Part shown: piece after piece, positions 1-59,157 of the stretch
How the letters are laid out: each line of letters begins with the position of its first letter
How positions within the stretch are numbered: position 1 is the stretch's first letter
Assembly (NCBI GenBank): GCA_938028465.1
Contig: CALJAA010000091.1
Coordinates: 1-59,157 of the forward strand
Source of the DNA: an uncultured Granulosicoccaceae bacterium
GTDB taxonomy: Bacteria > Pseudomonadota > Gammaproteobacteria > Granulosicoccales > Granulosicoccaceae
Reading direction: 5' to 3'
DNA length: 59,157 bases
Position numbers and translations under genes: made by a program
Notes under the pieces: generated by a model
What the model was told of the DNA's origin: nothing
The model's database searches: none
Seen by the model: the letters and a program-made list of their open reading frames with translations, nothing else

Positions 1-1401
1 GGTGAACTGTTTGGAATCTTGCACCAATATCCAGGTAGGGGATTCCAGCGGGCTATCACCGACATTGGGGGCAGCGGCTTGTGTGGTGGAGTCTGTTGGC
101 GCGTCAGGTTTTGGCTCAGTAGGTGTTGGCTCTGGCTCTGGCTCTGGTTCTGGTGTGGGCTCAGGCTCTGGAGTAGGTTCTGGTTCTGGCTCAGGCGCTG
201 GCTCTTCAACTTCAGGTTTGTTGCCTGTTTCAGTTGCTGAATTTGTCGTCGTATCGGCATCCGTGCTTGCTAAATCGTTAGAGACCAATAAAGCGGTGGC
301 TTCCTCTGCGGCCTTTGTTTCAGCAGCTTTCGCAGCATCAGCAAGCGCTTGTCGTTTCTTTGCTAATTCTTCCGCGGCTTTTTGTTCTTCGAGTAGTGCT
401 AGCTCCTCCGCTTTTTTAGCCGTGTCGATTTTTTTAGAATCGATCACTTTGTAACGATCGGTGTTGGCATCGTCAGGGGAGGGTTTAAACAAAAACAAAC
501 CTCCCAAAATTAATCCGCCAGCCAATAGGCCCAAAATCATTTTGCCATTTACACCACCAAAACGGCTACTACTTGATGACATGAGCTCGGGAGGCATGTC
601 ACCATCATAGGCTTGTTGGTGGTTTAATTCGTCGGCCGCAACCGCATGGAGTGCAAGTGGGTTGCCATTTGCTGTCGCATTAATGGCATTGATTTCTTTG
701 TCTGAAAACGGAAATTCATCAAAATAGCCGGCTTGATTAAGCCGAAATTCTAGGTAGCGGCCAGCGCGATCATCGTCCATTGGGTCAATTGCGAGACTGG
801 CATAGGGTAGGTCGGCGCCCTCTGGCAAGAGTTCGGGTATACGATCTTCAAATGCATCTTCGGCAGCGAGCGCTACACGCATAAGCGTTTCGTCGCGGCT
901 GTTGACATACAACATGCTGCTAAGCAATTTAGTGAGTTCTGGTTCAGGTATGTGATCGGCATCATCCAGTACGATCGCGCTCAACATATTGCGCGTCATC
1001 ATCGCTTGTAAGCACGGGATGAGCTCATCAAGATTAACCATCAAATCATCAGTTGGTTGGCGCTTAAACGCTTCTAGCATCCCAGCAATTAGATTTTGTG
1101 TACTAAAACGTTCGCTTCCCTTGACCGAAAAACATTGGATACGGGCGCCACTGTTGGCAGCCAATTGTGACACCAAGGTGGATTTACCCGAACCCATCGG
1201 GCCGGTAATGAGCAGTAGATCATCGCCTGTTATTAAGGCTTCTTTGATGTCTCGCAGTTGGTCGGCAGTGGTGTCGTCCGCGAAGGAGTCGCCCGCAGTG
1301 GAATCATCGCTGAAAGGTTGTTGCCTTAGCTGAAGGTCACTGAGTGCTGCGTCGGATAGCAAGCCTGCGTGATCAGTATCAAAAACGTCGGAATTCGACA
1401 T
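1..1401 (-). CDS. DamX-like AAA+ ATPase with SPOR domain (3' part outside window)
   Basis: The protein reads from ATG at 1401 and is still open at base 1, so its C-terminus is missing. Visible order: ATPase domain with Walker A GPMGSGKST at about residues 67-75 and Walker B-like AIVLDDAD near 141-148; one membrane segment at about 288-305; an Ala/Lys/Glu-rich coiled segment; a Pro-Glu repeat linker near 399-425; then WILVQDSKQFT at the edge, which looks like the start of a SPOR domain. SPOR domains bind denuded peptidoglycan at the septum, and DamX-type proteins act in cell division. The position after aroK and aroB is the classic damX position. The ATPase fused to TM-SPOR is as in many non-enteric gammaproteobacteria. 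The symbol is left blank because the SPOR domain itself lies outside the window. Confidence 0.85.
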   Translation of the reverse strand, partial: MSNSDVFDTDHAGLLSDAALSDLQLRQQPFSDDSTAGDSFADDTTADQLRDIKEALITGDDLLLITGPMGSGKSTLVSQLAANSGARIQCFSVKGSERFSTQNLIAGMLEAFKRQPTDDLMVNLDELIPCLQAMMTRNMLSAIVLDDADHIPEPELTKLLSSMLYVNSRDETLMRVALAAEDAFEDRIPELLPEGADLPYASLAIDPMDDDRAGRYLEFRLNQAGYFDEFPFSDKEINAINATANGNPLALHAVAADELNHQQAYDGDMPPELMSSSSSRFGGVNGKMILGLLAGGLILGGLFLFKPSPDDANTDRYKVIDSKKIDTAKKAEELALLEEQKAAEELAKKRQALADAAKAAETKAAEEATALLVSNDLASTDADTTTNSATETGNKPEVEEPAPEPEPEPTPEPEPTPEPEPEPEPTPTEPKPDAPTDSTTQAAAPNVGDSPLESPTWILVQDSKQFT

Positions 1402-1520
1402 GCATGGTTCACCTGAAAGTAAGCGGTAGATCTTACTATATCCGCGGGGCACAGGACTACTTGACTAGGTGTTGATCGAGTGGCGTTGTGGATATCTTAC
1501 AAAATCCTACAACTTGCTTG

Positions 1521-2621
1521 CTAGGCAGGAGGGTACTCTGCGTTCAGTGTGTTCATTAATTGGTCGATGTTGGCATCAGTGACAAAAGCCTGACCAATTT
1601 TTTCGAGCAGCACCAAGCGCATTTGGCCACTAGTGACTTTTTTGTCGCGGCCCATGTAGTCGAGAAATGTCTCTGCATCAATGCTTGTAGGCGGTTGAAT
1701 CGGGAGCCCAGCGGCGGCAAGCAATGCAATTCCGCGCTTTTGGTCGTGTTCTGTGATTTTTCCCATCCGCTTTGACATATTCAGCGCCATGACCATGCCG
1801 GCACTAATCGCTTCACCGTGGAGCCAATTGCCGTAACCCATGGCGGCTTCAATAGCATGGCCAAAGGTATGGCCAAAATTCAATAGTGCCCGAACACCAT
1901 GTTCATGTTCGTCAGCGATGACTATCTCAGCTTTGATTTCGCACGAGCGTTTAACCGCGTACGCGATTGCCTTTTCATCGCGAGCGAGGAGGGCTGACAT
2001 ATTGGTTTCTAACCAACCAAAAAACTGCCCATCCAAAATAAAACCGTGTTTGATCACTTCTGCAAGCCCGGCTTTGAGTTCGCGATCGCTTAAGGATTGT
2101 AGGGTGCTCATATCGGCAACAACGGCAACGGGTTGATGAAATGCGCCAATCATGTTTTTGCCCAGCGCATGGTTAACACCGGTTTTGCCACCAACAGAAG
2201 AATCAACCTGCGCTAGCAGCGTAGTGGGAACTTGAATAAAATTGACGCCTCGCTGGTAACTTGCTGCGGCAAAGCCGGTCATGTCGCCGATGACTCCACC
2301 ACCAAGCGCTAATAACGTGCAGCCTCGATCAAAACGGCGTTCGAGCAAGGCAGCATAGATCGCGTCGAGTGTTTGAAGTTGCTTGTGGGATTCCCCATCG
2401 GGCAGTACCACGCTAGCAGGCTCGTGTTGGTGCAAGGCTGCGAGTATTTTATCTAGGTACAGAGGAGCGATGGTGTCATTGGTCACCACCATGACCTTAC
2501 CGTTAATGAAAGGCTTAAACGTATCGGCATTGCTAATCAGATCGCTGCCGATCATGATCGGATAACTGCGTTTGCCTAGATCAATAGTCAGTGTGTGCAT
2601 AGCGTTAGCGTCGTTATTCAT
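1521..2621 (-). CDS. aroB: 3-dehydroquinate synthase
   Basis: Converts DAHP to 3-dehydroquinate, step two of the shikimate pathway, in the cytoplasm with NAD+ and a divalent metal. The 366 residues match the usual length. Visible signatures are the dinucleotide segment [12 protein letters not shown] (about 106-117), [20 protein letters not shown] (about 132-151), and the metal-ligand regions EVIKHG and [15 protein letters not shown] at 2621 is used; ATG at 2600 (MHTLTIDLG) is an alternative, and neither has a clear ribosome-binding site. It lies 72 bases after aroK on the same strand and is followed by the DamX-like gene, so the three are probably co-transcribed. Confidence 0.97.
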
Positions 2622-2693
2622 GTTAGGTAGAGCAAATTGTGTAGAGCAAAGTATTATCTAAAAAATGTCATCTAAGCGTTTAAAATAAGTGCC

Positions 2694-3212
2694 TTAAAGT
2701 ACATTGTGTTTTTTCAAATGCCGCTGGATGCGGGCCACCACATGATGCATGCGCCGGGCATCGGTTGAGATTTCTACATGAGCTAGCTCTTGATAGAGTG
2801 GGGCTCTTTTTTCCATTAGGTTGCGAAGCGTGGCATGCGGATCCTCAGTTTGCATTAAAGGCCTGCGCGCATCATTGCCTATACGCCTTATTTGCTCATT
2901 GATATCAACGGACAACAATACGACATAACCCCGGCCTCGAAGGAGCTCGCGGTTGGATTCACGCAGTATGCTACCGCCACCTGTAGCGAGTACGATGTCG
3001 GGCAGGGCGGTAAGCTCGTCGATGATGCGTTCCTCGCGTTCTCTAAAGCCGTCTTCACCTTCGTATTCAAAAATAGTGGGGATATCTACCCCACAACGGC
3101 TCTCGATTTCGCGATCGCTATCGTAGAAGGTAAAACCGATCTTGTTCGCCAGAGCTCTACCGACGGTGCTTTTGCCGGAGCCCATGGGACCGATCAAGAA
3201 GATGTTAGACAT
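2694..3212 (-). CDS. aroK: Shikimate kinase
   Basis: Phosphorylates shikimate with ATP in aromatic amino acid biosynthesis. The 172-residue P-loop kinase has Walker A GPMGSGKST at residues 8-16, the DSDREIE substrate/Mg site near 31-37, a GGG motif in ATGGGSIL, and the lid arginine region NDARRPL. It heads aroK-aroB-(damX-like). A strong terminator lies between it and pilQ upstream, so it probably has its own promoter in the 50-base gap; a TATAGT hexamer on the minus strand is the only candidate I see there. Confidence 0.97.
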   Translation of the reverse strand: MSNIFLIGPMGSGKSTVGRALANKIGFTFYDSDREIESRCGVDIPTIFEYEGEDGFREREERIIDELTALPDIVLATGGGSILRESNRELLRGRGYVVLLSVDINEQIRRIGNDARRPLMQTEDPHATLRNLMEKRAPLYQELAHVEISTDARRMHHVVARIQRHLKKHNVL

Positions 3213-3262
3213 GCCAGTGCAGATGAAGCCTGTTTGACTCCACTATACCGAAGGATGGGCAT

Positions 3263-3294
3263 AAAAAAAGGGGCCCTATCAAAGATAGGGCCCC
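3263..3294 (-). terminator. Rho-independent terminator after pilQ
   Basis: A perfect 11-bp stem GGGGCCCTATC / GATAGGGCCCC with an AAA loop on the plus strand is flanked by seven A at 3263-3269. Read on the minus strand it is a GC-rich hairpin followed by a T run, immediately after the pilQ stop. It should separate the pil operon from aroK. Confidence 0.9.
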
Positions 3295-3326
3295 TAGTCT
3301 GGAGAAAAAAACTCTCTTAGTCGTAG

Positions 3327-5492
3327 TTAGTAACTTAGGGAAGCGTTTTCCTTGACAATCTTAGGAGTAACAAACACGAGTAACTCTGATTTGTCATCTT
3401 GCTTAGTCGTGTGTTGGAACAAACGTCCGATCACTGGCAGGTTACCAAAGAAAGGCACCATGTCAACTTTATCAATAATCGTTTGCTCGTATACGCCACC
3501 TAGTACAACGGTTTCGCCATTATCAACTAGCACCTGAGTACTAACTTCACGAGTATCGATACTGGGTACCTGCAAGCGGCCTGCACCGAAGATCTCACCA
3601 ACAGTATCTTTGTTGACTTTAAGATCCATAACGATACGGTCGTCAGGTGTAATTTGTGGCGTTACTGTTAAACCTAGTACTGCCTTTCTAAACGATACTG
3701 AAGTCGCACCGCTTGAAGAAGCTTCGAGGTAGGGGATCTCAACACCCTGCTCGATGTAGGCTTCGTGCTGGTTAGCAGTAATAACTCGAGGGCTAGAGAT
3801 AACTTCACCTGTACCTTCAGCTTGCATGGCAGATAGTTCTAGCTCAAGCAATGTACCGAAGGGGAGTTTCGCCAATGCGATACCCAGTGAACCTGCAGCG
3901 TTGCTGCCTGGTAGATTAACCATGAATCGCTCATCTCCGAGAGAATCATTATTGCCTAGGTTTGTTATACCGTCAGAGTTACCAGATAAGATGTAGCCTT
4001 CATCGTCATTATTAGTAGTGTCACGGTTAATACCCCAACGTACACCGATGTCCTTGTTGAAGTTATCCGATGCGATAACAATACGTGACTCTATCAATAC
4101 TTGACGAATCGGTACGTCAAGACGATGAACTAGGGCACGAATGTCAGCTAATTGATCAGCTGTGTCATTGATAAGCAACGTGTTAGTACGTGCATCCACT
4201 GTTACAGAACCTCGCTCTGACAACAAACCGCCAGTGCCAGATGCCGACTTCAGCAACTCAGCAAGTTCTGCAGCTTTAGCGTAGTTAGCTTGAAAGAACT
4301 CAGTACGTAGTGGTGCTAATTCAGTTTTCTGTTTCATTCCTTCAAGTTCGATACGCTCACGTGTAGCGATCTCTTCGGCAGGGGCGATCATAATCACGTT
4401 TCCTGCTTGACGCTTGCCTAGGGCTTTAGTCTGCAAGATAATATCAAGTGCCTGATCCCAAGGAGTGTTCTTTAAGCGAAGTGTTAACTTGCCTTGAACG
4501 GAATCAGATACAACGATGTTCAAGTCAGTAAAGTCAGCTAGAAGCTGGAGTACTGATCTAACTTCGATGTCTTGGAAGTTTAGCGACAGCTTCTCACCAA
4601 CATAGCCGAACTTAGCTTTGCGGTTCTCTTCTATGTCTTCTTTGCTCATTGGCTTGAGCTCGACAGTGAACATGTTGTCAGATTGATAAGCTAATTGCTC
4701 AAACTCTTGGGTAGCTGGCTGAATAATAACTCGCGTACCACGCTTGTTTGAAATCGTATCAATGAAACGGATCGGCGTGCCGAAGTCCATAACATCTAAA
4801 CGCTTTTGCAAAGCAGCTGCCAGTTGCGTGTCAGGAAACTCGACGATAACTCGTCCACCTTCTTCACGCATATCAGTGATAACACCAGCGCTAGAAAGAT
4901 CAAACAAGATACGACCTTCGCCAAGAGGGCCGCGACGGAAGTCAATTGAGTTGATTGAATGACCAACGTCGTTGAACTCAGCCTTCATTTCAGCTTCTGC
5001 AGTGCTGGCTAGTATTGATTGGCTGTTTGAAACATCACTACCGCCACCGCTACCAGAATCAAGCGTTACAAACAGTTTGTTACCTTGAACAGCAGTGCTG
5101 TAAGGAGTCATGCTTGCCAGATTGATAACTACTCGGGTGCGACCACCGGCTTCAACTGTAGTTACGTTTTGCAGTAGGCCTGCGCTGATACGCATGTTGC
5201 GTTGATCAAGCTTGTTAGCGGTGTCCGCTAAATCAAGCGCGATCCGCGCAGGGTTGTCTATAGTGAATGCTCGTGGCTCGTTAGCCGGGCCAGAGAGTGT
5301 AAGTGCAAGCTGTTGCTTGTTGCCAGGCAACGTGACATGACTGATATCAAGCAGGGCATTGCTGGCCGCTTGTACCTGTTGTGTCGCGAAAGCCAAACCT
5401 GCTAGTAACACCAGGCTCGCTGCACGAAGAAAGTTTGAACGACTGCCAGCTGGGCTGAGTCTGTGCGTTTTTACGCTTAGTTGCTTTATCAC
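3327..5492 (-). CDS. pilQ: Type IV pilus secretin PilQ
   Basis: Forms the outer-membrane ring through which the type IV pilus passes. Of 721 residues, the N-terminus is a Sec signal peptide ending near QQVQA. AMIN-like beta domains follow (about 45-290), then an STN/N0 domain (GEKLSLNFQDIEVRSVLQLLADF starting near 297), a secretin N1 domain (about 390-460) and the C-terminal secretin barrel with VLIESRIVIA and the terminal segment ending in LLVFVTPKIV. AMIN domains bind peptidoglycan and help place the secretin. It is last in pilMNOPQ, 13 bases after pilP, and is followed by a terminator. Confidence 0.97.
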   Translation of the reverse strand: MIKQLSVKTHRLSPAGSRSNFLRAASLVLLAGLAFATQQVQAASNALLDISHVTLPGNKQQLALTLSGPANEPRAFTIDNPARIALDLADTANKLDQRNMRISAGLLQNVTTVEAGGRTRVVINLASMTPYSTAVQGNKLFVTLDSGSGGGSDVSNSQSILASTAEAEMKAEFNDVGHSINSIDFRRGPLGEGRILFDLSSAGVITDMREEGGRVIVEFPDTQLAAALQKRLDVMDFGTPIRFIDTISNKRGTRVIIQPATQEFEQLAYQSDNMFTVELKPMSKEDIEENRKAKFGYVGEKLSLNFQDIEVRSVLQLLADFTDLNIVVSDSVQGKLTLRLKNTPWDQALDIILQTKALGKRQAGNVIMIAPAEEIATRERIELEGMKQKTELAPLRTEFFQANYAKAAELAELLKSASGTGGLLSERGSVTVDARTNTLLINDTADQLADIRALVHRLDVPIRQVLIESRIVIASDNFNKDIGVRWGINRDTTNNDDEGYILSGNSDGITNLGNNDSLGDERFMVNLPGSNAAGSLGIALAKLPFGTLLELELSAMQAEGTGEVISSPRVITANQHEAYIEQGVEIPYLEASSSGATSVSFRKAVLGLTVTPQITPDDRIVMDLKVNKDTVGEIFGAGRLQVPSIDTREVSTQVLVDNGETVVLGGVYEQTIIDKVDMVPFFGNLPVIGRLFQHTTKQDDKSELLVFVTPKIVKENASLSY

Positions 5493-5505
5493 CGAAATCT
5501 CCGTT

Positions 5506-6030
5506 TTAATCTTCTGCCATCGCGAGCTGAGCTTCGCGATTTACCCAGCCACTGAGCCCGTCGGGAACTAACTCGACGATATCAATTTTGGTTTCGTTTA
5601 CCATGACAATTTTGCCGTGGTTTTGTCCTGCATAATTTCCTGGCTGCACCCTGTGGATTGTTCCTTCAGGATCGCGTACCAGGCCCCAGGTTTGAGTCTT
5701 TTGCTGCAATAAGCCGACCATCTTTAGAGAATCGACTGGAAAAGATTCCAAAACTTCTCGCCGACGGTTCCCTTCCGGGCGAGGGCCTGAGTATTCTTCT
5801 TCTGAAATAGGCGAAGAATTCAGGTCTGTCTGTGGACGGAACGGATCACGTAAGTCCAAAGTCACGTACTCAAACGTCTCGTACGGAGGAAATTCGGGCA
5901 GGGGATCAACCTTGCCGTGATGCTTTGATTTCGTCTCGTCAATAAATTGTTCGAGATCTGACATATCACCGCCGCAACTTGTCAGCAAGGCTGCCAGTGT
6001 TAACAGTGGTAGAGGATTTAAACGCTTCAT
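5506..6030 (-). CDS. pilP: Type IV pilus inner-membrane lipoprotein PilP
   Basis: Links the PilNO inner-membrane complex to the N0 domain of PilQ. The 174-residue product begins with a lipoprotein signal whose lipobox is LTSC (cysteine at about 19). A flexible acidic region follows, then the conserved YVTLDLRDPFRP segment and a beta-rich C-terminal domain with MVGLLQ and VRDPEGTIHRVQPGNYAGQNHGK-type strands, typical of PilP. It starts two bases after the pilO stop, so translation is probably coupled. Confidence 0.95.
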   Translation of the reverse strand: MKRLNPLPLLTLAALLTSCGGDMSDLEQFIDETKSKHHGKVDPLPEFPPYETFEYVTLDLRDPFRPQTDLNSSPISEEEYSGPRPEGNRRREVLESFPVDSLKMVGLLQQKTQTWGLVRDPEGTIHRVQPGNYAGQNHGKIVMVNETKIDIVELVPDGLSGWVNREAQLAMAED

Positions 6031-6032
6031 GT

Positions 6033-6665
6033 TTATTCTTCCTCGTCAATGTAGCGATAAGTAGTGGCCATGAGGTCCATCTTGAGTTTCGAACTTGTGT
6101 TTGTTGATTCGGTTTGGCCTGATGTTCGGATCTCAGCAATATCAATATTGCTTAGGGTTACGATACGCGGTAAGGCTGCCAAACCGCTGATAAATTGACC
6201 AAACTGATGGTACTGTCCGGTCACACTTATCTTGATTGGATACTCTGCGTAAAACTCACGCGGAATCTCTGTTTCTGGTTTGAAGTACTTAACTTCAAGA
6301 CCGCTTGCTACACTAGTTTGCGATAGATCAACTAGTAGGCTTTCGATGTCAGTTTTGTTTGGGAGCTGACGAAGCATGACGTTAAACGTCTTCTTCATTT
6401 CTTCAAGCTGCTCGACATATGCTGAACGGTTAGCCGCCTTTGCCTGCTCTCTATCAAACTTAATACGAAGATCATTTTCTTTACGCTCAACTACTGCTAG
6501 CTTGTCGTACTGAGGCTTGATAACAAAATTACCAATCAAACCAACAGTGACGATCATCGCTATGGCAACTAAACCAACGCGTAGGAGGATAGGCGAGGTG
6601 CCCAGTCGTTTGAAATCTTCGCCGTCAATATTCTTGAGTTCGGCAAATGTATCAGTAAGCGCCAT
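6033..6665 (-). CDS. pilO: Type IV pilus assembly protein PilO
   Basis: Inner-membrane alignment-complex protein that pairs with PilN. Its 210 residues have a short cytoplasmic N-terminus, one membrane helix at about 28-50 (ILLRVGLVAIAMIVTVGLIG), a periplasmic coiled coil at about 55-95, and a ferredoxin-like C-terminal domain with the family segment YPIKISVTGQYHQFGQFISG. It overlaps the end of pilN by 14 bases, indicating translational coupling. Confidence 0.95.
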   Translation of the reverse strand: MALTDTFAELKNIDGEDFKRLGTSPILLRVGLVAIAMIVTVGLIGNFVIKPQYDKLAVVERKENDLRIKFDREQAKAANRSAYVEQLEEMKKTFNVMLRQLPNKTDIESLLVDLSQTSVASGLEVKYFKPETEIPREFYAEYPIKISVTGQYHQFGQFISGLAALPRIVTLSNIDIAEIRTSGQTESTNTSSKLKMDLMATTYRYIDEEE

Positions 6666-7227
6666 CTTCTTCCTCTCCTTCTTGCTTGGGCGCGAGTTGT
6701 ACGACGCTCAGTTTGAATGTGCTGATTCCATCAGTCTTGTCTGCTTGGATAACTTCAAGCCGTGGACTTTTGAAAAATTCACTTCGATCCATTCGACGCA
6801 TTAGCGCAGATACTCGAGCGTTTGATTCAGCTCTGCCTGCAACCTCTAATTGCTTCTCACCAACCTGTTTTAATGAGGTGAGATATACGCCGTCAGGAAT
6901 TCGGCTAGCCACTTCGTGAAAAGTGTGAACAATCTGTGGACGTTGACCCTGTAGCTGTTGGATGATCTCCATACGAGCTAATAGGTTGTCTTTGGTTTGC
7001 TCTAGTTCGCGAATTTCTTCAAGTTCTTCCCGAAGTTGGGCAATTTCAGAGTTCAGGCGCGCGTTGCGCTTGTCTTGAAAGTTGACTTTATCCTCGGCGA
7101 ACTTAAAGCCACCAAAACCGATAAGCGCTGCTAAACCAACACACATTGCTGTGGTTATGTAGAACTTATTATTGGTTTCAACGCGATGGGTTTCACGCCA
7201 CGGCAGTAAGTTAATTTTGGTGCTCAT
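6652..7227 (-). CDS. pilN: Type IV pilus assembly protein PilN
   Basis: Bitopic inner-membrane partner of PilO whose cytoplasmic tail binds PilM. Of 191 residues, the extreme N-terminus carries the PilM-binding motif INLLPWRE (residues 5-12), the hallmark of PilN. One membrane helix (about 25-43), a coiled coil (about 50-90) and a ferredoxin-like periplasmic domain follow. The start overlaps the pilM stop by four bases. Confidence 0.96.
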   Translation of the reverse strand: MSTKINLLPWRETHRVETNNKFYITTAMCVGLAALIGFGGFKFAEDKVNFQDKRNARLNSEIAQLREELEEIRELEQTKDNLLARMEIIQQLQGQRPQIVHTFHEVASRIPDGVYLTSLKQVGEKQLEVAGRAESNARVSALMRRMDRSEFFKSPRLEVIQADKTDGISTFKLSVVQLAPKQEGEEEDGAY

Positions 7228-8291
7228 TGTTCAGTCCCTCGCAGAGCTAGTCCGCTAGCAATCATCATTGCTGGGCCATCATCACGAAGGCGCTGTGCGG
7301 GTATGTCAGAACTAATAGCCATCTCGCCAAATGGATCAGCGATTAGGGTAGGTGTACCGATGCGTTGTTCGATTAGTTCAGCAACGCCCGGGATGCCCGT
7401 GCAACCACCGGCTAATACGATTTGATCAACATAGTCGTTTTTGTCTGCAGAGAAAAAGAACTGCAAAAAGCGATTAGCCTGCTGAACCATGAGATCACGG
7501 AATGGGCCAAGCACTTCGGGTTCGTAGTTGTCTGGCAAGCCGCCAACGCGCTTAACACGGCCAGCGTCTTCGTAAGACAATCCATAACGACGCATGATTT
7601 CTTCAGTCAGCTGCTTGCCACCAAATGGCTGCTCGCGTGTGTAGATCAAGCTTTGGTCACGTAGGACACAAAGGCTAGTCATGCTTGCACCAACGTCGAG
7701 GATAGCGACAGTTTGACCTTCGCCTTCGTCAGGTACTTGATGTTTGATAAGTTTGAATGCGCCTTCCATCGTGTAGGGCTCAACGTCGACGATCTTCACA
7801 TCCAAGCCGCCGATTTCACAAGCAGCTGTTCGATCTTCAACGTTCTCACTACGTGATGCGGCTAGTAGCACGTCAACCATGCCATTAGCATCTTCAGCTG
7901 GTCCCATCACATGGAAGTCAAGATTGACTTCTTCAAGTTGGTAAGGGATATACTGATCGGCTTCAAGTTGGATCTGAGCATCCATCTCGTGCGGCTTCAG
8001 ATCTTCTGACATCTGGATCACTTTCGTGATAACCATTGCAGAAGGAACTGCAACCGCGCAGGTTTTGGTTCGCGTACCGGAACGCTTTACGGCACGCCGT
8101 ATTGCATCGCCGACCGCTTCCACGTCCTGCAAGTTCTTCTCGTTAACCGCGTTGGCAGGTAGGGGCTCAACGGTATAACTGACCGCCTTATAACCCTTCT
8201 TGGTCGGTTTTAGCTCGAGTAGCTTCACCGACGTTGCCGTTATGTCCAGACCGAGTAGGCCGGAGTTTCTTGATGATATTTTGAGTGCCAT
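7224..8291 (-). CDS. pilM: Type IV pilus actin-like ATPase PilM
   Basis: Cytoplasmic actin-fold protein that binds the PilN tail and couples the assembly ATPases to the alignment complex. Actin-fold signatures are GLDITATSVKLLEL near the N-terminus, AILDVGASMTSLCVLRD in the middle and IVLAGGCTGIPGV near the C-terminus. The start is uncertain. ATG at 8291 (MALKISS) resembles family N-termini but has no Shine-Dalgarno sequence. TTG at 8309 would add six residues and has AAGGA ten bases upstream. It is first in the pil operon and divergent from ponA, a common gammaproteobacterial arrangement. Confidence 0.95.
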   Translation of the reverse strand: MALKISSRNSGLLGLDITATSVKLLELKPTKKGYKAVSYTVEPLPANAVNEKNLQDVEAVGDAIRRAVKRSGTRTKTCAVAVPSAMVITKVIQMSEDLKPHEMDAQIQLEADQYIPYQLEEVNLDFHVMGPAEDANGMVDVLLAASRSENVEDRTAACEIGGLDVKIVDVEPYTMEGAFKLIKHQVPDEGEGQTVAILDVGASMTSLCVLRDQSLIYTREQPFGGKQLTEEIMRRYGLSYEDAGRVKRVGGLPDNYEPEVLGPFRDLMVQQANRFLQFFFSADKNDYVDQIVLAGGCTGIPGVAELIEQRIGTPTLIADPFGEMAISSDIPAQRLRDDGPAMMIASGLALRGTEQ

Positions 8292-8309
8292 GTCATGTTT
8301 AGCGCCCAA

Positions 8310-8547
8310 ACCGTTAGTTTCCTTAGAGCCAGTCGAGTTTTTTTTCGTCCGATGGCCGGTTTAGGCAACAATCCTCCCTAAAATTTGTGATAACGACAAC
8401 AATTGCAGTATCTGTACTGTCAAAAGCCGGTTTTAGTGGCAAAAAACCGACGGTTTGTGTCCACTTTGCAAACCTCGTGCAAGAATCCCGTTTTGGGGCT
8501 CGCAATTGATATAATTTGTACAAAGTCAACGATTCAACGGCTTCTTA
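8310..8547. promoter_or_regulatory. Divergent promoter region pilM / ponA
   Basis: This 238-base spacer holds the promoters of two divergent genes. On the plus strand a consensus TATAAT lies at 8510-8515, about 33 bases before the ponA ATG, but no good -35 is visible at the right distance. On the minus strand a perfect TTGACA (8418-8423) points toward pilM, with only a poor -10 (GTTGTC) 17 bases on. These are candidates only; no operator was recognised. Confidence 0.45.
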
Positions 8548-11151
8548 ATGCCAATTTCTCCAGATCGAAACCGCCGCGTAGCGTCCTCACAGCTGCAACC
8601 TGAGCAAAACTCCACCCGTCGTAAACGCGGATGGATGTTTTCGTTATTCAAATGGCTTGCCATATTCGGGCTTTTGGGCGTATTACTTGTCGCTATTGGT
8701 GTCGGATATCTCTATTACACGATTGCGCCTGATCTACCGGACGTAGAGTTGCTCAGCGATGTTCAATTACAGATGCCATTGCGCGTTTATACGGCCGATG
8801 GGGATCTAATTACTGAGTATGGAGAGGAGCGGCGCGAGCCAGTGCTTATCTCAGCAGTGCCGGAAAATCTTAAAAACGCCATTATTGCGGCGGAAGACCA
8901 ACACTTCTACAAACACCCAGGTGTGGCTTGGCAAGGTTTGCTGCGTGCCGCTATTCACGTAGCAAAAACAGGTAAAAAAGGCCCTGGTGGCAGTACGATC
9001 ACGATGCAGGTTGCTCGTAACTTTTACCTAAGTAACGTAAAAACATACGATCGAAAAATCAGGGAGATCTTTCTTTCATTCAAGATCGAATCAGCGTTAA
9101 CGAAAGATCAGATTCTTGAGCTGTACATAAACAAAATCTACTTAGGTAATCGTTCTTACGGATTTGCTGCAGCATCAACGGTGTATTACGGCAAGAAAAT
9201 CAATGATATCGATTTGGCCGAAGCGTCAATGATGGCAGGCTTGCCTAAAGCACCTTCGCGTTTTAATCCGATCGTTAACCCAGAGCGTGCGGTAACTCGC
9301 CGTAACTACGTTTTGGGACGCATGCTTGATCTGGATATGATCGATCAAAACGCTTATAACGCAACGGTTGTGCTTCCTGCTGTCGCAAAATTACACTATG
9401 CCAAACCTGAAGCTGAAGCGAGCTATGTAGGAGAAATGGTGCGTGCTCGTGTCCAACAGCTATTTGGTAAACAATGGTCAACTGCCGGCTTCAATGTTTA
9501 CACAACCATTAAATCAGATTCTCAAAAAGCGGCAAATCTAGCCCTTCGCAATGCACTTTTTGATTATGAGCGTCGTCATGGCTATCGCGGTCCATTGGCT
9601 ACGCTAGATGCCGCCGTGATGGCAGACCCTGAATTATTGGCTGAAAAATTAGGCGAATTTCCTACCCACGGCACCATGCTGCCTGCTGTTGTTGTAGCAG
9701 TAGAGGATCAGAGTGCGACTGTTGTTGTTGAAAGTGGTTCTGAATTTATTCTGCCGTTTGAAGACGTCGAATGGGCGCGTGAATACTTAGAAGTGGATGA
9801 TCGCGGTGATGAAATCACGTCAGTGACCGAAGTATTGGCCGTTGGCGATGTTATCCAGTTGCAACAACTACCTGATGGCACGGCTCGTTTTGTACAAGAA
9901 CCTAAGGTAGAAGGCGCATTTGTAGCCGTTGAACCTGCAACCGGTGCTATTACAGCACTGGTAGGGGGCTTCGATTACTACCGCAGTAAGTTTAATCGAG
10001 CCACTCAAGCGCGCCGACAGCCAGGTTCAACGTTTAAGCCGTTTATTTACTCAGCTGCCTTAGAGGCGGGCAACACACCTGCCACTATCTATAACGATGC
10101 TCCAGTGGTTTTCCATGATGATGCCCTTGAAGGTGAATGGCGCCCAACAAACTACAGCGGTAAATTTTATGGGCCAACACGCTTGCGTGAAGCACTTGTT
10201 AGGTCAATGAATTTAGTGTCAGTGCGGGTGCTTCGCGAAATTGGTATCGAGTACGCCGTCGAATATGCGCAGCGTTTCGGTTTTAAGGCAGAGCACCTAC
10301 CGGAAGACCTTTCACTGTCATTAGGTAGTGCAGCCGTTACGCCAATAGAGCTCAGTGCTGCGTTTGCGGTATTTGTCAATGGTGGATATCGAGTAACACC
10401 TCACTTTATCCAGCGTATTGAGGACCCTCGTGGGGATGTTCTTTACACCGCACCTGATGTGGTGTTTTGCGATGGTTGTGATGCCACGCAAGAGAATCCA
10501 CTTCAAGCAGAAATGGCTGTGACTGAAGAAGAAATTGATACAGCGGAAAAGAATCCTGGTAGTGAAACCGGTGATGGTGAAAATGAAACTGTGCTTGCTG
10601 ATACTCGATTAGACGTGATCAATGCCCCTCGAGTTATTGGTGAGGCTAATGCTTATATTATGAATAGCATGATGCGTGAAGTGGTGCGCCGCGGTACCGC
10701 TCGAAGAGCAGGTGAAGCTCTGAAACGTAATGATATCGGTGGCAAAACGGGTACAACTAACAATCAGCTTGATGCTTGGTTTACCGGTTTTCATAGCTCT
10801 GTTGTAGCCGCTGCTTGGATTGGTTCTGATGGCCTAGACCCGCTGGGGCGTAGAGAAGCTGGTGGTATTGCAGCCTTACCCATGTGGACAAGCTTTATGG
10901 CCACCACGCTAGAAGGAGTTCCAGAAGATAAATATGAAACGCCTGATAGCGTTGAATCGGTGAGGATTGATCGCCGTACAGGCGAAGCGGCTTCTGGTGA
11001 TGGCACCGTGCTTGAAATATTCGTGAAGGGCAATGCACCAGAGCAAAAGGCTGTAACTAGGGTGATAAGCACCAGCGGTAGTACCAGTAGTGCAACCAAT
11101 CAACCGCAAACCGTGAAGCAACAAAAAGAAGGCGTTGACGAACTATTCTAG
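8548..11151 (+). CDS. ponA: Penicillin-binding protein 1A (bifunctional)
   Basis: Class A PBP that polymerises and cross-links peptidoglycan from the periplasmic face. Its 867 residues comprise a basic cytoplasmic tail, one membrane anchor (about 35-58), a GT51 transglycosylase domain with catalytic Glu116 in AAEDQHFYKHPG and GGSTITMQ near 147-154, an OB-like insert, and a transpeptidase domain with nucleophile Ser494 in STFK, SMN at 553-555 and KTGT at 733-736. The length and the insert between the domains fit PBP1A (mrcA/ponA) rather than PBP1B. ATG at 8548 has no clear ribosome-binding site. The divergent pilM neighbour supports the assignment. Confidence 0.96.
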   Translation: MPISPDRNRRVASSQLQPEQNSTRRKRGWMFSLFKWLAIFGLLGVLLVAIGVGYLYYTIAPDLPDVELLSDVQLQMPLRVYTADGDLITEYGEERREPVLISAVPENLKNAIIAAEDQHFYKHPGVAWQGLLRAAIHVAKTGKKGPGGSTITMQVARNFYLSNVKTYDRKIREIFLSFKIESALTKDQILELYINKIYLGNRSYGFAAASTVYYGKKINDIDLAEASMMAGLPKAPSRFNPIVNPERAVTRRNYVLGRMLDLDMIDQNAYNATVVLPAVAKLHYAKPEAEASYVGEMVRARVQQLFGKQWSTAGFNVYTTIKSDSQKAANLALRNALFDYERRHGYRGPLATLDAAVMADPELLAEKLGEFPTHGTMLPAVVVAVEDQSATVVVESGSEFILPFEDVEWAREYLEVDDRGDEITSVTEVLAVGDVIQLQQLPDGTARFVQEPKVEGAFVAVEPATGAITALVGGFDYYRSKFNRATQARRQPGSTFKPFIYSAALEAGNTPATIYNDAPVVFHDDALEGEWRPTNYSGKFYGPTRLREALVRSMNLVSVRVLREIGIEYAVEYAQRFGFKAEHLPEDLSLSLGSAAVTPIELSAAFAVFVNGGYRVTPHFIQRIEDPRGDVLYTAPDVVFCDGCDATQENPLQAEMAVTEEEIDTAEKNPGSETGDGENETVLADTRLDVINAPRVIGEANAYIMNSMMREVVRRGTARRAGEALKRNDIGGKTGTTNNQLDAWFTGFHSSVVAAAWIGSDGLDPLGRREAGGIAALPMWTSFMATTLEGVPEDKYETPDSVESVRIDRRTGEAASGDGTVLEIFVKGNAPEQKAVTRVISTSGSTSSATNQPQTVKQQKEGVDELF

Positions 11152-11177
11152 TGGTTCGAATAGCCAGCTCCGCAAAC

Positions 11178-11222
11178 TGTCATCCCCGCTAGTTTGTCAT
11201 CCCCGCGCAGGCGGGGATGACA
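11178..11222. repeat. REP-like palindrome with extra half-site
   Basis: A perfect 12-bp stem TGTCATCCCCGC / GCGGGGATGACA with loop GCAG occupies 11195-11222. An additional left half, TGTCATCCCCGC, lies just upstream at 11178-11189. It sits between the converging ponA and the YciI-like gene. The same stem type with a four-base loop recurs near 37609, 51438 and 57544-57629. It could also end transcription, though no T run follows. Confidence 0.8.
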
Positions 11223-11237
11223 GTACAAGATCTTAAT

Positions 11238-11516
11238 TCAATCGCTCAATACTATCTCAAGCACTTCAACTGAGCCGCCTGATTCATAAACTGGGTTGCC
11301 GGGTATCAACGCTAGTACCTGCTCTTTGCTATCGCCTTCAAACCGCATAAAACCGGTAACGGTGCAATCGTCATCTGCAGAAGCTTTGCTGACGCAGCTG
11401 CCATTGCCTAGCTCGCTGCCACCACGGAAGGTGCCACTGCTGACTAGCTTGTCGATATAGCCAGCCCATTCTTCAGCCTTTCCTGAGCCTTTCATTAACA
11501 TCATAAATTCAGCCAT
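11238..11516 (-). CDS. YciI/DGPF-family small protein
   Basis: A 92-residue cytoplasmic protein with the compact alpha/beta layout of the YciI/YCII (dimeric ferredoxin-like) family: MAEFMMLMKG start, a W..YI..L...G.F..G motif in the first half, and a C-terminal VLEI strand. The internal segment TVTGFMRFEGDSKEQVLALI resembles the helix that in this family lines the dimer pocket. The biochemical role is unknown. It is monocistronic and convergent with ponA across the palindrome at 11195. Confidence 0.7.
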   Translation of the reverse strand: MAEFMMLMKGSGKAEEWAGYIDKLVSSGTFRGGSELGNGSCVSKASADDDCTVTGFMRFEGDSKEQVLALIPGNPVYESGGSVEVLEIVLSD

Positions 11517-11672
11517 CGGTTTATCTCGTCCTAATTCACTATCATGAGTTCAGTGTATCCACATTGACGCCGCCATGCTCGCAGGCGTATTGTTATGTAG
11601 CGGCGGTCTGGTTAATTAGGCAAAACGCAATAACGTAACGTTAAAATAACTGATGCAACATCTGAGGTCTAA

Positions 11673-12515
11673 TTGAGCACACTGCTGGTTGTATTAGTGT
11701 TAACAGCAGCGTTGCTTCATGCCTGTTGGAACGCGCTTGTAAAATCCGGTGGTGTTCCTGAATTCACAATTGGTTCTTTCCAGTTGGTTGGCGCAGTGGT
11801 GTGTTTGGCGTTGGTGTGGTTTGTGCCCATACCTGATCGTGCCAGCTGGCCATTTATTTTGGCATCGGTGCTAGTTCATAGTCTCTATTACATGACTATG
11901 GCTCAAGCCTATCGGGTTGGGGATCTTTCTCAAGTCTATCCGCTGTTTCGCGGTTTAGCACCTATTCTTGTTGCAATTGGTGCAATGATATTTGCGGGGG
12001 AGGTGCTCACGCGCAGCACGTTTCTAGGCATTCTCTTTATCAGTTGTGGCTTGATGAGCATTACGTTGCTTAGCAAACAATTTGGCAAAATTCCAAAGGC
12101 TGCGCTGTTTTGGGGGCTGGCAACAGCGGTGACAATCGGTTGTTACACAGTGATCGATGGGATGGGTGTTCGGCGTGCGGGCAATCCTGCCAGTTATATC
12201 ATCTGGCTATTTATGTTGGAAGTCGTGCCTATAGGCACTTGGTTATTGCTAACGCAGCGCAAAGCATGGTTTGCTTATATGCGTGACTCAAAATTAAATA
12301 TGCTATTTGGTGGGTTTGCATCGAATGCCGCTTATGGGTTGGTGATTTATGCAATGGGCCTAGGTGCCATAGCTATTGTCTCTTCTTTGCGCGAAACCAG
12401 TGTGATATTCGCAGCGTTGATTGGTACGTTATTTTTGCACGAACCGTTTGGACGCCAACGAGTCATTGCTACGTTGTTTGTGGCGCTTGGTATTATCGTT
12501 ATGAAGGTCTGGTAG
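11673..12515 (+). CDS. EamA/DMT-family transporter
   Basis: A 280-residue polytopic membrane protein with about ten hydrophobic helices in two repeats, as in drug/metabolite transporters. Family-like features are HACWNALVKSGG in helix one, YRVGDLSQVYPLFRGLAPI after helix three, and LRETSVIFAALIGTLFLHEPF near the C-terminus. The substrate cannot be told. The start is TTG at 11673, supported by GAGG five bases upstream; no in-frame ATG fits better. It converges on the GST gene with only 13 bases between stops. Confidence 0.85.
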   Translation: MSTLLVVLVLTAALLHACWNALVKSGGVPEFTIGSFQLVGAVVCLALVWFVPIPDRASWPFILASVLVHSLYYMTMAQAYRVGDLSQVYPLFRGLAPILVAIGAMIFAGEVLTRSTFLGILFISCGLMSITLLSKQFGKIPKAALFWGLATAVTIGCYTVIDGMGVRRAGNPASYIIWLFMLEVVPIGTWLLLTQRKAWFAYMRDSKLNMLFGGFASNAAYGLVIYAMGLGAIAIVSSLRETSVIFAALIGTLFLHEPFGRQRVIATLFVALGIIVMKVW

Positions 12516-12528
12516 AGGCGGCATTTGT

Positions 12529-13167
12529 TTACAGCTCTTTAAATGAATGCTCATCAATAGAGTAGGGGTATACTTTATCTAAATACCCTGGTTGTGCTTT
12601 TACGGAAATAATCCAACGCTGAACGTTTGTAAAATTATCTAACGCAACTCCTGCCTCGTCAGCCAGGTGAACATAGGCATAAACCGACATATCAGCAATG
12701 GTATAGCCAGCTTGTGTTAAAAATTCGTTATCGCTTAAACGGCGATCTAATACGCTAAGCGTATTGATTGAGCTATTGCGCTTCGCTTCTAGCATGTCGG
12801 CCGACCGATTCTTATCTTTGCCAGTCATCATCCAGTGCCGTAACGTAGCGACGGTTGATTGAACGTAGTCAGATTCGAAAAATAGCCACTGCTGTACCTG
12901 AGCTTGTTGCAATGGATCGCTGGGTAAAAATTGCGAACCGTGCGCTAGATAAACGAGTAATGCATTGGATTCGGCCAATACGCTGCCGTCGGGGAGCTTG
13001 ATTGCTGGTACTGCGCCGGTGGGATTGATTGCGCGGTATTCATCAGTGCGGCCTTCGCCTTCAAAAATGCTAATAAAGTGTTGTGTATATTCTTGTTCCA
13101 GTTGATTAAGTAGTAGTCGAACTTTCCAAGCATTTTGAGAGGGTAGGTAATCGTAAAGCGTTATCAT
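12529..13167 (-). CDS. Glutathione S-transferase family protein
   Basis: Cytosolic GST of 212 residues. The thioredoxin-fold N-terminal domain has YDYLPSQNAWKVRLLL (catalytic Ser/Asn region), the cis-proline segment NPTGAVPAIKL and the glutathione-binding LAESNALLVYL. The all-helical C-terminal domain includes FLTQAGYTIADMSVYAY, the usual N-capping/Asp motif. ATG at 13167 is chosen because AGGAG lies nine bases upstream; a longer frame to 13311 has no family support. The substrate is unknown. Confidence 0.88.
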   Translation of the reverse strand: MITLYDYLPSQNAWKVRLLLNQLEQEYTQHFISIFEGEGRTDEYRAINPTGAVPAIKLPDGSVLAESNALLVYLAHGSQFLPSDPLQQAQVQQWLFFESDYVQSTVATLRHWMMTGKDKNRSADMLEAKRNSSINTLSVLDRRLSDNEFLTQAGYTIADMSVYAYVHLADEAGVALDNFTNVQRWIISVKAQPGYLDKVYPYSIDEHSFKEL

Positions 13168-13294
13168 TATCAATTCACTCCTGAGACGTGTATCAAGATT
13201 AAGGCAGGGGGGTTGGCTTGTCCTCTGGTTTCTTGCTACTGCGTATCGTTTGCTAAATTTAGGCAAACATAGCGGATGAACATTGGAAAAAGGC

Positions 13295-13327
13295 AAAAAA
13301 AGGGAGAGCAATTGCTCTCCCTTTTTT
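13295..13327. terminator. Palindromic bidirectional terminator
   Basis: A continuous 32-base perfect palindrome (GGGAGAGCAATTGCTCTCCC core at 13302-13321) is flanked by seven A on one side and six T on the other. It is therefore a Rho-independent terminator in either direction. Its placement 49 bases after the stop of the giant gene indicates it ends that transcript and insulates the GST gene. Confidence 0.9.
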
Positions 13328-13375
13328 GTGATATGGCATAGGCAATATTTTTTGCTTATGCGTTACGCTTTTCTG

Positions 13376-16300
13376 CTAGTTGATCAGCTTCATCTCTACG
13401 CGTCGGTTTTTCGCACGACCGGCTGCAGTTGAGTTGTCTGCAATGGGTCGAAGTTCGCCATACGCTTTAAGTGAAAAGCGACTAACTCTGATACCCGCTT
13501 TTTGTAAAAACTTAGCAACAGCAATGACACGCTTTTTGGATAAATCTTGGTTAGACTTTGTAGAGCCTTGATCATCAGTATGCGCTGATAATACAAATCG
13601 CATATCAGGGTAGGCGCGTAGCGTTGCGACCACTTCATTCAATTTAACACGAGCGTTAATGGTTAAAGCAGCTGATGACGATTCAAAGTTAACACCTTCT
13701 AGTACACCATTAAACAGTGCACAACCCCGAGCATCAACTGCAGTGCCTCTTGAGGTATCTGGGCAAAGATCGATGTTATCGTTAACGCGGTCACCGTCTC
13801 TGTCGGCCACGATGGTAGGCAATGGGGTAGGAGTGGGTACTATTGCGGGTAGTGGTTGAGTTACTGCTTGTGGCTCCTGCTCAATAATTCGCCGCTGCGC
13901 AACACGGCGCCGCTTATTCGTTTTACCAAAACGGTAAATCAAACCAAGCTGCATGTATTTCACGTCAGTATCGAAGTGAATGAATTCTGCCCGAACGCCC
14001 AAGCCACGACGGCCAGTGTATTCAAAGCCTACGCCAAGCAATAAATGATTGCTGTTCTCTTGAGAGTAGGGCACGGCATCAGAGCTACGCGTGTTTACCA
14101 AACCACCTATACCGATTCTGCCAAAGCCTGTTAAGCCGTGTCGCTTGTGACGGTGGCGAGCCTTACCAGCATAAAGCAAGGCGCTGAAGCCGTTGGTTTT
14201 GTAGTTAATCGACCCTTCCGGCGATAAACCTGCATCTCCGAGTTCTGTTGCATGTGCTTCAACAGAAAACCATCGGTTTACATCGTAACCCAATGTGAGC
14301 TGCATGCCTGAATCGCTATCGCTGCTTACATCCCAACCGGGTACGTCGTCTGTATCCGGCGTTAAGGTGCTTGAACCAATACCAAAGCCAATATAGATCT
14401 GACGTCGAAGCTTATCTTCAACTCGGTATTGAGCTTGTTGTGCAGAAAGGGTAGTTGAATCTTCGGTCGCCATTGCGACGTTACTGGGAGTATCCAGTAT
14501 TACTGAGCCAATAACAATTGCGCTCAGTAGTGCAGGAATACGCGCAGTACGTCGACGTAGTAGATACGCCATTGATACCAACGCTAATAATGGTAGTAGT
14601 GGGTCGCGTGAACCCGAATCATCTATTGAACAACCACCGCTTAAGCCGGTGCGAATAAGAGGATCAGCCACGACTTCTGTACTTGGCTCATCAATATCTG
14701 GTATACCGTTAGCATTGTTATCGGCTATCACATCAATTTGAGGCGAGCCTGTGCCATCACTTTGGGCGTCAGCAAAGCCGTCGCCATCAGCATCCGGATC
14801 AAGTGAATCAATAATGCCGTCGCCATCAGTATCTTGTGCATTAGGGTTTGAATCTGCGTCAGCGGCATCGATGATGCCATCTAGGTCAGCATCAGGGCCA
14901 GCTGTTTGAGTCGTGTCGATAGTATCTGGGATGCCGTCTCCATCAGTATCCAACACTGAATCCACCATGCTGTCGCCATCGTTATCAATACCACCAGCTT
15001 CCACTAGATCAGAGATACCATCGTTATCAGTATCAAGATCAAGATGATCAGGAGCGCCATCGTTATCAACATCGTCAGCTGGGAGAGGGAAGTCAGCTAC
15101 GCTGTCATCCAGGCCATCGCCGTTTGTATCAGTAAAATTATCAACACGACCATCACCGTCACCATCAGCAGAGAAATCATTTGATTCTGCTAAGTCTGGT
15201 AATCCGTCGTTGTCACTGTCAACGTCAAGGTGATCAACAATGCCATCACCATCGAAGTCGTTATCTGGTAGCGGCAGTGCAGCTACTCCGTCATCCCAAC
15301 CATCGTTGTTAGTATCAACAAAGCCATCGATGATGCCGTCAGTATTGGTGTCAGTACCACCAGCCTCATAAGCGTCAGTCAAGCCGTCGTTGTCACTATC
15401 AAGGTCGAGATAATCACGGATGCCGTCACCATCAGTATCGATGGCCGTTTCGTCTTTATCGAGTAGGCCGTCGTTGTCACTATCGATATCAAGTGAATCA
15501 ACTACACCATCACCATCAGTGTCGAGTGTGCCTTCAACGGCATCAGAAATACCATCGTTATCCGAATCGATCAAGCCATCGGTTACATCAGGCTCACCGT
15601 CATTGTCTGAATCCAGATCCAATGCATCGATAACGCCGTCTCCATCGGTATCAATGGCACCTTCATCAGCATCGAGTAGGCCGTCACCATCCGCATCAAG
15701 ATCTTGGTAGTCAGGAATGCCGTCAACGTCGGTATCAACTGGTGTATTACCATTGGCTCCAGCTTCCTGGCTATCAAGCAGGCCATCTGCATCACTATCA
15801 GTATCTAAATAATCAAGAATGCCGTCGCCATCGGTGTCAACAGGAGCCGTTGGAGTAGCGCCTGCTTCAAGACTGTCGGGAATACCATCAGCATCGCTAT
15901 CGGTATCGAGATAATCAGGAGTGCCGTCGCCATCTGAATCGACAGTGCCTTCTAAGGCATCAGGAATACCATCGTTGTCGCTATCCATTACATCGGATTC
16001 TATAAAGTCCGGTACGCCGTTACCATCGGAATCCACTGGTGTGCCAGGGTTTGGCCCGGCTTCATCCGCATCAATAGTACCGTCGTTGTCAGCATCAAGA
16101 TCCAAAAAGTCTGGAGATCCGTCACCGTCTGTATCGACAGGAGTAGCGGCCGTAGGGCCAGCTTCAATCGCATCGGGGATGCCATCCGCATCACTATCGG
16201 TATCTAAGTAGTCAGGTGTGCCATCGTTATCAGTATCTGTTGGAGCGGTTGGGTTTACACCAGCTTCAACACTGTCAGGGATACCGTCTCCGTCGCTATC

Positions 16301-19300
16301 AAGTTCTAAGTGATTAGGTGCTGTATCTGCATCTAGATCAGTTGGTTCGAATGCATCGTCAATACCGTTACCATCGGCATCAGTACCGCCAGTTTGCGTA
16401 ACATCAATCGCGTCATCAATGCCGTCTGTATCTGCATCCGTACCGAGTAGGGCAGGTGTAGTGGTATCTTCAATTGCGTCAGGGATACCGTCGCCATCTG
16501 AATCAAGATCCAAATAATCCGGCATGAGATCGCTATCAGTATCTAGAATAGTTTCATAGATATCAGCAATGCCATCATTGTCAGCATCGATATCAAGATG
16601 ATCAGGTTTTCCATCAGCATCTGTGTCAACCGGTTCTAGTGCATCATCAACACCGTTGCCGTCAGCATCGGTACCGCCTGTCACATCAACGTCGATTGCG
16701 TCATCAACACCATCGTTGTCAGCGTCTGTGCCCAATAGAGTAGGAGACATAGTGTCTTCTGCACTATCAAGGATATTGTCATTATCCGAATCGGTGTCTT
16801 GATAGTCAGGTATACCGTCGCCATCGGTATCCGCAACCGTACCGGCCGGTGCTTCAACTAAATCAGCAATGCCGTCGTCATCACTATCAATGTCTAGATA
16901 ATCAGGAGTGCCGTCAGCATCAGTATCTTGAGGAGAGTTAACTAAAGGTCCTGACGAGACACCAGCTTCAACACTATCAGGAATACCGTCATTATCTGAA
17001 TCAAGATCTAAGTAGTCAAATGTGCCATCGCCATCAGTGTCGATATTGCCTTCTACTGAATCGGGAATGCCGTCACCATCGGTGTCAGGATCCATAAAGT
17101 CAGGGATGCCGTCACTGTCTGTGTCGGCTGAACCTTCGTCAGTATCAAGAATACCGTCGCCATCAGAATCTAGATCTAAGTAATCCGGGCTACCGTCGCT
17201 ATTGCTATCAATGGGAGTTGCTGGGTTAGGGCCCGCTTCGACGGCATCAGGAATACCGTCGCCATCACTATCAAGATCTAAGTGATTTGGTGCGGTATCG
17301 GTGTCAAGGTCCGTGGGTTCGAATGCGTCATCAATACCGTTGCCATTCGCATCGGTACCACCAGTTAGCGTTACATCAACCGCGTCGTCGATACCATCCG
17401 CATCGGCGTCAGTGCCTAGAAGGGCAGGCGTAGTGCTATCTTCAACGGCATCAGGAATGCCGTCGCCATCTGAATCCAGATCCAAGTAATTAGGTATTAG
17501 ATCGCCATCAGTATTGATAGTTGTTTCATAGCTGTCGAGTATGCCGTCAGCATCGCTATCCATATCCAAGTGATCAAACAAACCATCGCCATCTGTATCA
17601 GTTGGGGCTAGAGTGTCGTCAACACCATCATAGTTTTCATCCGCACCGCCAGTGATCGATGCATCTACCGCATCGTCAATACCATCAAGGTCACTGTCTG
17701 TGCCTAGGAGTGCTGGGCTATTAGTATCTTCAGTAGCATCTAGAATACCGTCGTTATCGCTGTCTGTATCCAAGCTGTTGGGGATACCGTCGCCATCGGC
17801 ATCGCCCGCACCTTCCGCGGCATCTGCAATGCCATCATTGTCGTCATCAAGATCACTGCTGTCAGGTATACCGTCGCCGTCAGTATCAAGTTCGATTACT
17901 ACTGCAGCTGTTGGAATCTTAGACGTTAGATCCTGTGCGATTAAATCAATATAAGACACCGTTAGCGTATCGCCCGGCTGCGTGTTCATTGAACCGTTAT
18001 TTGCAGTACCGGCTGTGGTGCCTGCAGCTGTTGGCATTGTGCCTTCAAAAATACCTGTGTTTGATCCAGTCTCTGTAAGTGTAACTGTTTCGATTTCACC
18101 GGTAACGTCGTTTAAGACTTCAACGTCAACCGTATCTGTTGCTGACGCAAAGAGATTAAGGTCTGGGTCTGTGACTGATATCGCAATGGGGTAGCCGGTA
18201 GCGCCGATAGGATCAGCAGTAACTGTTCCGTCATTAGCCACCTGTAAAACGTCATCATTGATGATTGCAGTCGGAGCGTAGAATACTTCGGCTAAGCCGT
18301 ATACATAAGTATCAAGTAAGTTTTCGTTACCAAAGCTGGTGCTGACAAAATCGCCCCAAGTGTGTTTTCCGGCTGATGTGTTAGAGAGTGCGCCAACGGG
18401 TGTGTTACTGGTTCCGCCAGCTGGCATTAGCGTGACATCATCCCAATAAACTCTTGCAGGGGATACTGTGCCATCTGGATTTGCCAAATGAATCGTTAAA
18501 CCGTCTTCTGTACCACCACTGGTTTCTGCATCACTGGCAATAAAGTGATACTCGCCCATATGCATTTGTACCTGAGAATAATACGTGCCCAAAGGTGGCG
18601 CTACACCAGCGGCGTCTTTGCCGTCCCAAGCGATTTGGTTTAAGCCGATAACTGAGTTACCGAGTAAGTGCCGATCACCAGTGTTGCCGTAAATGCCATC
18701 TTGATTAAGATCGATCAGTATTGAGTAGGTACCTTCTACATCAGTAGTAAATTCGAAAACACCACTATCCTGTACGCCAGTCGAAGTGCCAGGAGAAATG
18801 GCGAAATCCTGTCCGTCTGAATCTACAAACCTTACGCCCGTTAGAGCTGGCGGAGTAGCTGGGCGAGGTAGAAATGTCGCCGGGTAACTGACGTACATCG
18901 GATGTTCGTATTCAGCGGAGTTGCCAATAACTGGGGCGCTGTAGCCCGATCTTGGTGCTGCTATTCCAACAGAGTTAGCTTTCAGGTTATAACCGAAACC
19001 GGCAAAGTTGTTTAAATCTAACTGCCAAACGTATTCGGTTCCAGGCCGTCCGCCTGGTACTCGGGCATAGAAGTTCGCGTCAGTTGAATTGAATTCAGCG
19101 AAACCACCAGCATTGAAGCTAAATGAGTAAGCCCAAAGTCTGCCGCCCTCTAGTGTTGGGTCAGGGTCTGTCGTGGCATCCGGCGTAACAGTAATATCGT
19201 AGCGATCAAATAAGCTGTCGTGAACACCAGTAAATGAGGTGTTCTGCAACACAAGTCGATACGCGCCTGTTTCAGTTGACGTAAAACGAATTGGATTCGT

Positions 19301-19678
19301 GAGTGGGCCCGTCATTGGGTCGGAGCAATTGACGTTGCCTTCAGTTAAGTTTTGAGTATATTCAGGCGTTGTGTTGTTGGATGGTGAGTAAAACTCGACC
19401 GTGATGTCGTCTGTTTGAACGCCGCCACAGAGCGATACATTGATCACTTCGCCAACGCTCAAGATATCAACGTATAGTGAGGCAGATGCATCGTCACTTG
19501 CGTAACCTTGATCGATACTGCGTTGATGATCAATTAATCGTTGGCCAAGACCCATTTGCACAACACCTTCAGCGTGTACAGCAGCGGATTGAAACATAAG
19601 GAGTGTTGTAACACCCGCTAGGGTTAATCGAACAGGGTGTCTTACCCAGTCGATTGATAACAAAGATTTATTGGCCAT
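13376..19678 (-). CDS. Giant calcium-repeat protein fused to OmpA-like barrel and OmpA C-terminal domain
   Basis: A 2100-residue exported protein. In order: Sec signal peptide (cleavage near Ala36); a beta-rich region of unknown family to about 590; about 1070 residues of Asp-rich DxDxDGxxD thrombospondin-type-3-like repeats expected to bind calcium (about 593-1666); a segment starting GGCS (Cys1683), then a Leu-rich helix and LLRRR (to 1710) that resembles a C-terminal protein-sorting signal; a second signal-peptide-like stretch ending VAMA (about 1735); an OmpA-like eight-strand barrel (about 1745-1915); one more TSP3 unit; and an OmpA peptidoglycan-binding domain (about 1988-2100) with HTDDQGS and NRRVEMK motifs. 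GAGGCGCC precedes the ATG. It is probably a cell-surface or envelope-tethering protein. Confidence 0.88.
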   Translation of the reverse strand: MANKSLLSIDWVRHPVRLTLAGVTTLLMFQSAAVHAEGVVQMGLGQRLIDHQRSIDQGYASDDASASLYVDILSVGEVINVSLCGGVQTDDITVEFYSPSNNTTPEYTQNLTEGNVNCSDPMTGPLTNPIRFTSTETGAYRLVLQNTSFTGVHDSLFDRYDITVTPDATTDPDPTLEGGRLWAYSFSFNAGGFAEFNSTDANFYARVPGGRPGTEYVWQLDLNNFAGFGYNLKANSVGIAAPRSGYSAPVIGNSAEYEHPMYVSYPATFLPRPATPPALTGVRFVDSDGQDFAISPGTSTGVQDSGVFEFTTDVEGTYSILIDLNQDGIYGNTGDRHLLGNSVIGLNQIAWDGKDAAGVAPPLGTYYSQVQMHMGEYHFIASDAETSGGTEDGLTIHLANPDGTVSPARVYWDDVTLMPAGGTSNTPVGALSNTSAGKHTWGDFVSTSFGNENLLDTYVYGLAEVFYAPTAIINDDVLQVANDGTVTADPIGATGYPIAISVTDPDLNLFASATDTVDVEVLNDVTGEIETVTLTETGSNTGIFEGTMPTAAGTTAGTANNGSMNTQPGDTLTVSYIDLIAQDLTSKIPTAAVVIELDTDGDGIPDSSDLDDDNDGIADAAEGAGDADGDGIPNSLDTDSDNDGILDATEDTNSPALLGTDSDLDGIDDAVDASITGGADENYDGVDDTLAPTDTDGDGLFDHLDMDSDADGILDSYETTINTDGDLIPNYLDLDSDGDGIPDAVEDSTTPALLGTDADADGIDDAVDVTLTGGTDANGNGIDDAFEPTDLDTDTAPNHLDLDSDGDGIPDAVEAGPNPATPIDSNSDGSPDYLDLDSDGDGILDTDEGSADTDSDGIPDFMDPDTDGDGIPDSVEGNIDTDGDGTFDYLDLDSDNDGIPDSVEAGVSSGPLVNSPQDTDADGTPDYLDIDSDDDGIADLVEAPAGTVADTDGDGIPDYQDTDSDNDNILDSAEDTMSPTLLGTDADNDGVDDAIDVDVTGGTDADGNGVDDALEPVDTDADGKPDHLDIDADNDGIADIYETILDTDSDLMPDYLDLDSDGDGIPDAIEDTTTPALLGTDADTDGIDDAIDVTQTGGTDADGNGIDDAFEPTDLDADTAPNHLELDSDGDGIPDSVEAGVNPTAPTDTDNDGTPDYLDTDSDADGIPDAIEAGPTAATPVDTDGDGSPDFLDLDADNDGTIDADEAGPNPGTPVDSDGNGVPDFIESDVMDSDNDGIPDALEGTVDSDGDGTPDYLDTDSDADGIPDSLEAGATPTAPVDTDGDGILDYLDTDSDADGLLDSQEAGANGNTPVDTDVDGIPDYQDLDADGDGLLDADEGAIDTDGDGVIDALDLDSDNDGEPDVTDGLIDSDNDGISDAVEGTLDTDGDGVVDSLDIDSDNDGLLDKDETAIDTDGDGIRDYLDLDSDNDGLTDAYEAGGTDTNTDGIIDGFVDTNNDGWDDGVAALPLPDNDFDGDGIVDHLDVDSDNDGLPDLAESNDFSADGDGDGRVDNFTDTNGDGLDDSVADFPLPADDVDNDGAPDHLDLDTDNDGISDLVEAGGIDNDGDSMVDSVLDTDGDGIPDTIDTTQTAGPDADLDGIIDAADADSNPNAQDTDGDGIIDSLDPDADGDGFADAQSDGTGSPQIDVIADNNANGIPDIDEPSTEVVADPLIRTGLSGGCSIDDSGSRDPLLPLLALVSMAYLLRRRTARIPALLSAIVIGSVILDTPSNVAMATEDSTTLSAQQAQYRVEDKLRRQIYIGFGIGSSTLTPDTDDVPGWDVSSDSDSGMQLTLGYDVNRWFSVEAHATELGDAGLSPEGSINYKTNGFSALLYAGKARHRHKRHGLTGFGRIGIGGLVNTRSSDAVPYSQENSNHLLLGVGFEYTGRRGLGVRAEFIHFDTDVKYMQLGLIYRFGKTNKRRRVAQRRIIEQEPQAVTQPLPAIVPTPTPLPTIVADRDGDRVNDNIDLCPDTSRGTAVDARGCALFNGVLEGVNFESSSAALTINARVKLNEVVATLRAYPDMRFVLSAHTDDQGSTKSNQDLSKKRVIAVAKFLQKAGIRVSRFSLKAYGELRPIADNSTAAGRAKNRRVEMKLIN
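14690..17905 (-). repeat. TSP3-like calcium-binding repeat region inside the giant gene
   Basis: This coding repeat array has units such as DTDGDGIPDYLDLDSDNDG, roughly 13 residues per Asp motif, often in pairs separated by VEAG or EDT spacers. Within it, the block around EDTNSPALLGTD (codon near 17703) recurs around EDTMSPTLLGTD (near 16731). The block around EDSTTPALLGTD (near 17421) recurs near 16449. Both pairs are offset by exactly 972 bases (324 codons), which indicates an internal segmental duplication. Confidence 0.85.
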
Positions 19679-20218
19679 CTTGGCGCCTCTTACATTAATT
19701 GTCGAAATTCTTCCCAGCCCAGCTGTTAAGAAAACGGTTGGTACATCGCAATTAGCAATTAGCGGCCCGAATTAGGAAAAAGGTATGAGTTGAATGTAAA
19801 TTGTGGTGACGGAAGAGCCTTTGCGATCTTTAACTAGCTGGATGCGTTGCTGTTTAGCCAATGATTTGACGAATTGGGGCGTATGCTTGGCACTCCAACA
19901 ATGACTGTTGAGGTGGCCCTAGTTTGTTGATAGTGCCTGCCCTGTAGGTGAATCCGATAATGAGCTCGGTGCCGGTAATGAAAGAGGGCAGCCAGCAAAT
20001 CCAATTGATTAGCTTAACGCCACCAAAAAAATTGTCCGTAAGGCCGCACTTTGGGCTGCTATCAGCGCAAGGGAAAAGGGTTTGATTCCAAACCTGTCTG
20101 AAACTATACATATCCTTAAAGTAGGAATCTCGAACTTCATTGAGTGATTTGCCTCTTAAGGCTCATGCAAGCAAATATTTGTTTGTTATTTGTTTAAAAC
20201 TTAAGAGGAGCACTTCCA
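19679..20218. other. Intergenic region upstream of the giant gene
   Basis: These 540 bases lie between the divergent giant gene and the DM13 gene. They contain a short tandem GCAATTA repeat (about 19748-19763) in the likely promoter zone of the giant gene and one doubtful small frame at 19854-20111. No convincing promoter hexamers or RNA structure were recognised. Confidence 0.5.
19854..20111 (-). CDS. Doubtful small hypothetical protein
   Basis: An 85-residue frame starting ATG at 20111 with four Cys and four Trp and no signal peptide or recognisable domain. AAGG lies only two bases before the ATG, too close for a good ribosome-binding site. It sits alone in the spacer upstream of the giant gene. 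It may be a chance frame or a remnant; I do not recognise it. Confidence 0.25.
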   Translation of the reverse strand: MYSFRQVWNQTLFPCADSSPKCGLTDNFFGGVKLINWICWLPSFITGTELIIGFTYRAGTINKLGPPQQSLLECQAYAPIRQIIG

Positions 20219-20653
20219 ATGCAACAACGAATAATTACTACAAATATAAAAATCATGAGTTTCATACTCTCTGCCATTTTATTGGGTTTCTTTACAGTCG
20301 CTGTCGCCGCCGCTGCACCACTCGATAAAAGTATGGGTAGTTGGATTAATAAGCAATACACAGTTAAAGGTGAGTGGTCGATAGAGCAACGCGGTGATCA
20401 ACAAGTCATTACGTTTAACGAGAAATTTAAAACAAAAAAAGGCCCAGACTTAAAAGTGTTTTTATCAAAGCGTTCAATAAAAAACGTAACGGGTTCTAAT
20501 GCCACTGAGGGCTCGCTATTAGTTTCAGCCCTTAAAAATAACAAAGGAAAGCAAGAATATGTGTTACCGGCAGGCATTGATGCTAGCGATTACACATCGT
20601 TGTTAATACATTGCGAAGCCTATAGTGTGCTGTGGGGTGGTGCTGATTTATAG
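20219..20653 (+). CDS. Secreted DM13-domain protein
   Basis: A 144-residue protein with a hydrophobic export signal ending near VAVAAAA, followed by one DM13 domain. Recognisable DM13 features are GEWSIEQRGDQ, FKTKKGPDLKVFLS, NATEGSLLVSALKNNKG and the C-terminal LLIHCEAYSVLWGGADL with its single conserved Cys. DM13 domains are proposed redox/electron-transfer modules, with the Cys thought to be functional. AAGAGGAG eight bases before ATG at 20219 fixes the start. It appears monocistronic. Confidence 0.88.
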   Translation: MQQRIITTNIKIMSFILSAILLGFFTVAVAAAAPLDKSMGSWINKQYTVKGEWSIEQRGDQQVITFNEKFKTKKGPDLKVFLSKRSIKNVTGSNATEGSLLVSALKNNKGKQEYVLPAGIDASDYTSLLIHCEAYSVLWGGADL

Positions 20654-20668
20654 TAGGCAATGGTAAAG

Positions 20669-20732
20669 GGCAGCTTACTTACTACGGAGCCAATTTGTTG
20701 TTAGTAGGTTGGCGACAGTGAGCTGCCGTAGT
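20669..20732. terminator. Possible hairpins between convergent genes
   Basis: Two overlapping inverted repeats can form here: GGCAGCT (20669-20675) with AGCTGCC (20721-20727), and ACTACGG (20681-20687) with CCGTAGT (20726-20732). Both have long loops and no T run, so a termination role between the DM13 and beta-trefoil genes is only a suggestion. Confidence 0.3.
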
Positions 20733-20785
20733 TACCGCATCTACTTCCGCAACTGGCCGATTTTTGCCGTCCCGTTGTAGTTCAG

Positions 20786-21313
20786 CTAAGTTCGAACCGC
20801 CCACGTCTGGTACGCGGCATTATCATCCGAACAACTTTCCAGGGTAAGAACTTTTATCTGGTTCGCATCACTTCGCCCAGTTCGTGTCGATTCAGCCGCT
20901 GTGAAACACAGGTCTGGTGCAGAAGCGGGAACGATCATTCCTTCGCCTGAGAACTCAAAAGATTGATTTTTACTGGCATCACAAGGTGCAAGCGCTAGTG
21001 ATGCTCCCGCATCTGCAGTAGTAAGTTGAACACATACATCAAATTCAGGCATGTACAGTATGCCTTCAGCAAACTTGTCTGTGTCGAAGGTCTGGTCTAC
21101 TAATATTCCACCGAGGGGGCTGTAGCAAGTGTGGGCTTGAAGGCCGTCATCAGGGTTTGCACTTTCGCCTTTGCCTTTTGCGATATCAACGCAGTAGCCA
21201 CTCTGTGTACTGTCAAGCATATCGGTAAGGTAAATTTCTACGTTTTCGGCTTGCGCAAATCCAGCTACCAAAAACGTAAATGCAGAAACGAATAGCAGTT
21301 TTATAATCGACAT
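20786..21313 (-). CDS. Secreted beta-trefoil (ricin B-like) protein
   Basis: A 175-residue protein with a Sec signal peptide (cleavage after FAQA, about residue 22). The mature part has cysteine-rich segments (GYCVDIA, THTCYSPLGG-like, VCVQL, LALAPCDAS, DLCFTA, LESCSD) spaced as in ricin-type beta-trefoil repeats. QxF/QxW-like ends are NQSFEF and YQTWAVRT. Such folds often bind sugars, but no specific ligand can be deduced. ATG at 21313 is chosen for AAGGA nine bases upstream and the clean signal peptide; the frame extends further upstream without support. Confidence 0.7.
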   Translation of the reverse strand: MSIIKLLFVSAFTFLVAGFAQAENVEIYLTDMLDSTQSGYCVDIAKGKGESANPDDGLQAHTCYSPLGGILVDQTFDTDKFAEGILYMPEFDVCVQLTTADAGASLALAPCDASKNQSFEFSGEGMIVPASAPDLCFTAAESTRTGRSDANQIKVLTLESCSDDNAAYQTWAVRT

Positions 21314-21769
21314 GTGAGATTTTCCTTTAGTTTTCGATTTAGTGTAAACGCAAATGTTGCTGGTGAGCCACAGGTAATGAGTAAGGCGACATTTCCCTCT
21401 CCAATGCACTTGATTCGCATAATTAGTTGATCTAACTACCCATTGCCAAGTCAGAACCTTACTACGACAATGTGCAAAAAAAGTGAAGAAACTCCACATT
21501 GACAGTATTGCTGCTTTTTTGACTGTGGCACTGACTAAATCAATGCTTAGTAGATGCGGGCTTGTTACAAGCCAGGTTAGTTATCAGCGAACAAGAATTT
21601 AAATCTGACGTTAGTTTCAATTTGACGATATACCGTTTTGGGCCGAAAATTACTTCAGATGACAATGTACTTAAGCAATGGGCCGAATCCGGAACTACCT
21701 ATCTGGTTTTGATCTGATATTGATTGTGAGTTCAAGTCTGAATTTATACAGTTTAATCTTATAAAAAGC
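21314..21769. other. Gene-free stretch
   Basis: These 456 bases lie upstream of the beta-trefoil gene and downstream of the VOC gene. A TTGACA-like site near 21500 faces right, but I see no coding frame, RNA gene or strong hairpin. Confidence 0.5.
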
Positions 21770-22168
21770 TTACTTTAGCGGACGTCCGAAACACAGAATA
21801 TAACCGCTGTTGTCCTGTGCTTCAAACGCACGTAAACCATCTTTAGTATCACTTAGTGGCCGAGTAATTATGTTGGGGTCGGAGTTGTACTCTTCAAATA
21901 GCGCGTCAGGGTCTTGCGTATAGATATATACATCCCATCGAGCCCATTCATGTTGAGTGTGATTTGGCATTGGCTTTGTGTTGGCGTTAATGCTTTTAAG
22001 TTGAATCCCAACTTTGTCTCGCTCGACGATCGCGAACAAAGGGTTAGGATTAGGGATGAGTGTTGTTATCTCAAAACCAAGTTTGTCGCGATAAAAATGA
22101 GCAGATTCAATAACGTTATCTACGATAAAGAACGGCATTGCTTGCGCTAACTTGGCTTTTATTGACAT
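21770..22168 (-). CDS. VOC (glyoxalase/bleomycin-resistance) family protein
   Basis: A 132-residue cytoplasmic protein with two beta-alpha-beta-beta-beta halves: MPFFIVDNVIESAHFYRDKLGF at the start, a central DVYIYTQDPDALFEEY, and FEAQDNSGYILCFGRP at the end. The last contains the position that carries a metal ligand in many members, but the usual final Glu/His ligands are not clear, so catalysis cannot be inferred. It lies 27 bases after the DUF1330 gene on the same strand, probably one transcript. Confidence 0.85.
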   Translation of the reverse strand: MSIKAKLAQAMPFFIVDNVIESAHFYRDKLGFEITTLIPNPNPLFAIVERDKVGIQLKSINANTKPMPNHTQHEWARWDVYIYTQDPDALFEEYNSDPNIITRPLSDTKDGLRAFEAQDNSGYILCFGRPLK

Positions 22169-22195
22169 GTTAAATCCTCTGTATAAAGCAGTTCG

Positions 22196-22489
22196 CTAAT
22201 TTGGCAGCCCTTCTACAACGATCATATTTCTATTCATAGCATCGGGCTTAACCTTCAGTGCTTCGGCATAGCTTTTTGATCCGTACCATTCTTTCGCTTT
22301 TTCTGTGGTGGGAAACTCGGCGATAATAATGGCTTTTGGATTCCAATCTCCCTCTATAACTTCAAGTGCTCCTGCTTGTACATGAAATTTCCCGCCGTAA
22401 GGTGCGAGAGTTTGTTCTGATAGTGCAAGGTATTCTAGAAGTTTTTCTCTGTTCTTTACATCAACATCACAAATTAAAAATGCGCTCAT
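22196..22489 (-). CDS. DUF1330 family protein
   Basis: A 97-residue dimeric alpha-beta-barrel-type protein. DUF1330 traits are LICDVDVKNREKLLEY, APYGGKFHVQAGALEVIEGDW, IIIAEFPTTEKAKEWYGSKSY and the final IVVEGL strand. The biochemical role is unknown. ATG at 22489 has AGGAAG upstream; the frame continues to 22621 but that extension is not part of the family. It is probably co-transcribed with the downstream VOC gene. Confidence 0.85.
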   Translation of the reverse strand: MSAFLICDVDVKNREKLLEYLALSEQTLAPYGGKFHVQAGALEVIEGDWNPKAIIIAEFPTTEKAKEWYGSKSYAEALKVKPDAMNRNMIVVEGLPN

Positions 22490-22711
22490 ATATCTTCCTA
22501 TAACCAATGAATAAGGCGTCGCTCTTCGAGAGTTAGCAAATTGTTGTTTTAAGAATATAACGAAAAAACCGCTTAGGACAAACTCAAACATAAGATTGTC
22601 ATAAGGCTTTATGACAGCCACGAACGGTAGTTCAAATTTGTGTAAGGGATTTTTGATTAATGCTTAGGGGAGGGTGTTGAGGGTGGATCTAAACGATCCG
22701 GATAAAACGTC

Positions 22712-22742
22712 AAAAAGCGGGGGCTGATGCCACCCGCTTTTT
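22712..22742 (-). terminator. Terminator of the cold-shock gene
   Basis: Inverted repeat AAAAAGCGGG ... CCCGCTTTTT with an 11-base loop lies 14 bases after the csp stop. On the minus strand it is a GC stem ending in a T run. Confidence 0.85.
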
Positions 22743-22755
22743 GATTTACTACAGC

Positions 22756-22962
22756 TTATACAGCTGTTACTTTATTTGCGCATGGGCCTTTCTGGCCTTG
22801 GCCAACTTCAAACTCAACCGCTTGGCCGTCATTCAATGTCGCGTAGCCACCATCTGCTTGGATCTCAGAATGGTGAACAAACAAATCTTTGCCGCCGTCT
22901 TCTGGAGTGATGAAACCAAAACCTTTAGTAGCATCAAACCACTTAACTGTACCTTTACTCAT
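22756..22962 (-). CDS. CspA-family cold-shock protein
   Basis: A 68-residue single cold-shock domain that binds single-stranded RNA/DNA as a chaperone. RNP1 is KGFGFITP and RNP2 is [19 protein letters not shown] and [17 protein letters not shown] are standard. ATG at 22962 has AAGAGA eight bases upstream; a TTG six bases further up is unlikely. A promoter and a structured leader lie upstream and a terminator downstream, so it is a self-contained unit. The paralogue type (cspA, cspD, cspE) cannot be told. Confidence 0.95.
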
Positions 22963-23003
22963 TTTCAATTCTCTTAATTGTCGGTGAAATATAAAAAATT
23001 ACA

Positions 23004-23059
23004 TTCGAATTCACCAGTTCGAACACAAAACAATATAGGCCCAAAAAAACATATTTCAA
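23004..23059 (-). promoter_or_regulatory. csp promoter and structured leader
   Basis: On the minus strand, -35 TTGAAA (23054-23059) and -10 TATATT (23032-23037) are 16 bases apart, giving a leader of about 60 bases. The leader contains a TTCGAA ... TTCGAA inverted repeat (23004-23023). Structured leaders are known to control cold-shock mRNAs; that role here is inferred. Confidence 0.6.
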
Positions 23060-23502
23060 CAGTATATAACCGCCTGACTTAGCCTTGTTGGCAAGTGATG
23101 CGTGTTATGTGCGAAACCTAGCAAAGACTTGCTCTTCCTAAACCATCTCCCAGTTATTGCCTTTGGAGACTGTTTTTGTTTTTGTAGCCACTAAAAGAGT
23201 ATCCGTACGCCTTGTTCGGTCTATATGCGGGAGTCGCAAGCCTAACAGCTTTTCTACGCGCTTATTGGTGGATTATGCCTTTTAGTCGCCAAAACAGTAC
23301 CAGATCGGCTTTGTCGGCCCGCAACAGTGCCTGTCGGCTAGATCATTACAGTAGGAATCTTGTTATCAATACTCTTTTCATCGCTTTATAAATGAATTAT
23401 CTTTCATCACATCAGTCGCTGTGACGATGTGGTGAATCACGGCAGTTACAAAATTAAGAAGCCTTTTCGCTAATGGATCAGTGCTTGTTGGCTATAGGTG
23501 CG
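23060..23502. other. Gene-free stretch
   Basis: These 443 bases lie upstream of the csp promoter and downstream of the YciI-like gene. I see no frame with coding character, no tRNA fold and no strong hairpin. Confidence 0.5.
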
Positions 23503-23886
23503 CTAAAGCCTCACGCTTTGCGCTGACAGTTTGATGTCCAGCTGAAAACTACCTTCATTTACCAACCACCTGCGTATGGTGTACGACCGTGTGCCAGTTT
23601 GATGCATTGGATCAGCCTCAGCGAGAGCCGTCGCCGCTTCCAGTGATTCAGCTCGATACACAATCATTCCAACACCTTCCATTAGCTCACCGGTTAAATC
23701 TGAGAGTGGCCCGGCCATAACTAGGTTTCCTTTTTGTTCTTGCTCTGCTTGGTAGGCGAGATGGCCGGGTAAGTTTTTTTTCAGTGTCTCAGGTGGCTTA
23801 ACTGGCGTGCTAACCACGGCATAAAGCTCCAACGCCAAAGATCCGCGCTCAACAGCGGCCTGCTTGTACTCTGTCCATGCTGGCAT
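23503..23886 (-). CDS. YciI-like protein at the catabolic cluster
   Basis: A 127-residue protein with a YciI/YCII-type ferredoxin-like fold: NLVMAGPLSDLTGELMEGVGMIVYRAESLEAATALAEADP is the typical strand-helix unit with the Asp/His pair (ADPMHQTG) that forms the pocket. Relatives include muconolactone-isomerase/dehalogenase-like enzymes, so a lactone or dienelactone step is conceivable but unproven. ATG at 23886 is set by GAGGA upstream. It is divergent from the FAH hydrolase, sharing a 94-base control region that holds a perfect palindrome. Confidence 0.75.
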   Translation of the reverse strand: MPAWTEYKQAAVERGSLALELYAVVSTPVKPPETLKKNLPGHLAYQAEQEQKGNLVMAGPLSDLTGELMEGVGMIVYRAESLEAATALAEADPMHQTGTRSYTIRRWLVNEGSFQLDIKLSAQSVRL

Positions 23887-23903
23887 AAATATCCTCGTTA
23901 ATA

Positions 23904-23917
23904 AAATATCGATATTT
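23904..23917. promoter_or_regulatory. Candidate operator palindrome
   Basis: The perfect 14-base palindrome AAATATCGATATTT lies in the short divergent spacer between the YciI-like and FAH genes, next to a TTGACA at 23919-23924. The only regulator encoded in the cluster is the GntR/FCD protein at 29943-30638, so it is a candidate binding site. No second copy was found in the cluster. Confidence 0.4.
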
Positions 23918-23980
23918 ATTGACAAAGTAACAAATAATCGTCAAAAATCAAAGCCATCATTTCTAAAATATAGAGTTCGA

Positions 23981-24868
23981 ATGAGATTCTTAGTAGGAAC
24001 CGCGGCGTCGGCGCAAGGCGAGTTACCCAGCGTGTACGTCGTAAATAGTAATCAAGCCATTAATCTAACGGCGCTGGATAACAGCATTGGGCATGATCTT
24101 CGAAATCTAATTGAGCAAGGCGATGCGGTTAGTCGAGTTAATAAATTAGCGCAAGGTGCTGCTGCTATTCCTGTTGCTAACATCACACCTGCGTTACCCA
24201 TTGCCATGCCTGGTAAAACAATCTGCTTAGGGTTGAATTACACCGATCATATTAAAGAGGGTGGTTACGACGTGCCAGATTACCCAGCCCTTTTTATGCG
24301 TGGGCCAAATTCCTTGATGGCAGCTGGCGCGCCGATGATTCGGCCCGCCTGTTCCGAACAGCTCGACTACGAAGTTGAGCTGATGGTTATCGTCGGTAAG
24401 TCAGGTAAGCATATTAGCGAAGCAGATGCATTGGATTATGTTTTTGCATACTCCGTTTTTAATGATGGTTCGGTCAGAAACTACCAACGTAAAACCCATC
24501 AATGGACGCCTGGGAAAAATTTTGATTCAACGGGTCCAATTGGGCCTTACTCAGTAACGCCTGATGAGCTTCCGCCTGGCGCGTCTGGTTTAAAAATCGA
24601 AAGCCGAGTAGGCGATGAAATCCTTCAATCGGCAAATACGTCTGAAATGCTTTGGCCTGTGGCTCGTACGATTGCGACTATTTCTGAATTCGCCACACTA
24701 CAGCCGGGCGATTACATTGCCATGGGTACACCGCCTGGTGTGGGGCACGCACGCACGCCTCAACGTTGGCTTCGCCCAGGTGAAACCATTGAAGTGGAAA
24801 TTGAGGGTATTGGTATTTGTGCCAATCCAATTGTGGCTGAGGAAGATCTTTCAGGTGGGCCTGCTTAA
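23981..24868 (+). CDS. Fumarylacetoacetate hydrolase (FAH) family protein
   Basis: A 295-residue FAH-fold enzyme; members hydrolyse C-C bonds of, or isomerise/decarboxylate, 2-oxo acids in aromatic catabolism. Metal and substrate motifs are CLGLNYTDHIKEGG, DYEVELMVIVGKSGK (Glu ligands), FNDGSVRNYQ, TPGKNFDSTGPIGPY and the final YIAMGTPPGVG. The start is ATG at 23981 (weak ribosome site); longer starts lack family similarity. Its stop overlaps the nitroreductase start by one base (TAATG), so the genes are translationally coupled. Likely substrates are ring-cleavage products, but the exact reaction is unknown. Confidence 0.88.
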   Translation: MRFLVGTAASAQGELPSVYVVNSNQAINLTALDNSIGHDLRNLIEQGDAVSRVNKLAQGAAAIPVANITPALPIAMPGKTICLGLNYTDHIKEGGYDVPDYPALFMRGPNSLMAAGAPMIRPACSEQLDYEVELMVIVGKSGKHISEADALDYVFAYSVFNDGSVRNYQRKTHQWTPGKNFDSTGPIGPYSVTPDELPPGASGLKIESRVGDEILQSANTSEMLWPVARTIATISEFATLQPGDYIAMGTPPGVGHARTPQRWLRPGETIEVEIEGIGICANPIVAEEDLSGGPA

Positions 24869-25533
24869 TGAGCGAGCCAAATGACAAATCACCAGAACAA
24901 CAAAGGGCTGAAGCACAATCGTATTACCACGATTTAAAAGCACGTAAGCCTCGCTTGGATGAAGACTCGATAGACCTGATCCTACGTGGTGCGCGTTCAC
25001 ACTATGCTTGGAAAGATAAAGCTGTCGACAATGCCACCCTTGAAAAGTTGTATGACATTACGGCCGCTGGCGCAACTAGCATGAACTCTTGCCCTGCACG
25101 CTTTACGTTTGTAACCAGTAAAGAGGGTAAGCAGCGATTAGCAAAATCACTTAAAGCTAAGAATGTTGAAAAAATGATGGGCGCGCCAGTTACTGCAATT
25201 ATTGCTTATGATCTGAATTTCTGGGAACGGCTACCGTTTCTATTCCCCCACGAGGACCGACGCGGATTTTTTAAAGGCAAAACGGAATACATTGCTGACA
25301 CGGCTTTTCGAAACTCTACGTTGCAGGGTGCTTATTTCATGATCGCAGCTAGGGCTCTTGGTCTTGATGTCGGCGCGCTGTCTGGTTTTTCTAACGACAT
25401 CGTTGATGAAGAGTTCTTTGCCAACACCAGTTTGCGTTCTAACTTTCTCTGCAATCTGGGTTACGCGGACGAAACTGCGTTGTTTCAAAAACTCCCACGC
25501 TTCGCGTTTGACGAAGTGTGCTCATTTATTTAG
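24868..25533 (+). CDS. RutE-like nitroreductase-family oxidoreductase
   Basis: A 221-residue flavin (FMN) oxidoreductase. Its segments GATSMNSCPARF, APVTAIIAYDLNFWERLPFLFPHED, DTAFRNSTLQGAYFMIAARALGLDVG and SGFSNDIVDEEFF closely resemble the RutE/HadB (3-hydroxypropionate dehydrogenase-like) branch of the nitroreductase family. RutE reduces malonic semialdehyde in uracil breakdown; other members reduce nitro groups or enones. No other rut gene is present, so here it more likely reduces an aromatic or ring-cleavage intermediate (inference). It is coupled to the FAH gene and ten bases before the OsmC-like gene. Confidence 0.85.
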   Translation: MSEPNDKSPEQQRAEAQSYYHDLKARKPRLDEDSIDLILRGARSHYAWKDKAVDNATLEKLYDITAAGATSMNSCPARFTFVTSKEGKQRLAKSLKAKNVEKMMGAPVTAIIAYDLNFWERLPFLFPHEDRRGFFKGKTEYIADTAFRNSTLQGAYFMIAARALGLDVGALSGFSNDIVDEEFFANTSLRSNFLCNLGYADETALFQKLPRFAFDEVCSFI

Positions 25534-25542
25534 GAAATCCTG

Positions 25543-25998
25543 ATGGCGATAACTCAGAAAACAACAGTGCCGCTTAAAGCATCAGCGACATGCCCAACGC
25601 ATTCGAAAGCACTAATAACTATTCGTGATCTTGATTTTGCTATTGATGAGCCGACTGAGCGTGGGGGCACAAACATGGGGCCCACACCCACAGATGCCGC
25701 TATTGCTGCTCTGGTGGGTTGCACGAATGTCATTGGCAATAAGTGCGCAAGTAAACTCGGCATCGATATAGGGCATCTAACAATTGATGCAACGTGTCAG
25801 TTTGATCGGCGCGGTGTCATGCTCAGTGAAGAAATTGATGTGCCCTTTGTAAAAATTGCTTTGAACATTACGGCAAATGGGCCGGCAACAACTGAAGAGT
25901 TGAAGTTGGTGGCTGCTGAAGTGTCGAAGTTTTGTCCGTTGTCAAAGCTATTCCGCCAGGCTGGAACGCAGATTGAGGAAAACTGGCAGTCGGCTTAA
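25543..25998 (+). CDS. OsmC-family protein
   Basis: A 151-residue OsmC/Ohr-fold protein with the two redox cysteines of the family in ALVGCTNVIGNKCASKLG and SKFCPLSKLFRQAG. OsmC proteins are thiol peroxidases for organic hydroperoxides. In catabolic clusters some relatives have other, undefined roles. AGGAAATCCTG precedes the ATG. The tight spacing to the nitroreductase and TRAP genes indicates one operon. Confidence 0.87.
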   Translation: MAITQKTTVPLKASATCPTHSKALITIRDLDFAIDEPTERGGTNMGPTPTDAAIAALVGCTNVIGNKCASKLGIDIGHLTIDATCQFDRRGVMLSEEIDVPFVKIALNITANGPATTEELKLVAAEVSKFCPLSKLFRQAGTQIEENWQSA

Positions 25999-26021
25999 AC
26001 ATCCACCACTTGGAGAACTGT

Positions 26022-27098
26022 ATGAAAGGTAAATTATTATTATCTGCTGCAGCGACAGTGTGTTGCCTAGCGCAACCGCTTAGCGTAACCGCGGCTGAAA
26101 CTATCACCGCTGTTGTTATTGATGGTTACCCAGCAAAGGCGATGTGGGTTAAAGAATTTAGCGGTTTTTTCATACCTGAAGTAGACAAGCGCCTTGCTGC
26201 TACGGGTAACTATAAAATGGATTGGCAGGAAAGCTATGGCGGCTCCATTGTTAAGCCTAAAGGCGTGCTTGAAGGTGTCAAGCTGGGGTTGGGTGATATT
26301 GGTATTGTTACGACCATATTTCACTCTTCTAAATTACCGAGCCAGGCGCTTGCCGCGGTCACGCCGTTTATCGCGCCAGATTCACGCGTGGTTGCTAAAG
26401 CAGTTGATGAAATTGCAAAAGAATTTCCGACCATGCAAAAAGAATTTGAAAAACAGAATCAGATTTATCTAGCAACGGGCGTTGTGCTAGACACTTATCA
26501 AATGTTCAGTAGTCAAGAGGTGGCTTCATTAAAGGATATTGAAGGTGGCAAAGTTGCCGGTGCAGGTATGAATATGCGATACGTAGAGGGCATCGACGGA
26601 GCGGTTGGTGTACGAGGAGGCCTCACCGATTTCTACAGCATGTTGCAAACTGGCTTAGTTGATCATGCGATGCTTTGGCCTGAGGCGGCTAAGACATTTA
26701 AAATTGCTGAAGTGGCACCGAGTATGTTGAAGGTTGATTTGGGTGCAGTAAACTCTAAAACGGTAACAGTCAATGCAGATTACTGGAAAAAACTGCCCGA
26801 CGAGGTGAAAGACGTTTTACGTGAAGTGGCCGTTGCGTATCGCGATCATGTTGCCTCGGTTGCAATGGACAGAGCGGCTGCGAGCCGTGATGCCTATGTT
26901 GCTGCTGGTGGAACCGTTGTGGAAGTATCGAACGAAGATCGCGCCTCATGGGCAGCGGCCATGCCTAATATTGCGAAGGAATGGGCAAAGACATTGGACG
27001 ATAAAGGTGAGCCTGGTAGTGATATGTTGAAGAGCTACATGGGTAAGTTGTCCGAAGCTGGATTCACTCCTCTGCGCGATTGGGCGTCAGAGCTTTAA
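26022..27098 (+). CDS. dctP: TRAP transporter substrate-binding protein (DctP family)
   Basis: A 358-residue periplasmic solute receptor with a signal peptide ending near VTAA. The body is a typical DctP-fold: SYGGSIVKPKGVLEGVKLGLGDIG, SLKDIEGGKVAGAGM, and the partner-helix DEVKDVLREVAVAYRDH. The conserved carboxylate-binding Arg of TRAP receptors is probably in AGMNMRYVEG. ATG at 26022 is preferred over a TTG 12 bases earlier because GGAG sits correctly for it. The ligand is likely an organic acid, perhaps aromatic, given the enzymes around it. A hairpin follows the gene. Confidence 0.88.
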   Translation: MKGKLLLSAAATVCCLAQPLSVTAAETITAVVIDGYPAKAMWVKEFSGFFIPEVDKRLAATGNYKMDWQESYGGSIVKPKGVLEGVKLGLGDIGIVTTIFHSSKLPSQALAAVTPFIAPDSRVVAKAVDEIAKEFPTMQKEFEKQNQIYLATGVVLDTYQMFSSQEVASLKDIEGGKVAGAGMNMRYVEGIDGAVGVRGGLTDFYSMLQTGLVDHAMLWPEAAKTFKIAEVAPSMLKVDLGAVNSKTVTVNADYWKKLPDEVKDVLREVAVAYRDHVASVAMDRAAASRDAYVAAGGTVVEVSNEDRASWAAAMPNIAKEWAKTLDDKGEPGSDMLKSYMGKLSEAGFTPLRDWASEL

Positions 27099-27112
27099 TA
27101 TTCACATCTGCT

Positions 27113-27145
27113 AAAGGAGGGGTGCAGAATGCGCCCCTTTCTTTG
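27113..27145 (+). terminator. Intra-operon hairpin between dctP and dctQ
   Basis: GAGGGGTGC / GCGCCCCTT pairs around a five-base AGAAT loop, followed by TTTCTTT. It sits in the 61-base gap after dctP. Such hairpins can partly terminate transcription or protect the 3' end, giving more binding protein than membrane subunits; that role is inferred. Confidence 0.65.
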
Positions 27146-27159
27146 AAAAGCTAATTCTT

Positions 27160-27711
27160 ATGATTGTTGCCTTGCGATATATTGAACGGATTATCGAACG
27201 TATCGCCATTCTTGCAAATGCTATAGGCACACTGGTTGTGCTTGGATTGGTTGTGGTCGTGAATTACGACATCGTTGCTCGCGAGTTCTATGGCAAACCG
27301 TTTCATGGTGCGGTAGAGCTGGTTCAGTTCTCCATGGTGTTAATTGTTTTCTTACAATTGCCTGATGTTGTCAGGGTGAATCGACTAACACGCTCTGATG
27401 GTTTTTTATCTATTGCGCAAACGCGATGGCCATCACTAGCCGTATATCTCAATAAATTTATTCACCTGACTGCCTGCATTTTTATGTTGTTAGTCGCGAT
27501 AGCGATCTGGCCAGAGTTTCTCGATATGTGGGAAACCCAAGATTATTTTGGCGTACCTGGCGTATTCACAGCACCTTGGTGGCCAGTGAAGCTGGTGATA
27601 TTTTTGAGTGCATCACTGTGCTTCTTACTGTTTTTGCTCAAATTTATGTTACCTGCCGCTACATTAAAAACGGTTTCTGCTGAGAGTGGCGTCGGGGTCG
27701 ATATCACATGA
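27160..27711 (+). CDS. dctQ: TRAP transporter small membrane subunit (DctQ family)
   Basis: A 183-residue membrane protein with four hydrophobic helices and the DctQ hallmark NYDIVAREFYGKPFHGAVELVQFSMV in the first half. It pairs with DctM to form the sodium-driven transporter in the inner membrane. Its stop region overlaps the dctM start by four bases (ATGA). Confidence 0.92.
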   Translation: MIVALRYIERIIERIAILANAIGTLVVLGLVVVVNYDIVAREFYGKPFHGAVELVQFSMVLIVFLQLPDVVRVNRLTRSDGFLSIAQTRWPSLAVYLNKFIHLTACIFMLLVAIAIWPEFLDMWETQDYFGVPGVFTAPWWPVKLVIFLSASLCFLLFLLKFMLPAATLKTVSAESGVGVDIT

Positions 27712-29018
27712 CACCAATTGAGATAGGGTTAATTTCGGTATTGGCTATTGTCATACTGATCTACCTCGGTGTTTATATTCCTATTGCTTTAGGCGCCGTG
27801 TCTTTTGTTTCCATATGGCTCATGAGGGACAACTTTGATCTGGCCATGAACTTACTCAAGATTGCCTTGAGTGATAGCGTTATGGAATACACCTTCGCCA
27901 CGGTGCCCCTGTTTACCTTTATGGGGATGATCGTTTCCAAAGCTGGTTTAGGTGGCGATATTTATGATGTGATGAATGCAGCCTTCAGGCGGATTAGAGG
28001 CGGTATTGGCATGGCTACAGTAGGTGCTAATGCGGTTTTCGCTGCGGTTACCGGCTCATCAATCGCGTCGGCCTCGGTGTTTTCAACGGTTGCCGTTCCT
28101 CAAATGCTGCGGTACGACTACAACCCTCGATTTGCAGTGGGCGTTGTAGCCGGTTCTTCAGTGTTGGGAATGATTATCCCGCCATCAGCGATGTTGATCA
28201 TTTATTCCTTGGTTGCTGAGCAATCAGTTGGTGATATGTTTTTAGCTGGCATTATTCCTGGCTTGATGTTGGCAACTGCCTATATCGCGGCCATCTTTTT
28301 CGCTGGGCGTTTTTTTCCTAACTTTGTTGGTGGAAAGCCTGCTGACGACTATGAGCCAATGAGTTATTGGGCTATCGCCAGCAAAACCTTACCGTTGGTG
28401 TTTTTAATTGTTGTGGTGCTTGGTGGTATTTACACCGGTTGGATGACGCCTGTTGAAGCTGGAGCTGCTGGTGCGACGGTAGGTTTGCTCATTGCGATTC
28501 TGCGTGGACGAATGACGCCAAAACTATTTTGGGAGGCCCTACTTGAAACTGGACACATTAGTGCCGCCATCTTGTTTCTCATTACTGCGGCATCGATTTA
28601 CAGTCGCATGTTGGGCCTAGCAGGATTACCCAATGAATTGGGTGACATCATGGCTGAGAATCAATTCAGCTTTGCAATGGTTATGTTTATCTATGTTTGC
28701 TTAATGTTGTTTTTAGGTACGCTGCTGGATACTGCTTCAATCATATTAATCGTGGTGCCTTTGTTTTTACCACTTATTGAGCCGCTTGGTTTGAGCCCGG
28801 TGTGGTTTGGCATTGTTACTGTCGTGGGTGCAGAGATTGGCTTGTTAACACCACCGCTAGGCATCAGTTGCTTCGTTATAAAGTCTACGCTAAATGACCC
28901 ACGTATTACCTTAAAAGATGTGTTTCTGGGCGCGCTACCGTTTGCGATGGTTATGCTTGTTGTATTGATAATTTTGATTAATTTTCCAGTGCTCAGTACG
29001 GTTTTATTGAATAGATAG
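27708..29018 (+). CDS. dctM: TRAP transporter large membrane subunit (DctM family)
   Basis: A 436-residue protein with about twelve membrane helices; it forms the transport channel. Signatures are FTFMGMIVSKAGLGGDIYDVMN, NAVFAAVTGSSIASASVFSTVAVPQM, GSSVLGMIIPPSAMLIIYS and GAEIGLLTPPLGISCFV (helix-hairpin elements). It is the last transport gene, 23 bases before the dioxygenase gene, with which it is probably co-transcribed. Confidence 0.94.
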   Translation: MTPIEIGLISVLAIVILIYLGVYIPIALGAVSFVSIWLMRDNFDLAMNLLKIALSDSVMEYTFATVPLFTFMGMIVSKAGLGGDIYDVMNAAFRRIRGGIGMATVGANAVFAAVTGSSIASASVFSTVAVPQMLRYDYNPRFAVGVVAGSSVLGMIIPPSAMLIIYSLVAEQSVGDMFLAGIIPGLMLATAYIAAIFFAGRFFPNFVGGKPADDYEPMSYWAIASKTLPLVFLIVVVLGGIYTGWMTPVEAGAAGATVGLLIAILRGRMTPKLFWEALLETGHISAAILFLITAASIYSRMLGLAGLPNELGDIMAENQFSFAMVMFIYVCLMLFLGTLLDTASIILIVVPLFLPLIEPLGLSPVWFGIVTVVGAEIGLLTPPLGISCFVIKSTLNDPRITLKDVFLGALPFAMVMLVVLIILINFPVLSTVLLNR

Positions 29019-29041
29019 TTAAACATGATAGGTATTCTGAA

Positions 29042-29923
29042 ATGAGAAATGTGACTAGCGATAATATTACGGAAACGTTTCTGAGCTACTTTGGTGAAGA
29101 TACTGACCCACGTCTTAAAACCATTATGGAGTCATTAGCTAAGCATCTGCATGCATTCGCAAGGGAAACCAACTTAACGCATGAAGAGTGGACTAAAGGG
29201 TTAGATATTGTTAGGCAAGCTGGCAAAATCACTACGCCAGAGCGCGATGAATTCGTATTATTGTCTGACGTGTTGGGCTTGTCTTCCCTGGTTGACATGA
29301 TTAATTCACCTGAAAAGGGAACAAGCTCTAGCGTGCTTGGTCCATTTCATATTTCGAACCCACCGAAAATGGAGATGGGGTCTGATTTAAAAGGTGATCA
29401 CGAAGGTGAGCTGGTGCTGGTTACGGGTCGAGTGCTCGATACAGATGGTAATCCTATTGCGGGTGCAACACTAGACATCTGGCAAACGGCAGCTAACGGT
29501 TTGTATTCCTCACAAGATCCCGAACAAGATATCTATAGCTTTCATGCGTTGTTTACGACAGGTGATGATGGTTGCTACTCGTTTACAACCGTAAAGCCTG
29601 TTAGTTATACCGTGCCAACGGATGGCCCCGTTGGCGAGTTGTTAAAAGCTACAGGGCGCCATCCATGGCGGCCATCGCATCTTCATTACATTATCAAGGC
29701 TGATGGTTTTCGATCATTGGTTACTGAAGTGTTCCCTGATGATGACCCTTACCTTGATCAAGATACGGTTTTTGGTGTGCGAGATGATTTGGTAATGCAT
29801 TATGCACCACAAGCTGCAGGGAGCTTTCCCGAGCAAGGTTATACTTTATCGGGAAAAGTAAACGAATCCTATCTGCGAGTTGATTTTGATTTAGTGTTGT
29901 CTCCATCAACGACCACCACTTAA
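29042..29923 (+). CDS. Intradiol ring-cleavage dioxygenase (hydroxyquinol/catechol 1,2-dioxygenase-like)
   Basis: A 293-residue non-haem Fe(III) enzyme that splits a catechol-type ring between the two hydroxyls. All four iron ligands are visible: Tyr155 (ANGLYS), Tyr189 (KPVSYTVPTDGP), His213 and His215 (RPSHLHYII). The long N-terminal helical domain (about 1-95) is the dimer linker of the catechol/hydroxyquinol group, absent in protocatechuate dioxygenase. DIWQTAANGLYSSQD fits hydroxyquinol 1,2-dioxygenases slightly better, but substrate choice cannot be fixed by eye. No maleylacetate reductase or muconate cycloisomerase is present in the window. Confidence 0.9.
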   Translation: MRNVTSDNITETFLSYFGEDTDPRLKTIMESLAKHLHAFARETNLTHEEWTKGLDIVRQAGKITTPERDEFVLLSDVLGLSSLVDMINSPEKGTSSSVLGPFHISNPPKMEMGSDLKGDHEGELVLVTGRVLDTDGNPIAGATLDIWQTAANGLYSSQDPEQDIYSFHALFTTGDDGCYSFTTVKPVSYTVPTDGPVGELLKATGRHPWRPSHLHYIIKADGFRSLVTEVFPDDDPYLDQDTVFGVRDDLVMHYAPQAAGSFPEQGYTLSGKVNESYLRVDFDLVLSPSTTTT

Positions 29924-29942
29924 ACAAGTTAGGAGTTTTTGA

Positions 29943-30638
29943 GTGATTGATTTGGCGAGCACAGCAGTAATTCCAAGTAAGCAGGGCGATAGCGCTGATG
30001 TCGTGAAATCTGCCACGCAGCGCGCCTATCAAGGTATCCGTAAACGCATTATCAATGGCGAGATTTTGCCTGGTGAGCGTCTAAAAGTTGAATCACTGAA
30101 AGTGTTATTGAACACGGGTGCTTCGCCCATACGCGAAGCGCTGAGTTTGTTAACGTCAGATCAATTGGTGGAACGTATTGATCAACGTGGCTTTCGTGCG
30201 GCATCAGCGAGTAAACAGCACTTTCAAGAAATACTCATGCTGCGCTGCCAGCTGGAGGATCTTGCTATACGAGGCAGTATCGGGTCGGGTGACACGCAAT
30301 GGGAAGAGAGCTTAGTGCTGTGTCACTATCGTCTGCAACAGGCTGACCGAAACGACCCAGAGCAGTGGGAGCATCTACACAGAGCTTTCCATAGTGCTTT
30401 ATTGCTAGGTTGTGGGTCGCCGATACTACTACGCTTTTGCGACCAGCTTTATGATCTTAATGTTCGGTACCGTTTTCTTGCCGGGAAATCGGGTAGGTAC
30501 AGTAAGCGAGACATCGCCAGTGAGCATCAAAGCATACTCGATGCCGCACTTGCGCGTGATGCAACTCTGGCATCGGATTTACTGATAAGGCATTATAAAT
30601 TGACCGGTGAGTTTCTTGCTGATCAATTTGATGAGTAA
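29943..30638 (+). CDS. GntR-family regulator with FCD domain
   Basis: A 231-residue transcription factor. The N-terminal winged helix has the GntR pattern QRAYQGIRKRIINGEILPGERL and LNTGASPIREALSLL. The C-terminal helical FCD domain has the Asp/His metal-ligand spacing seen in LEDLAIRG, HRAFHSALLLGCGS and SEHQSILDAALARD. The start is GTG at 29943 with AGGAG seven bases upstream. It is most likely the local regulator of the catabolic cluster, responding to the substrate or an intermediate. Confidence 0.92.
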   Translation: MIDLASTAVIPSKQGDSADVVKSATQRAYQGIRKRIINGEILPGERLKVESLKVLLNTGASPIREALSLLTSDQLVERIDQRGFRAASASKQHFQEILMLRCQLEDLAIRGSIGSGDTQWEESLVLCHYRLQQADRNDPEQWEHLHRAFHSALLLGCGSPILLRFCDQLYDLNVRYRFLAGKSGRYSKRDIASEHQSILDAALARDATLASDLLIRHYKLTGEFLADQFDE

Positions 30639-30691
30639 AAGTGCGATAAACTAGGCTCACTAGCAACGAGTCATCAAAAAACCACAACGCC

Positions 30692-31789
30692 ATGTCAGCA
30701 TTATTCTCCCCTCTAACAATCAACGACGTAACATTCAAAAACCGTATCGGCATGTCACCCATGTGCCAATACGTGTCCAATGAGGGCGTGGCAACTGATT
30801 GGCATATGGTCCACTTAGGCTCAAGAGCAGTGGGTGGTGTTGGTTTTATCATGGCCGAAGCCACGGCTGTCTCTCCTACTGGGCGTATATCGCAGGGCTG
30901 TGCTGGCTTGTGGAGCCAAAAGCATGCAGATGCGCTCAAGCCTATAGTCGCTTTTCAACAGTCATATGGTGCAGTAACTGGGATTCAGATTTCCCACTCA
31001 GGGCGCAAAGGCAGTGCGGCGACAGCGTTGGAAGGTGGAAGCCATCTTGAGGCTGAGGATTCCAATGCATGGGAAACAGTTGGCCCAACAGATACGGCGT
31101 TTGATCCTGATGGCACTCGGTTATGGCGTGCCCCTCGAGCACTATCAGTTAGTGAAATCGAAACGATCCAAGATGAATTTGTTAATGCGGCGAAACTAGC
31201 AATAGAGGTTGGATACGATTTGTTAGAGGTGCATTGTGCTCACGGTTATTTGTTGCACTCATTTTTAACGCCGTTAGTGAATACCCGTGATGACAGTTAC
31301 GGTGGTGATCTGCGTGCTAGAGCTAGGTTCTTACTCGAAACGGTGGAGAAGGTGCGAGCGGTATGGCCGCAAGAACGAGTGTTGTCAGTAAGGCTATCAG
31401 TGCATGACTTCGTTGATGGCGGGCTAACGCTAGACGATACTGCTCAAGTCGGTAGGTGGCTTAAAGAGCTTGGTGTTGATTTTCTTGATTGTTCTGGCGG
31501 TGGTGCCGTGCCTGAAGCACGTGGTGCAATAGGAAATAAAACAGCCGAACAACCCGGTATGGCAGGGCAGTTAAAAGCAGATACGAGTTTGTTGACCATG
31601 GCAGTGGGCGGCATAACTGAGCCAAAGCAAGCTGAGGAAATCATCGCGTCGTCAACTGCCGACATGGTATTGCTGGGCCGCGAGATGATGCGTGATCCGC
31701 ATTGGGCATTTAATGCAGCAAAAGCGCTTGGTGTAGATGCGCGCCCAGTGTTAGCTGAGCAATATGGCTTTTTTGTTGGCGCTACCTAG
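30692..31789 (+). CDS. YqjM-type old yellow enzyme (NADPH ene-reductase)
   Basis: A 365-residue FMN TIM-barrel oxidoreductase. Class III (YqjM-like) traits are Cys25 in SPMCQY, QISHSGRKGS, EVHCAHGYLLHSFLTPLVNTR, DSYGGDLRARARF and the phosphate-binding VGGIT plus VLLGREMMRDPHW. It reduces activated C=C bonds using NAD(P)H. Beside a ring-cleavage enzyme it could reduce an unsaturated product, doing a job usually given to maleylacetate reductase; this is inference. It lies 53 bases after the GntR gene and converges on the SAF oxidoreductase. Confidence 0.9.
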   Translation: MSALFSPLTINDVTFKNRIGMSPMCQYVSNEGVATDWHMVHLGSRAVGGVGFIMAEATAVSPTGRISQGCAGLWSQKHADALKPIVAFQQSYGAVTGIQISHSGRKGSAATALEGGSHLEAEDSNAWETVGPTDTAFDPDGTRLWRAPRALSVSEIETIQDEFVNAAKLAIEVGYDLLEVHCAHGYLLHSFLTPLVNTRDDSYGGDLRARARFLLETVEKVRAVWPQERVLSVRLSVHDFVDGGLTLDDTAQVGRWLKELGVDFLDCSGGGAVPEARGAIGNKTAEQPGMAGQLKADTSLLTMAVGGITEPKQAEEIIASSTADMVLLGREMMRDPHWAFNAAKALGVDARPVLAEQYGFFVGAT

Positions 31790-31823
31790 TAGCGCGTCAA
31801 CGTAATGCGCTCATGATCGGGCG

Positions 31824-33158
31824 CTATACGATTTCCTCCATCCACTTGCGTAGTTTGTACGCTCTGGTGGTTTCATCCATGTCTACGTCCGAAAATTTTA
31901 TTGGCGTATTGTCGGCAATGTCATTCTTCAGTTTGACATCATGTGCCAAGCCCAATGGCAAGTAGCCTGCTTCGATAGAGGCTTTGCCTGGACGCAAGCC
32001 GCCGGTAACCGTGTAGCCACCTTCGCCATCAAGAACTTCACCTGCTTTCATATCACGCTTAGCTATCGCTGCTACATCCGCATTGAAATGTTTGATCACG
32101 CCAGTGGGCTCACCACGTAAGCCAACAGATGCAACCGATATCGGCAGCTCCAAACCAATTAAATGCCAGCGTTTGTATAGCGATGAGTATCGCCCGCTAG
32201 TATCTGTTTTCACAGTGTATTCTTGAAAGCAATTACGCAAGTATTCGGTTTCACCTTCAAACACGACCCATACACCTTGGCGTATGTCATAAGGTACTGG
32301 CTTACCGTCATGCGTTAGAGAGGAAGCCACCTCAACCATCCCCTTGCGTTCTAAGCTGCCGCCTTCTGATTGGGGTCGCATAATGTTCGCTAAGTCTTCA
32401 GCTCCACCAACTGGATACTGTAAGCCTTCTGTTGGTACTTCAAGGCCCGTTGCATTGGCGATAGCTGATGATTCAATCGCAGGCTTCGAGCCATCTAAAA
32501 ATGAATTAAACATCTTAGGGTTAAGCCGTCCACGTTTGGCTTGCTCAGCGTTTATACCCCAATGATCCCAAATAGTTTCTGGCGTCGATTTGCGAAATTC
32601 TGGCAACCATTTATGTCCACGTCCAGCAGCCACTACATTGAACCCACAAGCGCGAGCCCAATCGACAAGATCGCAGGTTAGGGCGGGTTGATCACCGTAG
32701 GCCATCGAATAGATAACGCCAGCCTCTTTCGCTTTTGTAGCTAATGCATAACCGCAGAATGCATCGGCCTCGACAGTGACATTGATAACGTGTTTGCCGT
32801 TCTCAAATGCAAAGAGTGAGTGTTCAATGGCAGCAACGGGTGCGCCTGTGCATTCGACAATGATATCGATTGATGGATGTGCAACTAAGGCTTGCCAGTC
32901 TTCGCCCACGTGGGTGGCTTTTGTTTGTGCGGCTTTGTCTAGCGAGGTGGCTGAAAATTGTTCTTCCGGCCAACCGACAAACTCCATGTTGGATTTTGCG
33001 TTGGGGACGGATAGATCGGCTACACCAATTAAGTGAATGCCCTTAAGCTTTTGAACCTGCGATAAAAACATCGTGCCGAACTTACCAGCACCGATTAATC
33101 CGATACGGATGGGGTTGTCGTTTTCGGCACGTTCTTGGAGCAGTGAATAGAGATTCAT
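31824..33158 (-). CDS. NAD(P)-dependent oxidoreductase with SAF domain (homoserine dehydrogenase-like)
   Basis: A 444-residue cytoplasmic protein. The N-terminal Rossmann domain has GLIGAGKFGTMFLSQ (about 19-33) and VECTGAPVAAIEHSLFAFENGKHV, like homoserine dehydrogenase and related sugar-acid enzymes. The C-terminus is a SAF-type domain (DVAAIAKRDMKAGEVLDGEGG and GLAHDVKLKNDI). This Rossmann-SAF architecture is found in uncharacterised sugar-acid catabolic oxidoreductases, not in true homoserine dehydrogenase, which has an ACT or plain C-terminus. The substrate is unknown. It sits 36 bases upstream of nothing else on its strand and converges with the ene-reductase; hemE lies upstream on the same strand. 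Confidence 0.75.
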   Translation of the reverse strand: MNLYSLLQERAENDNPIRIGLIGAGKFGTMFLSQVQKLKGIHLIGVADLSVPNAKSNMEFVGWPEEQFSATSLDKAAQTKATHVGEDWQALVAHPSIDIIVECTGAPVAAIEHSLFAFENGKHVINVTVEADAFCGYALATKAKEAGVIYSMAYGDQPALTCDLVDWARACGFNVVAAGRGHKWLPEFRKSTPETIWDHWGINAEQAKRGRLNPKMFNSFLDGSKPAIESSAIANATGLEVPTEGLQYPVGGAEDLANIMRPQSEGGSLERKGMVEVASSLTHDGKPVPYDIRQGVWVVFEGETEYLRNCFQEYTVKTDTSGRYSSLYKRWHLIGLELPISVASVGLRGEPTGVIKHFNADVAAIAKRDMKAGEVLDGEGGYTVTGGLRPGKASIEAGYLPLGLAHDVKLKNDIADNTPIKFSDVDMDETTRAYKLRKWMEEIV

Positions 33159-33194
33159 ATGAGCCTAAAAAATGCTTAGAGCCTAAATTAATTT

Positions 33195-34244
33195 TTAGCC
33201 AGCATGAACAGCATCAACCAATGTTTTAACCCTGTCCGGATTAATATGCTGGTGTATCCCATGCCCTAAATTAAATACATGGCCTGGCCCGTCTCCAAAG
33301 CTTGTTAATACTTTTTTAACCTCAGCTTTGATCGTGTCGTCATCAGCGTAGAGTACGCTTGGGTCAAGGTTACCTTGAAGCGCGACTTTACCTTTGGTTA
33401 GTTCTTTTGCTCTTGATAGATCAGTCGTCCAATCAACACCAAGCCCATCGCAGCCGGTGTCTGCCATGTCGCCCAACCATTGCCCACCGTTTTTAGTAAA
33501 CAGAGTAACCGGGATGGTTTGTCCATCGTGTGTCCGCTTTAAGCCATCAACGATTTGTTGCATGTACTGCAGTGAAAATTCTTTGTATTTTTCATGCGAT
33601 AAAACGCCGCCCCATGTATCAAACACCATCACGGCTTGCGCGCCGGCTTCTATTTGAGCGTTTAGATAACTGGTTACAGATTGCGCGGTTTTATCTAGCA
33701 TCAGGTGCATAGATGTTGGATCGCTAAACATCATACCTTTTACTTTGCCAAAATCTTTCGTGCCGCCGCCTTCAACCATATAGCTTGCTAGTGTCCATGG
33801 GCTGCCGGAAAAACCGATTAACGGCACTTTGCCATCGAGTGTTTTACGAATTAAGCTAACTGCATTCATGACGTATTGCAGTTCATCATTTGGATCAGGA
33901 ATGGGTAGGGCTTTTACGTCTGCTGCGCTTTTGATGGGATTGCTAAACTTAGGGCCTTCGCCTGCTTCAAAGTGCAAACCTAAGCCCATGGCATCGGGAA
34001 TGGTTAGGATGTCTGAGAATAGAATCGCTGCATCTAGGTCAAAACGACGCAGCGGTTGCATTGTTACTTCGCAAGCTAGCTCTGCACTTCTGCAAAGGCT
34101 CATGAAGTCGCCAGCTTGTGCGCGTACTTCTTTATATTCAGGTAGGTATCGACCTGCTTGGCGCATAATCCAAACTGGTGTGCGATCAACGGGTTGCTTA
34201 AGTAAAGCGCGGATGAAGGTATCGTTTTTTAGGGGTGCGCTCAT
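33195..34244 (-). CDS. hemE: Uroporphyrinogen decarboxylase
   Basis: Converts uroporphyrinogen III to coproporphyrinogen III in haem synthesis, cofactor-free. The 349 residues match the family. Signatures are [15 protein letters not shown] (about 22-36), [31 protein letters not shown], and [13 protein letters not shown] near the C-terminus, with the catalytic Asp/Tyr regions present. It follows gltD by 23 bases, an order common in Pseudomonas and relatives, and may extend into the SAF oxidoreductase gene. Confidence 0.97.
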
Positions 34245-34267
34245 GTGTCTTTTTAGCTCTTCTTTGT

Positions 34268-35707
<1,440 letters not shown>

Positions 35708-35737
35708 TTATGTAGGTTGTGTTAGTTCTAGGTTGAG

Positions 35738-36190
35738 TTAGCCCGCGTTTAATCGGTCTTTTATTTGTTGGCTAACTTGAGACATATCAGCGCGGCCAGC
35801 AACGGCAGCTTTGACAATGCCCATGACTTTACCCATATCCTTAACGCTTGCAGCACCCGTGCTGGCTATTGCTCCATCAATGATGCTAGCAATTTCTGCA
35901 TCATCCATCGCAGCAGGCATATAGGTTTGAATTAATTCTGACTCAGTGACTTCAACGGCAACTAAATCATCTCGGCCTGCATCTTTATATTGGCTGATTG
36001 ATTCGCGGCGTTGCTTGAGCATTTTTTCGAGTATCGCAATCGTTTGCGGCTCGTCTAGTTCGATGCGTTCATCAACTTCTTTTTGTTTGATGGCAGCGGA
36101 CATCAATCGCAATATTGCTAGGCGAGGCTTGTCGCCAGCTTTCATCGCTGTTTTGATGTCTTCGAGAATGCGTGTTCTGGTCTCGCTCAT
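35738..36190 (-). CDS. yqeY: GatB/YqeY domain protein
   Basis: A 150-residue helical protein similar to the C-terminal tRNA-binding tail of GatB. Family segments are MKAGDKPRLAILRLMSAAIKQKEVDER, MLKQRRESISQYKDAGR and SVKDMGKVMGIVKAAVAGRADMSQVSQ. Its role is not firmly known; it may modulate tRNA amidation. It follows rpsU as usual in the macromolecular synthesis locus, but dnaG does not follow here. Confidence 0.92.
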   Translation of the reverse strand: MSETRTRILEDIKTAMKAGDKPRLAILRLMSAAIKQKEVDERIELDEPQTIAILEKMLKQRRESISQYKDAGRDDLVAVEVTESELIQTYMPAAMDDAEIASIIDGAIASTGAASVKDMGKVMGIVKAAVAGRADMSQVSQQIKDRLNAG

Positions 36191-36242
36191 GTGCGAGCTA
36201 ATCCTTACTGTTGCAGGCGACTGTGTGTCGCCGGTGTTGTTC

Positions 36243-36274
36243 GTACTAACATTGCCCGAGGCAATGCTTAGTAC
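36243..36274 (-). promoter_or_regulatory. Long hairpin overlapping the rpsU stop codon
   Basis: GTACTAACATTGCC and GGCAATGCTTAGTAC pair around a CGA loop with one bulged base, forming a stem of about 14 bp. The stem includes the last codon and stop of rpsU (36268-36273). No T run follows, so a processing, stability or partial-attenuation element between rpsU and yqeY is more likely than a plain terminator. Confidence 0.6.
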
Positions 36275-36483
36275 ATGCGAACGCGGCGTGAAGTTTCTTT
36301 CGATACTTTCTTCTGGTGACGCTTTACAGCGGCAGCAGCTTTGCGCTTACGCTCTGCAGTCGGCTTCTCGTAGAATTCACGGCGACGTGTTTCTGTAAGG
36401 ACACCGGCTTTCTCGCAAGAGCGCTTAAAACGGCGTAGCGCCATTTCAAAGGGCTCGTTTTCTTTAACTCGTACTGAAGGCAA
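36268..36483 (-). CDS. rpsU: 30S ribosomal protein S21
   Basis: A 71-residue basic protein of the 30S platform, near the anti-Shine-Dalgarno end of 16S rRNA, needed for natural-mRNA initiation. The sequence [18 protein letters not shown] and [15 protein letters not shown] is unmistakable. The start codon is TTG at 36483, with GGAG seven bases upstream; no ATG is available in position. Weak-start initiation could limit S21 supply. It is divergent from tsaD, a widely conserved arrangement. Confidence 0.97.
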
Positions 36484-36518
36484 CTTGAATCTCCGACCAA
36501 AATTGTAAAAAGCTCCCT

Positions 36519-36548
36519 AGTATAGCGGGTTGGAACAGGTAAACTCAA
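36519..36548 (-). promoter_or_regulatory. rpsU promoter
   Basis: On the minus strand, -35 TTGAGT (36543-36548) and -10 TATACT (36519-36524) are 18 bases apart, about 36 bases before the TTG start. It is a good sigma-70 match inside the short rpsU/tsaD spacer. Confidence 0.65.
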
Positions 36549-36554
36549 TCTACT

Positions 36555-37589
36555 ATGATAATTCTTGGCATCGAATCTTCCTGTGATGAAACCGGATTAG
36601 CGGTATTTGATACCGATTTCACCGGTAATGGCTTGCGTGCCAACGTGCTTTTCAGCCAAATTGATCTGCATATCCCCTACGGTGGCGTGGTGCCGGAGCT
36701 GGCCTCAAGAGACCATGTTCGCAGGTTAATCCCACTTACAAAAGAGGTGTTGGAGCAGGCGGATTTATCTGTATCTGAGCTCGATGCTGTGGCCTATACC
36801 GCAGGCCCCGGGCTCTCTGGAGCCCTATTGAGTGGGGCTATGATGGCCAGATCGCTTGCCTGGGCGCTCGGTTGCCCAGCATTGGGCGTGCATCATATGG
36901 AAGCCCATTTGCTGGCACCATTACTCGAAGATGATCAACCCGAGTTTCCCTTTGTTTGTCTGTTAGTTTCAGGCGGTCACACGTTACTAGTTAGGGTGGA
37001 CGGCGTTGGTGAGTACCAGTTGCTCGGGGAGTCAATAGATGACGCTGCTGGTGAGGCTTTTGACAAAACGGCAAAAATGTTAGGCCTGCCATACCCAGGT
37101 GGCCCAGAGCTATCAAAGCTGGCTCAGTCTGGTGATGCCTCGGCAATCAAGCTGCCGCGGCCCATGATGGATCGCCCGGGGTTGGATTTCAGCTTCAGTG
37201 GGCTCAAAACCGCCGCCATTACCCGATTGAGGGGGCATCAGGCCTCTGGCGAAGATAGCGCTCACTTTAAGGAGGATCTCGCCGCCTCGTTTGAAGCAGC
37301 GGTCGTGGATACTTTGCTAGGCAAGTGTGCCCGTGCGCTAAAGCAGGAAAACCTCAATAATTTGGTGATATCTGGCGGTGTCAGCGCCAATACTCGATTG
37401 CGTAGCCAAGCAGATGAGCTGTGCGCAAAACTGAACGGCCGCGCTTATTACCCGCGGCTGGCGTTTTGCACAGACAACGGCGCGATGATCGCTTTGGCGG
37501 GTGCCATGCGGTTGAAGCAAGGTGAGCAAAGTGGGTTGGATGTGATGGTTCGGCCTAGATGGCCTTTGGAAGAGTTGGGTAAGCCCTAG
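36555..37589 (+). CDS. tsaD: tRNA t6A37 threonylcarbamoyltransferase
   Basis: Transfers the threonylcarbamoyl group to A37 of ANN-decoding tRNAs, with TsaB and TsaE. The 344 residues match the family. Visible are [17 protein letters not shown] at the start, the metal-binding HHMEAHL (about 116-122), the ATPase-fold segments [11 protein letters not shown] and [25 protein letters not shown], and [13 protein letters not shown] near the end. It is divergent from rpsU and appears monocistronic, ending before a convergent palindrome. Confidence 0.97.
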
Positions 37590-37608
37590 TCGTCGTCCTC
37601 GCAAGACT

Positions 37609-37636
37609 TGTCATCCCCGCCTCCGCGAGGATGACA
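37609..37636. repeat. REP-like palindrome between tsaD and Omp85 gene
   Basis: TGTCATCCCCGC and GCGAGGATGACA form a 12-bp stem with one mismatch around loop CTCC. It is the same element type and loop size as at 11195-11222, again between converging genes. Confidence 0.78.
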
Positions 37637-37655
37637 GCAACCGCGAGAACAACAC

Positions 37656-39278
37656 CTAAAAAACAGCCTTACTACCCAACACCAACTGCACGCTATCAAT
37701 ATCGTCCCGCTGATCAAACGGCACTGCCACATCAACATGCACCACTAACGCATTAGCATGCCGTGTGGATAAAAAGCGCAAGCCTACGCCGCCATTGCCT
37801 AACCAGTCGGACTGATCAGCGTCGTCTGAATTCCAAGCACGGCCGGCATCCACAAACGCAGCGGCGCCAATACGGATCAAGTTCCATGGATACCAGTTTA
37901 GATAAAAACGTTGCTCTGCAGAAAGCAGCACACGCCGGTTACCACTTTGCATCCGCAATGGGTAACCGCGCAATCCGTTATCACCGCCAGCTAAAAATTG
38001 ATTTTCAGCAAAGAGATTGTCACCAATTGCCGCTTTTGCTGAGAGAAACAACGTGCGATTACTTGACTGAAACCAAAACCATTGCAGCCGTGGGCGTACG
38101 ATCGTGTTAACGAACTCGTCGTCGATGCGAAATGTATCGAGTTGTGCCTTAAGCAGTCCGAGTGAGTTACCACGCTGCCATCCCTTGCGATACTGAGTGT
38201 GCAGAACCAGTGCATCAACACTGCTATCGAAGCTCTCACTGGCAATACCGATGCGAGTTTCAAAAAAGTGGCCAAGGGAAATATCCTCCACTTGTTCCAT
38301 CATATAGAGGTTGCTTCGCTTAACGAAATGCGGTTGTTGAAATTGCCATGCAACATAAGGGTAAACAAAACGCCGTTTGGGAAATTCGAATTGAGCCTCA
38401 GGGTCGCTCACATCGATGAGATTGGTTTCATCAAAGCGTGCGCCTATCCAAAAGCGATTTAATTTTTTGGCTTGCAGGCCTTTGGAATAACCAAAATTGA
38501 TATCAGCAAAGCGTGACTCCAAATCGAATATTGTCGTGATTTTCCGGTCAGTGTAGAGCGGTGAAAGTAGCTGCTTTCTGTCTACTGCAACACGCCAGGC
38601 GCGCTTACTGTCAAGTGAATAAAACGGTAACCTGAAGTCTGCTAGCTGTCGCTCGCCGTCTGTATTGTCTTGCCATTGCAGCGTTAGCTGTTGGCGGCTA
38701 CCGAGTAAATGTTTGTCCTTGTAATTCAGTATGGTTTGATCGCGTTCTATGCCTTGTTCGTAAGAGAAAGCTAACTCTTTACCCCAGCCAAATAAATTGG
38801 CTTCCCGAATTTCAAAGCCAGCGCGGCTTTCACCTCCAGTTCGCTTGTATAAAATTTTTGGGATTAACGACCAAAGGTCGCGAGTGGTAACTTGAATATT
38901 TATAGCGTTGCCACACCGTTCAACTGCTGTGATATTGGCAGATTTTAAGTAGTCATTTTCGCGGAGCAGGCGCTCGCTTTCTGCGATGACAGAAAAATCA
39001 AATGCATCTCCTGATTTAAACAAAAGTTGTTGTTCGATGACTTTGGCACGCGTTTGTTTGTGAAAGCGATTTCCGAATCGATGAATAAACTTGGTTTCTC
39101 TGCTTAGATCAAATATATCGTTGGCGTTAACGGTGACTTTACCGATCGTTGTGTTTCCAACGTTAGCTTTCGTGGCATCAAACGGGGCGCATTCATCAAT
39201 GGTGGTTTGTGCAGCCGCAATATTGCTGGTGGCGAGTAGTATTGTTGCGTAAGTGATTTGTTGTAGTGATGCTTTCAT
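37656..39278 (-). CDS. Omp85-family outer-membrane protein (single POTRA plus barrel)
   Basis: A 540-residue protein with a signal peptide ending near IAAA. A POTRA-like segment (about 40-145) has LLFKSGDAFDFSVIAESERLLRENDYL and INIQVTTRDLWSLIP. The barrel (to the C-terminus) shows LAGGDNGLRGYPLR, the lid-lock motif region of Omp85 proteins, then FVDAGRAW, and it ends in a Phe. It resembles surface-antigen (D15) or BamA/TamA relatives but is shorter than BamA; its client is unknown. ATG at 39278 begins the signal peptide; a longer frame overlaps the end of plsY and is unlikely. Confidence 0.85.
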   Translation of the reverse strand: MKASLQQITYATILLATSNIAAAQTTIDECAPFDATKANVGNTTIGKVTVNANDIFDLSRETKFIHRFGNRFHKQTRAKVIEQQLLFKSGDAFDFSVIAESERLLRENDYLKSANITAVERCGNAINIQVTTRDLWSLIPKILYKRTGGESRAGFEIREANLFGWGKELAFSYEQGIERDQTILNYKDKHLLGSRQQLTLQWQDNTDGERQLADFRLPFYSLDSKRAWRVAVDRKQLLSPLYTDRKITTIFDLESRFADINFGYSKGLQAKKLNRFWIGARFDETNLIDVSDPEAQFEFPKRRFVYPYVAWQFQQPHFVKRSNLYMMEQVEDISLGHFFETRIGIASESFDSSVDALVLHTQYRKGWQRGNSLGLLKAQLDTFRIDDEFVNTIVRPRLQWFWFQSSNRTLFLSAKAAIGDNLFAENQFLAGGDNGLRGYPLRMQSGNRRVLLSAEQRFYLNWYPWNLIRIGAAAFVDAGRAWNSDDADQSDWLGNGGVGLRFLSTRHANALVVHVDVAVPFDQRDDIDSVQLVLGSKAVF

Positions 39279-39315
39279 TATTAAGCTGGGTGTTACCAGT
39301 AAATGTTGTAAACCA

Positions 39316-39942
39316 CTACGTTTTTTTCTTCTCACCAATTTTAGGTTCTGTGCCTGCCAAAATACGTTTTATATTTTCTCTATGGCTGTAAAAAACAAGT
39401 GCACCAATAACGATAAATGCCACGCTATAAACTGTCTCACCTGTTATCGCCAGAAAGACGGGAATCAAAGCAAAGGTGATTAACGCCGCCAGGGACGAAA
39501 CACGAAACGTCAGGCTGCAAGCTAACCAAGCGAGTAGTGCTAGCAAGCCAGATGATGCGCTCACACCAAGTAATGCACCCAAAGCCGTTGCAACACCCTT
39601 GCCACCGCGGAAGTCGAAAAATACCGGGTACAAATGCCCTAAGAATGAAGCCAGCGCAACAAGCGCAACTGTTGGCGGGTGCTTAACCAATAGCCAAGTA
39701 ATGACGACAGGTAAAAACCCTTTTAACGCGTCACCCAGTAAAGTGAGCCCCGCGGGGAATTTGCCGCCCATTCGCAGTACATTAGTAGCGCCAGGGTTGC
39801 CAGAGCCAGAATCGCGCGGATCGCCTAAGCCCATCATTTTGCAGACAATAACTGCAGTAGAAAGAGAGCCGATCAAGTACGCCAATGTGGCGGCGATAAG
39901 CGCGATGATGGTTCCGCTGAGTGTGATCACGATTAATGGCAA
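39316..39942 (-). CDS. plsY: Acyl-phosphate:glycerol-3-phosphate acyltransferase
   Basis: Inner-membrane enzyme that makes lysophosphatidate from acyl phosphate in phospholipid synthesis. Its 208 residues have five or so helices. The three conserved loops are visible: SGNPGATNVLR (about 46-56), GHLYPVFFDFRGGKGVATALG (about 102-122) and FYSHRENIKRI near the C-terminus. It is often next to tsaD in this group; here the Omp85 gene lies between them. Confidence 0.96.
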   Translation of the reverse strand: MPLIVITLSGTIIALIAATLAYLIGSLSTAVIVCKMMGLGDPRDSGSGNPGATNVLRMGGKFPAGLTLLGDALKGFLPVVITWLLVKHPPTVALVALASFLGHLYPVFFDFRGGKGVATALGALLGVSASSGLLALLAWLACSLTFRVSSLAALITFALIPVFLAITGETVYSVAFIVIGALVFYSHRENIKRILAGTEPKIGEKKKT

Positions 39943-40222
39943 ACTTAAGAGTTATGGTGGACACTATAGCATTGCGACTCTTTGTGCCGCTAACCAAATC
40001 AGGTAGTGATTATGGGGCTTAAAGTTATGCATAAAGGGCTGCCGGCGAAGCGTTTAGCCAATTCGTTTCGCCAAAATGTGAGGATGGTCTGCGACTAATT
40101 TCTCATTCGAAGCCATGCTCCCTAAAAACCACACTCATTATATCGATATCGCCAGTTTCTATATCTTTTGGCACAATAGGTGTTCTGAGTCAGTTTATTA
40201 GGTCGCAAGGTTGTACTGCACG

Positions 40223-41749
40223 ATGATCGCTGAATCACACAATGGTACCAAGGTTTCAGTCATGCTGTTACGAGACAGGTGGTTGTTTCTGTGCGTGCCA
40301 ATTTTGCTTTTCAATGCCTTGGTTTTTCTGGTTGATCAGATTTTTCTGAGGCATTACTTTGCACTTGTGAAGGCAGTGGCTGTGCGTGTGTTGTGGAGGC
40401 TAGGTGCCCGATCACTAGTTAATATTCCAGTCTTGCTGTTCCTTTGTGTTGCCACTACGGCGGGCGTCTATCTTGCTGATGGGCATTCGGCGTTCCCTAA
40501 AGCGTTAGTGTGGTTGATGATGGGCGCTGCCGTATTGCTGGGCATGATGGTGATAGCCTGTATTGAATACACTTCTGAAAATCGATATGGCGTTAGAGCC
40601 GATCTTGTTTTGGGTTTCACTCAGCTCACAGCCAAACCGCCTGAAGGTGTTGCCCCGGTTCCAAAAGGTTTACGGGTAGCTGAGCTATCTTGGGGGATAT
40701 TTCTCGGTTCATTGATGGTGACCATATATGTGCTGTGCAATGTAGTGTTGTTAGTATTATCGACGCCATTTTCGCTACCGTTTTGGTTGGCAGTCAATGC
40801 ACTAATTATGGTTTTGTTTTTAGTGGATTTCGTGGTAGTAGAGCACGTTGCCTCCCATTCACCAAAGGGTTTAGTTGTTACCTTGGAAAAACCAGGTCTG
40901 ATGGCAAGGTCACTCTATTGCCTAGAGTGGGTCAGGCGCTTTATTGTTTGGCCGTTGTATTTCTGGCTTCCTAATGCTTACTATTTAACGCATACCCATC
41001 ACCATCATGTAGAAAACAATGGGCCCGCGGACTGGCAATCGACACTTCGGTTTGATCAGAGCAGTTTAATGGACTTCACAAAGTCTCTGAGCGCCTTGCA
41101 GTTCTCCATGTTGTTTCCTCTCGATACGCTTCGATACTTTAAGGCGATGAATAAAAAGCGAATGCAGAAAATGCTGGTTCAAACATGTATACAAGGCTAT
41201 GGGGTGATTTTATTGGCAATAATAATCGAGCCGTATCTGGCGATCGTGCCGATGCTGTTCTACTTTGGGCGCGGATGGGTTATTCACCAATTTATATTTG
41301 CCTGGCATGGTTTTCATGACGCACGCCAACCGTACGATGTCGTAGCGTCCAATAATGACGAGGCCCATTATGTGCACCACAAAAAACCGGGTTTGCATAT
41401 CTTCTCGCCTGATATCTACTCAATAGTGGACGAGAATCGAGCTGATAAAACAAAACAGTTTCCTGTTCATATTGATAAAGCCAGCTACACGCTGGTGATG
41501 AACAACTGGCTGCTGATTCAGTCGTTGTTATGGCAGCGTAAATTTACGTTCATAAGAAACATCATAGAATGCGGTCACCTGAGCGATTCTCAGCTTTCTC
41601 AATTGGTTTGTGGCACACAACTACTCGCGCGCCGAGAAAAGTTAGCGAGCGTCGATCGTAGGTTGTCTGCCTACGCCGGGCGGTTGATTGAGTGGATGGC
41701 AAAGAAGACTGCGCCAGTACAGTATCAGCGCTTCATCACTCCGCGCTAG
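40223..41749 (+). CDS. Membrane fatty acid desaturase-like di-iron protein
   Basis: A roughly 508-residue integral membrane protein with about eight hydrophobic helices. Three histidine clusters of the membrane di-iron desaturase/hydroxylase superfamily are visible: HTHHHH in YYLTHTHHHHVENNG, HGFHDAR, and EAHYVHHKKPGLH. They suggest an oxygen-dependent desaturase or hydroxylase, but the family and substrate are not recognised. Its long N-terminal membrane region before the first His box (about 250 residues) is unusual. The start is uncertain: ATG 40223 has AAGG 12 bases up; ATG 40262 (MLLRDRW) has AAGG eight bases up and may be the true start. Confidence 0.7.
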   Translation: MIAESHNGTKVSVMLLRDRWLFLCVPILLFNALVFLVDQIFLRHYFALVKAVAVRVLWRLGARSLVNIPVLLFLCVATTAGVYLADGHSAFPKALVWLMMGAAVLLGMMVIACIEYTSENRYGVRADLVLGFTQLTAKPPEGVAPVPKGLRVAELSWGIFLGSLMVTIYVLCNVVLLVLSTPFSLPFWLAVNALIMVLFLVDFVVVEHVASHSPKGLVVTLEKPGLMARSLYCLEWVRRFIVWPLYFWLPNAYYLTHTHHHHVENNGPADWQSTLRFDQSSLMDFTKSLSALQFSMLFPLDTLRYFKAMNKKRMQKMLVQTCIQGYGVILLAIIIEPYLAIVPMLFYFGRGWVIHQFIFAWHGFHDARQPYDVVASNNDEAHYVHHKKPGLHIFSPDIYSIVDENRADKTKQFPVHIDKASYTLVMNNWLLIQSLLWQRKFTFIRNIIECGHLSDSQLSQLVCGTQLLARREKLASVDRRLSAYAGRLIEWMAKKTAPVQYQRFITPR

Positions 41750-41944
41750 GTAATGTTGATATTGTTGATACGGCGGTACGAGCTATGACAGTTCCGTCTT
41801 AAAGCCCGACACCGAATACCGCGATCCAGGCAACAAGCAGCGACTGCTCAGGTCGGTGTGGCAATTCCTGATTAAATGGCATTGCTACCAACTCATCTTG
41901 TCTAAATAGGTAAACTAAGCCTAATTACGTTTACCGCCCAAGCC

Positions 41945-42847
41945 ATGTCCTTAATACAGCCTGATTCCCCCGCTGCTGTTGCCAGAGTATTTCGGCGTCG
42001 TGCTGGTTCATTTTCTGAATATTCAGCGATTTTCCAGGCGGCATCTGAACGAATGCTTGAGCGGCTGCATGTCATGAAGCTGGAGCCTGAGACAATCTTG
42101 GATCTGGGCTGTCGAGATGGTTTTCAGGCGCAAGCTCTGGCAGAGCGGTTTCCGAATGCTCGGATCGTGGGGGTCGATTTTCATATCGGGAATACGGTCG
42201 AGACATCCGACGCTGCTCAAAAATCGAGCAAATTGTGGTGGAAGCCTTGGCAACGACCAAAACAGCTAGAGCTGATCTCAGCCGATCCTCACCAACTGCC
42301 TCTCGAGAGCGGACAATTTGACTTGGTTATTTCTAACCTATTGCTGCCTTGGTGCGCCGAACCGCAGCGCGTTTTCGATGAAGCCGTACGCGTTTTGAAA
42401 CCGCAGGGTGCTTTTTTATTCACCAGCGCAGGCCCCGATACATTACAAGAGTACCGCCGTGCCTGGGAAACTATTGATACCTACGAGCACAGCTTCGGCT
42501 TAGTCGATATGCACGACATAGGCGACGCACTTTTGGCGGCTGGGCTCTCGGCACCGGTGCTCGATCGAGAAGTGATTAGTGTGGATTACCCTAATATAGC
42601 GGCATTACAGGCCGAATTGAGGGCTGTAGGTGCGGGGAATTTAGCCATTGGGCGGCGCAAAGGATTGATGAATAAACGGGTAACTGCGCGGCTGGACAAT
42701 GCTGCAGAACCGACGGGCAAACGCTTCGTAACGACACTCGAGCTAGTGCATGGCCACGGATGGAAGGGTGACTTACCCACAGGCAAGCAAACGGATGAGG
42801 GTTACACGATTTCTCTTGATAGTTTTACGACCGCTTTGCGTAAGTAA
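41945..42847 (+). CDS. BioC-like SAM-dependent methyltransferase
   Basis: A 300-residue class I methyltransferase. N-terminal VARVFRRRAGSFSEYSAIFQAASERMLERL and motif I ILDLGCRDG (about 51-59), then FDLVISNLLLPWC, ALFTSAGPDTLQEYRRAW-like and FGLVDMHDIGDALLAAGL, resemble BioC, which methylates malonyl-ACP to start biotin synthesis. No other bio gene is nearby, so a different acceptor, as in the related complex I assembly factors, cannot be excluded. It is monocistronic or first before DUF2244. Confidence 0.75.
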   Translation: MSLIQPDSPAAVARVFRRRAGSFSEYSAIFQAASERMLERLHVMKLEPETILDLGCRDGFQAQALAERFPNARIVGVDFHIGNTVETSDAAQKSSKLWWKPWQRPKQLELISADPHQLPLESGQFDLVISNLLLPWCAEPQRVFDEAVRVLKPQGAFLFTSAGPDTLQEYRRAWETIDTYEHSFGLVDMHDIGDALLAAGLSAPVLDREVISVDYPNIAALQAELRAVGAGNLAIGRRKGLMNKRVTARLDNAAEPTGKRFVTTLELVHGHGWKGDLPTGKQTDEGYTISLDSFTTALRK

Positions 42848-42946
42848 ATGCGATAATGCGCGCTGGCAAGTGTGTCGTTCACGCACTAAGCTGTAGAGTA
42901 GGTATTTTGGGCGAGGTGCTAGCAAGATGTTGGCAACGGTGTAGTA

Positions 42947-43414
42947 ATGATCCAAATCCAACAACCACAGCTACAACACACTCGTTTGGTGGTGAAAGCT
43001 AACCAATCGATGAGCTGGCGGGCTAACTTAATGTTGGCTGCAAGTTTGGGTGTTGTCTGTATGGGCATTGCTATCGCGATGGCCTTTATGGGTTTTTGGA
43101 TGATCATCCCATTTGCCGGTGCCGAAATAGTGTTTGTGTTGTTTTGTTTGCACGCCACGGTTCGCCGGTTAGGCCGGCAAGAAGTCATTACAATCCAGCC
43201 TCAGGCGATCCTATTGGAGTGGGGTTACCAGGAGCCGGAAGTCACGGTTAATTTGCCGCGGCAATGGAGCAAGCTTAATTACAGGTGCTCCGATAACGAA
43301 TTTGAAACAGGCGATCTCAGTCTATCTGCGCACGGCAAGCGCTATCCACTGGGCAAGAGCTTGGGGCGTGAAGAAAAACGCACGCTGTACACCGAACTAC
43401 GAGATCGTCTTTAG
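42947..43414 (+). CDS. DUF2244 membrane protein
   Basis: A 155-residue protein with two adjacent membrane helices (about 27-70) and a beta-rich tail containing QAILLEWGYQEPEVTVNLPRQWSKL and a final LGREEKRTLYTELRDRL. This matches DUF2244, which is repeatedly found beside cytochrome oxidase genes in proteobacteria. The role is unknown; an assembly function is plausible from context. It lies 118 bases before coxB. Confidence 0.85.
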   Translation: MIQIQQPQLQHTRLVVKANQSMSWRANLMLAASLGVVCMGIAIAMAFMGFWMIIPFAGAEIVFVLFCLHATVRRLGRQEVITIQPQAILLEWGYQEPEVTVNLPRQWSKLNYRCSDNEFETGDLSLSAHGKRYPLGKSLGREEKRTLYTELRDRL

Positions 43415-43532
43415 TAGAGGCACTCTTAGATGGTGTGACAACAGATACAGGTGGATGTTCATTAGAAGGCTTTTGTCTAGCTACTAATGAGAAGCCGCAA
43501 ACAGTTTTAGTTTTTTTTTGGAGATCATCAGT

Positions 43533-44732
43533 ATGCGTTCTGACGTAAGTCGTTGGATGCTCCTCGCCGTGTTTTTGCTTGCGCTGCCTTTTGGCGCATC
43601 GGCGGATTGGGGTGCGTTAAATATGCCAGTAGGCGTAACCGAAATCAGTAAAGAAGTTTATACGCTTCATATGCGTATTTTCTATATTTGCTGCATCATT
43701 GGTGCGCTTGTTTTTGCCGTGATGATTTACTCAATGTTTGCCCATCGCAAATCAAAAGGCGCAGTCGCTGCAGATTTTCATGAAAGCACAGCGGTTGAAA
43801 TTGTCTGGACAATCGTGCCGCTCATTATTCTAATAGCCATGTCTATTCCAGCAGCCAAAGTATTGGTGAAAATGGAAGATTTCAGCGATTCAGATATGAC
43901 GATTGGTGTAACTGGTTATCAGTGGCGCTGGCATTACTCATACCTAGATGAAGGTATCGAGTTTTACTCGCAACTGGATCGTGAGCACAACGCAGCACGT
44001 CAACAAGGTGCGGAAGTTGATCTTGAGCAATTTGGTGAAATCTATCTGCGTGAAGTAGACAACCCCTTGGTTGTTCCAGTTGGCAAGAAGATTCGTTTTC
44101 TACACACCGCAGCTGATGTCATCCATAGTTGGTGGGTGCCTGATTTATCCGTTAAGAAAGACGCGATCCCAGGTTTTATTAATGAAAATTGGGCGAAAAT
44201 TGAAGAGCCAGGTACCTATCGCGGTAAATGTGCTGAGCTTTGTGGTCGTGATCACGGCTTTATGCCTATCGTTGTTATCGCGCTTGAGCAAGCCGATTAT
44301 GACGAGTGGGTGCTCGATCAGCAAAACAAAGTAGCTGCAGCCACTATCGATGCTGATCGAGCGTGGGAGCATCAAGAGCTTGTCGCAACAGGCGAAGCGG
44401 TTTATCAATCTAACTGCATGAGCTGTCACCAAAAAGAAGGTCAAGGCATACCGGGTATGTTCCCAGCGATTGGCGGTAGCCACATTGCAACGGGCGATAT
44501 CGATACACACATCGAAACTGTCCTTAATGGTGTAACTGAAACGGCTATGACCGGTTTTTCAGGCAAATTAAGTGATTCAGAATTGGCAGCCGTCATTACG
44601 TATCAACGTAATGCCTTTGGCAACGAAACAGGCGACACACTGCAACCCGCAGCGCTAAAAACATTTCGCCAAGGCCAGCAACAAACTTTGCTCACGCAAC
44701 CGCAGCTTGTAACAGATACGGGAGTTAACTAA
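43533..44732 (+). CDS. coxB: Cytochrome c oxidase subunit II with fused cytochrome c domain
   Basis: Electron-input subunit of an aa3-type oxidase. Its 399 residues have a signal peptide (to about GASA), two membrane helices, and a cupredoxin domain with the CuA ligands CAELCGRDHGFM and HSWWVPDL. The C-terminal domain carries haem motif CMSCH and distal Met segment TGFSGKLSD, a single cytochrome c. Fusion means electrons can enter through its own haem (caa3-type). ATG at 43533 has GGAG nine bases upstream, after a run of T. It overlaps coxA by one base. Confidence 0.96.
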   Translation: MRSDVSRWMLLAVFLLALPFGASADWGALNMPVGVTEISKEVYTLHMRIFYICCIIGALVFAVMIYSMFAHRKSKGAVAADFHESTAVEIVWTIVPLIILIAMSIPAAKVLVKMEDFSDSDMTIGVTGYQWRWHYSYLDEGIEFYSQLDREHNAARQQGAEVDLEQFGEIYLREVDNPLVVPVGKKIRFLHTAADVIHSWWVPDLSVKKDAIPGFINENWAKIEEPGTYRGKCAELCGRDHGFMPIVVIALEQADYDEWVLDQQNKVAAATIDADRAWEHQELVATGEAVYQSNCMSCHQKEGQGIPGMFPAIGGSHIATGDIDTHIETVLNGVTETAMTGFSGKLSDSELAAVITYQRNAFGNETGDTLQPAALKTFRQGQQQTLLTQPQLVTDTGVN

Positions 44733-46345
44733 TGAGTTATTCGGATAACACCCACGGTGATACGCACCACGGTGATCACGACGACCACGGCCCAGCACCG
44801 GGCTTAATGCGTTGGGTAACCACGACTAACCATAAAGATATCGGCACGCTTTATCTATGGTTCTCACTATTGATGTTTTTCATCGGTGGTGCAATGGCGT
44901 TGATCATTCGAGCTGAACTAGGTGCTCCAGGCATCCAGTTTGTTGATCCTATGTTCTTTAACTCAATGACAACCATGCACGCGATCGTCATGATCTTCGG
45001 TGTAGTCATGCCAGCGTTTGTCGGCCTGGCTAACTGGATGATTCCGATGATGATCGGCGCGCCTGATATGGCGTTACCACGGCTCAATAACTGGAGCTTC
45101 TGGATCATGCCTTTCGCATTCACCATTATGCTATCTACTTTGTTTATGGATAGTGGTGGCCCGGCAGGTGGTTGGACGCTTTATCCGCCACTAGTACTGC
45201 AGATGGGCGATAGCTTTGCTTACGTTATCTTTGCTATTCACTTTATGGGCATCTCGTCGGTAATGGGCTCGATCAATATCGTGGCGACTATCTTCAACAT
45301 GCGTCCACCGGGCATGACACTTATGCATATGCCGATGTTCGTATGGACTTGGTTGATCACTGCATTTTTGCTTGTAGCTACCATTCCGGTATTTGCCGGC
45401 GCGGTAACCATGTTGCTTACTGATCGCTTTTTCGACACTAGCTTTTTTAGTGCAGCAGGTGGTGGTGATCCGGTTATGTTTCAACACATCTTCTGGTTCT
45501 TTGGACACCCTGAAGTGTATATCTTGATTCTGCCTGCGTTTGGCATCGTGTCTTCAATCATTCCAACGTTTGCACGCAAGCCGTTGTTTGGTTACGACTC
45601 AATGGTATATGCAACAGCCTCAATCGCGTTTCTATCGTTCATCGTTTGGGCTCACCACATGTTTACAACGGGTATGCCGCTGGCGGCCGAGTTGTTCTTT
45701 ATGTTCTCGACGATGATGATCTCGGTACCCACCGGGGTAAAAGTCTTTAACTGGGTCTCTACTATGTGGCGCGGTTCAATGTCATTTGAAACACCAATGC
45801 TATTTGCTATCGGCTTTGTGATCATGTTTACGATTGGTGGTTTGTCTGGTTTGATGTTGGCTATTACGCCTGCTGATATTCAGTATCACGATACTTACTT
45901 TGTTGTTGCTCACTTTCACTACGTGCTAGTACCAGGTGCGATCTACTCACTAATGGCTGCTACCTACTACTGGATTCCAAAGTGGACAGGCAACATGTAC
46001 GACGAGACGCTAGGCAAGTGGCACTTCTGGATCTCGACCATATTCGTAAACGTACTGTTCTTCCCAATGCACTTTGTTGGTTTGGCTGGTATGCCTCGTC
46101 GTATTCCAGATTACAGTCTGCAGTTTGCTGACTGGAACTTCGTTGCCACTATTGGTGCGTTCGGTTTTGGTTTCTCTCAGCTACTTTTTGTTTACATCAT
46201 TGTTAAGTGTGTCAAAGGTGGCGAGAAGGCAACAGGCGAAGTATGGGAAGGTGCTCGAGGCCTAGAGTGGACGGTTGATTCACCTGCGCCGTACCACACC
46301 TTCGAGACAGCACCTGTTATCAATGAATCAACGTTAACTCGCTAA
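44732..46345 (+). CDS. coxA: Cytochrome c oxidase subunit I
   Basis: Catalytic subunit with 12 membrane helices, haem a and the haem a3-CuB centre. The 537 residues match the A-type. Landmarks are the low-spin haem His in MHAIVMIFGVVMPAF, HPEVYILILPAFGIVS with the Tyr cross-linked to a CuB His, the CuB pair in VWAHHMFTTG, and VVAHFHYVLVPGAIYS. The Tyr in the K-channel indicates an A-type haem-copper oxidase. The stop is followed directly by a small membrane gene. Confidence 0.98.
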   Translation: MSYSDNTHGDTHHGDHDDHGPAPGLMRWVTTTNHKDIGTLYLWFSLLMFFIGGAMALIIRAELGAPGIQFVDPMFFNSMTTMHAIVMIFGVVMPAFVGLANWMIPMMIGAPDMALPRLNNWSFWIMPFAFTIMLSTLFMDSGGPAGGWTLYPPLVLQMGDSFAYVIFAIHFMGISSVMGSINIVATIFNMRPPGMTLMHMPMFVWTWLITAFLLVATIPVFAGAVTMLLTDRFFDTSFFSAAGGGDPVMFQHIFWFFGHPEVYILILPAFGIVSSIIPTFARKPLFGYDSMVYATASIAFLSFIVWAHHMFTTGMPLAAELFFMFSTMMISVPTGVKVFNWVSTMWRGSMSFETPMLFAIGFVIMFTIGGLSGLMLAITPADIQYHDTYFVVAHFHYVLVPGAIYSLMAATYYWIPKWTGNMYDETLGKWHFWISTIFVNVLFFPMHFVGLAGMPRRIPDYSLQFADWNFVATIGAFGFGFSQLLFVYIIVKCVKGGEKATGEVWEGARGLEWTVDSPAPYHTFETAPVINESTLTR

Positions 46346-46349
46346 TACA

Positions 46350-46529
46350 GTGTCTCAGAGTAATAGTAATAATCCAGCGGCTCCGGTTGATTCCGGGCCG
46401 TCGGCTGTACAAGCCACTGGCATGTCAAAGGCCAAGCGGCATCGTGTTGTTTGGGTGCTCGCCATTGTTGCGTTCAGTTTGTACTTTGGCAGCATTGCCT
46501 GGTTTTACGTCACGCGAGGCGCAGCATAG
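46350..46529 (+). CDS. Small membrane protein between coxA and ctaG
   Basis: A 59-residue frame from GTG at 46350 to TAG at 46527-46529. It has a polar Ser/Asn/Pro N-terminus, a basic patch SKAKRHR, and one membrane helix VVWVLAIVAFSLYFGSIAWF. It ends in overlap with the ctaG start (TAGTG). Similar short one-helix proteins sit at this site in other proteobacterial oxidase operons as small assembly proteins. An alternative start is ATG at 46422. No clear ribosome site is seen, so translation is probably coupled to coxA. Confidence 0.72.
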   Translation: MSQSNSNNPAAPVDSGPSAVQATGMSKAKRHRVVWVLAIVAFSLYFGSIAWFYVTRGAA

Positions 46530-47071
46530 TGTCCACGAGCGCACAAAGCGGTTCTCATAAGGTCGTGGCAGGCAAAATGCTACTGCTAGCAGTGGGCATG
46601 TTTGGTTTTGGATATTTGATGGTGCCGATGTACGACATCATCTGTGAAATCACTGGGCTCAATGGCAAAACTGGGCGCGTCAGCGTTGCTGAAGCGGAGT
46701 CTCAAGCAGCTGCTGAGGATCGTTGGATAACAGTAGAATTTGTAGCAAACGTGAATAGTAGTGGTGCTTGGGAGTTCCGGCCTAACGTGAAAGAAATTCA
46801 GGTTAAGCCGGGCGAGCTTTATAAGGCCACGTACTTTGCGCAAAATTTATTATCGGTTGATGTAGTGGGTCAGGCAACACCCAGTGTTAGCCCATCTGCT
46901 GCTGCACCATACTTCAACAAGACAGAATGCTTTTGTTTTACACGGCAAGAATTTGAAGCAAACAGTATCAAAGACATGCCACTAACATTTATTATTGACC
47001 CAAAGATACCTCGCAATATTGACCGGGTCACCTTGTCGTATACATTCTTTAAGTCACCGGAGCAAAGCTAA
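46529..47071 (+). CDS. ctaG: Cytochrome c oxidase assembly protein CtaG (Cox11)
   Basis: Copper chaperone for the CuB centre of subunit I. Its 180 residues have one membrane helix (about 16-35) and a periplasmic domain with the copper motif CFCFTRQEF and YFNKTEC upstream of it. The start is GTG at 46529, overlapping the preceding stop; the longer frame to 46451 overlaps the small membrane gene and is not needed. VPMYDIICEITGLNGKTG after the helix is typical of Cox11. Confidence 0.95.
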   Translation: MSTSAQSGSHKVVAGKMLLLAVGMFGFGYLMVPMYDIICEITGLNGKTGRVSVAEAESQAAAEDRWITVEFVANVNSSGAWEFRPNVKEIQVKPGELYKATYFAQNLLSVDVVGQATPSVSPSAAAPYFNKTECFCFTRQEFEANSIKDMPLTFIIDPKIPRNIDRVTLSYTFFKSPEQS

Positions 47072-47136
47072 TGATCAAGCTAATCATCGCGCTCGGTGTA
47101 AACGTCTCAAATTTAGATATCAGGGTTAAACCATGA
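47071..47136 (+). CDS. Possible 21-residue coupled mini-ORF
   Basis: ATG at 47071 overlaps the ctaG TAA by one base, and its TGA at 47134-47136 overlaps the coxC ATG. The product is a 21-residue peptide with a short hydrophobic start. The double overlap would let ribosomes pass from ctaG to coxC. It may be a chance frame that nonetheless couples translation. Confidence 0.35.
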   Translation: MIKLIIALGVNVSNLDIRVKP

Positions 47137-48005
47137 GTGCTGCTACTGGCGGGTATTACATACCCCACGAAGCGAAATGGCCAATCGTTGGCTCAATCGC
47201 ATTGTTCATTTTGTTTATGGGTTTAGGCTCGTGGCTTAACGGCTCCGATGTCGGCAAGATGGTCTTCTTTGCTGGCGTTGCTTTGTTAGTTTTTATGATG
47301 TTTGGTTGGTTTGGTGTCGTTATTAAGGAAAGCGAGACAGGTACCTACAACCCACAGGTTGATCAATCATTTCGTTTGTGCATGATGTGGTTTATCTTCT
47401 CTGAAGTCATGTTCTTCGGTGCATTCTTTGGTGCGCTTTTTTATGCTCGAACGTTCTCCGGCCCGTGGCTAGGTGGTGAAGGCGGCGGCGGTGCGGATGT
47501 TACCAACGCCGTGTTGTGGCAAGGCTTCGACTACGTTTGGCCAAGTAATGGCCCAGAGGCTGTGGGTGGCAAATTCAAACCAATGGGTTGGTTCGGTTTA
47601 CCGCTGATCAATACATTACTACTGTTAAGTTCTGGTTTCACTTGCACCATGGCTCACCATGCGATCAAAGATGGCCTGCGTAAAAAGATGGTTTGGTGGT
47701 TAGCAGCAACTTGCCTACTGGGTTTTACGTTCGTTGGTTTTCAGGCATTGGAATACTACGAAGCTTATGTTCACTACAACCTACAACTAGGCAGTGGTAT
47801 CTACGGCTCCACATTCTTTATGCTTACAGGCTTCCACGGTTTTCACGTGACCATGGGTGCGGTTATCCTATTGGTAGTGATGTTCCGCGGTATGAAAGGA
47901 CACTTCACTGCAGAGAATCACTTTGCATTTGAAGCAGCTGCTTGGTATTGGCATTTTGTCGATGTGGTCTGGCTCGGCCTGTTTGTCTTTGTCTACTTGT
48001 TTTAA
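47133..48005 (+). CDS. coxC: Cytochrome c oxidase subunit III
   Basis: A 290-residue inner-membrane subunit with seven helices that stabilises subunit I. Signatures are FRLCMMWFIFSEVMFFGAFFGALFYAR, the long loop with GPEAVGGKFKPMGW, LLSSGFTCTMAHHAIKDG, GFHGFHVTMGA and the final WYWHFVDVVWLGLFVFVYLF. It is the last core gene of the operon and is followed by tandem hairpins. Confidence 0.97.
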   Translation: MSAATGGYYIPHEAKWPIVGSIALFILFMGLGSWLNGSDVGKMVFFAGVALLVFMMFGWFGVVIKESETGTYNPQVDQSFRLCMMWFIFSEVMFFGAFFGALFYARTFSGPWLGGEGGGGADVTNAVLWQGFDYVWPSNGPEAVGGKFKPMGWFGLPLINTLLLLSSGFTCTMAHHAIKDGLRKKMVWWLAATCLLGFTFVGFQALEYYEAYVHYNLQLGSGIYGSTFFMLTGFHGFHVTMGAVILLVVMFRGMKGHFTAENHFAFEAAAWYWHFVDVVWLGLFVFVYLF

Positions 48006-48017
48006 GTTATTCATTCT

Positions 48018-48059
48018 CCGCCCAGTGCATCAGCGCTGGGCGGAACGCCGCTCGGCGTT
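48018..48059 (+). terminator. Tandem hairpins after coxC
   Basis: First stem CCGCCCAGTGC / GCGCTGGGCGG (one wobble pair) with loop ATCA at 48018-48043. Second stem AACGCC / GGCGTT with loop GCTC at 48044-48059, followed by ATTCCTGTT. They lie between coxC and the LOG gene. The T run is poor, so termination may be partial. Confidence 0.6.
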
Positions 48060-48089
48060 ATTCCTGTTGTCCCCAGCGAGTTTCTCTTA

Positions 48090-48671
48090 GTGCCTTCATT
48101 AAAATCTATTTGTGTTTACTGTGGTTCGAGCCCTGGCTCACGCCCTGACTATATCGATGCATGCAAACCACTTGGTTCCGATATGGCCAGCCGCGACATC
48201 ACACTGGTTTACGGTGGTGCGCAGATAGGAGTGATGGGTGCTATCGCTGATAGCGTGCTGGCGGCGGGTGGCAAGGTGATTGGTGTGATCCCGCAATCGT
48301 TGGTTGAGCTAGAAATTGTTCACAATGGCTTGACCGAGTTGCATATTGTTGATGACATGCATCAACGCAAAGCCATGATGGCAGAGCTGAGTGATGGATT
48401 TATCGCGCTGCCTGGTGGCTTAGGCACGCTAGAAGAGCTTTTCGAGATGCTCACGTGGTCGCAACTTGGGTTTCACGGCAAGCCGATTGGTGCGCTAAAT
48501 GTTGCGGGTTACTACAGCTCGTTACTGACGTTTCTGGATCAGGGTGTTACCGAAGGCTTTATGAAGCAAGCGCATCGTGAACTGTTACTCAGTGATACGG
48601 TAGCGTCGGAGTTAGTGGACCAGATGATTGCTTACGAGCCTAAGATAACGAGCAAACTACCAGGCGCTTAA
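48090..48671 (+). CDS. LOG-family protein (TIGR00730)
   Basis: A 193-residue Rossmann-like protein of the cytokinin riboside 5'-monophosphate phosphoribohydrolase (LOG) family. VYCGSSPGSRP at the start, VYGGAQIGVMGAIADSVLAAGG and the PGGxGTxxE motif in LPGGLGTLEELFEMLTW are diagnostic. It probably cleaves nucleoside monophosphates to base and ribose phosphate; its physiological role in bacteria is unclear. The start is GTG at 48090, because the first similarity begins there. Confidence 0.92.
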   Translation: MPSLKSICVYCGSSPGSRPDYIDACKPLGSDMASRDITLVYGGAQIGVMGAIADSVLAAGGKVIGVIPQSLVELEIVHNGLTELHIVDDMHQRKAMMAELSDGFIALPGGLGTLEELFEMLTWSQLGFHGKPIGALNVAGYYSSLLTFLDQGVTEGFMKQAHRELLLSDTVASELVDQMIAYEPKITSKLPGA

Positions 48672-48719
48672 GAGCGAAGTTAAGGTTTGCTTAGCGACGC
48701 AATTACGGGCATAAGTCAG

Positions 48720-48977
48720 CTAACCGTTTGATTCTTCCATTGTCGCTTCTGGAGTGACTGCTGGATAGATCGGATTTGGATTAAAGTCGACAACGCCAGT
48801 TGCTGCCGCAATCATTACCACGACGATTATCAATATTGACAAGCCAATACGTATTGATAGGGCGTTTACTGTGCGCTTGGTTTGGCCTTTGTCTTTTACG
48901 AGAAAAAACAAGCCTGAAAACAGGCTGATCACCACCATAAGCAGCAGTATCAGTACGATCATTTTGACTAGTAACAT
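48720..48977 (-). CDS. DUF2909 twin-helix membrane protein
   Basis: An 85-residue protein with two membrane helices (about 6-27 and 44-62) separated by a basic loop KDKGQTKRTVNALSIRI, the DUF2909 pattern. It is regularly divergent from SURF1 in gammaproteobacterial oxidase clusters, as here, with 23 bases between the starts. The C-terminal tail of about 20 acidic residues is longer than usual. The role is unknown. Confidence 0.82.
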   Translation of the reverse strand: MLLVKMIVLILLLMVVISLFSGLFFLVKDKGQTKRTVNALSIRIGLSILIIVVVMIAAATGVVDFNPNPIYPAVTPEATMEESNG

Positions 48978-49000
48978 GGTCGTTAGAGTAACATTACTGC

Positions 49001-49750
49001 ATGCAGATAGGTAATCGCCAATTTAAGCCTGACCCGATAGTAAGCCTGGTTTATCTTGTGGTTTTAGCGGCGCTTTTGGGCCTTGGTACATGGCAGTGGA
49101 ACCGGGCCGGACAAAAGCAACAAATGATTGATTCAGCGGCCAGTGCGACGGAGCAAACCGCCGTATCGTTGCATGAATTCAGCACCGAAGAGCTAAATGG
49201 GTCGCCAGTTCAAATTACGGTAGCGGGTCGTTGGAAACCGCAGTGGCAATTCCTGTGGGATAACCGAGTTTACAAAGGGCAGGCAGGCTTTGAAGCCATA
49301 TCGGTATTAATCAGCGATAATGGACAGGCTTTATTGGTTAACCGAGGTTGGGTGCCGCCGGGGCAATCGCGAAGTGATTTGCCGCTAGTTACTATGGATG
49401 CTGCAGTAGCTGATCAAGAGATTACATTGCAAGGATTATTAACTACTCCATCAAAAGGCTTGGTGGGTGGGTCGGCAATACATGATCAAACGACGTGGCC
49501 CATGTTGCTACAGTATTTTGATTACGAATTAATTGCAAAAGTGATTGGGCAACCGGTTATACCTGCTGTGTTACAGCTCAGTGCAGAGAGCCAGCATAGT
49601 TTAGGTGAACAGATGTATATCTCTAATTGGCAACCGGTAGCAGGCTTACCGCCAATTCGGCACATCGGTTATTCGGTGCAATGGTTTGCGATGGCGCTCA
49701 TGTTAACGCTGTTATTTATTTTTTATAATATTAAGAAAACTAAAGATTAG
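49001..49750 (+). CDS. SURF1-family oxidase assembly protein
   Basis: A 249-residue inner-membrane protein with an N-terminal helix (about 14-32), LGTWQWNRAGQKQ just after it, a periplasmic domain with NRVYKGQAGFEAISVL and LLVNRGWVPPG, and a C-terminal helix preceded by IRHIGYSVQWFAMAL. SURF1 (Shy1) helps insert haem a into subunit I. It heads the plus-strand assembly genes that end with cyoE. Confidence 0.94.
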   Translation: MQIGNRQFKPDPIVSLVYLVVLAALLGLGTWQWNRAGQKQQMIDSAASATEQTAVSLHEFSTEELNGSPVQITVAGRWKPQWQFLWDNRVYKGQAGFEAISVLISDNGQALLVNRGWVPPGQSRSDLPLVTMDAAVADQEITLQGLLTTPSKGLVGGSAIHDQTTWPMLLQYFDYELIAKVIGQPVIPAVLQLSAESQHSLGEQMYISNWQPVAGLPPIRHIGYSVQWFAMALMLTLLFIFYNIKKTKD

Positions 49751-49826
49751 ATTTTTTAATAATGAAACTTCAATTTAATACTTGAATTACACAGAACTAA
49801 ATAGAACTACATAACTGAATAAAATA

Positions 49827-50483
49827 ATGATAGATCCCAACTCAACTAACAGTGCACCGCAACTAACCGACGCGGAGTTCGAGGCTCGTCGGGCCAGCGG
49901 CCGAAAGAAGCTCTTGTTGATATTTGGATTGTTTGCCGTACCGTTGTTACTGGCAACGTTATGGTTTCATGCAGTTCGTTTTAGTGGTGGCTCCTGGGGT
50001 AATACAGCAAAGGGTGAATTGATTACACCGGCGGTGCCGCTAGATGGCCTTGCCCTTACCGAAGATGGTCAACCGTTTGATATCGATGGGCTGCGCGGCA
50101 AGTGGACGATCCTTTATGTGCCCGACACTTTGGAATGTGGCCAAGACTGCGGTGAGCATCTAATGCTCATCCGCCAGCTACGGCTGGCGCTTAACCACCG
50201 CATGGAGAGAGTGCAACGTGTGGTGTTACTCAATCAGCCGGCAGTGCCAAAAGCGATGCAAGAGGCTCAATTAGGTCTGCGGGTAATAACGGGTAGTGAA
50301 GCCCAGCGAGAGGCGTTTCTGGGGCAGCTGAGCGCGCCTACAGAGGGTTTAGAGCCTGTGGCAAACCCTATCTACATTGTTGACCCATTTGGTAATCTTA
50401 TGATGCGTTTTGGCCCGGAACAGCTACCTGATCAGGTACATAAAGACCTGAAACGGTTGTTAAAAGCGTCTCGCATCGGTTAG
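49827..50483 (+). CDS. Sco-like thioredoxin-fold membrane protein of the oxidase cluster
   Basis: A 218-residue protein with one membrane helix (about 28-48) and a periplasmic thioredoxin-like domain. LRGKWTILYVPDTLECGQDCGEHL has a CxxxC pair where Sco proteins bind copper, and IYIVDPFGNLMMRFG matches the Sco tail. The His ligand that precedes IY in Sco is not seen (PVANPIYI instead), so copper binding is doubtful and a thiol role is possible. The site between SURF1 and the haem-synthesis genes is conserved for such a protein in related bacteria. Confidence 0.75.
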   Translation: MIDPNSTNSAPQLTDAEFEARRASGRKKLLLIFGLFAVPLLLATLWFHAVRFSGGSWGNTAKGELITPAVPLDGLALTEDGQPFDIDGLRGKWTILYVPDTLECGQDCGEHLMLIRQLRLALNHRMERVQRVVLLNQPAVPKAMQEAQLGLRVITGSEAQREAFLGQLSAPTEGLEPVANPIYIVDPFGNLMMRFGPEQLPDQVHKDLKRLLKASRIG

Positions 50484-50520
50484 GCTTGGGCAACTGCATT
50501 AAGCAGCCCGCATACATACT

Positions 50521-51426
50521 ATGAAAACTCTCAACCCAGCAAATCCCGCTACGTCATTTATTAATAATTGGCGTGCCTATCTAGAAATCACTAAACCCAA
50601 AGTAGTGCTGCTACTGGTGTTCACAGCCCTCGTGGGAATGGCACTCGCGGTACCGGGTTGGTTACCACTACAAGAAACCGTTTTTGGTTTACTGGGCATT
50701 GGCTTGGCGTCAGCTTCTGCAGCTGCGATCAATCACATTATTGATCAACGCACCGATGCGATAATGAAGCGCACAAAAAATCGGCCTATACCTCAAGGGC
50801 AACTAACGACTAAACAGTGCTTAATTTTTGCCATCACGATTGGTGTGATCGCTATGGTGATGTTGGTGGTGTTAGTTAACCCACTAACGGCCGTGCTAAC
50901 AGGATTGTCGTTAATCGGTTATGCCATTGTTTATACCGTTTATCTGAAACGCGCCACCCCGCAAAACATTGTGATTGGTGGTGCTGCAGGTGCAATGCCA
51001 CCACTATTGGGTTGGGTTGCTGTAACGGGTGAAGTTACAGCAGGTGCGCTGCTATTGTTTTTAATTGTATTTGTATGGACACCACCTCACTTTTGGGCCT
51101 TGGCCATACATCGTCGTGATGATTACGCCAAGGTGGATATACCCATGTTGCCGGTAACACATGGCATTGCGTTTACTAAAATTCAAATACTGCTCTATAC
51201 GATCCTATTGCTGATCATCACACTCTTCCCCTATCTAATTGCGATGAGCGGATTGCTGTACCTTGCAGGTGCGGTGATTTTAGGTGCAATGTTTATGTAT
51301 CACGTTATTCGTTTGTTTGATGATAACCGCCCACAACAACCCATGAAAACATTTGTGTTTTCGATTAACTATTTAATGTGGTTGTTTGGCGTGATGCTGG
51401 TTGATCACTACGTGCAGTTGTTATAG
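50521..51426 (+). CDS. cyoE: Protohaem IX farnesyltransferase (haem O synthase)
   Basis: Inner-membrane UbiA-family prenyltransferase that adds farnesyl to haem b. The 301 residues have nine helices. Motifs are EITKPKVVLLLVFTALVGM, the Asp-rich NHIIDQRTDAIMKRTKNRPIP, YLKRATPQNIVIGGAAGAMPP and HRRDDYAKVDIPMLPV. Haem O is the precursor of haem a. The next enzyme, haem A synthase (ctaA), normally adjacent, is not in the window. Confidence 0.96.
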   Translation: MKTLNPANPATSFINNWRAYLEITKPKVVLLLVFTALVGMALAVPGWLPLQETVFGLLGIGLASASAAAINHIIDQRTDAIMKRTKNRPIPQGQLTTKQCLIFAITIGVIAMVMLVVLVNPLTAVLTGLSLIGYAIVYTVYLKRATPQNIVIGGAAGAMPPLLGWVAVTGEVTAGALLLFLIVFVWTPPHFWALAIHRRDDYAKVDIPMLPVTHGIAFTKIQILLYTILLLIITLFPYLIAMSGLLYLAGAVILGAMFMYHVIRLFDDNRPQQPMKTFVFSINYLMWLFGVMLVDHYVQLL

Positions 51427-51437
51427 AAACTAACGTC

Positions 51438-51457
51438 ATTCCCACATAGGTGGGAAT
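51438..51457. repeat. REP-like palindrome between cyoE and GH16 gene
   Basis: ATTCCCAC and GTGGGAAT form a perfect 8-bp stem around loop ATAG, preceded by GTC as in the other copies. It is a diverged member of the same palindrome family, again between converging genes. Confidence 0.65.
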
Positions 51458-51568
51458 TCATCGCATACTAAAACGCCTATCTAGCACATAGCAATCAATC
51501 CAAACGGCGGGTGTCCTTCCGCATCGCTGAGCCTTCATCCAGCATCCTGGCTATCGACTTCCAACGTT

Positions 51569-54121
51569 TTAGATTTCAGTGCCTGGTAAAACTACTGGTT
51601 CAGTGGTATCTCCTGGGTCCGATGCTACTGCAGGATCTGTTACCACCTCAGGGTTTGTTACTACCGCGGGTTGGATTACTTCAGTAACGGGCTCCTGTGC
51701 TTCGATAGGGTAGATGCCATTGCCAACATAGTAGTCACGTTGGTACGCACGGATGTAATCCACTTCAAATTGCAGTGGGTAGATATCGGCGGCCACATCA
51801 GGAGTGGGTGCCCAAGCACTGCCCGATACTAAGTACAACACGATGTTCATTTGTTGCCGGCCAACCTGTGGGCCCGACATGCGCTTTATTTCACGCCCGT
51901 CGATATACCAGATAACCAGTTGTGGCTCCCACAAAACGCCGTAGGTGTGAAAGTCGTCGCTATACAAATCGCCTTCAGGCTTTTCATAGGCCATGGTTGG
52001 CGCGGATCGAATCGATTCGTCCACGATGTCGTCGTAGTGATACGTTTGAAATGCATCTTCATCACCAAACGGGTTTTCACCTAGGTATTCAACAATATCG
52101 ATTTCAGGTGCGTGGCGAAATAAACCTTCGCCTCGGTAGCGATGATATAGGTAGAAGCTAGAAAGCATGCCTGCTTCACCTCCGACTCTCATGCGACCTT
52201 CTACGTATCCGTATGTTATACCGAATAGATCGTGGCTAGATAGCGCACCGGATAGAAATGCGCAACGCTCGTTACCTGTAGGATCCTCTTCGCGGCAAAC
52301 CGGTGGTAGTAGGGGCACAACGTCTTCAGGTGTTGGAATGGACTCAATAATGAGTGAGCTACCCGTGAGATTGAAGGGGTTGTAGTTGATTGCGGCTTCA
52401 GATTGCGTGCTAACGAAATACTGTTGTTCGCCGTTAATAATTCGGTTATCACCCCAAGTCAGTTGGGTATTCCACTTGGTGTCGTTAATTTCGTTACCAT
52501 CGAATTCCTCGGCAAACACGATATCAAATTGATCCAAGAAGAAACTGGTATTCGATAGGTCAGTTGCTGAAGCGAACCGATCATCGCCATTGAGATAAAA
52601 ATCACGATACAACGGCACAGGAGCGTTGCGTTCGAGGTGATAAGTGATTGTGATCGAATTGGACGGTGCCGATTCATTACCTTCATTATCTACTGCAGTA
52701 ACGGTATAACTGAATACATCGCCAGGTTGGGGGTTAGTGTCAGCACAGTTATGTACGCGGTCAAAAAATCGCGTGTAGTTGCAATCGATAAAGCTGGTAG
52801 TACGCCAGAATTTATCAATCTCATCTTGCGTGCCTCCGTTGGCGTCAGTTTGATCTCGGCCCACTGTGTACACTGTGCCATCGCTACGATAAATGTTGTA
52901 CGCAACCACTTCTCCATCATCTGCTGAAGGGGCCCAATTAATTTCTGCCCAATCATTAGAAACTAATTCAGTGCGTAAGTTAGTAGGTGCAGCTGGAGGG
53001 CCGCCTGGTGTTGGAGGCTCACCGTTAAGGCCGAGTTCAAGGTTGAATCCAAACGGATCAGATGATGGCGGCCCAGGAATAGGCTCTGCATTAAAATCAA
53101 CTAATGGTGGAAGCCCGCCGAGATCATTAGCTGGGCTAATAATTCGTTCAGGGGAAGAGCGGCTGAAGTTACGTGCAACATCAAACGCTACGATCTGATA
53201 ACTCACTGTATCGTTTGCTGGTACGTTGGTATCAGTAAAGTTGTTTGTTTGCACAGTGGTTAGATAACTGCGATCTCGATAAACGTTGTAGCCATCGACG
53301 CCGATGTTGTCACTAGGTACATTCCAAAACAAATCGATTTCATTAACTGATATAACAGTTGCAGTGATGATTGACACTACGGCTGGCGCTTCGGTGTCGT
53401 TTTCTGGTTCCTGTGGCTGAGGATCTGGTTGTGGGTTAGGTTCGGGATCAATCTGCGAGTTGGTGTCAGCAGCTGCGATCGCTGTAGATGATCGTGGTGA
53501 AAAATTGCGGGGATCATCGAAGGCCACTACATAATATTCATACTGCTCGCCTGCCGCCAACCCTGCATCCTCAAAGCGGTTGCTATTTACTGTAGAGAGG
53601 TATTGATTGTTGCGATAGATGTTGTAGCCAACGATTGCGACATCATCTGTGGCTGGTGTCCAAGTTAGATTAACGGTTGTATCCGATGTGCGCATGGCTT
53701 GGAGTTCGCTGGCGGCGGTGGGCACTGGCGCCACGTTTGGTTGTTCAGGTGTACTAGTTTGTATAGGAAGCGTGAATTCGGTAGAGCGAGCCGAAAAGCT
53801 ACGAGTCTCTCCCTCGCCTGGCACATCAAACGCGACGACGTAATAAGTGTGAGTGAGTGAACGATCCACCATAAAGGAATGACTGGCACTCGACACAGTC
53901 GTTAAATAACGATCGTCTTGATACAGGTTGTACCCAGCCACACCGACATCATCAGTTGAGGCGGCCCAGGCTAGTGTCGTGTTGCCATTACTTGGCGTCT
54001 CAAATGGGGTGCCTGGCTGGGACGGAGCGGCAGCCCACAGCGTGATAGGCGACACCAGAAAAGAACCAATTAATATTAGCTGCGTACGGGTAAGTCCTGA
54101 CCACGGAAAACGCTTGTTCAT
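51569..54121 (-). CDS. Secreted FN3-GH16 glycoside hydrolase
   Basis: An 850-residue exported protein. A signal peptide ends near TLWA. Four fibronectin type III domains follow (about 35-120, 135-220, 245-330 and 375-495), each with DDVGVAGYNLY-like strands. A Pro/Glu/Asn linker lies after the second. The C-terminal GH16 domain (about 530-800) has the catalytic ExDxxE in PEIDIVEYLG (Glu673, Asp675, Glu678) and FHTYGVLWEPQLVIWYIDG. The likely substrate is a beta-1,3-glucan such as laminarin or a related polysaccharide. A Thr/Val/Pro tail ends the protein. It is divergent from the two-component system. Confidence 0.92.
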   Translation of the reverse strand: MNKRFPWSGLTRTQLILIGSFLVSPITLWAAAPSQPGTPFETPSNGNTTLAWAASTDDVGVAGYNLYQDDRYLTTVSSASHSFMVDRSLTHTYYVVAFDVPGEGETRSFSARSTEFTLPIQTSTPEQPNVAPVPTAASELQAMRTSDTTVNLTWTPATDDVAIVGYNIYRNNQYLSTVNSNRFEDAGLAAGEQYEYYVVAFDDPRNFSPRSSTAIAAADTNSQIDPEPNPQPDPQPQEPENDTEAPAVVSIITATVISVNEIDLFWNVPSDNIGVDGYNVYRDRSYLTTVQTNNFTDTNVPANDTVSYQIVAFDVARNFSRSSPERIISPANDLGGLPPLVDFNAEPIPGPPSSDPFGFNLELGLNGEPPTPGGPPAAPTNLRTELVSNDWAEINWAPSADDGEVVAYNIYRSDGTVYTVGRDQTDANGGTQDEIDKFWRTTSFIDCNYTRFFDRVHNCADTNPQPGDVFSYTVTAVDNEGNESAPSNSITITYHLERNAPVPLYRDFYLNGDDRFASATDLSNTSFFLDQFDIVFAEEFDGNEINDTKWNTQLTWGDNRIINGEQQYFVSTQSEAAINYNPFNLTGSSLIIESIPTPEDVVPLLPPVCREEDPTGNERCAFLSGALSSHDLFGITYGYVEGRMRVGGEAGMLSSFYLYHRYRGEGLFRHAPEIDIVEYLGENPFGDEDAFQTYHYDDIVDESIRSAPTMAYEKPEGDLYSDDFHTYGVLWEPQLVIWYIDGREIKRMSGPQVGRQQMNIVLYLVSGSAWAPTPDVAADIYPLQFEVDYIRAYQRDYYVGNGIYPIEAQEPVTEVIQPAVVTNPEVVTDPAVASDPGDTTEPVVLPGTEI

Positions 54122-54409
54122 ATATTTATCAATTAGTTAGAGAGATTGTAGAACGTAGTGTACCTACGTTTGTGAGCCGTGCCTCACTGTTGTGGTGGTA
54201 ATTTTGGCAAAACAGGGCCTATTGGGCTGTTGTTTTATACTAATTTGTAAGGTTCATGAAACCTGCCGGAAAAGCCGGTTCCCGATAATGTATTTAGCGG
54301 TTAAGTGATGCTGGCGCGAATCAATCGATTTGGGCTCGAATATTAGCCAGGATGTAAAACTTACAGGGGCTAGCGCGGTCTCAATACTGCAGCCAACTAG
54401 GGAAAAACT
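54122..54409. other. Divergent spacer GH16 / response regulator
   Basis: These 288 bases between divergent genes hold AACCTGCCGG ... CCGGTT (about 54260-54280), a weak inverted repeat. The response regulator ATG at 54410 has AGGGA nine bases up. No consensus promoter is certain. Confidence 0.4.
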
Positions 54410-55093
54410 ATGCACATATTGTTGATCGAAGATGATCCTTCCACCGCAAGCTACGCCTCTAAAGGCCTAACCGAAGCCGGCCACGTTGTGGACGTGCTCG
54501 AAGATGGTAAAGAGGGAATGGTTCAAGCGATCCAAACTTCTTATGACGTCTTAGTCGTCGATCGTATGTTGCCTGGTATGGATGGCCTATCTATTGTCAA
54601 AGCCCTTCGAGTAGCAGGTAATAAAACCCCAGTATTATTTTTGACAGCGGTTTCAGGTGTTGATGATCGGGTTGAAGGTTTAGAAGCTGGCGCTGATGAC
54701 TACCTAACCAAGCCCTTCGCTTTTTCAGAATTACTTGCGCGCATCAATGCGCTTTACCGGCGTCCTAGTGCTTCGGTTGAAGTAACACATCTGCGGGTGG
54801 GCGATTTAGAGCTAGATTTACTGGCTCGTATTGCTCGTCGCGGTGATCAAGAAATCGAATTACAACCACGTGAATTTACGCTACTTGAAGTGTTGATGCG
54901 TAATGAAGGTCGCGTGGTTAGCCGCACTATGCTGTTAGAGCAAGTGTGGGATTTTCACTTTGATCCTAAAACCAGCGTAGTGGAAACTCACGTTAGCCGG
55001 TTACGCAGCAAGATAGATAAACCCTTCGAAGTAAATTTATTGCACACTGTGCGTAACTTGGGTTACAGCATGCATACTCCGCGAGCTGCTTAA
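54410..55093 (+). CDS. OmpR/PhoB-family response regulator
   Basis: A 227-residue regulator. The receiver domain has the acidic pair in LLIEDDP, the phospho-acceptor Asp51 in VVDRMLPGMDG, and Lys in TKPFAFSELLAR. The C-terminal winged helix has LQPREFTLLEVLMRNEGRVVSRTMLLEQVW and VVETHVSRLRSKID. It is followed nine bases later by its sensor kinase gene. The target is unknown; the divergent glucanase gene is a candidate by position only. Confidence 0.95.
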   Translation: MHILLIEDDPSTASYASKGLTEAGHVVDVLEDGKEGMVQAIQTSYDVLVVDRMLPGMDGLSIVKALRVAGNKTPVLFLTAVSGVDDRVEGLEAGADDYLTKPFAFSELLARINALYRRPSASVEVTHLRVGDLELDLLARIARRGDQEIELQPREFTLLEVLMRNEGRVVSRTMLLEQVWDFHFDPKTSVVETHVSRLRSKIDKPFEVNLLHTVRNLGYSMHTPRAA

Positions 55094-55102
55094 GCAAAAC
55101 TA

Positions 55103-56473
55103 ATGCGCTTTGAAATTCTCAAGAGTTCGCCGTTACGGCTAGGTATTGCTTTTTCGATTTTATATCTGGCGTGTTTCTCTATCGCGAGCGTTATTCACTA
55201 TCGTACCCTTGAGAGTAAGTTTTTGTTGCGAATCGACGAGTCAATCGTTGAACGTTATGTCGCCATACGTGATGTTTACGAACAGCTCGGCCTCGACGCT
55301 GTTATTGCCGTGGCCGAGAAAAATAATGAACTACCTATGCAATACACCATGGGTTTTCACCTGGCTAGCTCTAGTGGGCAGCGTATAGTCGGTAACGTAC
55401 CTACCTGCACAACCGATCCGGGCTGGTTAGAGATTCCTGGTGAAGAGCTTGGTTTAGATAGCGCTGAGTTATACCGTTTTTACACAGCCCATCTTGGCGA
55501 TAACGTGTTATCACTGGGGCGCAGCCTCAAAGAGGTAGACGAGTTACGGGCAAGCACTTTAGCAAGCTTTACTCGCACCTTCCTCGTTTCAACAACGTTG
55601 GCAATTTTAGGTGCAATGCTTATGGCATTCCGCACTCATTGCCGTATCGACAGAATTAGTAAATCCATGGATAACGTTGCTGCTGGTAACTTGGATGCCC
55701 GCTTACCAATCGGCAGCACAGGTGATGACATCGATCAACTATCAATAAAAATGAATGATGCCCTTGATCGCTTGAAAGGCACCGTAGATGGAATGAAGCA
55801 GGTGAGTTCTGATATTGCCCATGATCTAAAAACACCGCTTAACCGTTTGTACATCAATCTTGAGGAAGCCGCACGTCGCCGATACGAAGCGGGTGACACT
55901 GATGAATCACTAGAGAAAGCATTGGACGAAGCAGAGAACATCAACTCGACGTTTGAAGCCTTATTGCGTATTGCTCAAATTGAAGCAGGCGCTCGTCGAG
56001 CACAATTTAAATCAATCGACATTTGTGCGCTAATGCATTCAGTGGCTGAAGTGTATGCGCCCGTGGTACAAGAAGAAGGGCAGACCCTCACCATAGATTC
56101 TTGCACTGCTCCCAGCGGTGTAACCATGATGGGCGATAAGGATTTGTTGATGCAGATGCTGGTCAACTTAATTGAAAATGCCATTAGGCATTGTGGCGAC
56201 GGCACTAACGTTGTTTTATCTGCCAATCAGTCGGGTGAAGACATATTGATAAGTGTTGGCGATAATGGCCCGGGTATCCCAGAAGCTGATCGGGAAAAAA
56301 TATTTCGCCGTTTGTATCGGGTCGAAGCTAGTCGTACAACACCAGGCACCGGCCTAGGGCTAAGCATGGTTAAGGCGATCAGTGATTTGCACTGTGGCAA
56401 TATCGACGTTTGCGATAACAAGCCAGGTGTGCGGTTTGATTTACGTTTTAAGCAAGTAGGTGAATGCGCGTAG
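55103..56473 (+). CDS. Sensor histidine kinase partner of the response regulator
   Basis: A 456-residue inner-membrane kinase. Helix one is at about 13-33, a periplasmic sensor of about 120 residues follows, helix two is at about 155-175, then a HAMP domain, a HisKA with phospho-acceptor His240 in SDIAHDLKTPLNR, and a HATPase with NLIENAIRH, GDNGPGIP and TGLGLSMVKAI. The family resembles metal- or envelope-stress sensors, but the signal is not identifiable. Confidence 0.95.
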   Translation: MRFEILKSSPLRLGIAFSILYLACFSIASVIHYRTLESKFLLRIDESIVERYVAIRDVYEQLGLDAVIAVAEKNNELPMQYTMGFHLASSSGQRIVGNVPTCTTDPGWLEIPGEELGLDSAELYRFYTAHLGDNVLSLGRSLKEVDELRASTLASFTRTFLVSTTLAILGAMLMAFRTHCRIDRISKSMDNVAAGNLDARLPIGSTGDDIDQLSIKMNDALDRLKGTVDGMKQVSSDIAHDLKTPLNRLYINLEEAARRRYEAGDTDESLEKALDEAENINSTFEALLRIAQIEAGARRAQFKSIDICALMHSVAEVYAPVVQEEGQTLTIDSCTAPSGVTMMGDKDLLMQMLVNLIENAIRHCGDGTNVVLSANQSGEDILISVGDNGPGIPEADREKIFRRLYRVEASRTTPGTGLGLSMVKAISDLHCGNIDVCDNKPGVRFDLRFKQVGECA

Positions 56474-56655
56474 CCGTTAGTGCGTAAAACTCCTACTAGG
56501 GGTGATGGTTTGAGTGGTCATTAGGTTGGCTTTTTAGATAAGGCTTCCATCGAGCGTTTTATGTGGTCAGTACATTCTGTACAACGACAAAAGCTAATGC
56601 GTTACTCTAGTTTGTACAACCATTACTCAACTCTACTTGCAGGGCACTTCTTAAA

Positions 56656-57348
56656 ATGAAAACGATCGGACTTCTTGGAGGTATGAGCTGGGAGAGTACT
56701 GAGCTCTACTATCGGCTCATTAATGAACAAATCAAAATGCAGTTGGGCGGATTGCATAGTGCCAAGATCGCCATGTTCAGTGTTGATTTTCAAGAGATAG
56801 AAGTGCTGCAGAGCGAAGGAAAGTGGGGCGAGGCTGGTGAGGTCTTGGCAAAGTCGGCTAAGCAGATTGAACGAGCAGGTGCAGACTTTCTACTGATCTG
56901 CACAAACACAATGCATAAAGTTGCGCCCCAAGTCCAGGCCGCTATTGATATCCCACTAATCCATCTTGCTGATGCAACGGCTGAGCGGATTGTTGCAAAA
57001 GGAATAAAAAATATCGGTTTGCTTGGTACTAATTTCACTATGGAGCAAGATTTCTATAAAGGGCGACTATTAGATCAATACGGCTTAAACGTCATTGTTC
57101 CCAATGACGTTGACCGACAAGCCGTCCATCGAATAATTTACGAAGAGTTATGCTTAGGTGAGATAAAAGACTCATCCCGCGAGCGGTATCTATGCATCAT
57201 GGATAAGATGGTTGATGACGGTGCAGAGGCCATTATCGAAGGCTGTACCGAAATAACCTTACTCGTTCAGCAAAAGCACACCGAAATTTTACTATTTGAT
57301 ACTACGGCTATTCACGCTGAGGCTGCTGCTTTGTACGCTCTTAGTTAG
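56656..57348 (+). CDS. Aspartate/glutamate racemase-family protein
   Basis: A 230-residue cofactor-independent racemase fold. The two catalytic Cys are in LICTNTMHK (about Cys83) and EGCTEITLLV (about Cys195). GLLGGMSWESTELYYRLIN at the N-terminus and GLLGTNFTMEQDFYKGRL in the middle resemble YgeA-type broad-specificity amino acid racemases. Two TGTACAAC boxes lie about 75 and 40 bases upstream. D-amino acid supply is the probable role; the substrate is uncertain. Confidence 0.88.
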   Translation: MKTIGLLGGMSWESTELYYRLINEQIKMQLGGLHSAKIAMFSVDFQEIEVLQSEGKWGEAGEVLAKSAKQIERAGADFLLICTNTMHKVAPQVQAAIDIPLIHLADATAERIVAKGIKNIGLLGTNFTMEQDFYKGRLLDQYGLNVIVPNDVDRQAVHRIIYEELCLGEIKDSSRERYLCIMDKMVDDGAEAIIEGCTEITLLVQQKHTEILLFDTTAIHAEAAALYALS

Positions 57349-57719
57349 GTGGGTGTTGTTGGTATTTTTAGGGGGCTGCTATTGGCTGTGGATTCAAGAA
57401 ATTAATGAGACGCTACTAGGCAATCTGGCTGCTATTGAAGATCTCAACTAAATTAAGCAAAGCGGACAAAAATAACGAGTTGATCGCTGCCGCTTACGGC
57501 CCAAACTCGACGTACAATGTCATACCCAGTGGGGCACTTACGTCCCGCGAAGGCGGGGATCCATCTCAAACTTTGCAGCCGCGTTGTGATCTAGCAGTAT
57601 TTGAAATAGATTCCCGCCTACGCGGGAATGATTGGAGTTGGGGGTAAAGCGGAAGTGCGGGCTTCGATGAAATCGTACACTGCCTGAGACATCTAGTATC
57701 GGCTTTTACTGTTTAGGAC
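57349..57719. other. Intergenic stretch with REP-like palindromes
   Basis: These 371 bases lie between convergent genes. Apart from the palindromes at about 57544-57629 I see no coding gene. A short frame at 57435-57647 is built from the repeats, and its SRLRGNDW ending is a well-known artefact of such elements. Confidence 0.6.
57544..57629. repeat. Pair of REP-like palindromes
   Basis: CCCGC-GAAG-GCGGG at 57544-57557 and ATTCCCGC-CTAC-GCGGGAAT at 57610-57629 are two hairpins about 50 bases apart, each with a four-base loop. They match the family at 11195, 37609 and 51438 and lie between converging genes. Confidence 0.75.
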
Positions 57720-58091
57720 TTATCGATGCTGATCTATAAGAATTTGATTTCCGTCCGGATCAGTTAAGCTTATGTTGGCTGGGCCTGTGGTTGTTTTATC
57801 TGCTTCGCTGTTCAGAGTAATTCCCTGCTCAATTAGTTTCTGTTGTATTTCGCGTACGTCAATAAACGAATCGAGGTTGTTGCCATTTTGATCCCAACCT
57901 GGGTTGAAGGTTAATATATTATTTTCGAACATACCCTGAAACAAACCTATGACGTGGTCACCGTTCCTTAACATGAGCCAATTGTGTTCGGCATCGCCTC
58001 CGAATTCTTCGAAACCTAGTTTTTTATAAAAAGTGGCTGATGTGTTTAGATCTTTTACGGCAAGACTTATTGAAAACGATCCAAGCTTCAT
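57720..58091 (-). CDS. VOC (glyoxalase-like) family protein
   Basis: A 123-residue protein with the vicinal oxygen chelate fold: FSISLAVKDLNTSATFYKKLGFEEFGG at the start, NWLMLRNGDHVIGLFQ in the middle, and ISLTDPDGNQILIDQHR at the end. Catalytic metal ligands cannot be confirmed, so its reaction or resistance role is unknown. It follows the broken ankyrin gene by about 25 bases on the same strand. Confidence 0.87.
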   Translation of the reverse strand: MKLGSFSISLAVKDLNTSATFYKKLGFEEFGGDAEHNWLMLRNGDHVIGLFQGMFENNILTFNPGWDQNGNNLDSFIDVREIQQKLIEQGITLNSEADKTTTGPANISLTDPDGNQILIDQHR

Positions 58092-58115
58092 TGCTATTTT
58101 TTAAATTCTTTTGGG

Positions 58116-58490
58116 TTATAAAGAATCGCCCAACCTGCCTCCTTTTTCAAGTAAATATTTGATTGCTTTTTTATCTCTATAGTAAGTTGCCCAATCTAAG
58201 GGCATTCTTCCCTCGTGGTCTTTGGCATTGATATCAGCACCTTTATTGAGCAGCATATCGAGAATTTCGGGGTTGCGTTTGGCCGTAGCCAAGTGTATCG
58301 GTTGAAGTTTATCTGCGTTGACTGTGATGTCGACATTTTGGGATAGTAAGAAGGCTACGATTTCTATGTAATTTCTCTCAGAAGCCTTTGGCAGAGCGTT
58401 TTCACCTTGGTTGTTCTTGACTTCGAGATCGGCTCCTTTTGATGTTAAATACTTTTTTTTCTCTACTAATATGTTTACCGCCTTTGATAA
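58116..58490 (-). pseudogene. Ankyrin-repeat gene remnant without start codon
   Basis: Minus-strand translation from just after a TAG (58491-58493) to TAA (58116-58118) gives about 124 residues of ankyrin repeats: SKGADLEVKNNQGENAL, VAFLLSQNVDITV, PIHLATAKRNPEILDMLL, NKGADINAKDHEGRMPLDWA and KAIKYLLEKGG. No ATG, GTG or TTG occurs in the first half, so the 5' part is missing or shifted. An A-run of eight (58453-58460) is a likely frameshift site. The gene is probably inactive unless that run is misread. Confidence 0.6.
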
Positions 58491-58511
58491 CTAATTGACT
58501 AACAACTCATA

Positions 58512-59157
58512 CTAAAAATCGTGTGGCAATGGTTTCAGCAAGCGAATTTTTCCGTCCCTGACCTCGGTAAAGCCGCCCTTATCTAGCTCGCTTAAAACTT
58601 TACCAACCATCTCTCGAGATGAGCCAATCATTTTTGAAAATGCATCTTGTGAATACTTTCTACTTAGTACACGTATACCGTCTTGCTCTTCAGATAGTTC
58701 GATGAGTTTCAAGGCCAGGCGTTGGTAAACATTTTTTAAAGCAAGCGTTCGTAAATCGTCAGTTGCTTTTCGTAAACGTTGGGTAACGATGCGAATCAAG
58801 CCAAATGCAATATCAGGATTGTGAGCAATACATTCATAGAAGAGTGATTTGGATATCACCAATACCTCGGTTTCTTCTAACGCTACAACTGACGCTGTGC
58901 GGGGCGCGTCATCAAGTAACGAGATCTCGCCAACGTAGCTTCCAGGCCCTTCTATAAAGAGTGTCATCTCGCCACCCTGTTCGTCGCTAACGTATATCTT
59001 GATAGAGCCGGACAATATAATGTAAAGACTTTCGCCCGTTTCTCCCTCAGACATCAGTATGGTGTTTTTACGAAATTTGAGGGTGCGGGATTGTTCACCT
59101 AACAGTGATAGAGATTGATCATCCAAACCTGCAAATAAATCGATATTCCTAAGGATA
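58512..59157 (-). CDS. CRP/FNR-family regulator (5' end outside window)
   Basis: The frame is open to the last base, so the N-terminus is missing; LRNIDLFAGLDDQSLSLL at the edge is the usual start of the cyclic-nucleotide-binding domain. A cupin-like effector domain (GESLYIILSGSIKIY, GPGSYVGEISLLDDAPRTASVVAL) is followed by a long dimer helix and a winged helix with YSQDAFSKMIGSSREMVGKVLSELDKGGF. The effector-site residues (GEISLLDDAPRTASV) resemble CRP, so cAMP binding is possible. The TTG at 59126 is internal, not the start. Confidence 0.9.
   Translation of the reverse strand, partial: ILRNIDLFAGLDDQSLSLLGEQSRTLKFRKNTILMSEGETGESLYIILSGSIKIYVSDEQGGEMTLFIEGPGSYVGEISLLDDAPRTASVVALEETEVLVISKSLFYECIAHNPDIAFGLIRIVTQRLRKATDDLRTLALKNVYQRLALKLIELSEEQDGIRVLSRKYSQDAFSKMIGSSREMVGKVLSELDKGGFTEVRDGKIRLLKPLPHDF

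Follow-up and report, generated by a model that had tools for sequence, protein, structure and literature searches.

The window, a 59,157-nucleotide stretch of contig CALJAA010000091.1 from an uncultured Granulosicoccaceae bacterium, carries ten open reading frames between positions 23503 and 31789, all of which we confirmed at the coordinates of an earlier note made from the sequence alone. All ten score above Pfam cut-offs (YCII, FAA_hydrolase, Nitroreductase, OsmC, DctP, DctQ, DctM, Dioxygenase_N+C, GntR+FCD and Oxidored_FMN), in agreement with the earlier FAH, RutE-like, OsmC-like, YciI-like, TRAP and GntR/FCD family calls. Start codons were revised by inspection for YciI (ATG 23886), FAH (ATG 23981) and DctP (ATG 26022). 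The features of the conserved part of the locus are:

23503..23886, minus strand: YciI-like protein, 127 aa (Pfam YCII 51 bits; divergent in 62/66 loci)
23905..23916, unstranded: palindromic operator AATATCGATATT (exact palindrome, conserved)
23919..23924, plus strand: TTGACA, −35-like box of the FAH-to-dioxygenase operon (TTGAC spacing fixed across loci)
23981..24868, plus strand: FAH-superfamily C–C hydrolase, predicted acylpyruvase type (Pfam 215 bits)
24868..25533, plus strand: RutE/IstO-like nitroreductase-family flavoenzyme, predicted hydroxyquinone reductase (NF003768 258 bits; PDB IstO 103 bits)
25543..25998, plus strand: OsmC-like protein (Pfam OsmC 53 bits; conserved cysteines C60, C131)
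26022..27098, plus strand: TRAP solute-binding protein DctP (Pfam DctP 87 bits)
27160..27711, plus strand: TRAP small permease DctQ (Pfam DctQ 45 bits)
27708..29018, plus strand: TRAP large permease DctM (Pfam 280 bits; exceeds the TIGR00786 cut-off)
29042..29923, plus strand: predicted hydroxyquinol-type intradiol ring-cleavage dioxygenase (best PDB relatives 211–248 bits)
29943..30638, plus strand: GntR/FCD regulator (Pfam GntR and FCD; under the CsiR cut-off)

Our comparison set comprised 66 complete related loci from Granulosicoccaceae, Rhodobacteraceae, Stappiaceae, Vibrio and Leucothrix. Nine of the ten genes recur as a set in tens of genomes, far beyond chance, with the dioxygenase, nitroreductase, YciI, TRAP transporter and GntR regulator each in 62–66 of the 66 loci (nitroreductase 64, GntR/FCD regulator 63, YciI 62), FAH in 52 and OsmC in 50. 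The conserved unit spans about 23503–30638 and ends short of 31789, because the ene-reductase (Oxidored_FMN) does not recur beside the cluster; this enzyme was dropped as a pathway member. The earlier note had described an unassigned unit for aromatic-type catabolism, equipped with a TRAP transporter and a regulator of its own, and had named genes not conserved together as the outcome that would refute it; the neighbourhood comparison instead found the set conserved. The cluster is common to seaweed-associated and other marine bacteria, including Granulosicoccaceae and many cultured roseobacters, and we found no description of the whole gene set in the open-licence literature. In Ruegeria, amidohydrolase, YtkA and MauG genes lie downstream, with a restricted distribution.

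The dioxygenase is closest in the PDB to hydroxyquinol and 6-chlorohydroxyquinol 1,2-dioxygenases (211–248 bits; catechol types reach no more than 125). The four iron ligands claimed earlier were located as Tyr155, Tyr189, His213 and His215, and these are invariant in 79 orthologues together with the pocket positions Leu73, Asp76, Gly100, Pro101, Phe102, Arg210 and Val243, which are of hydroxyquinol type. Apart from F108L and I199V the pocket, whose positions we take to be those of the 1TMX paper, is that of 1TMX. The enzyme thus has both the 2-Tyr/2-His iron site and the pocket of the hydroxyquinol 1,2-dioxygenase family, and the predicted hydroxyquinol type of ring cleavage is well supported.

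The usual partner of such a dioxygenase, maleylacetate reductase, is encoded neither in the cluster nor in any orthologous locus. It was not found in this genome either (89% complete, which bounds genome-wide absences; the top match is a 32% partial Fe-ADH), and among about 22 relatives with the dioxygenase a single one has it; by contrast, it adjoins 7 of the 12 dioxygenases used as controls, which are no more than 49% identical. Ring hydroxylases are likewise missing from the conserved cluster genes and decarboxylases from the cluster, so that two hallmarks of the hydroxyquinol/3-oxoadipate pathway, maleylacetate reductase and an in-cluster ring hydroxylase, are lacking; the earlier statement that these two and muconate cycloisomerase are absent from the cluster is upheld. 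FAD monooxygenases of the genome were considered as the missing hydroxylase and rejected, the best two being 4-hydroxybenzoate 3-monooxygenase and a 3-hydroxybenzoate hydroxylase-like protein. The gene for the latter sits behind a sulfatase gene. An ordinary hydroxyquinol pathway, in which the nitroreductase (or the ene-reductase) would convert maleylacetate to 3-oxoadipate and FAH would act downstream or on a side product, would suit the dioxygenase pocket and the presence of a flavin reductase in 64 of 66 loci. We nevertheless consider it fairly unlikely, as maleylacetate reductase is absent, the ene-reductase is not conserved, and the malonate genes MatA/MatB, the FAH/HMGL exchange and their operator sites, described below, would be left unaccounted for.

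Among NCBIfam models the FAH protein comes closest to 2,4-didehydro-3-deoxy-L-rhamnonate hydrolase (179 bits, under the equivalog cut-off). Residues H129, E132, E170, E172, D201 and K218 (numbering of ORF 23864–24868) are kept in 63 homologues, providing the metal triad, His–Glu dyad and Lys of FAH-superfamily acylpyruvate hydrolases. L-2,4-diketo-3-deoxyrhamnonate hydrolase and FAHD1 share family, metal ligands and His–Glu dyad with the cluster protein, which differs in scoring below the equivalog cut-off and in its predicted substrate, 2,4-dioxoadipate. We therefore predict an acylpyruvase type, noting that the conserved residues fail to separate hydrolases from decarboxylases or isomerases. 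Indeed FAH also lies near HpcE-type decarboxylase/isomerases, as would be expected if another ring (pyrogallol-type, methoxy- or amino-hydroxyquinol) were cleaved and FAH served as a decarboxylase, hydratase or isomerase like HpcE; an amino substituent would likewise reach 2,4-dioxoadipate upon deamination. Pyrogallol or methoxy routes, however, would yield no malonate, and the dioxygenase pocket residues are hydroxyquinol-type, making this alternative rather improbable.

In some loci FAH is exchanged for a homocitrate-synthase-like DRE-TIM enzyme (HMGL). The two are mutually exclusive (51 loci with FAH only, 9 with HMGL only, 4 with neither), save for a single HMGL locus that also carries FAH, a distant paralogue, and the FAH/HMGL state changes 7 times on the dioxygenase tree. 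We know of no precedent for CoA-dependent cleavage by HMGL.

Of the 66 loci, 32 have a gene for MatA (malonyl-CoA decarboxylase) and 28 one for MatB (synthetase). Most of these genes belong to the same divergent unit as YciI, and in many relatives they are under shared control. Among MatA-bearing loci, MatB is present in 27/29 with FAH, 0/5 with HMGL and 0/2 with neither, a correlation that comprises only 2–4 independent contrasts; HMGL loci may thus retain MatA, and none has MatB. Counting against a malonate-yielding pathway, adjacent MatA/MatB are missing from about half of the loci. In this 89%-complete genome MatA lies on another contig, without a clear operator, and no MatB orthologue was found (best match 31%). 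The matPQMAB malonate TRAP clusters of rhizobia similarly bring together a TRAP transporter, a GntR regulator and MatA/MatB, and, unlike the cluster here, are not known to include a dioxygenase, FAH, nitroreductase or YciI.

The divergent promoter is marked by AATATCGATATT and TTGACA at fixed spacing. The palindrome is found within 1 mismatch in 60 of 74 loci, where 0.09 would be expected, and TTGAC starts 2 bp past it in all 67 site-bearing loci. The palindrome likewise lies in front of FAH, MatA, HMGL/GntR, MBL-hydrolase and dioxygenase genes that have been displaced. This genome has one exact copy of the composite site and one 2-mismatch site; a scan of this and 40 other genomes gave 0–3 exact operator sites per genome. 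Extending the regulon in this way, with the sites at the cluster covered, gained no upstream enzyme. The GntR protein, which scores below the NCBIfam CsiR cut-off, probably controls the regulon through this operator. MatA/MatB, the exchange of FAH for HMGL and the common operator together favour cleavage of the acylpyruvate type over ene-reduction with subsequent hydrolysis. From the earlier note, the aromatic-type catabolic unit, its transporter and its regulator are retained; the ene-reduction step of its scheme falls with the non-conserved gene, and the malonate arm, FAH/HMGL exchange and shared operator were missing from that scheme.

The nitroreductase passes the RutE model NF003768 (258 versus a cut-off of 152 bits) and so fits the malonic semialdehyde reductase family by score, that activity being putative here. 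YciI has no phmmer match in the PDB, and its AlphaFold model (pLDDT 92.5) best matches HI0828, ClcF and TftG, a chlorohydroxyhydroquinone dehydrochlorinase. The OsmC-like protein has two conserved cysteines, C60 and C131. Where 7nr2 and 4n6d have an Arg, presumably the substrate-carboxylate contact, 77 of 78 DctP orthologues have Ala, so the Arg of carboxylate-binding TRAP proteins is lacking; the nearby R190 is invariant. OsmC and nitroreductase are redox-type families and polyhydroxybenzenes autoxidise, which would be in keeping with a mainly protective unit (OsmC, nitroreductase, YciI) detoxifying quinones and peroxides, with carbon gain incidental. This seems very unlikely to us, since the cluster has a transporter of its own and the operator also governs genes leading from malonate to acetyl-CoA, both of which speak for catabolism.

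Our preferred reading, which we hold at about even confidence, is that the cluster degrades a highly hydroxylated benzene to pyruvate and malonate. The TRAP system would take up a phenolic or quinonoid compound. With TcpB and TftG as models, the RutE-like flavoenzyme would hold hydroxyquinones in the reduced quinol form, and YciI may help at the stage of the hydroxyquinone or lactone. Ring opening by the dioxygenase would turn 6-hydroxyhydroxyquinol (1,2,3,5-tetrahydroxybenzene) into 2-hydroxymaleylacetate, which is the enol form of 2,4-dioxoadipate, an acylpyruvate that FAH would cleave to pyruvate and malonate. Where MatB and MatA are present, they would make acetyl-CoA from malonate by way of malonyl-CoA; in the minority of genomes with HMGL in place of FAH, malonyl-CoA may be the direct product. 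The whole set would probably be regulated by the GntR protein via AATATCGATATT. Retro-Claisen release of malonate from a 2-X-maleylacetate is possible only if the rest of the molecule departs as pyruvate enolate, and X should therefore be OH (or a hydrolysable NH2). The predicted malonate exit is well supported, the exact ring substrate, 1,2,3,5-tetrahydroxybenzene, we infer, and a brown-algal phenolic as the imported compound is a guess. Against this reading, the supply of tetrahydroxybenzene is unexplained, because the cluster has neither ring hydroxylase nor decarboxylase. A complete phloroglucinol-type aerobic pathway is a distinctly unlikely elaboration: YciI would perform a cofactor-free oxygenation of phloroglucinol to 2,6-dihydroxybenzoquinone, the nitroreductase would reduce this to 1,2,3,5-tetrahydroxybenzene, and intradiol cleavage with FAH (or CoA-dependent HMGL, to malonyl-CoA) would give pyruvate and malonate, marine bacteria thus consuming brown-algal phlorotannin units.

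Known hydroxyquinol-type systems share the dioxygenase subfamily and have as partners the YciI-type TftG, alike by structure, and the nitroreductase-family quinone reductase TcpB; the cluster differs in lacking maleylacetate reductase and monooxygenase and in having FAH or HMGL and malonate genes instead. Brown-algal polyhydroxylated phenols are a sizeable marine carbon pool for which aerobic bacterial routes are poorly known. The anaerobic phloroglucinol pathway of Clostridium scatologenes, with genes also reported from some marine alpha- and gammaproteobacteria (PMC10470551), similarly degrades a polyhydroxybenzene, and is reductive, oxygen-independent and built from other enzymes. A fungal central pathway through 1,2,3,5-tetrahydroxybenzene (Martins et al. 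2024, cited by PMC13094099 and PMC12388069) has the same proposed ring-cleavage substrate and a different ring-opening enzyme, ring opening there being assigned to a DUF3500 protein that gives 5-hydroxydienelactone. As DUF3500 (PF12006) has no match in this genome, a fungal-type enzyme was ruled out here.

Granulosicoccaceae dominate kelp blades (PMC9238374), and since many cultured roseobacters carry the cluster, the prediction is directly testable. The tetrahydroxybenzene pathway seems restricted to fungi so far, according to a 2026 paper (PMC13094099); if our reading is true, this ring-cleavage route would extend to bacteria, and HMGL would be a second, unrelated enzyme for the same C–C cleavage. 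The cluster suggests an undescribed marine way of consuming highly hydroxylated phenols that would bypass the textbook route.

The ten open reading frames and domains described in the earlier note are all present by domain-profile matches, and across 66 annotated loci the cluster genes recur together. When a single genome was searched for each species, 80 loci were recovered whose dioxygenases share 61-90% identity with that of the window; the nearest locus stands at 90%. By profile-based annotation, the 66 loci with sufficient flank contain the dioxygenase (66), DctM (65), nitroreductase, DctP and DctQ (64 each), GntR (63), YciI (62), FAH (52) and OsmC (50). MatA (malonyl-CoA decarboxylase; 32), MatB (malonyl-CoA synthetase; 28), an amidohydrolase (16) and HMGL (a homocitrate-synthase-like DRE-TIM enzyme; 10) occur in fewer loci. 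The YciI gene and the nitroreductase or FAH operon are divergently transcribed. The ene-reductase, previously counted as a pathway member, drops out of the set, as its matches in other loci are limited to three distant homologues, two at 39% and one at 24%. Also outside the conserved set are glyoxalase-family and DUF1330 genes beyond YciI (21770-22621, minus strand). At 13376-19678 the window encodes a 2100-residue protein whose C-terminus is OmpA-like and which, by eye, contains very many Asp-rich DxDxDG calcium-binding-like repeats. In Ruegeria (L054:10868-13193), amidohydrolase, YtkA-like and MauG-type peroxidase genes lie immediately behind the dioxygenase.

The divergent promoter carries the palindrome AATATCGATATT, followed two bases on by TTGAC(A). 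The palindrome is exact in 38 of 74 regions and has one mismatch in 22, where dinucleotide-model sequences predict 0.09 occurrences with at most one mismatch; it is absent from all 12 control loci around other, more distant dioxygenases. The window genome holds one exact copy of the composite site and one further copy with two mismatches, and 40 related genomes contain 0-3 exact palindromes each (reversed control, one match overall). Because the palindrome accompanies genes relocated from the divergent promoter, the cluster genes form one regulon independent of adjacency, and we infer that the GntR protein is its binder.

Genes accompanied by the palindrome (L-numbers denote loci compared with the window cluster)
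FAH, displaced position: L021, L039, L040
MatA, displaced position: L058, L064, L079
GntR/HMGL, displaced position: L016, L023, L025, L028, L032, L033, L037, L038
Dioxygenase, displaced position: L030
MBL-fold hydrolase, displaced position: L041, L042, L043, L047
Second TRAP system, displaced position: L138

The MBL-fold hydrolase, which has an apparent signal peptide, adjoins the cluster at L041:300-1394 and L141:15865-16959, and carries the cluster's operator in Labrenzia/Roseibium.

The window dioxygenase is the sole intradiol (PF00775) enzyme found in its Granulosicoccaceae-like genome (4.1 Mb, 89% complete), and among solved structures it is closest to hydroxyquinol and 6-chlorohydroxyquinol 1,2-dioxygenases. 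All iron ligands are invariant in 79 orthologues, as are the pocket positions defined by 1TMX, which match 1TMX apart from F108L and I199V. On sequence grounds the orthologue group is marked by two residues that each adjoin an iron ligand: Ser212, which is Ala in 9/9 usable controls, and Thr190, where most controls have Pro. Maleylacetate reductase, verified against 3HL0 and 3W5S, lies near 7 of the 12 control dioxygenases (≤49% identical), and beside no orthologue in the neighbourhoods inspected; one of ~22 dioxygenase-bearing relatives has a true enzyme, on a separate contig. At a betaproteobacterial locus (L144:7778-11305), flavin monooxygenase, hydroxyquinol-type dioxygenase and FAH follow in sequence without maleylacetate reductase, and a hydroxylase may therefore supply the ring substrate there.

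In several lineages, Vibrio ulleungensis among them, MatA and MatB lie within the YciI transcription unit; the MatB match scores 793 bits (cut-off 558). HMGL substitutes for FAH in some loci, and seven changes map onto the dioxygenase tree; in a compact variant without FAH (L136:10226-12340), HMGL immediately follows the dioxygenase, behind DctPQM. Among MatA loci, MatB occurs in 27 of 29 with FAH versus none of the 7 others (Fisher p = 4e-6, kinship ignored); this association comprises four independent contrasts, only two of them well supported, and nearly every pairing agrees. In the window genome (89% complete), MatA lacks a clear operator and is located on a different contig, and the search for a MatB orthologue found none.

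The simplest chemistry for this pattern would be release by FAH of free malonate, requiring MatB, and by HMGL of malonyl-CoA, requiring MatA only; family placement of FAH does not separate hydrolase from decarboxylase. Release of malonate from a 2-substituted maleylacetate would require the remainder to depart as pyruvate enolate, whose stabilization on a metal is possible for FAH-type and HMGL-type enzymes alike. Since malonate release demands this other half, the ring should have a hydroxyl at hydroxyquinol position 6, and we infer 1,2,3,5-tetrahydroxybenzene as the ring substrate. In the open-licence papers searched, a central pathway for tetrahydroxybenzene is described solely in fungi, where a DUF3500 enzyme opens the ring (PMC13094099, PMC12388069); the window genome (89% complete) has no DUF3500 match. 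A search of the same literature turned up no account of this gene set, which the earlier note likewise could not match to a described pathway.

By sequence comparison the nitroreductase resembles RutE and IstO; a precedent is TcpB, a nitroreductase-family quinone reductase adjoining chlorohydroxyquinol dioxygenases. Structural comparison of the YciI model finds resemblance to TftG and ClcF and, more weakly, to SnoaB, a cofactor-independent oxygenase. DctP has Ala at the position of Arg in two solved relatives, which suggests that its ligand may differ from an ordinary carboxylate. Elsewhere in the window genome (L193:1-3303, contig C97), a sulfatase gene immediately precedes the gene for an FAD monooxygenase resembling 3-hydroxybenzoate hydroxylase. 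Brown-algal phenolics are reported to include tetrahydroxybenzene and hydroxyquinol (PMC13412289), and kelp blades are dominated by Granulosicoccus (PMC9238374). In some Granulosicoccaceae the cluster adjoins TAXI-type TRAP genes, mostly with a sulfatase (L003:11634-16832, L023, L025, L038), hinting at sulfated phenols.
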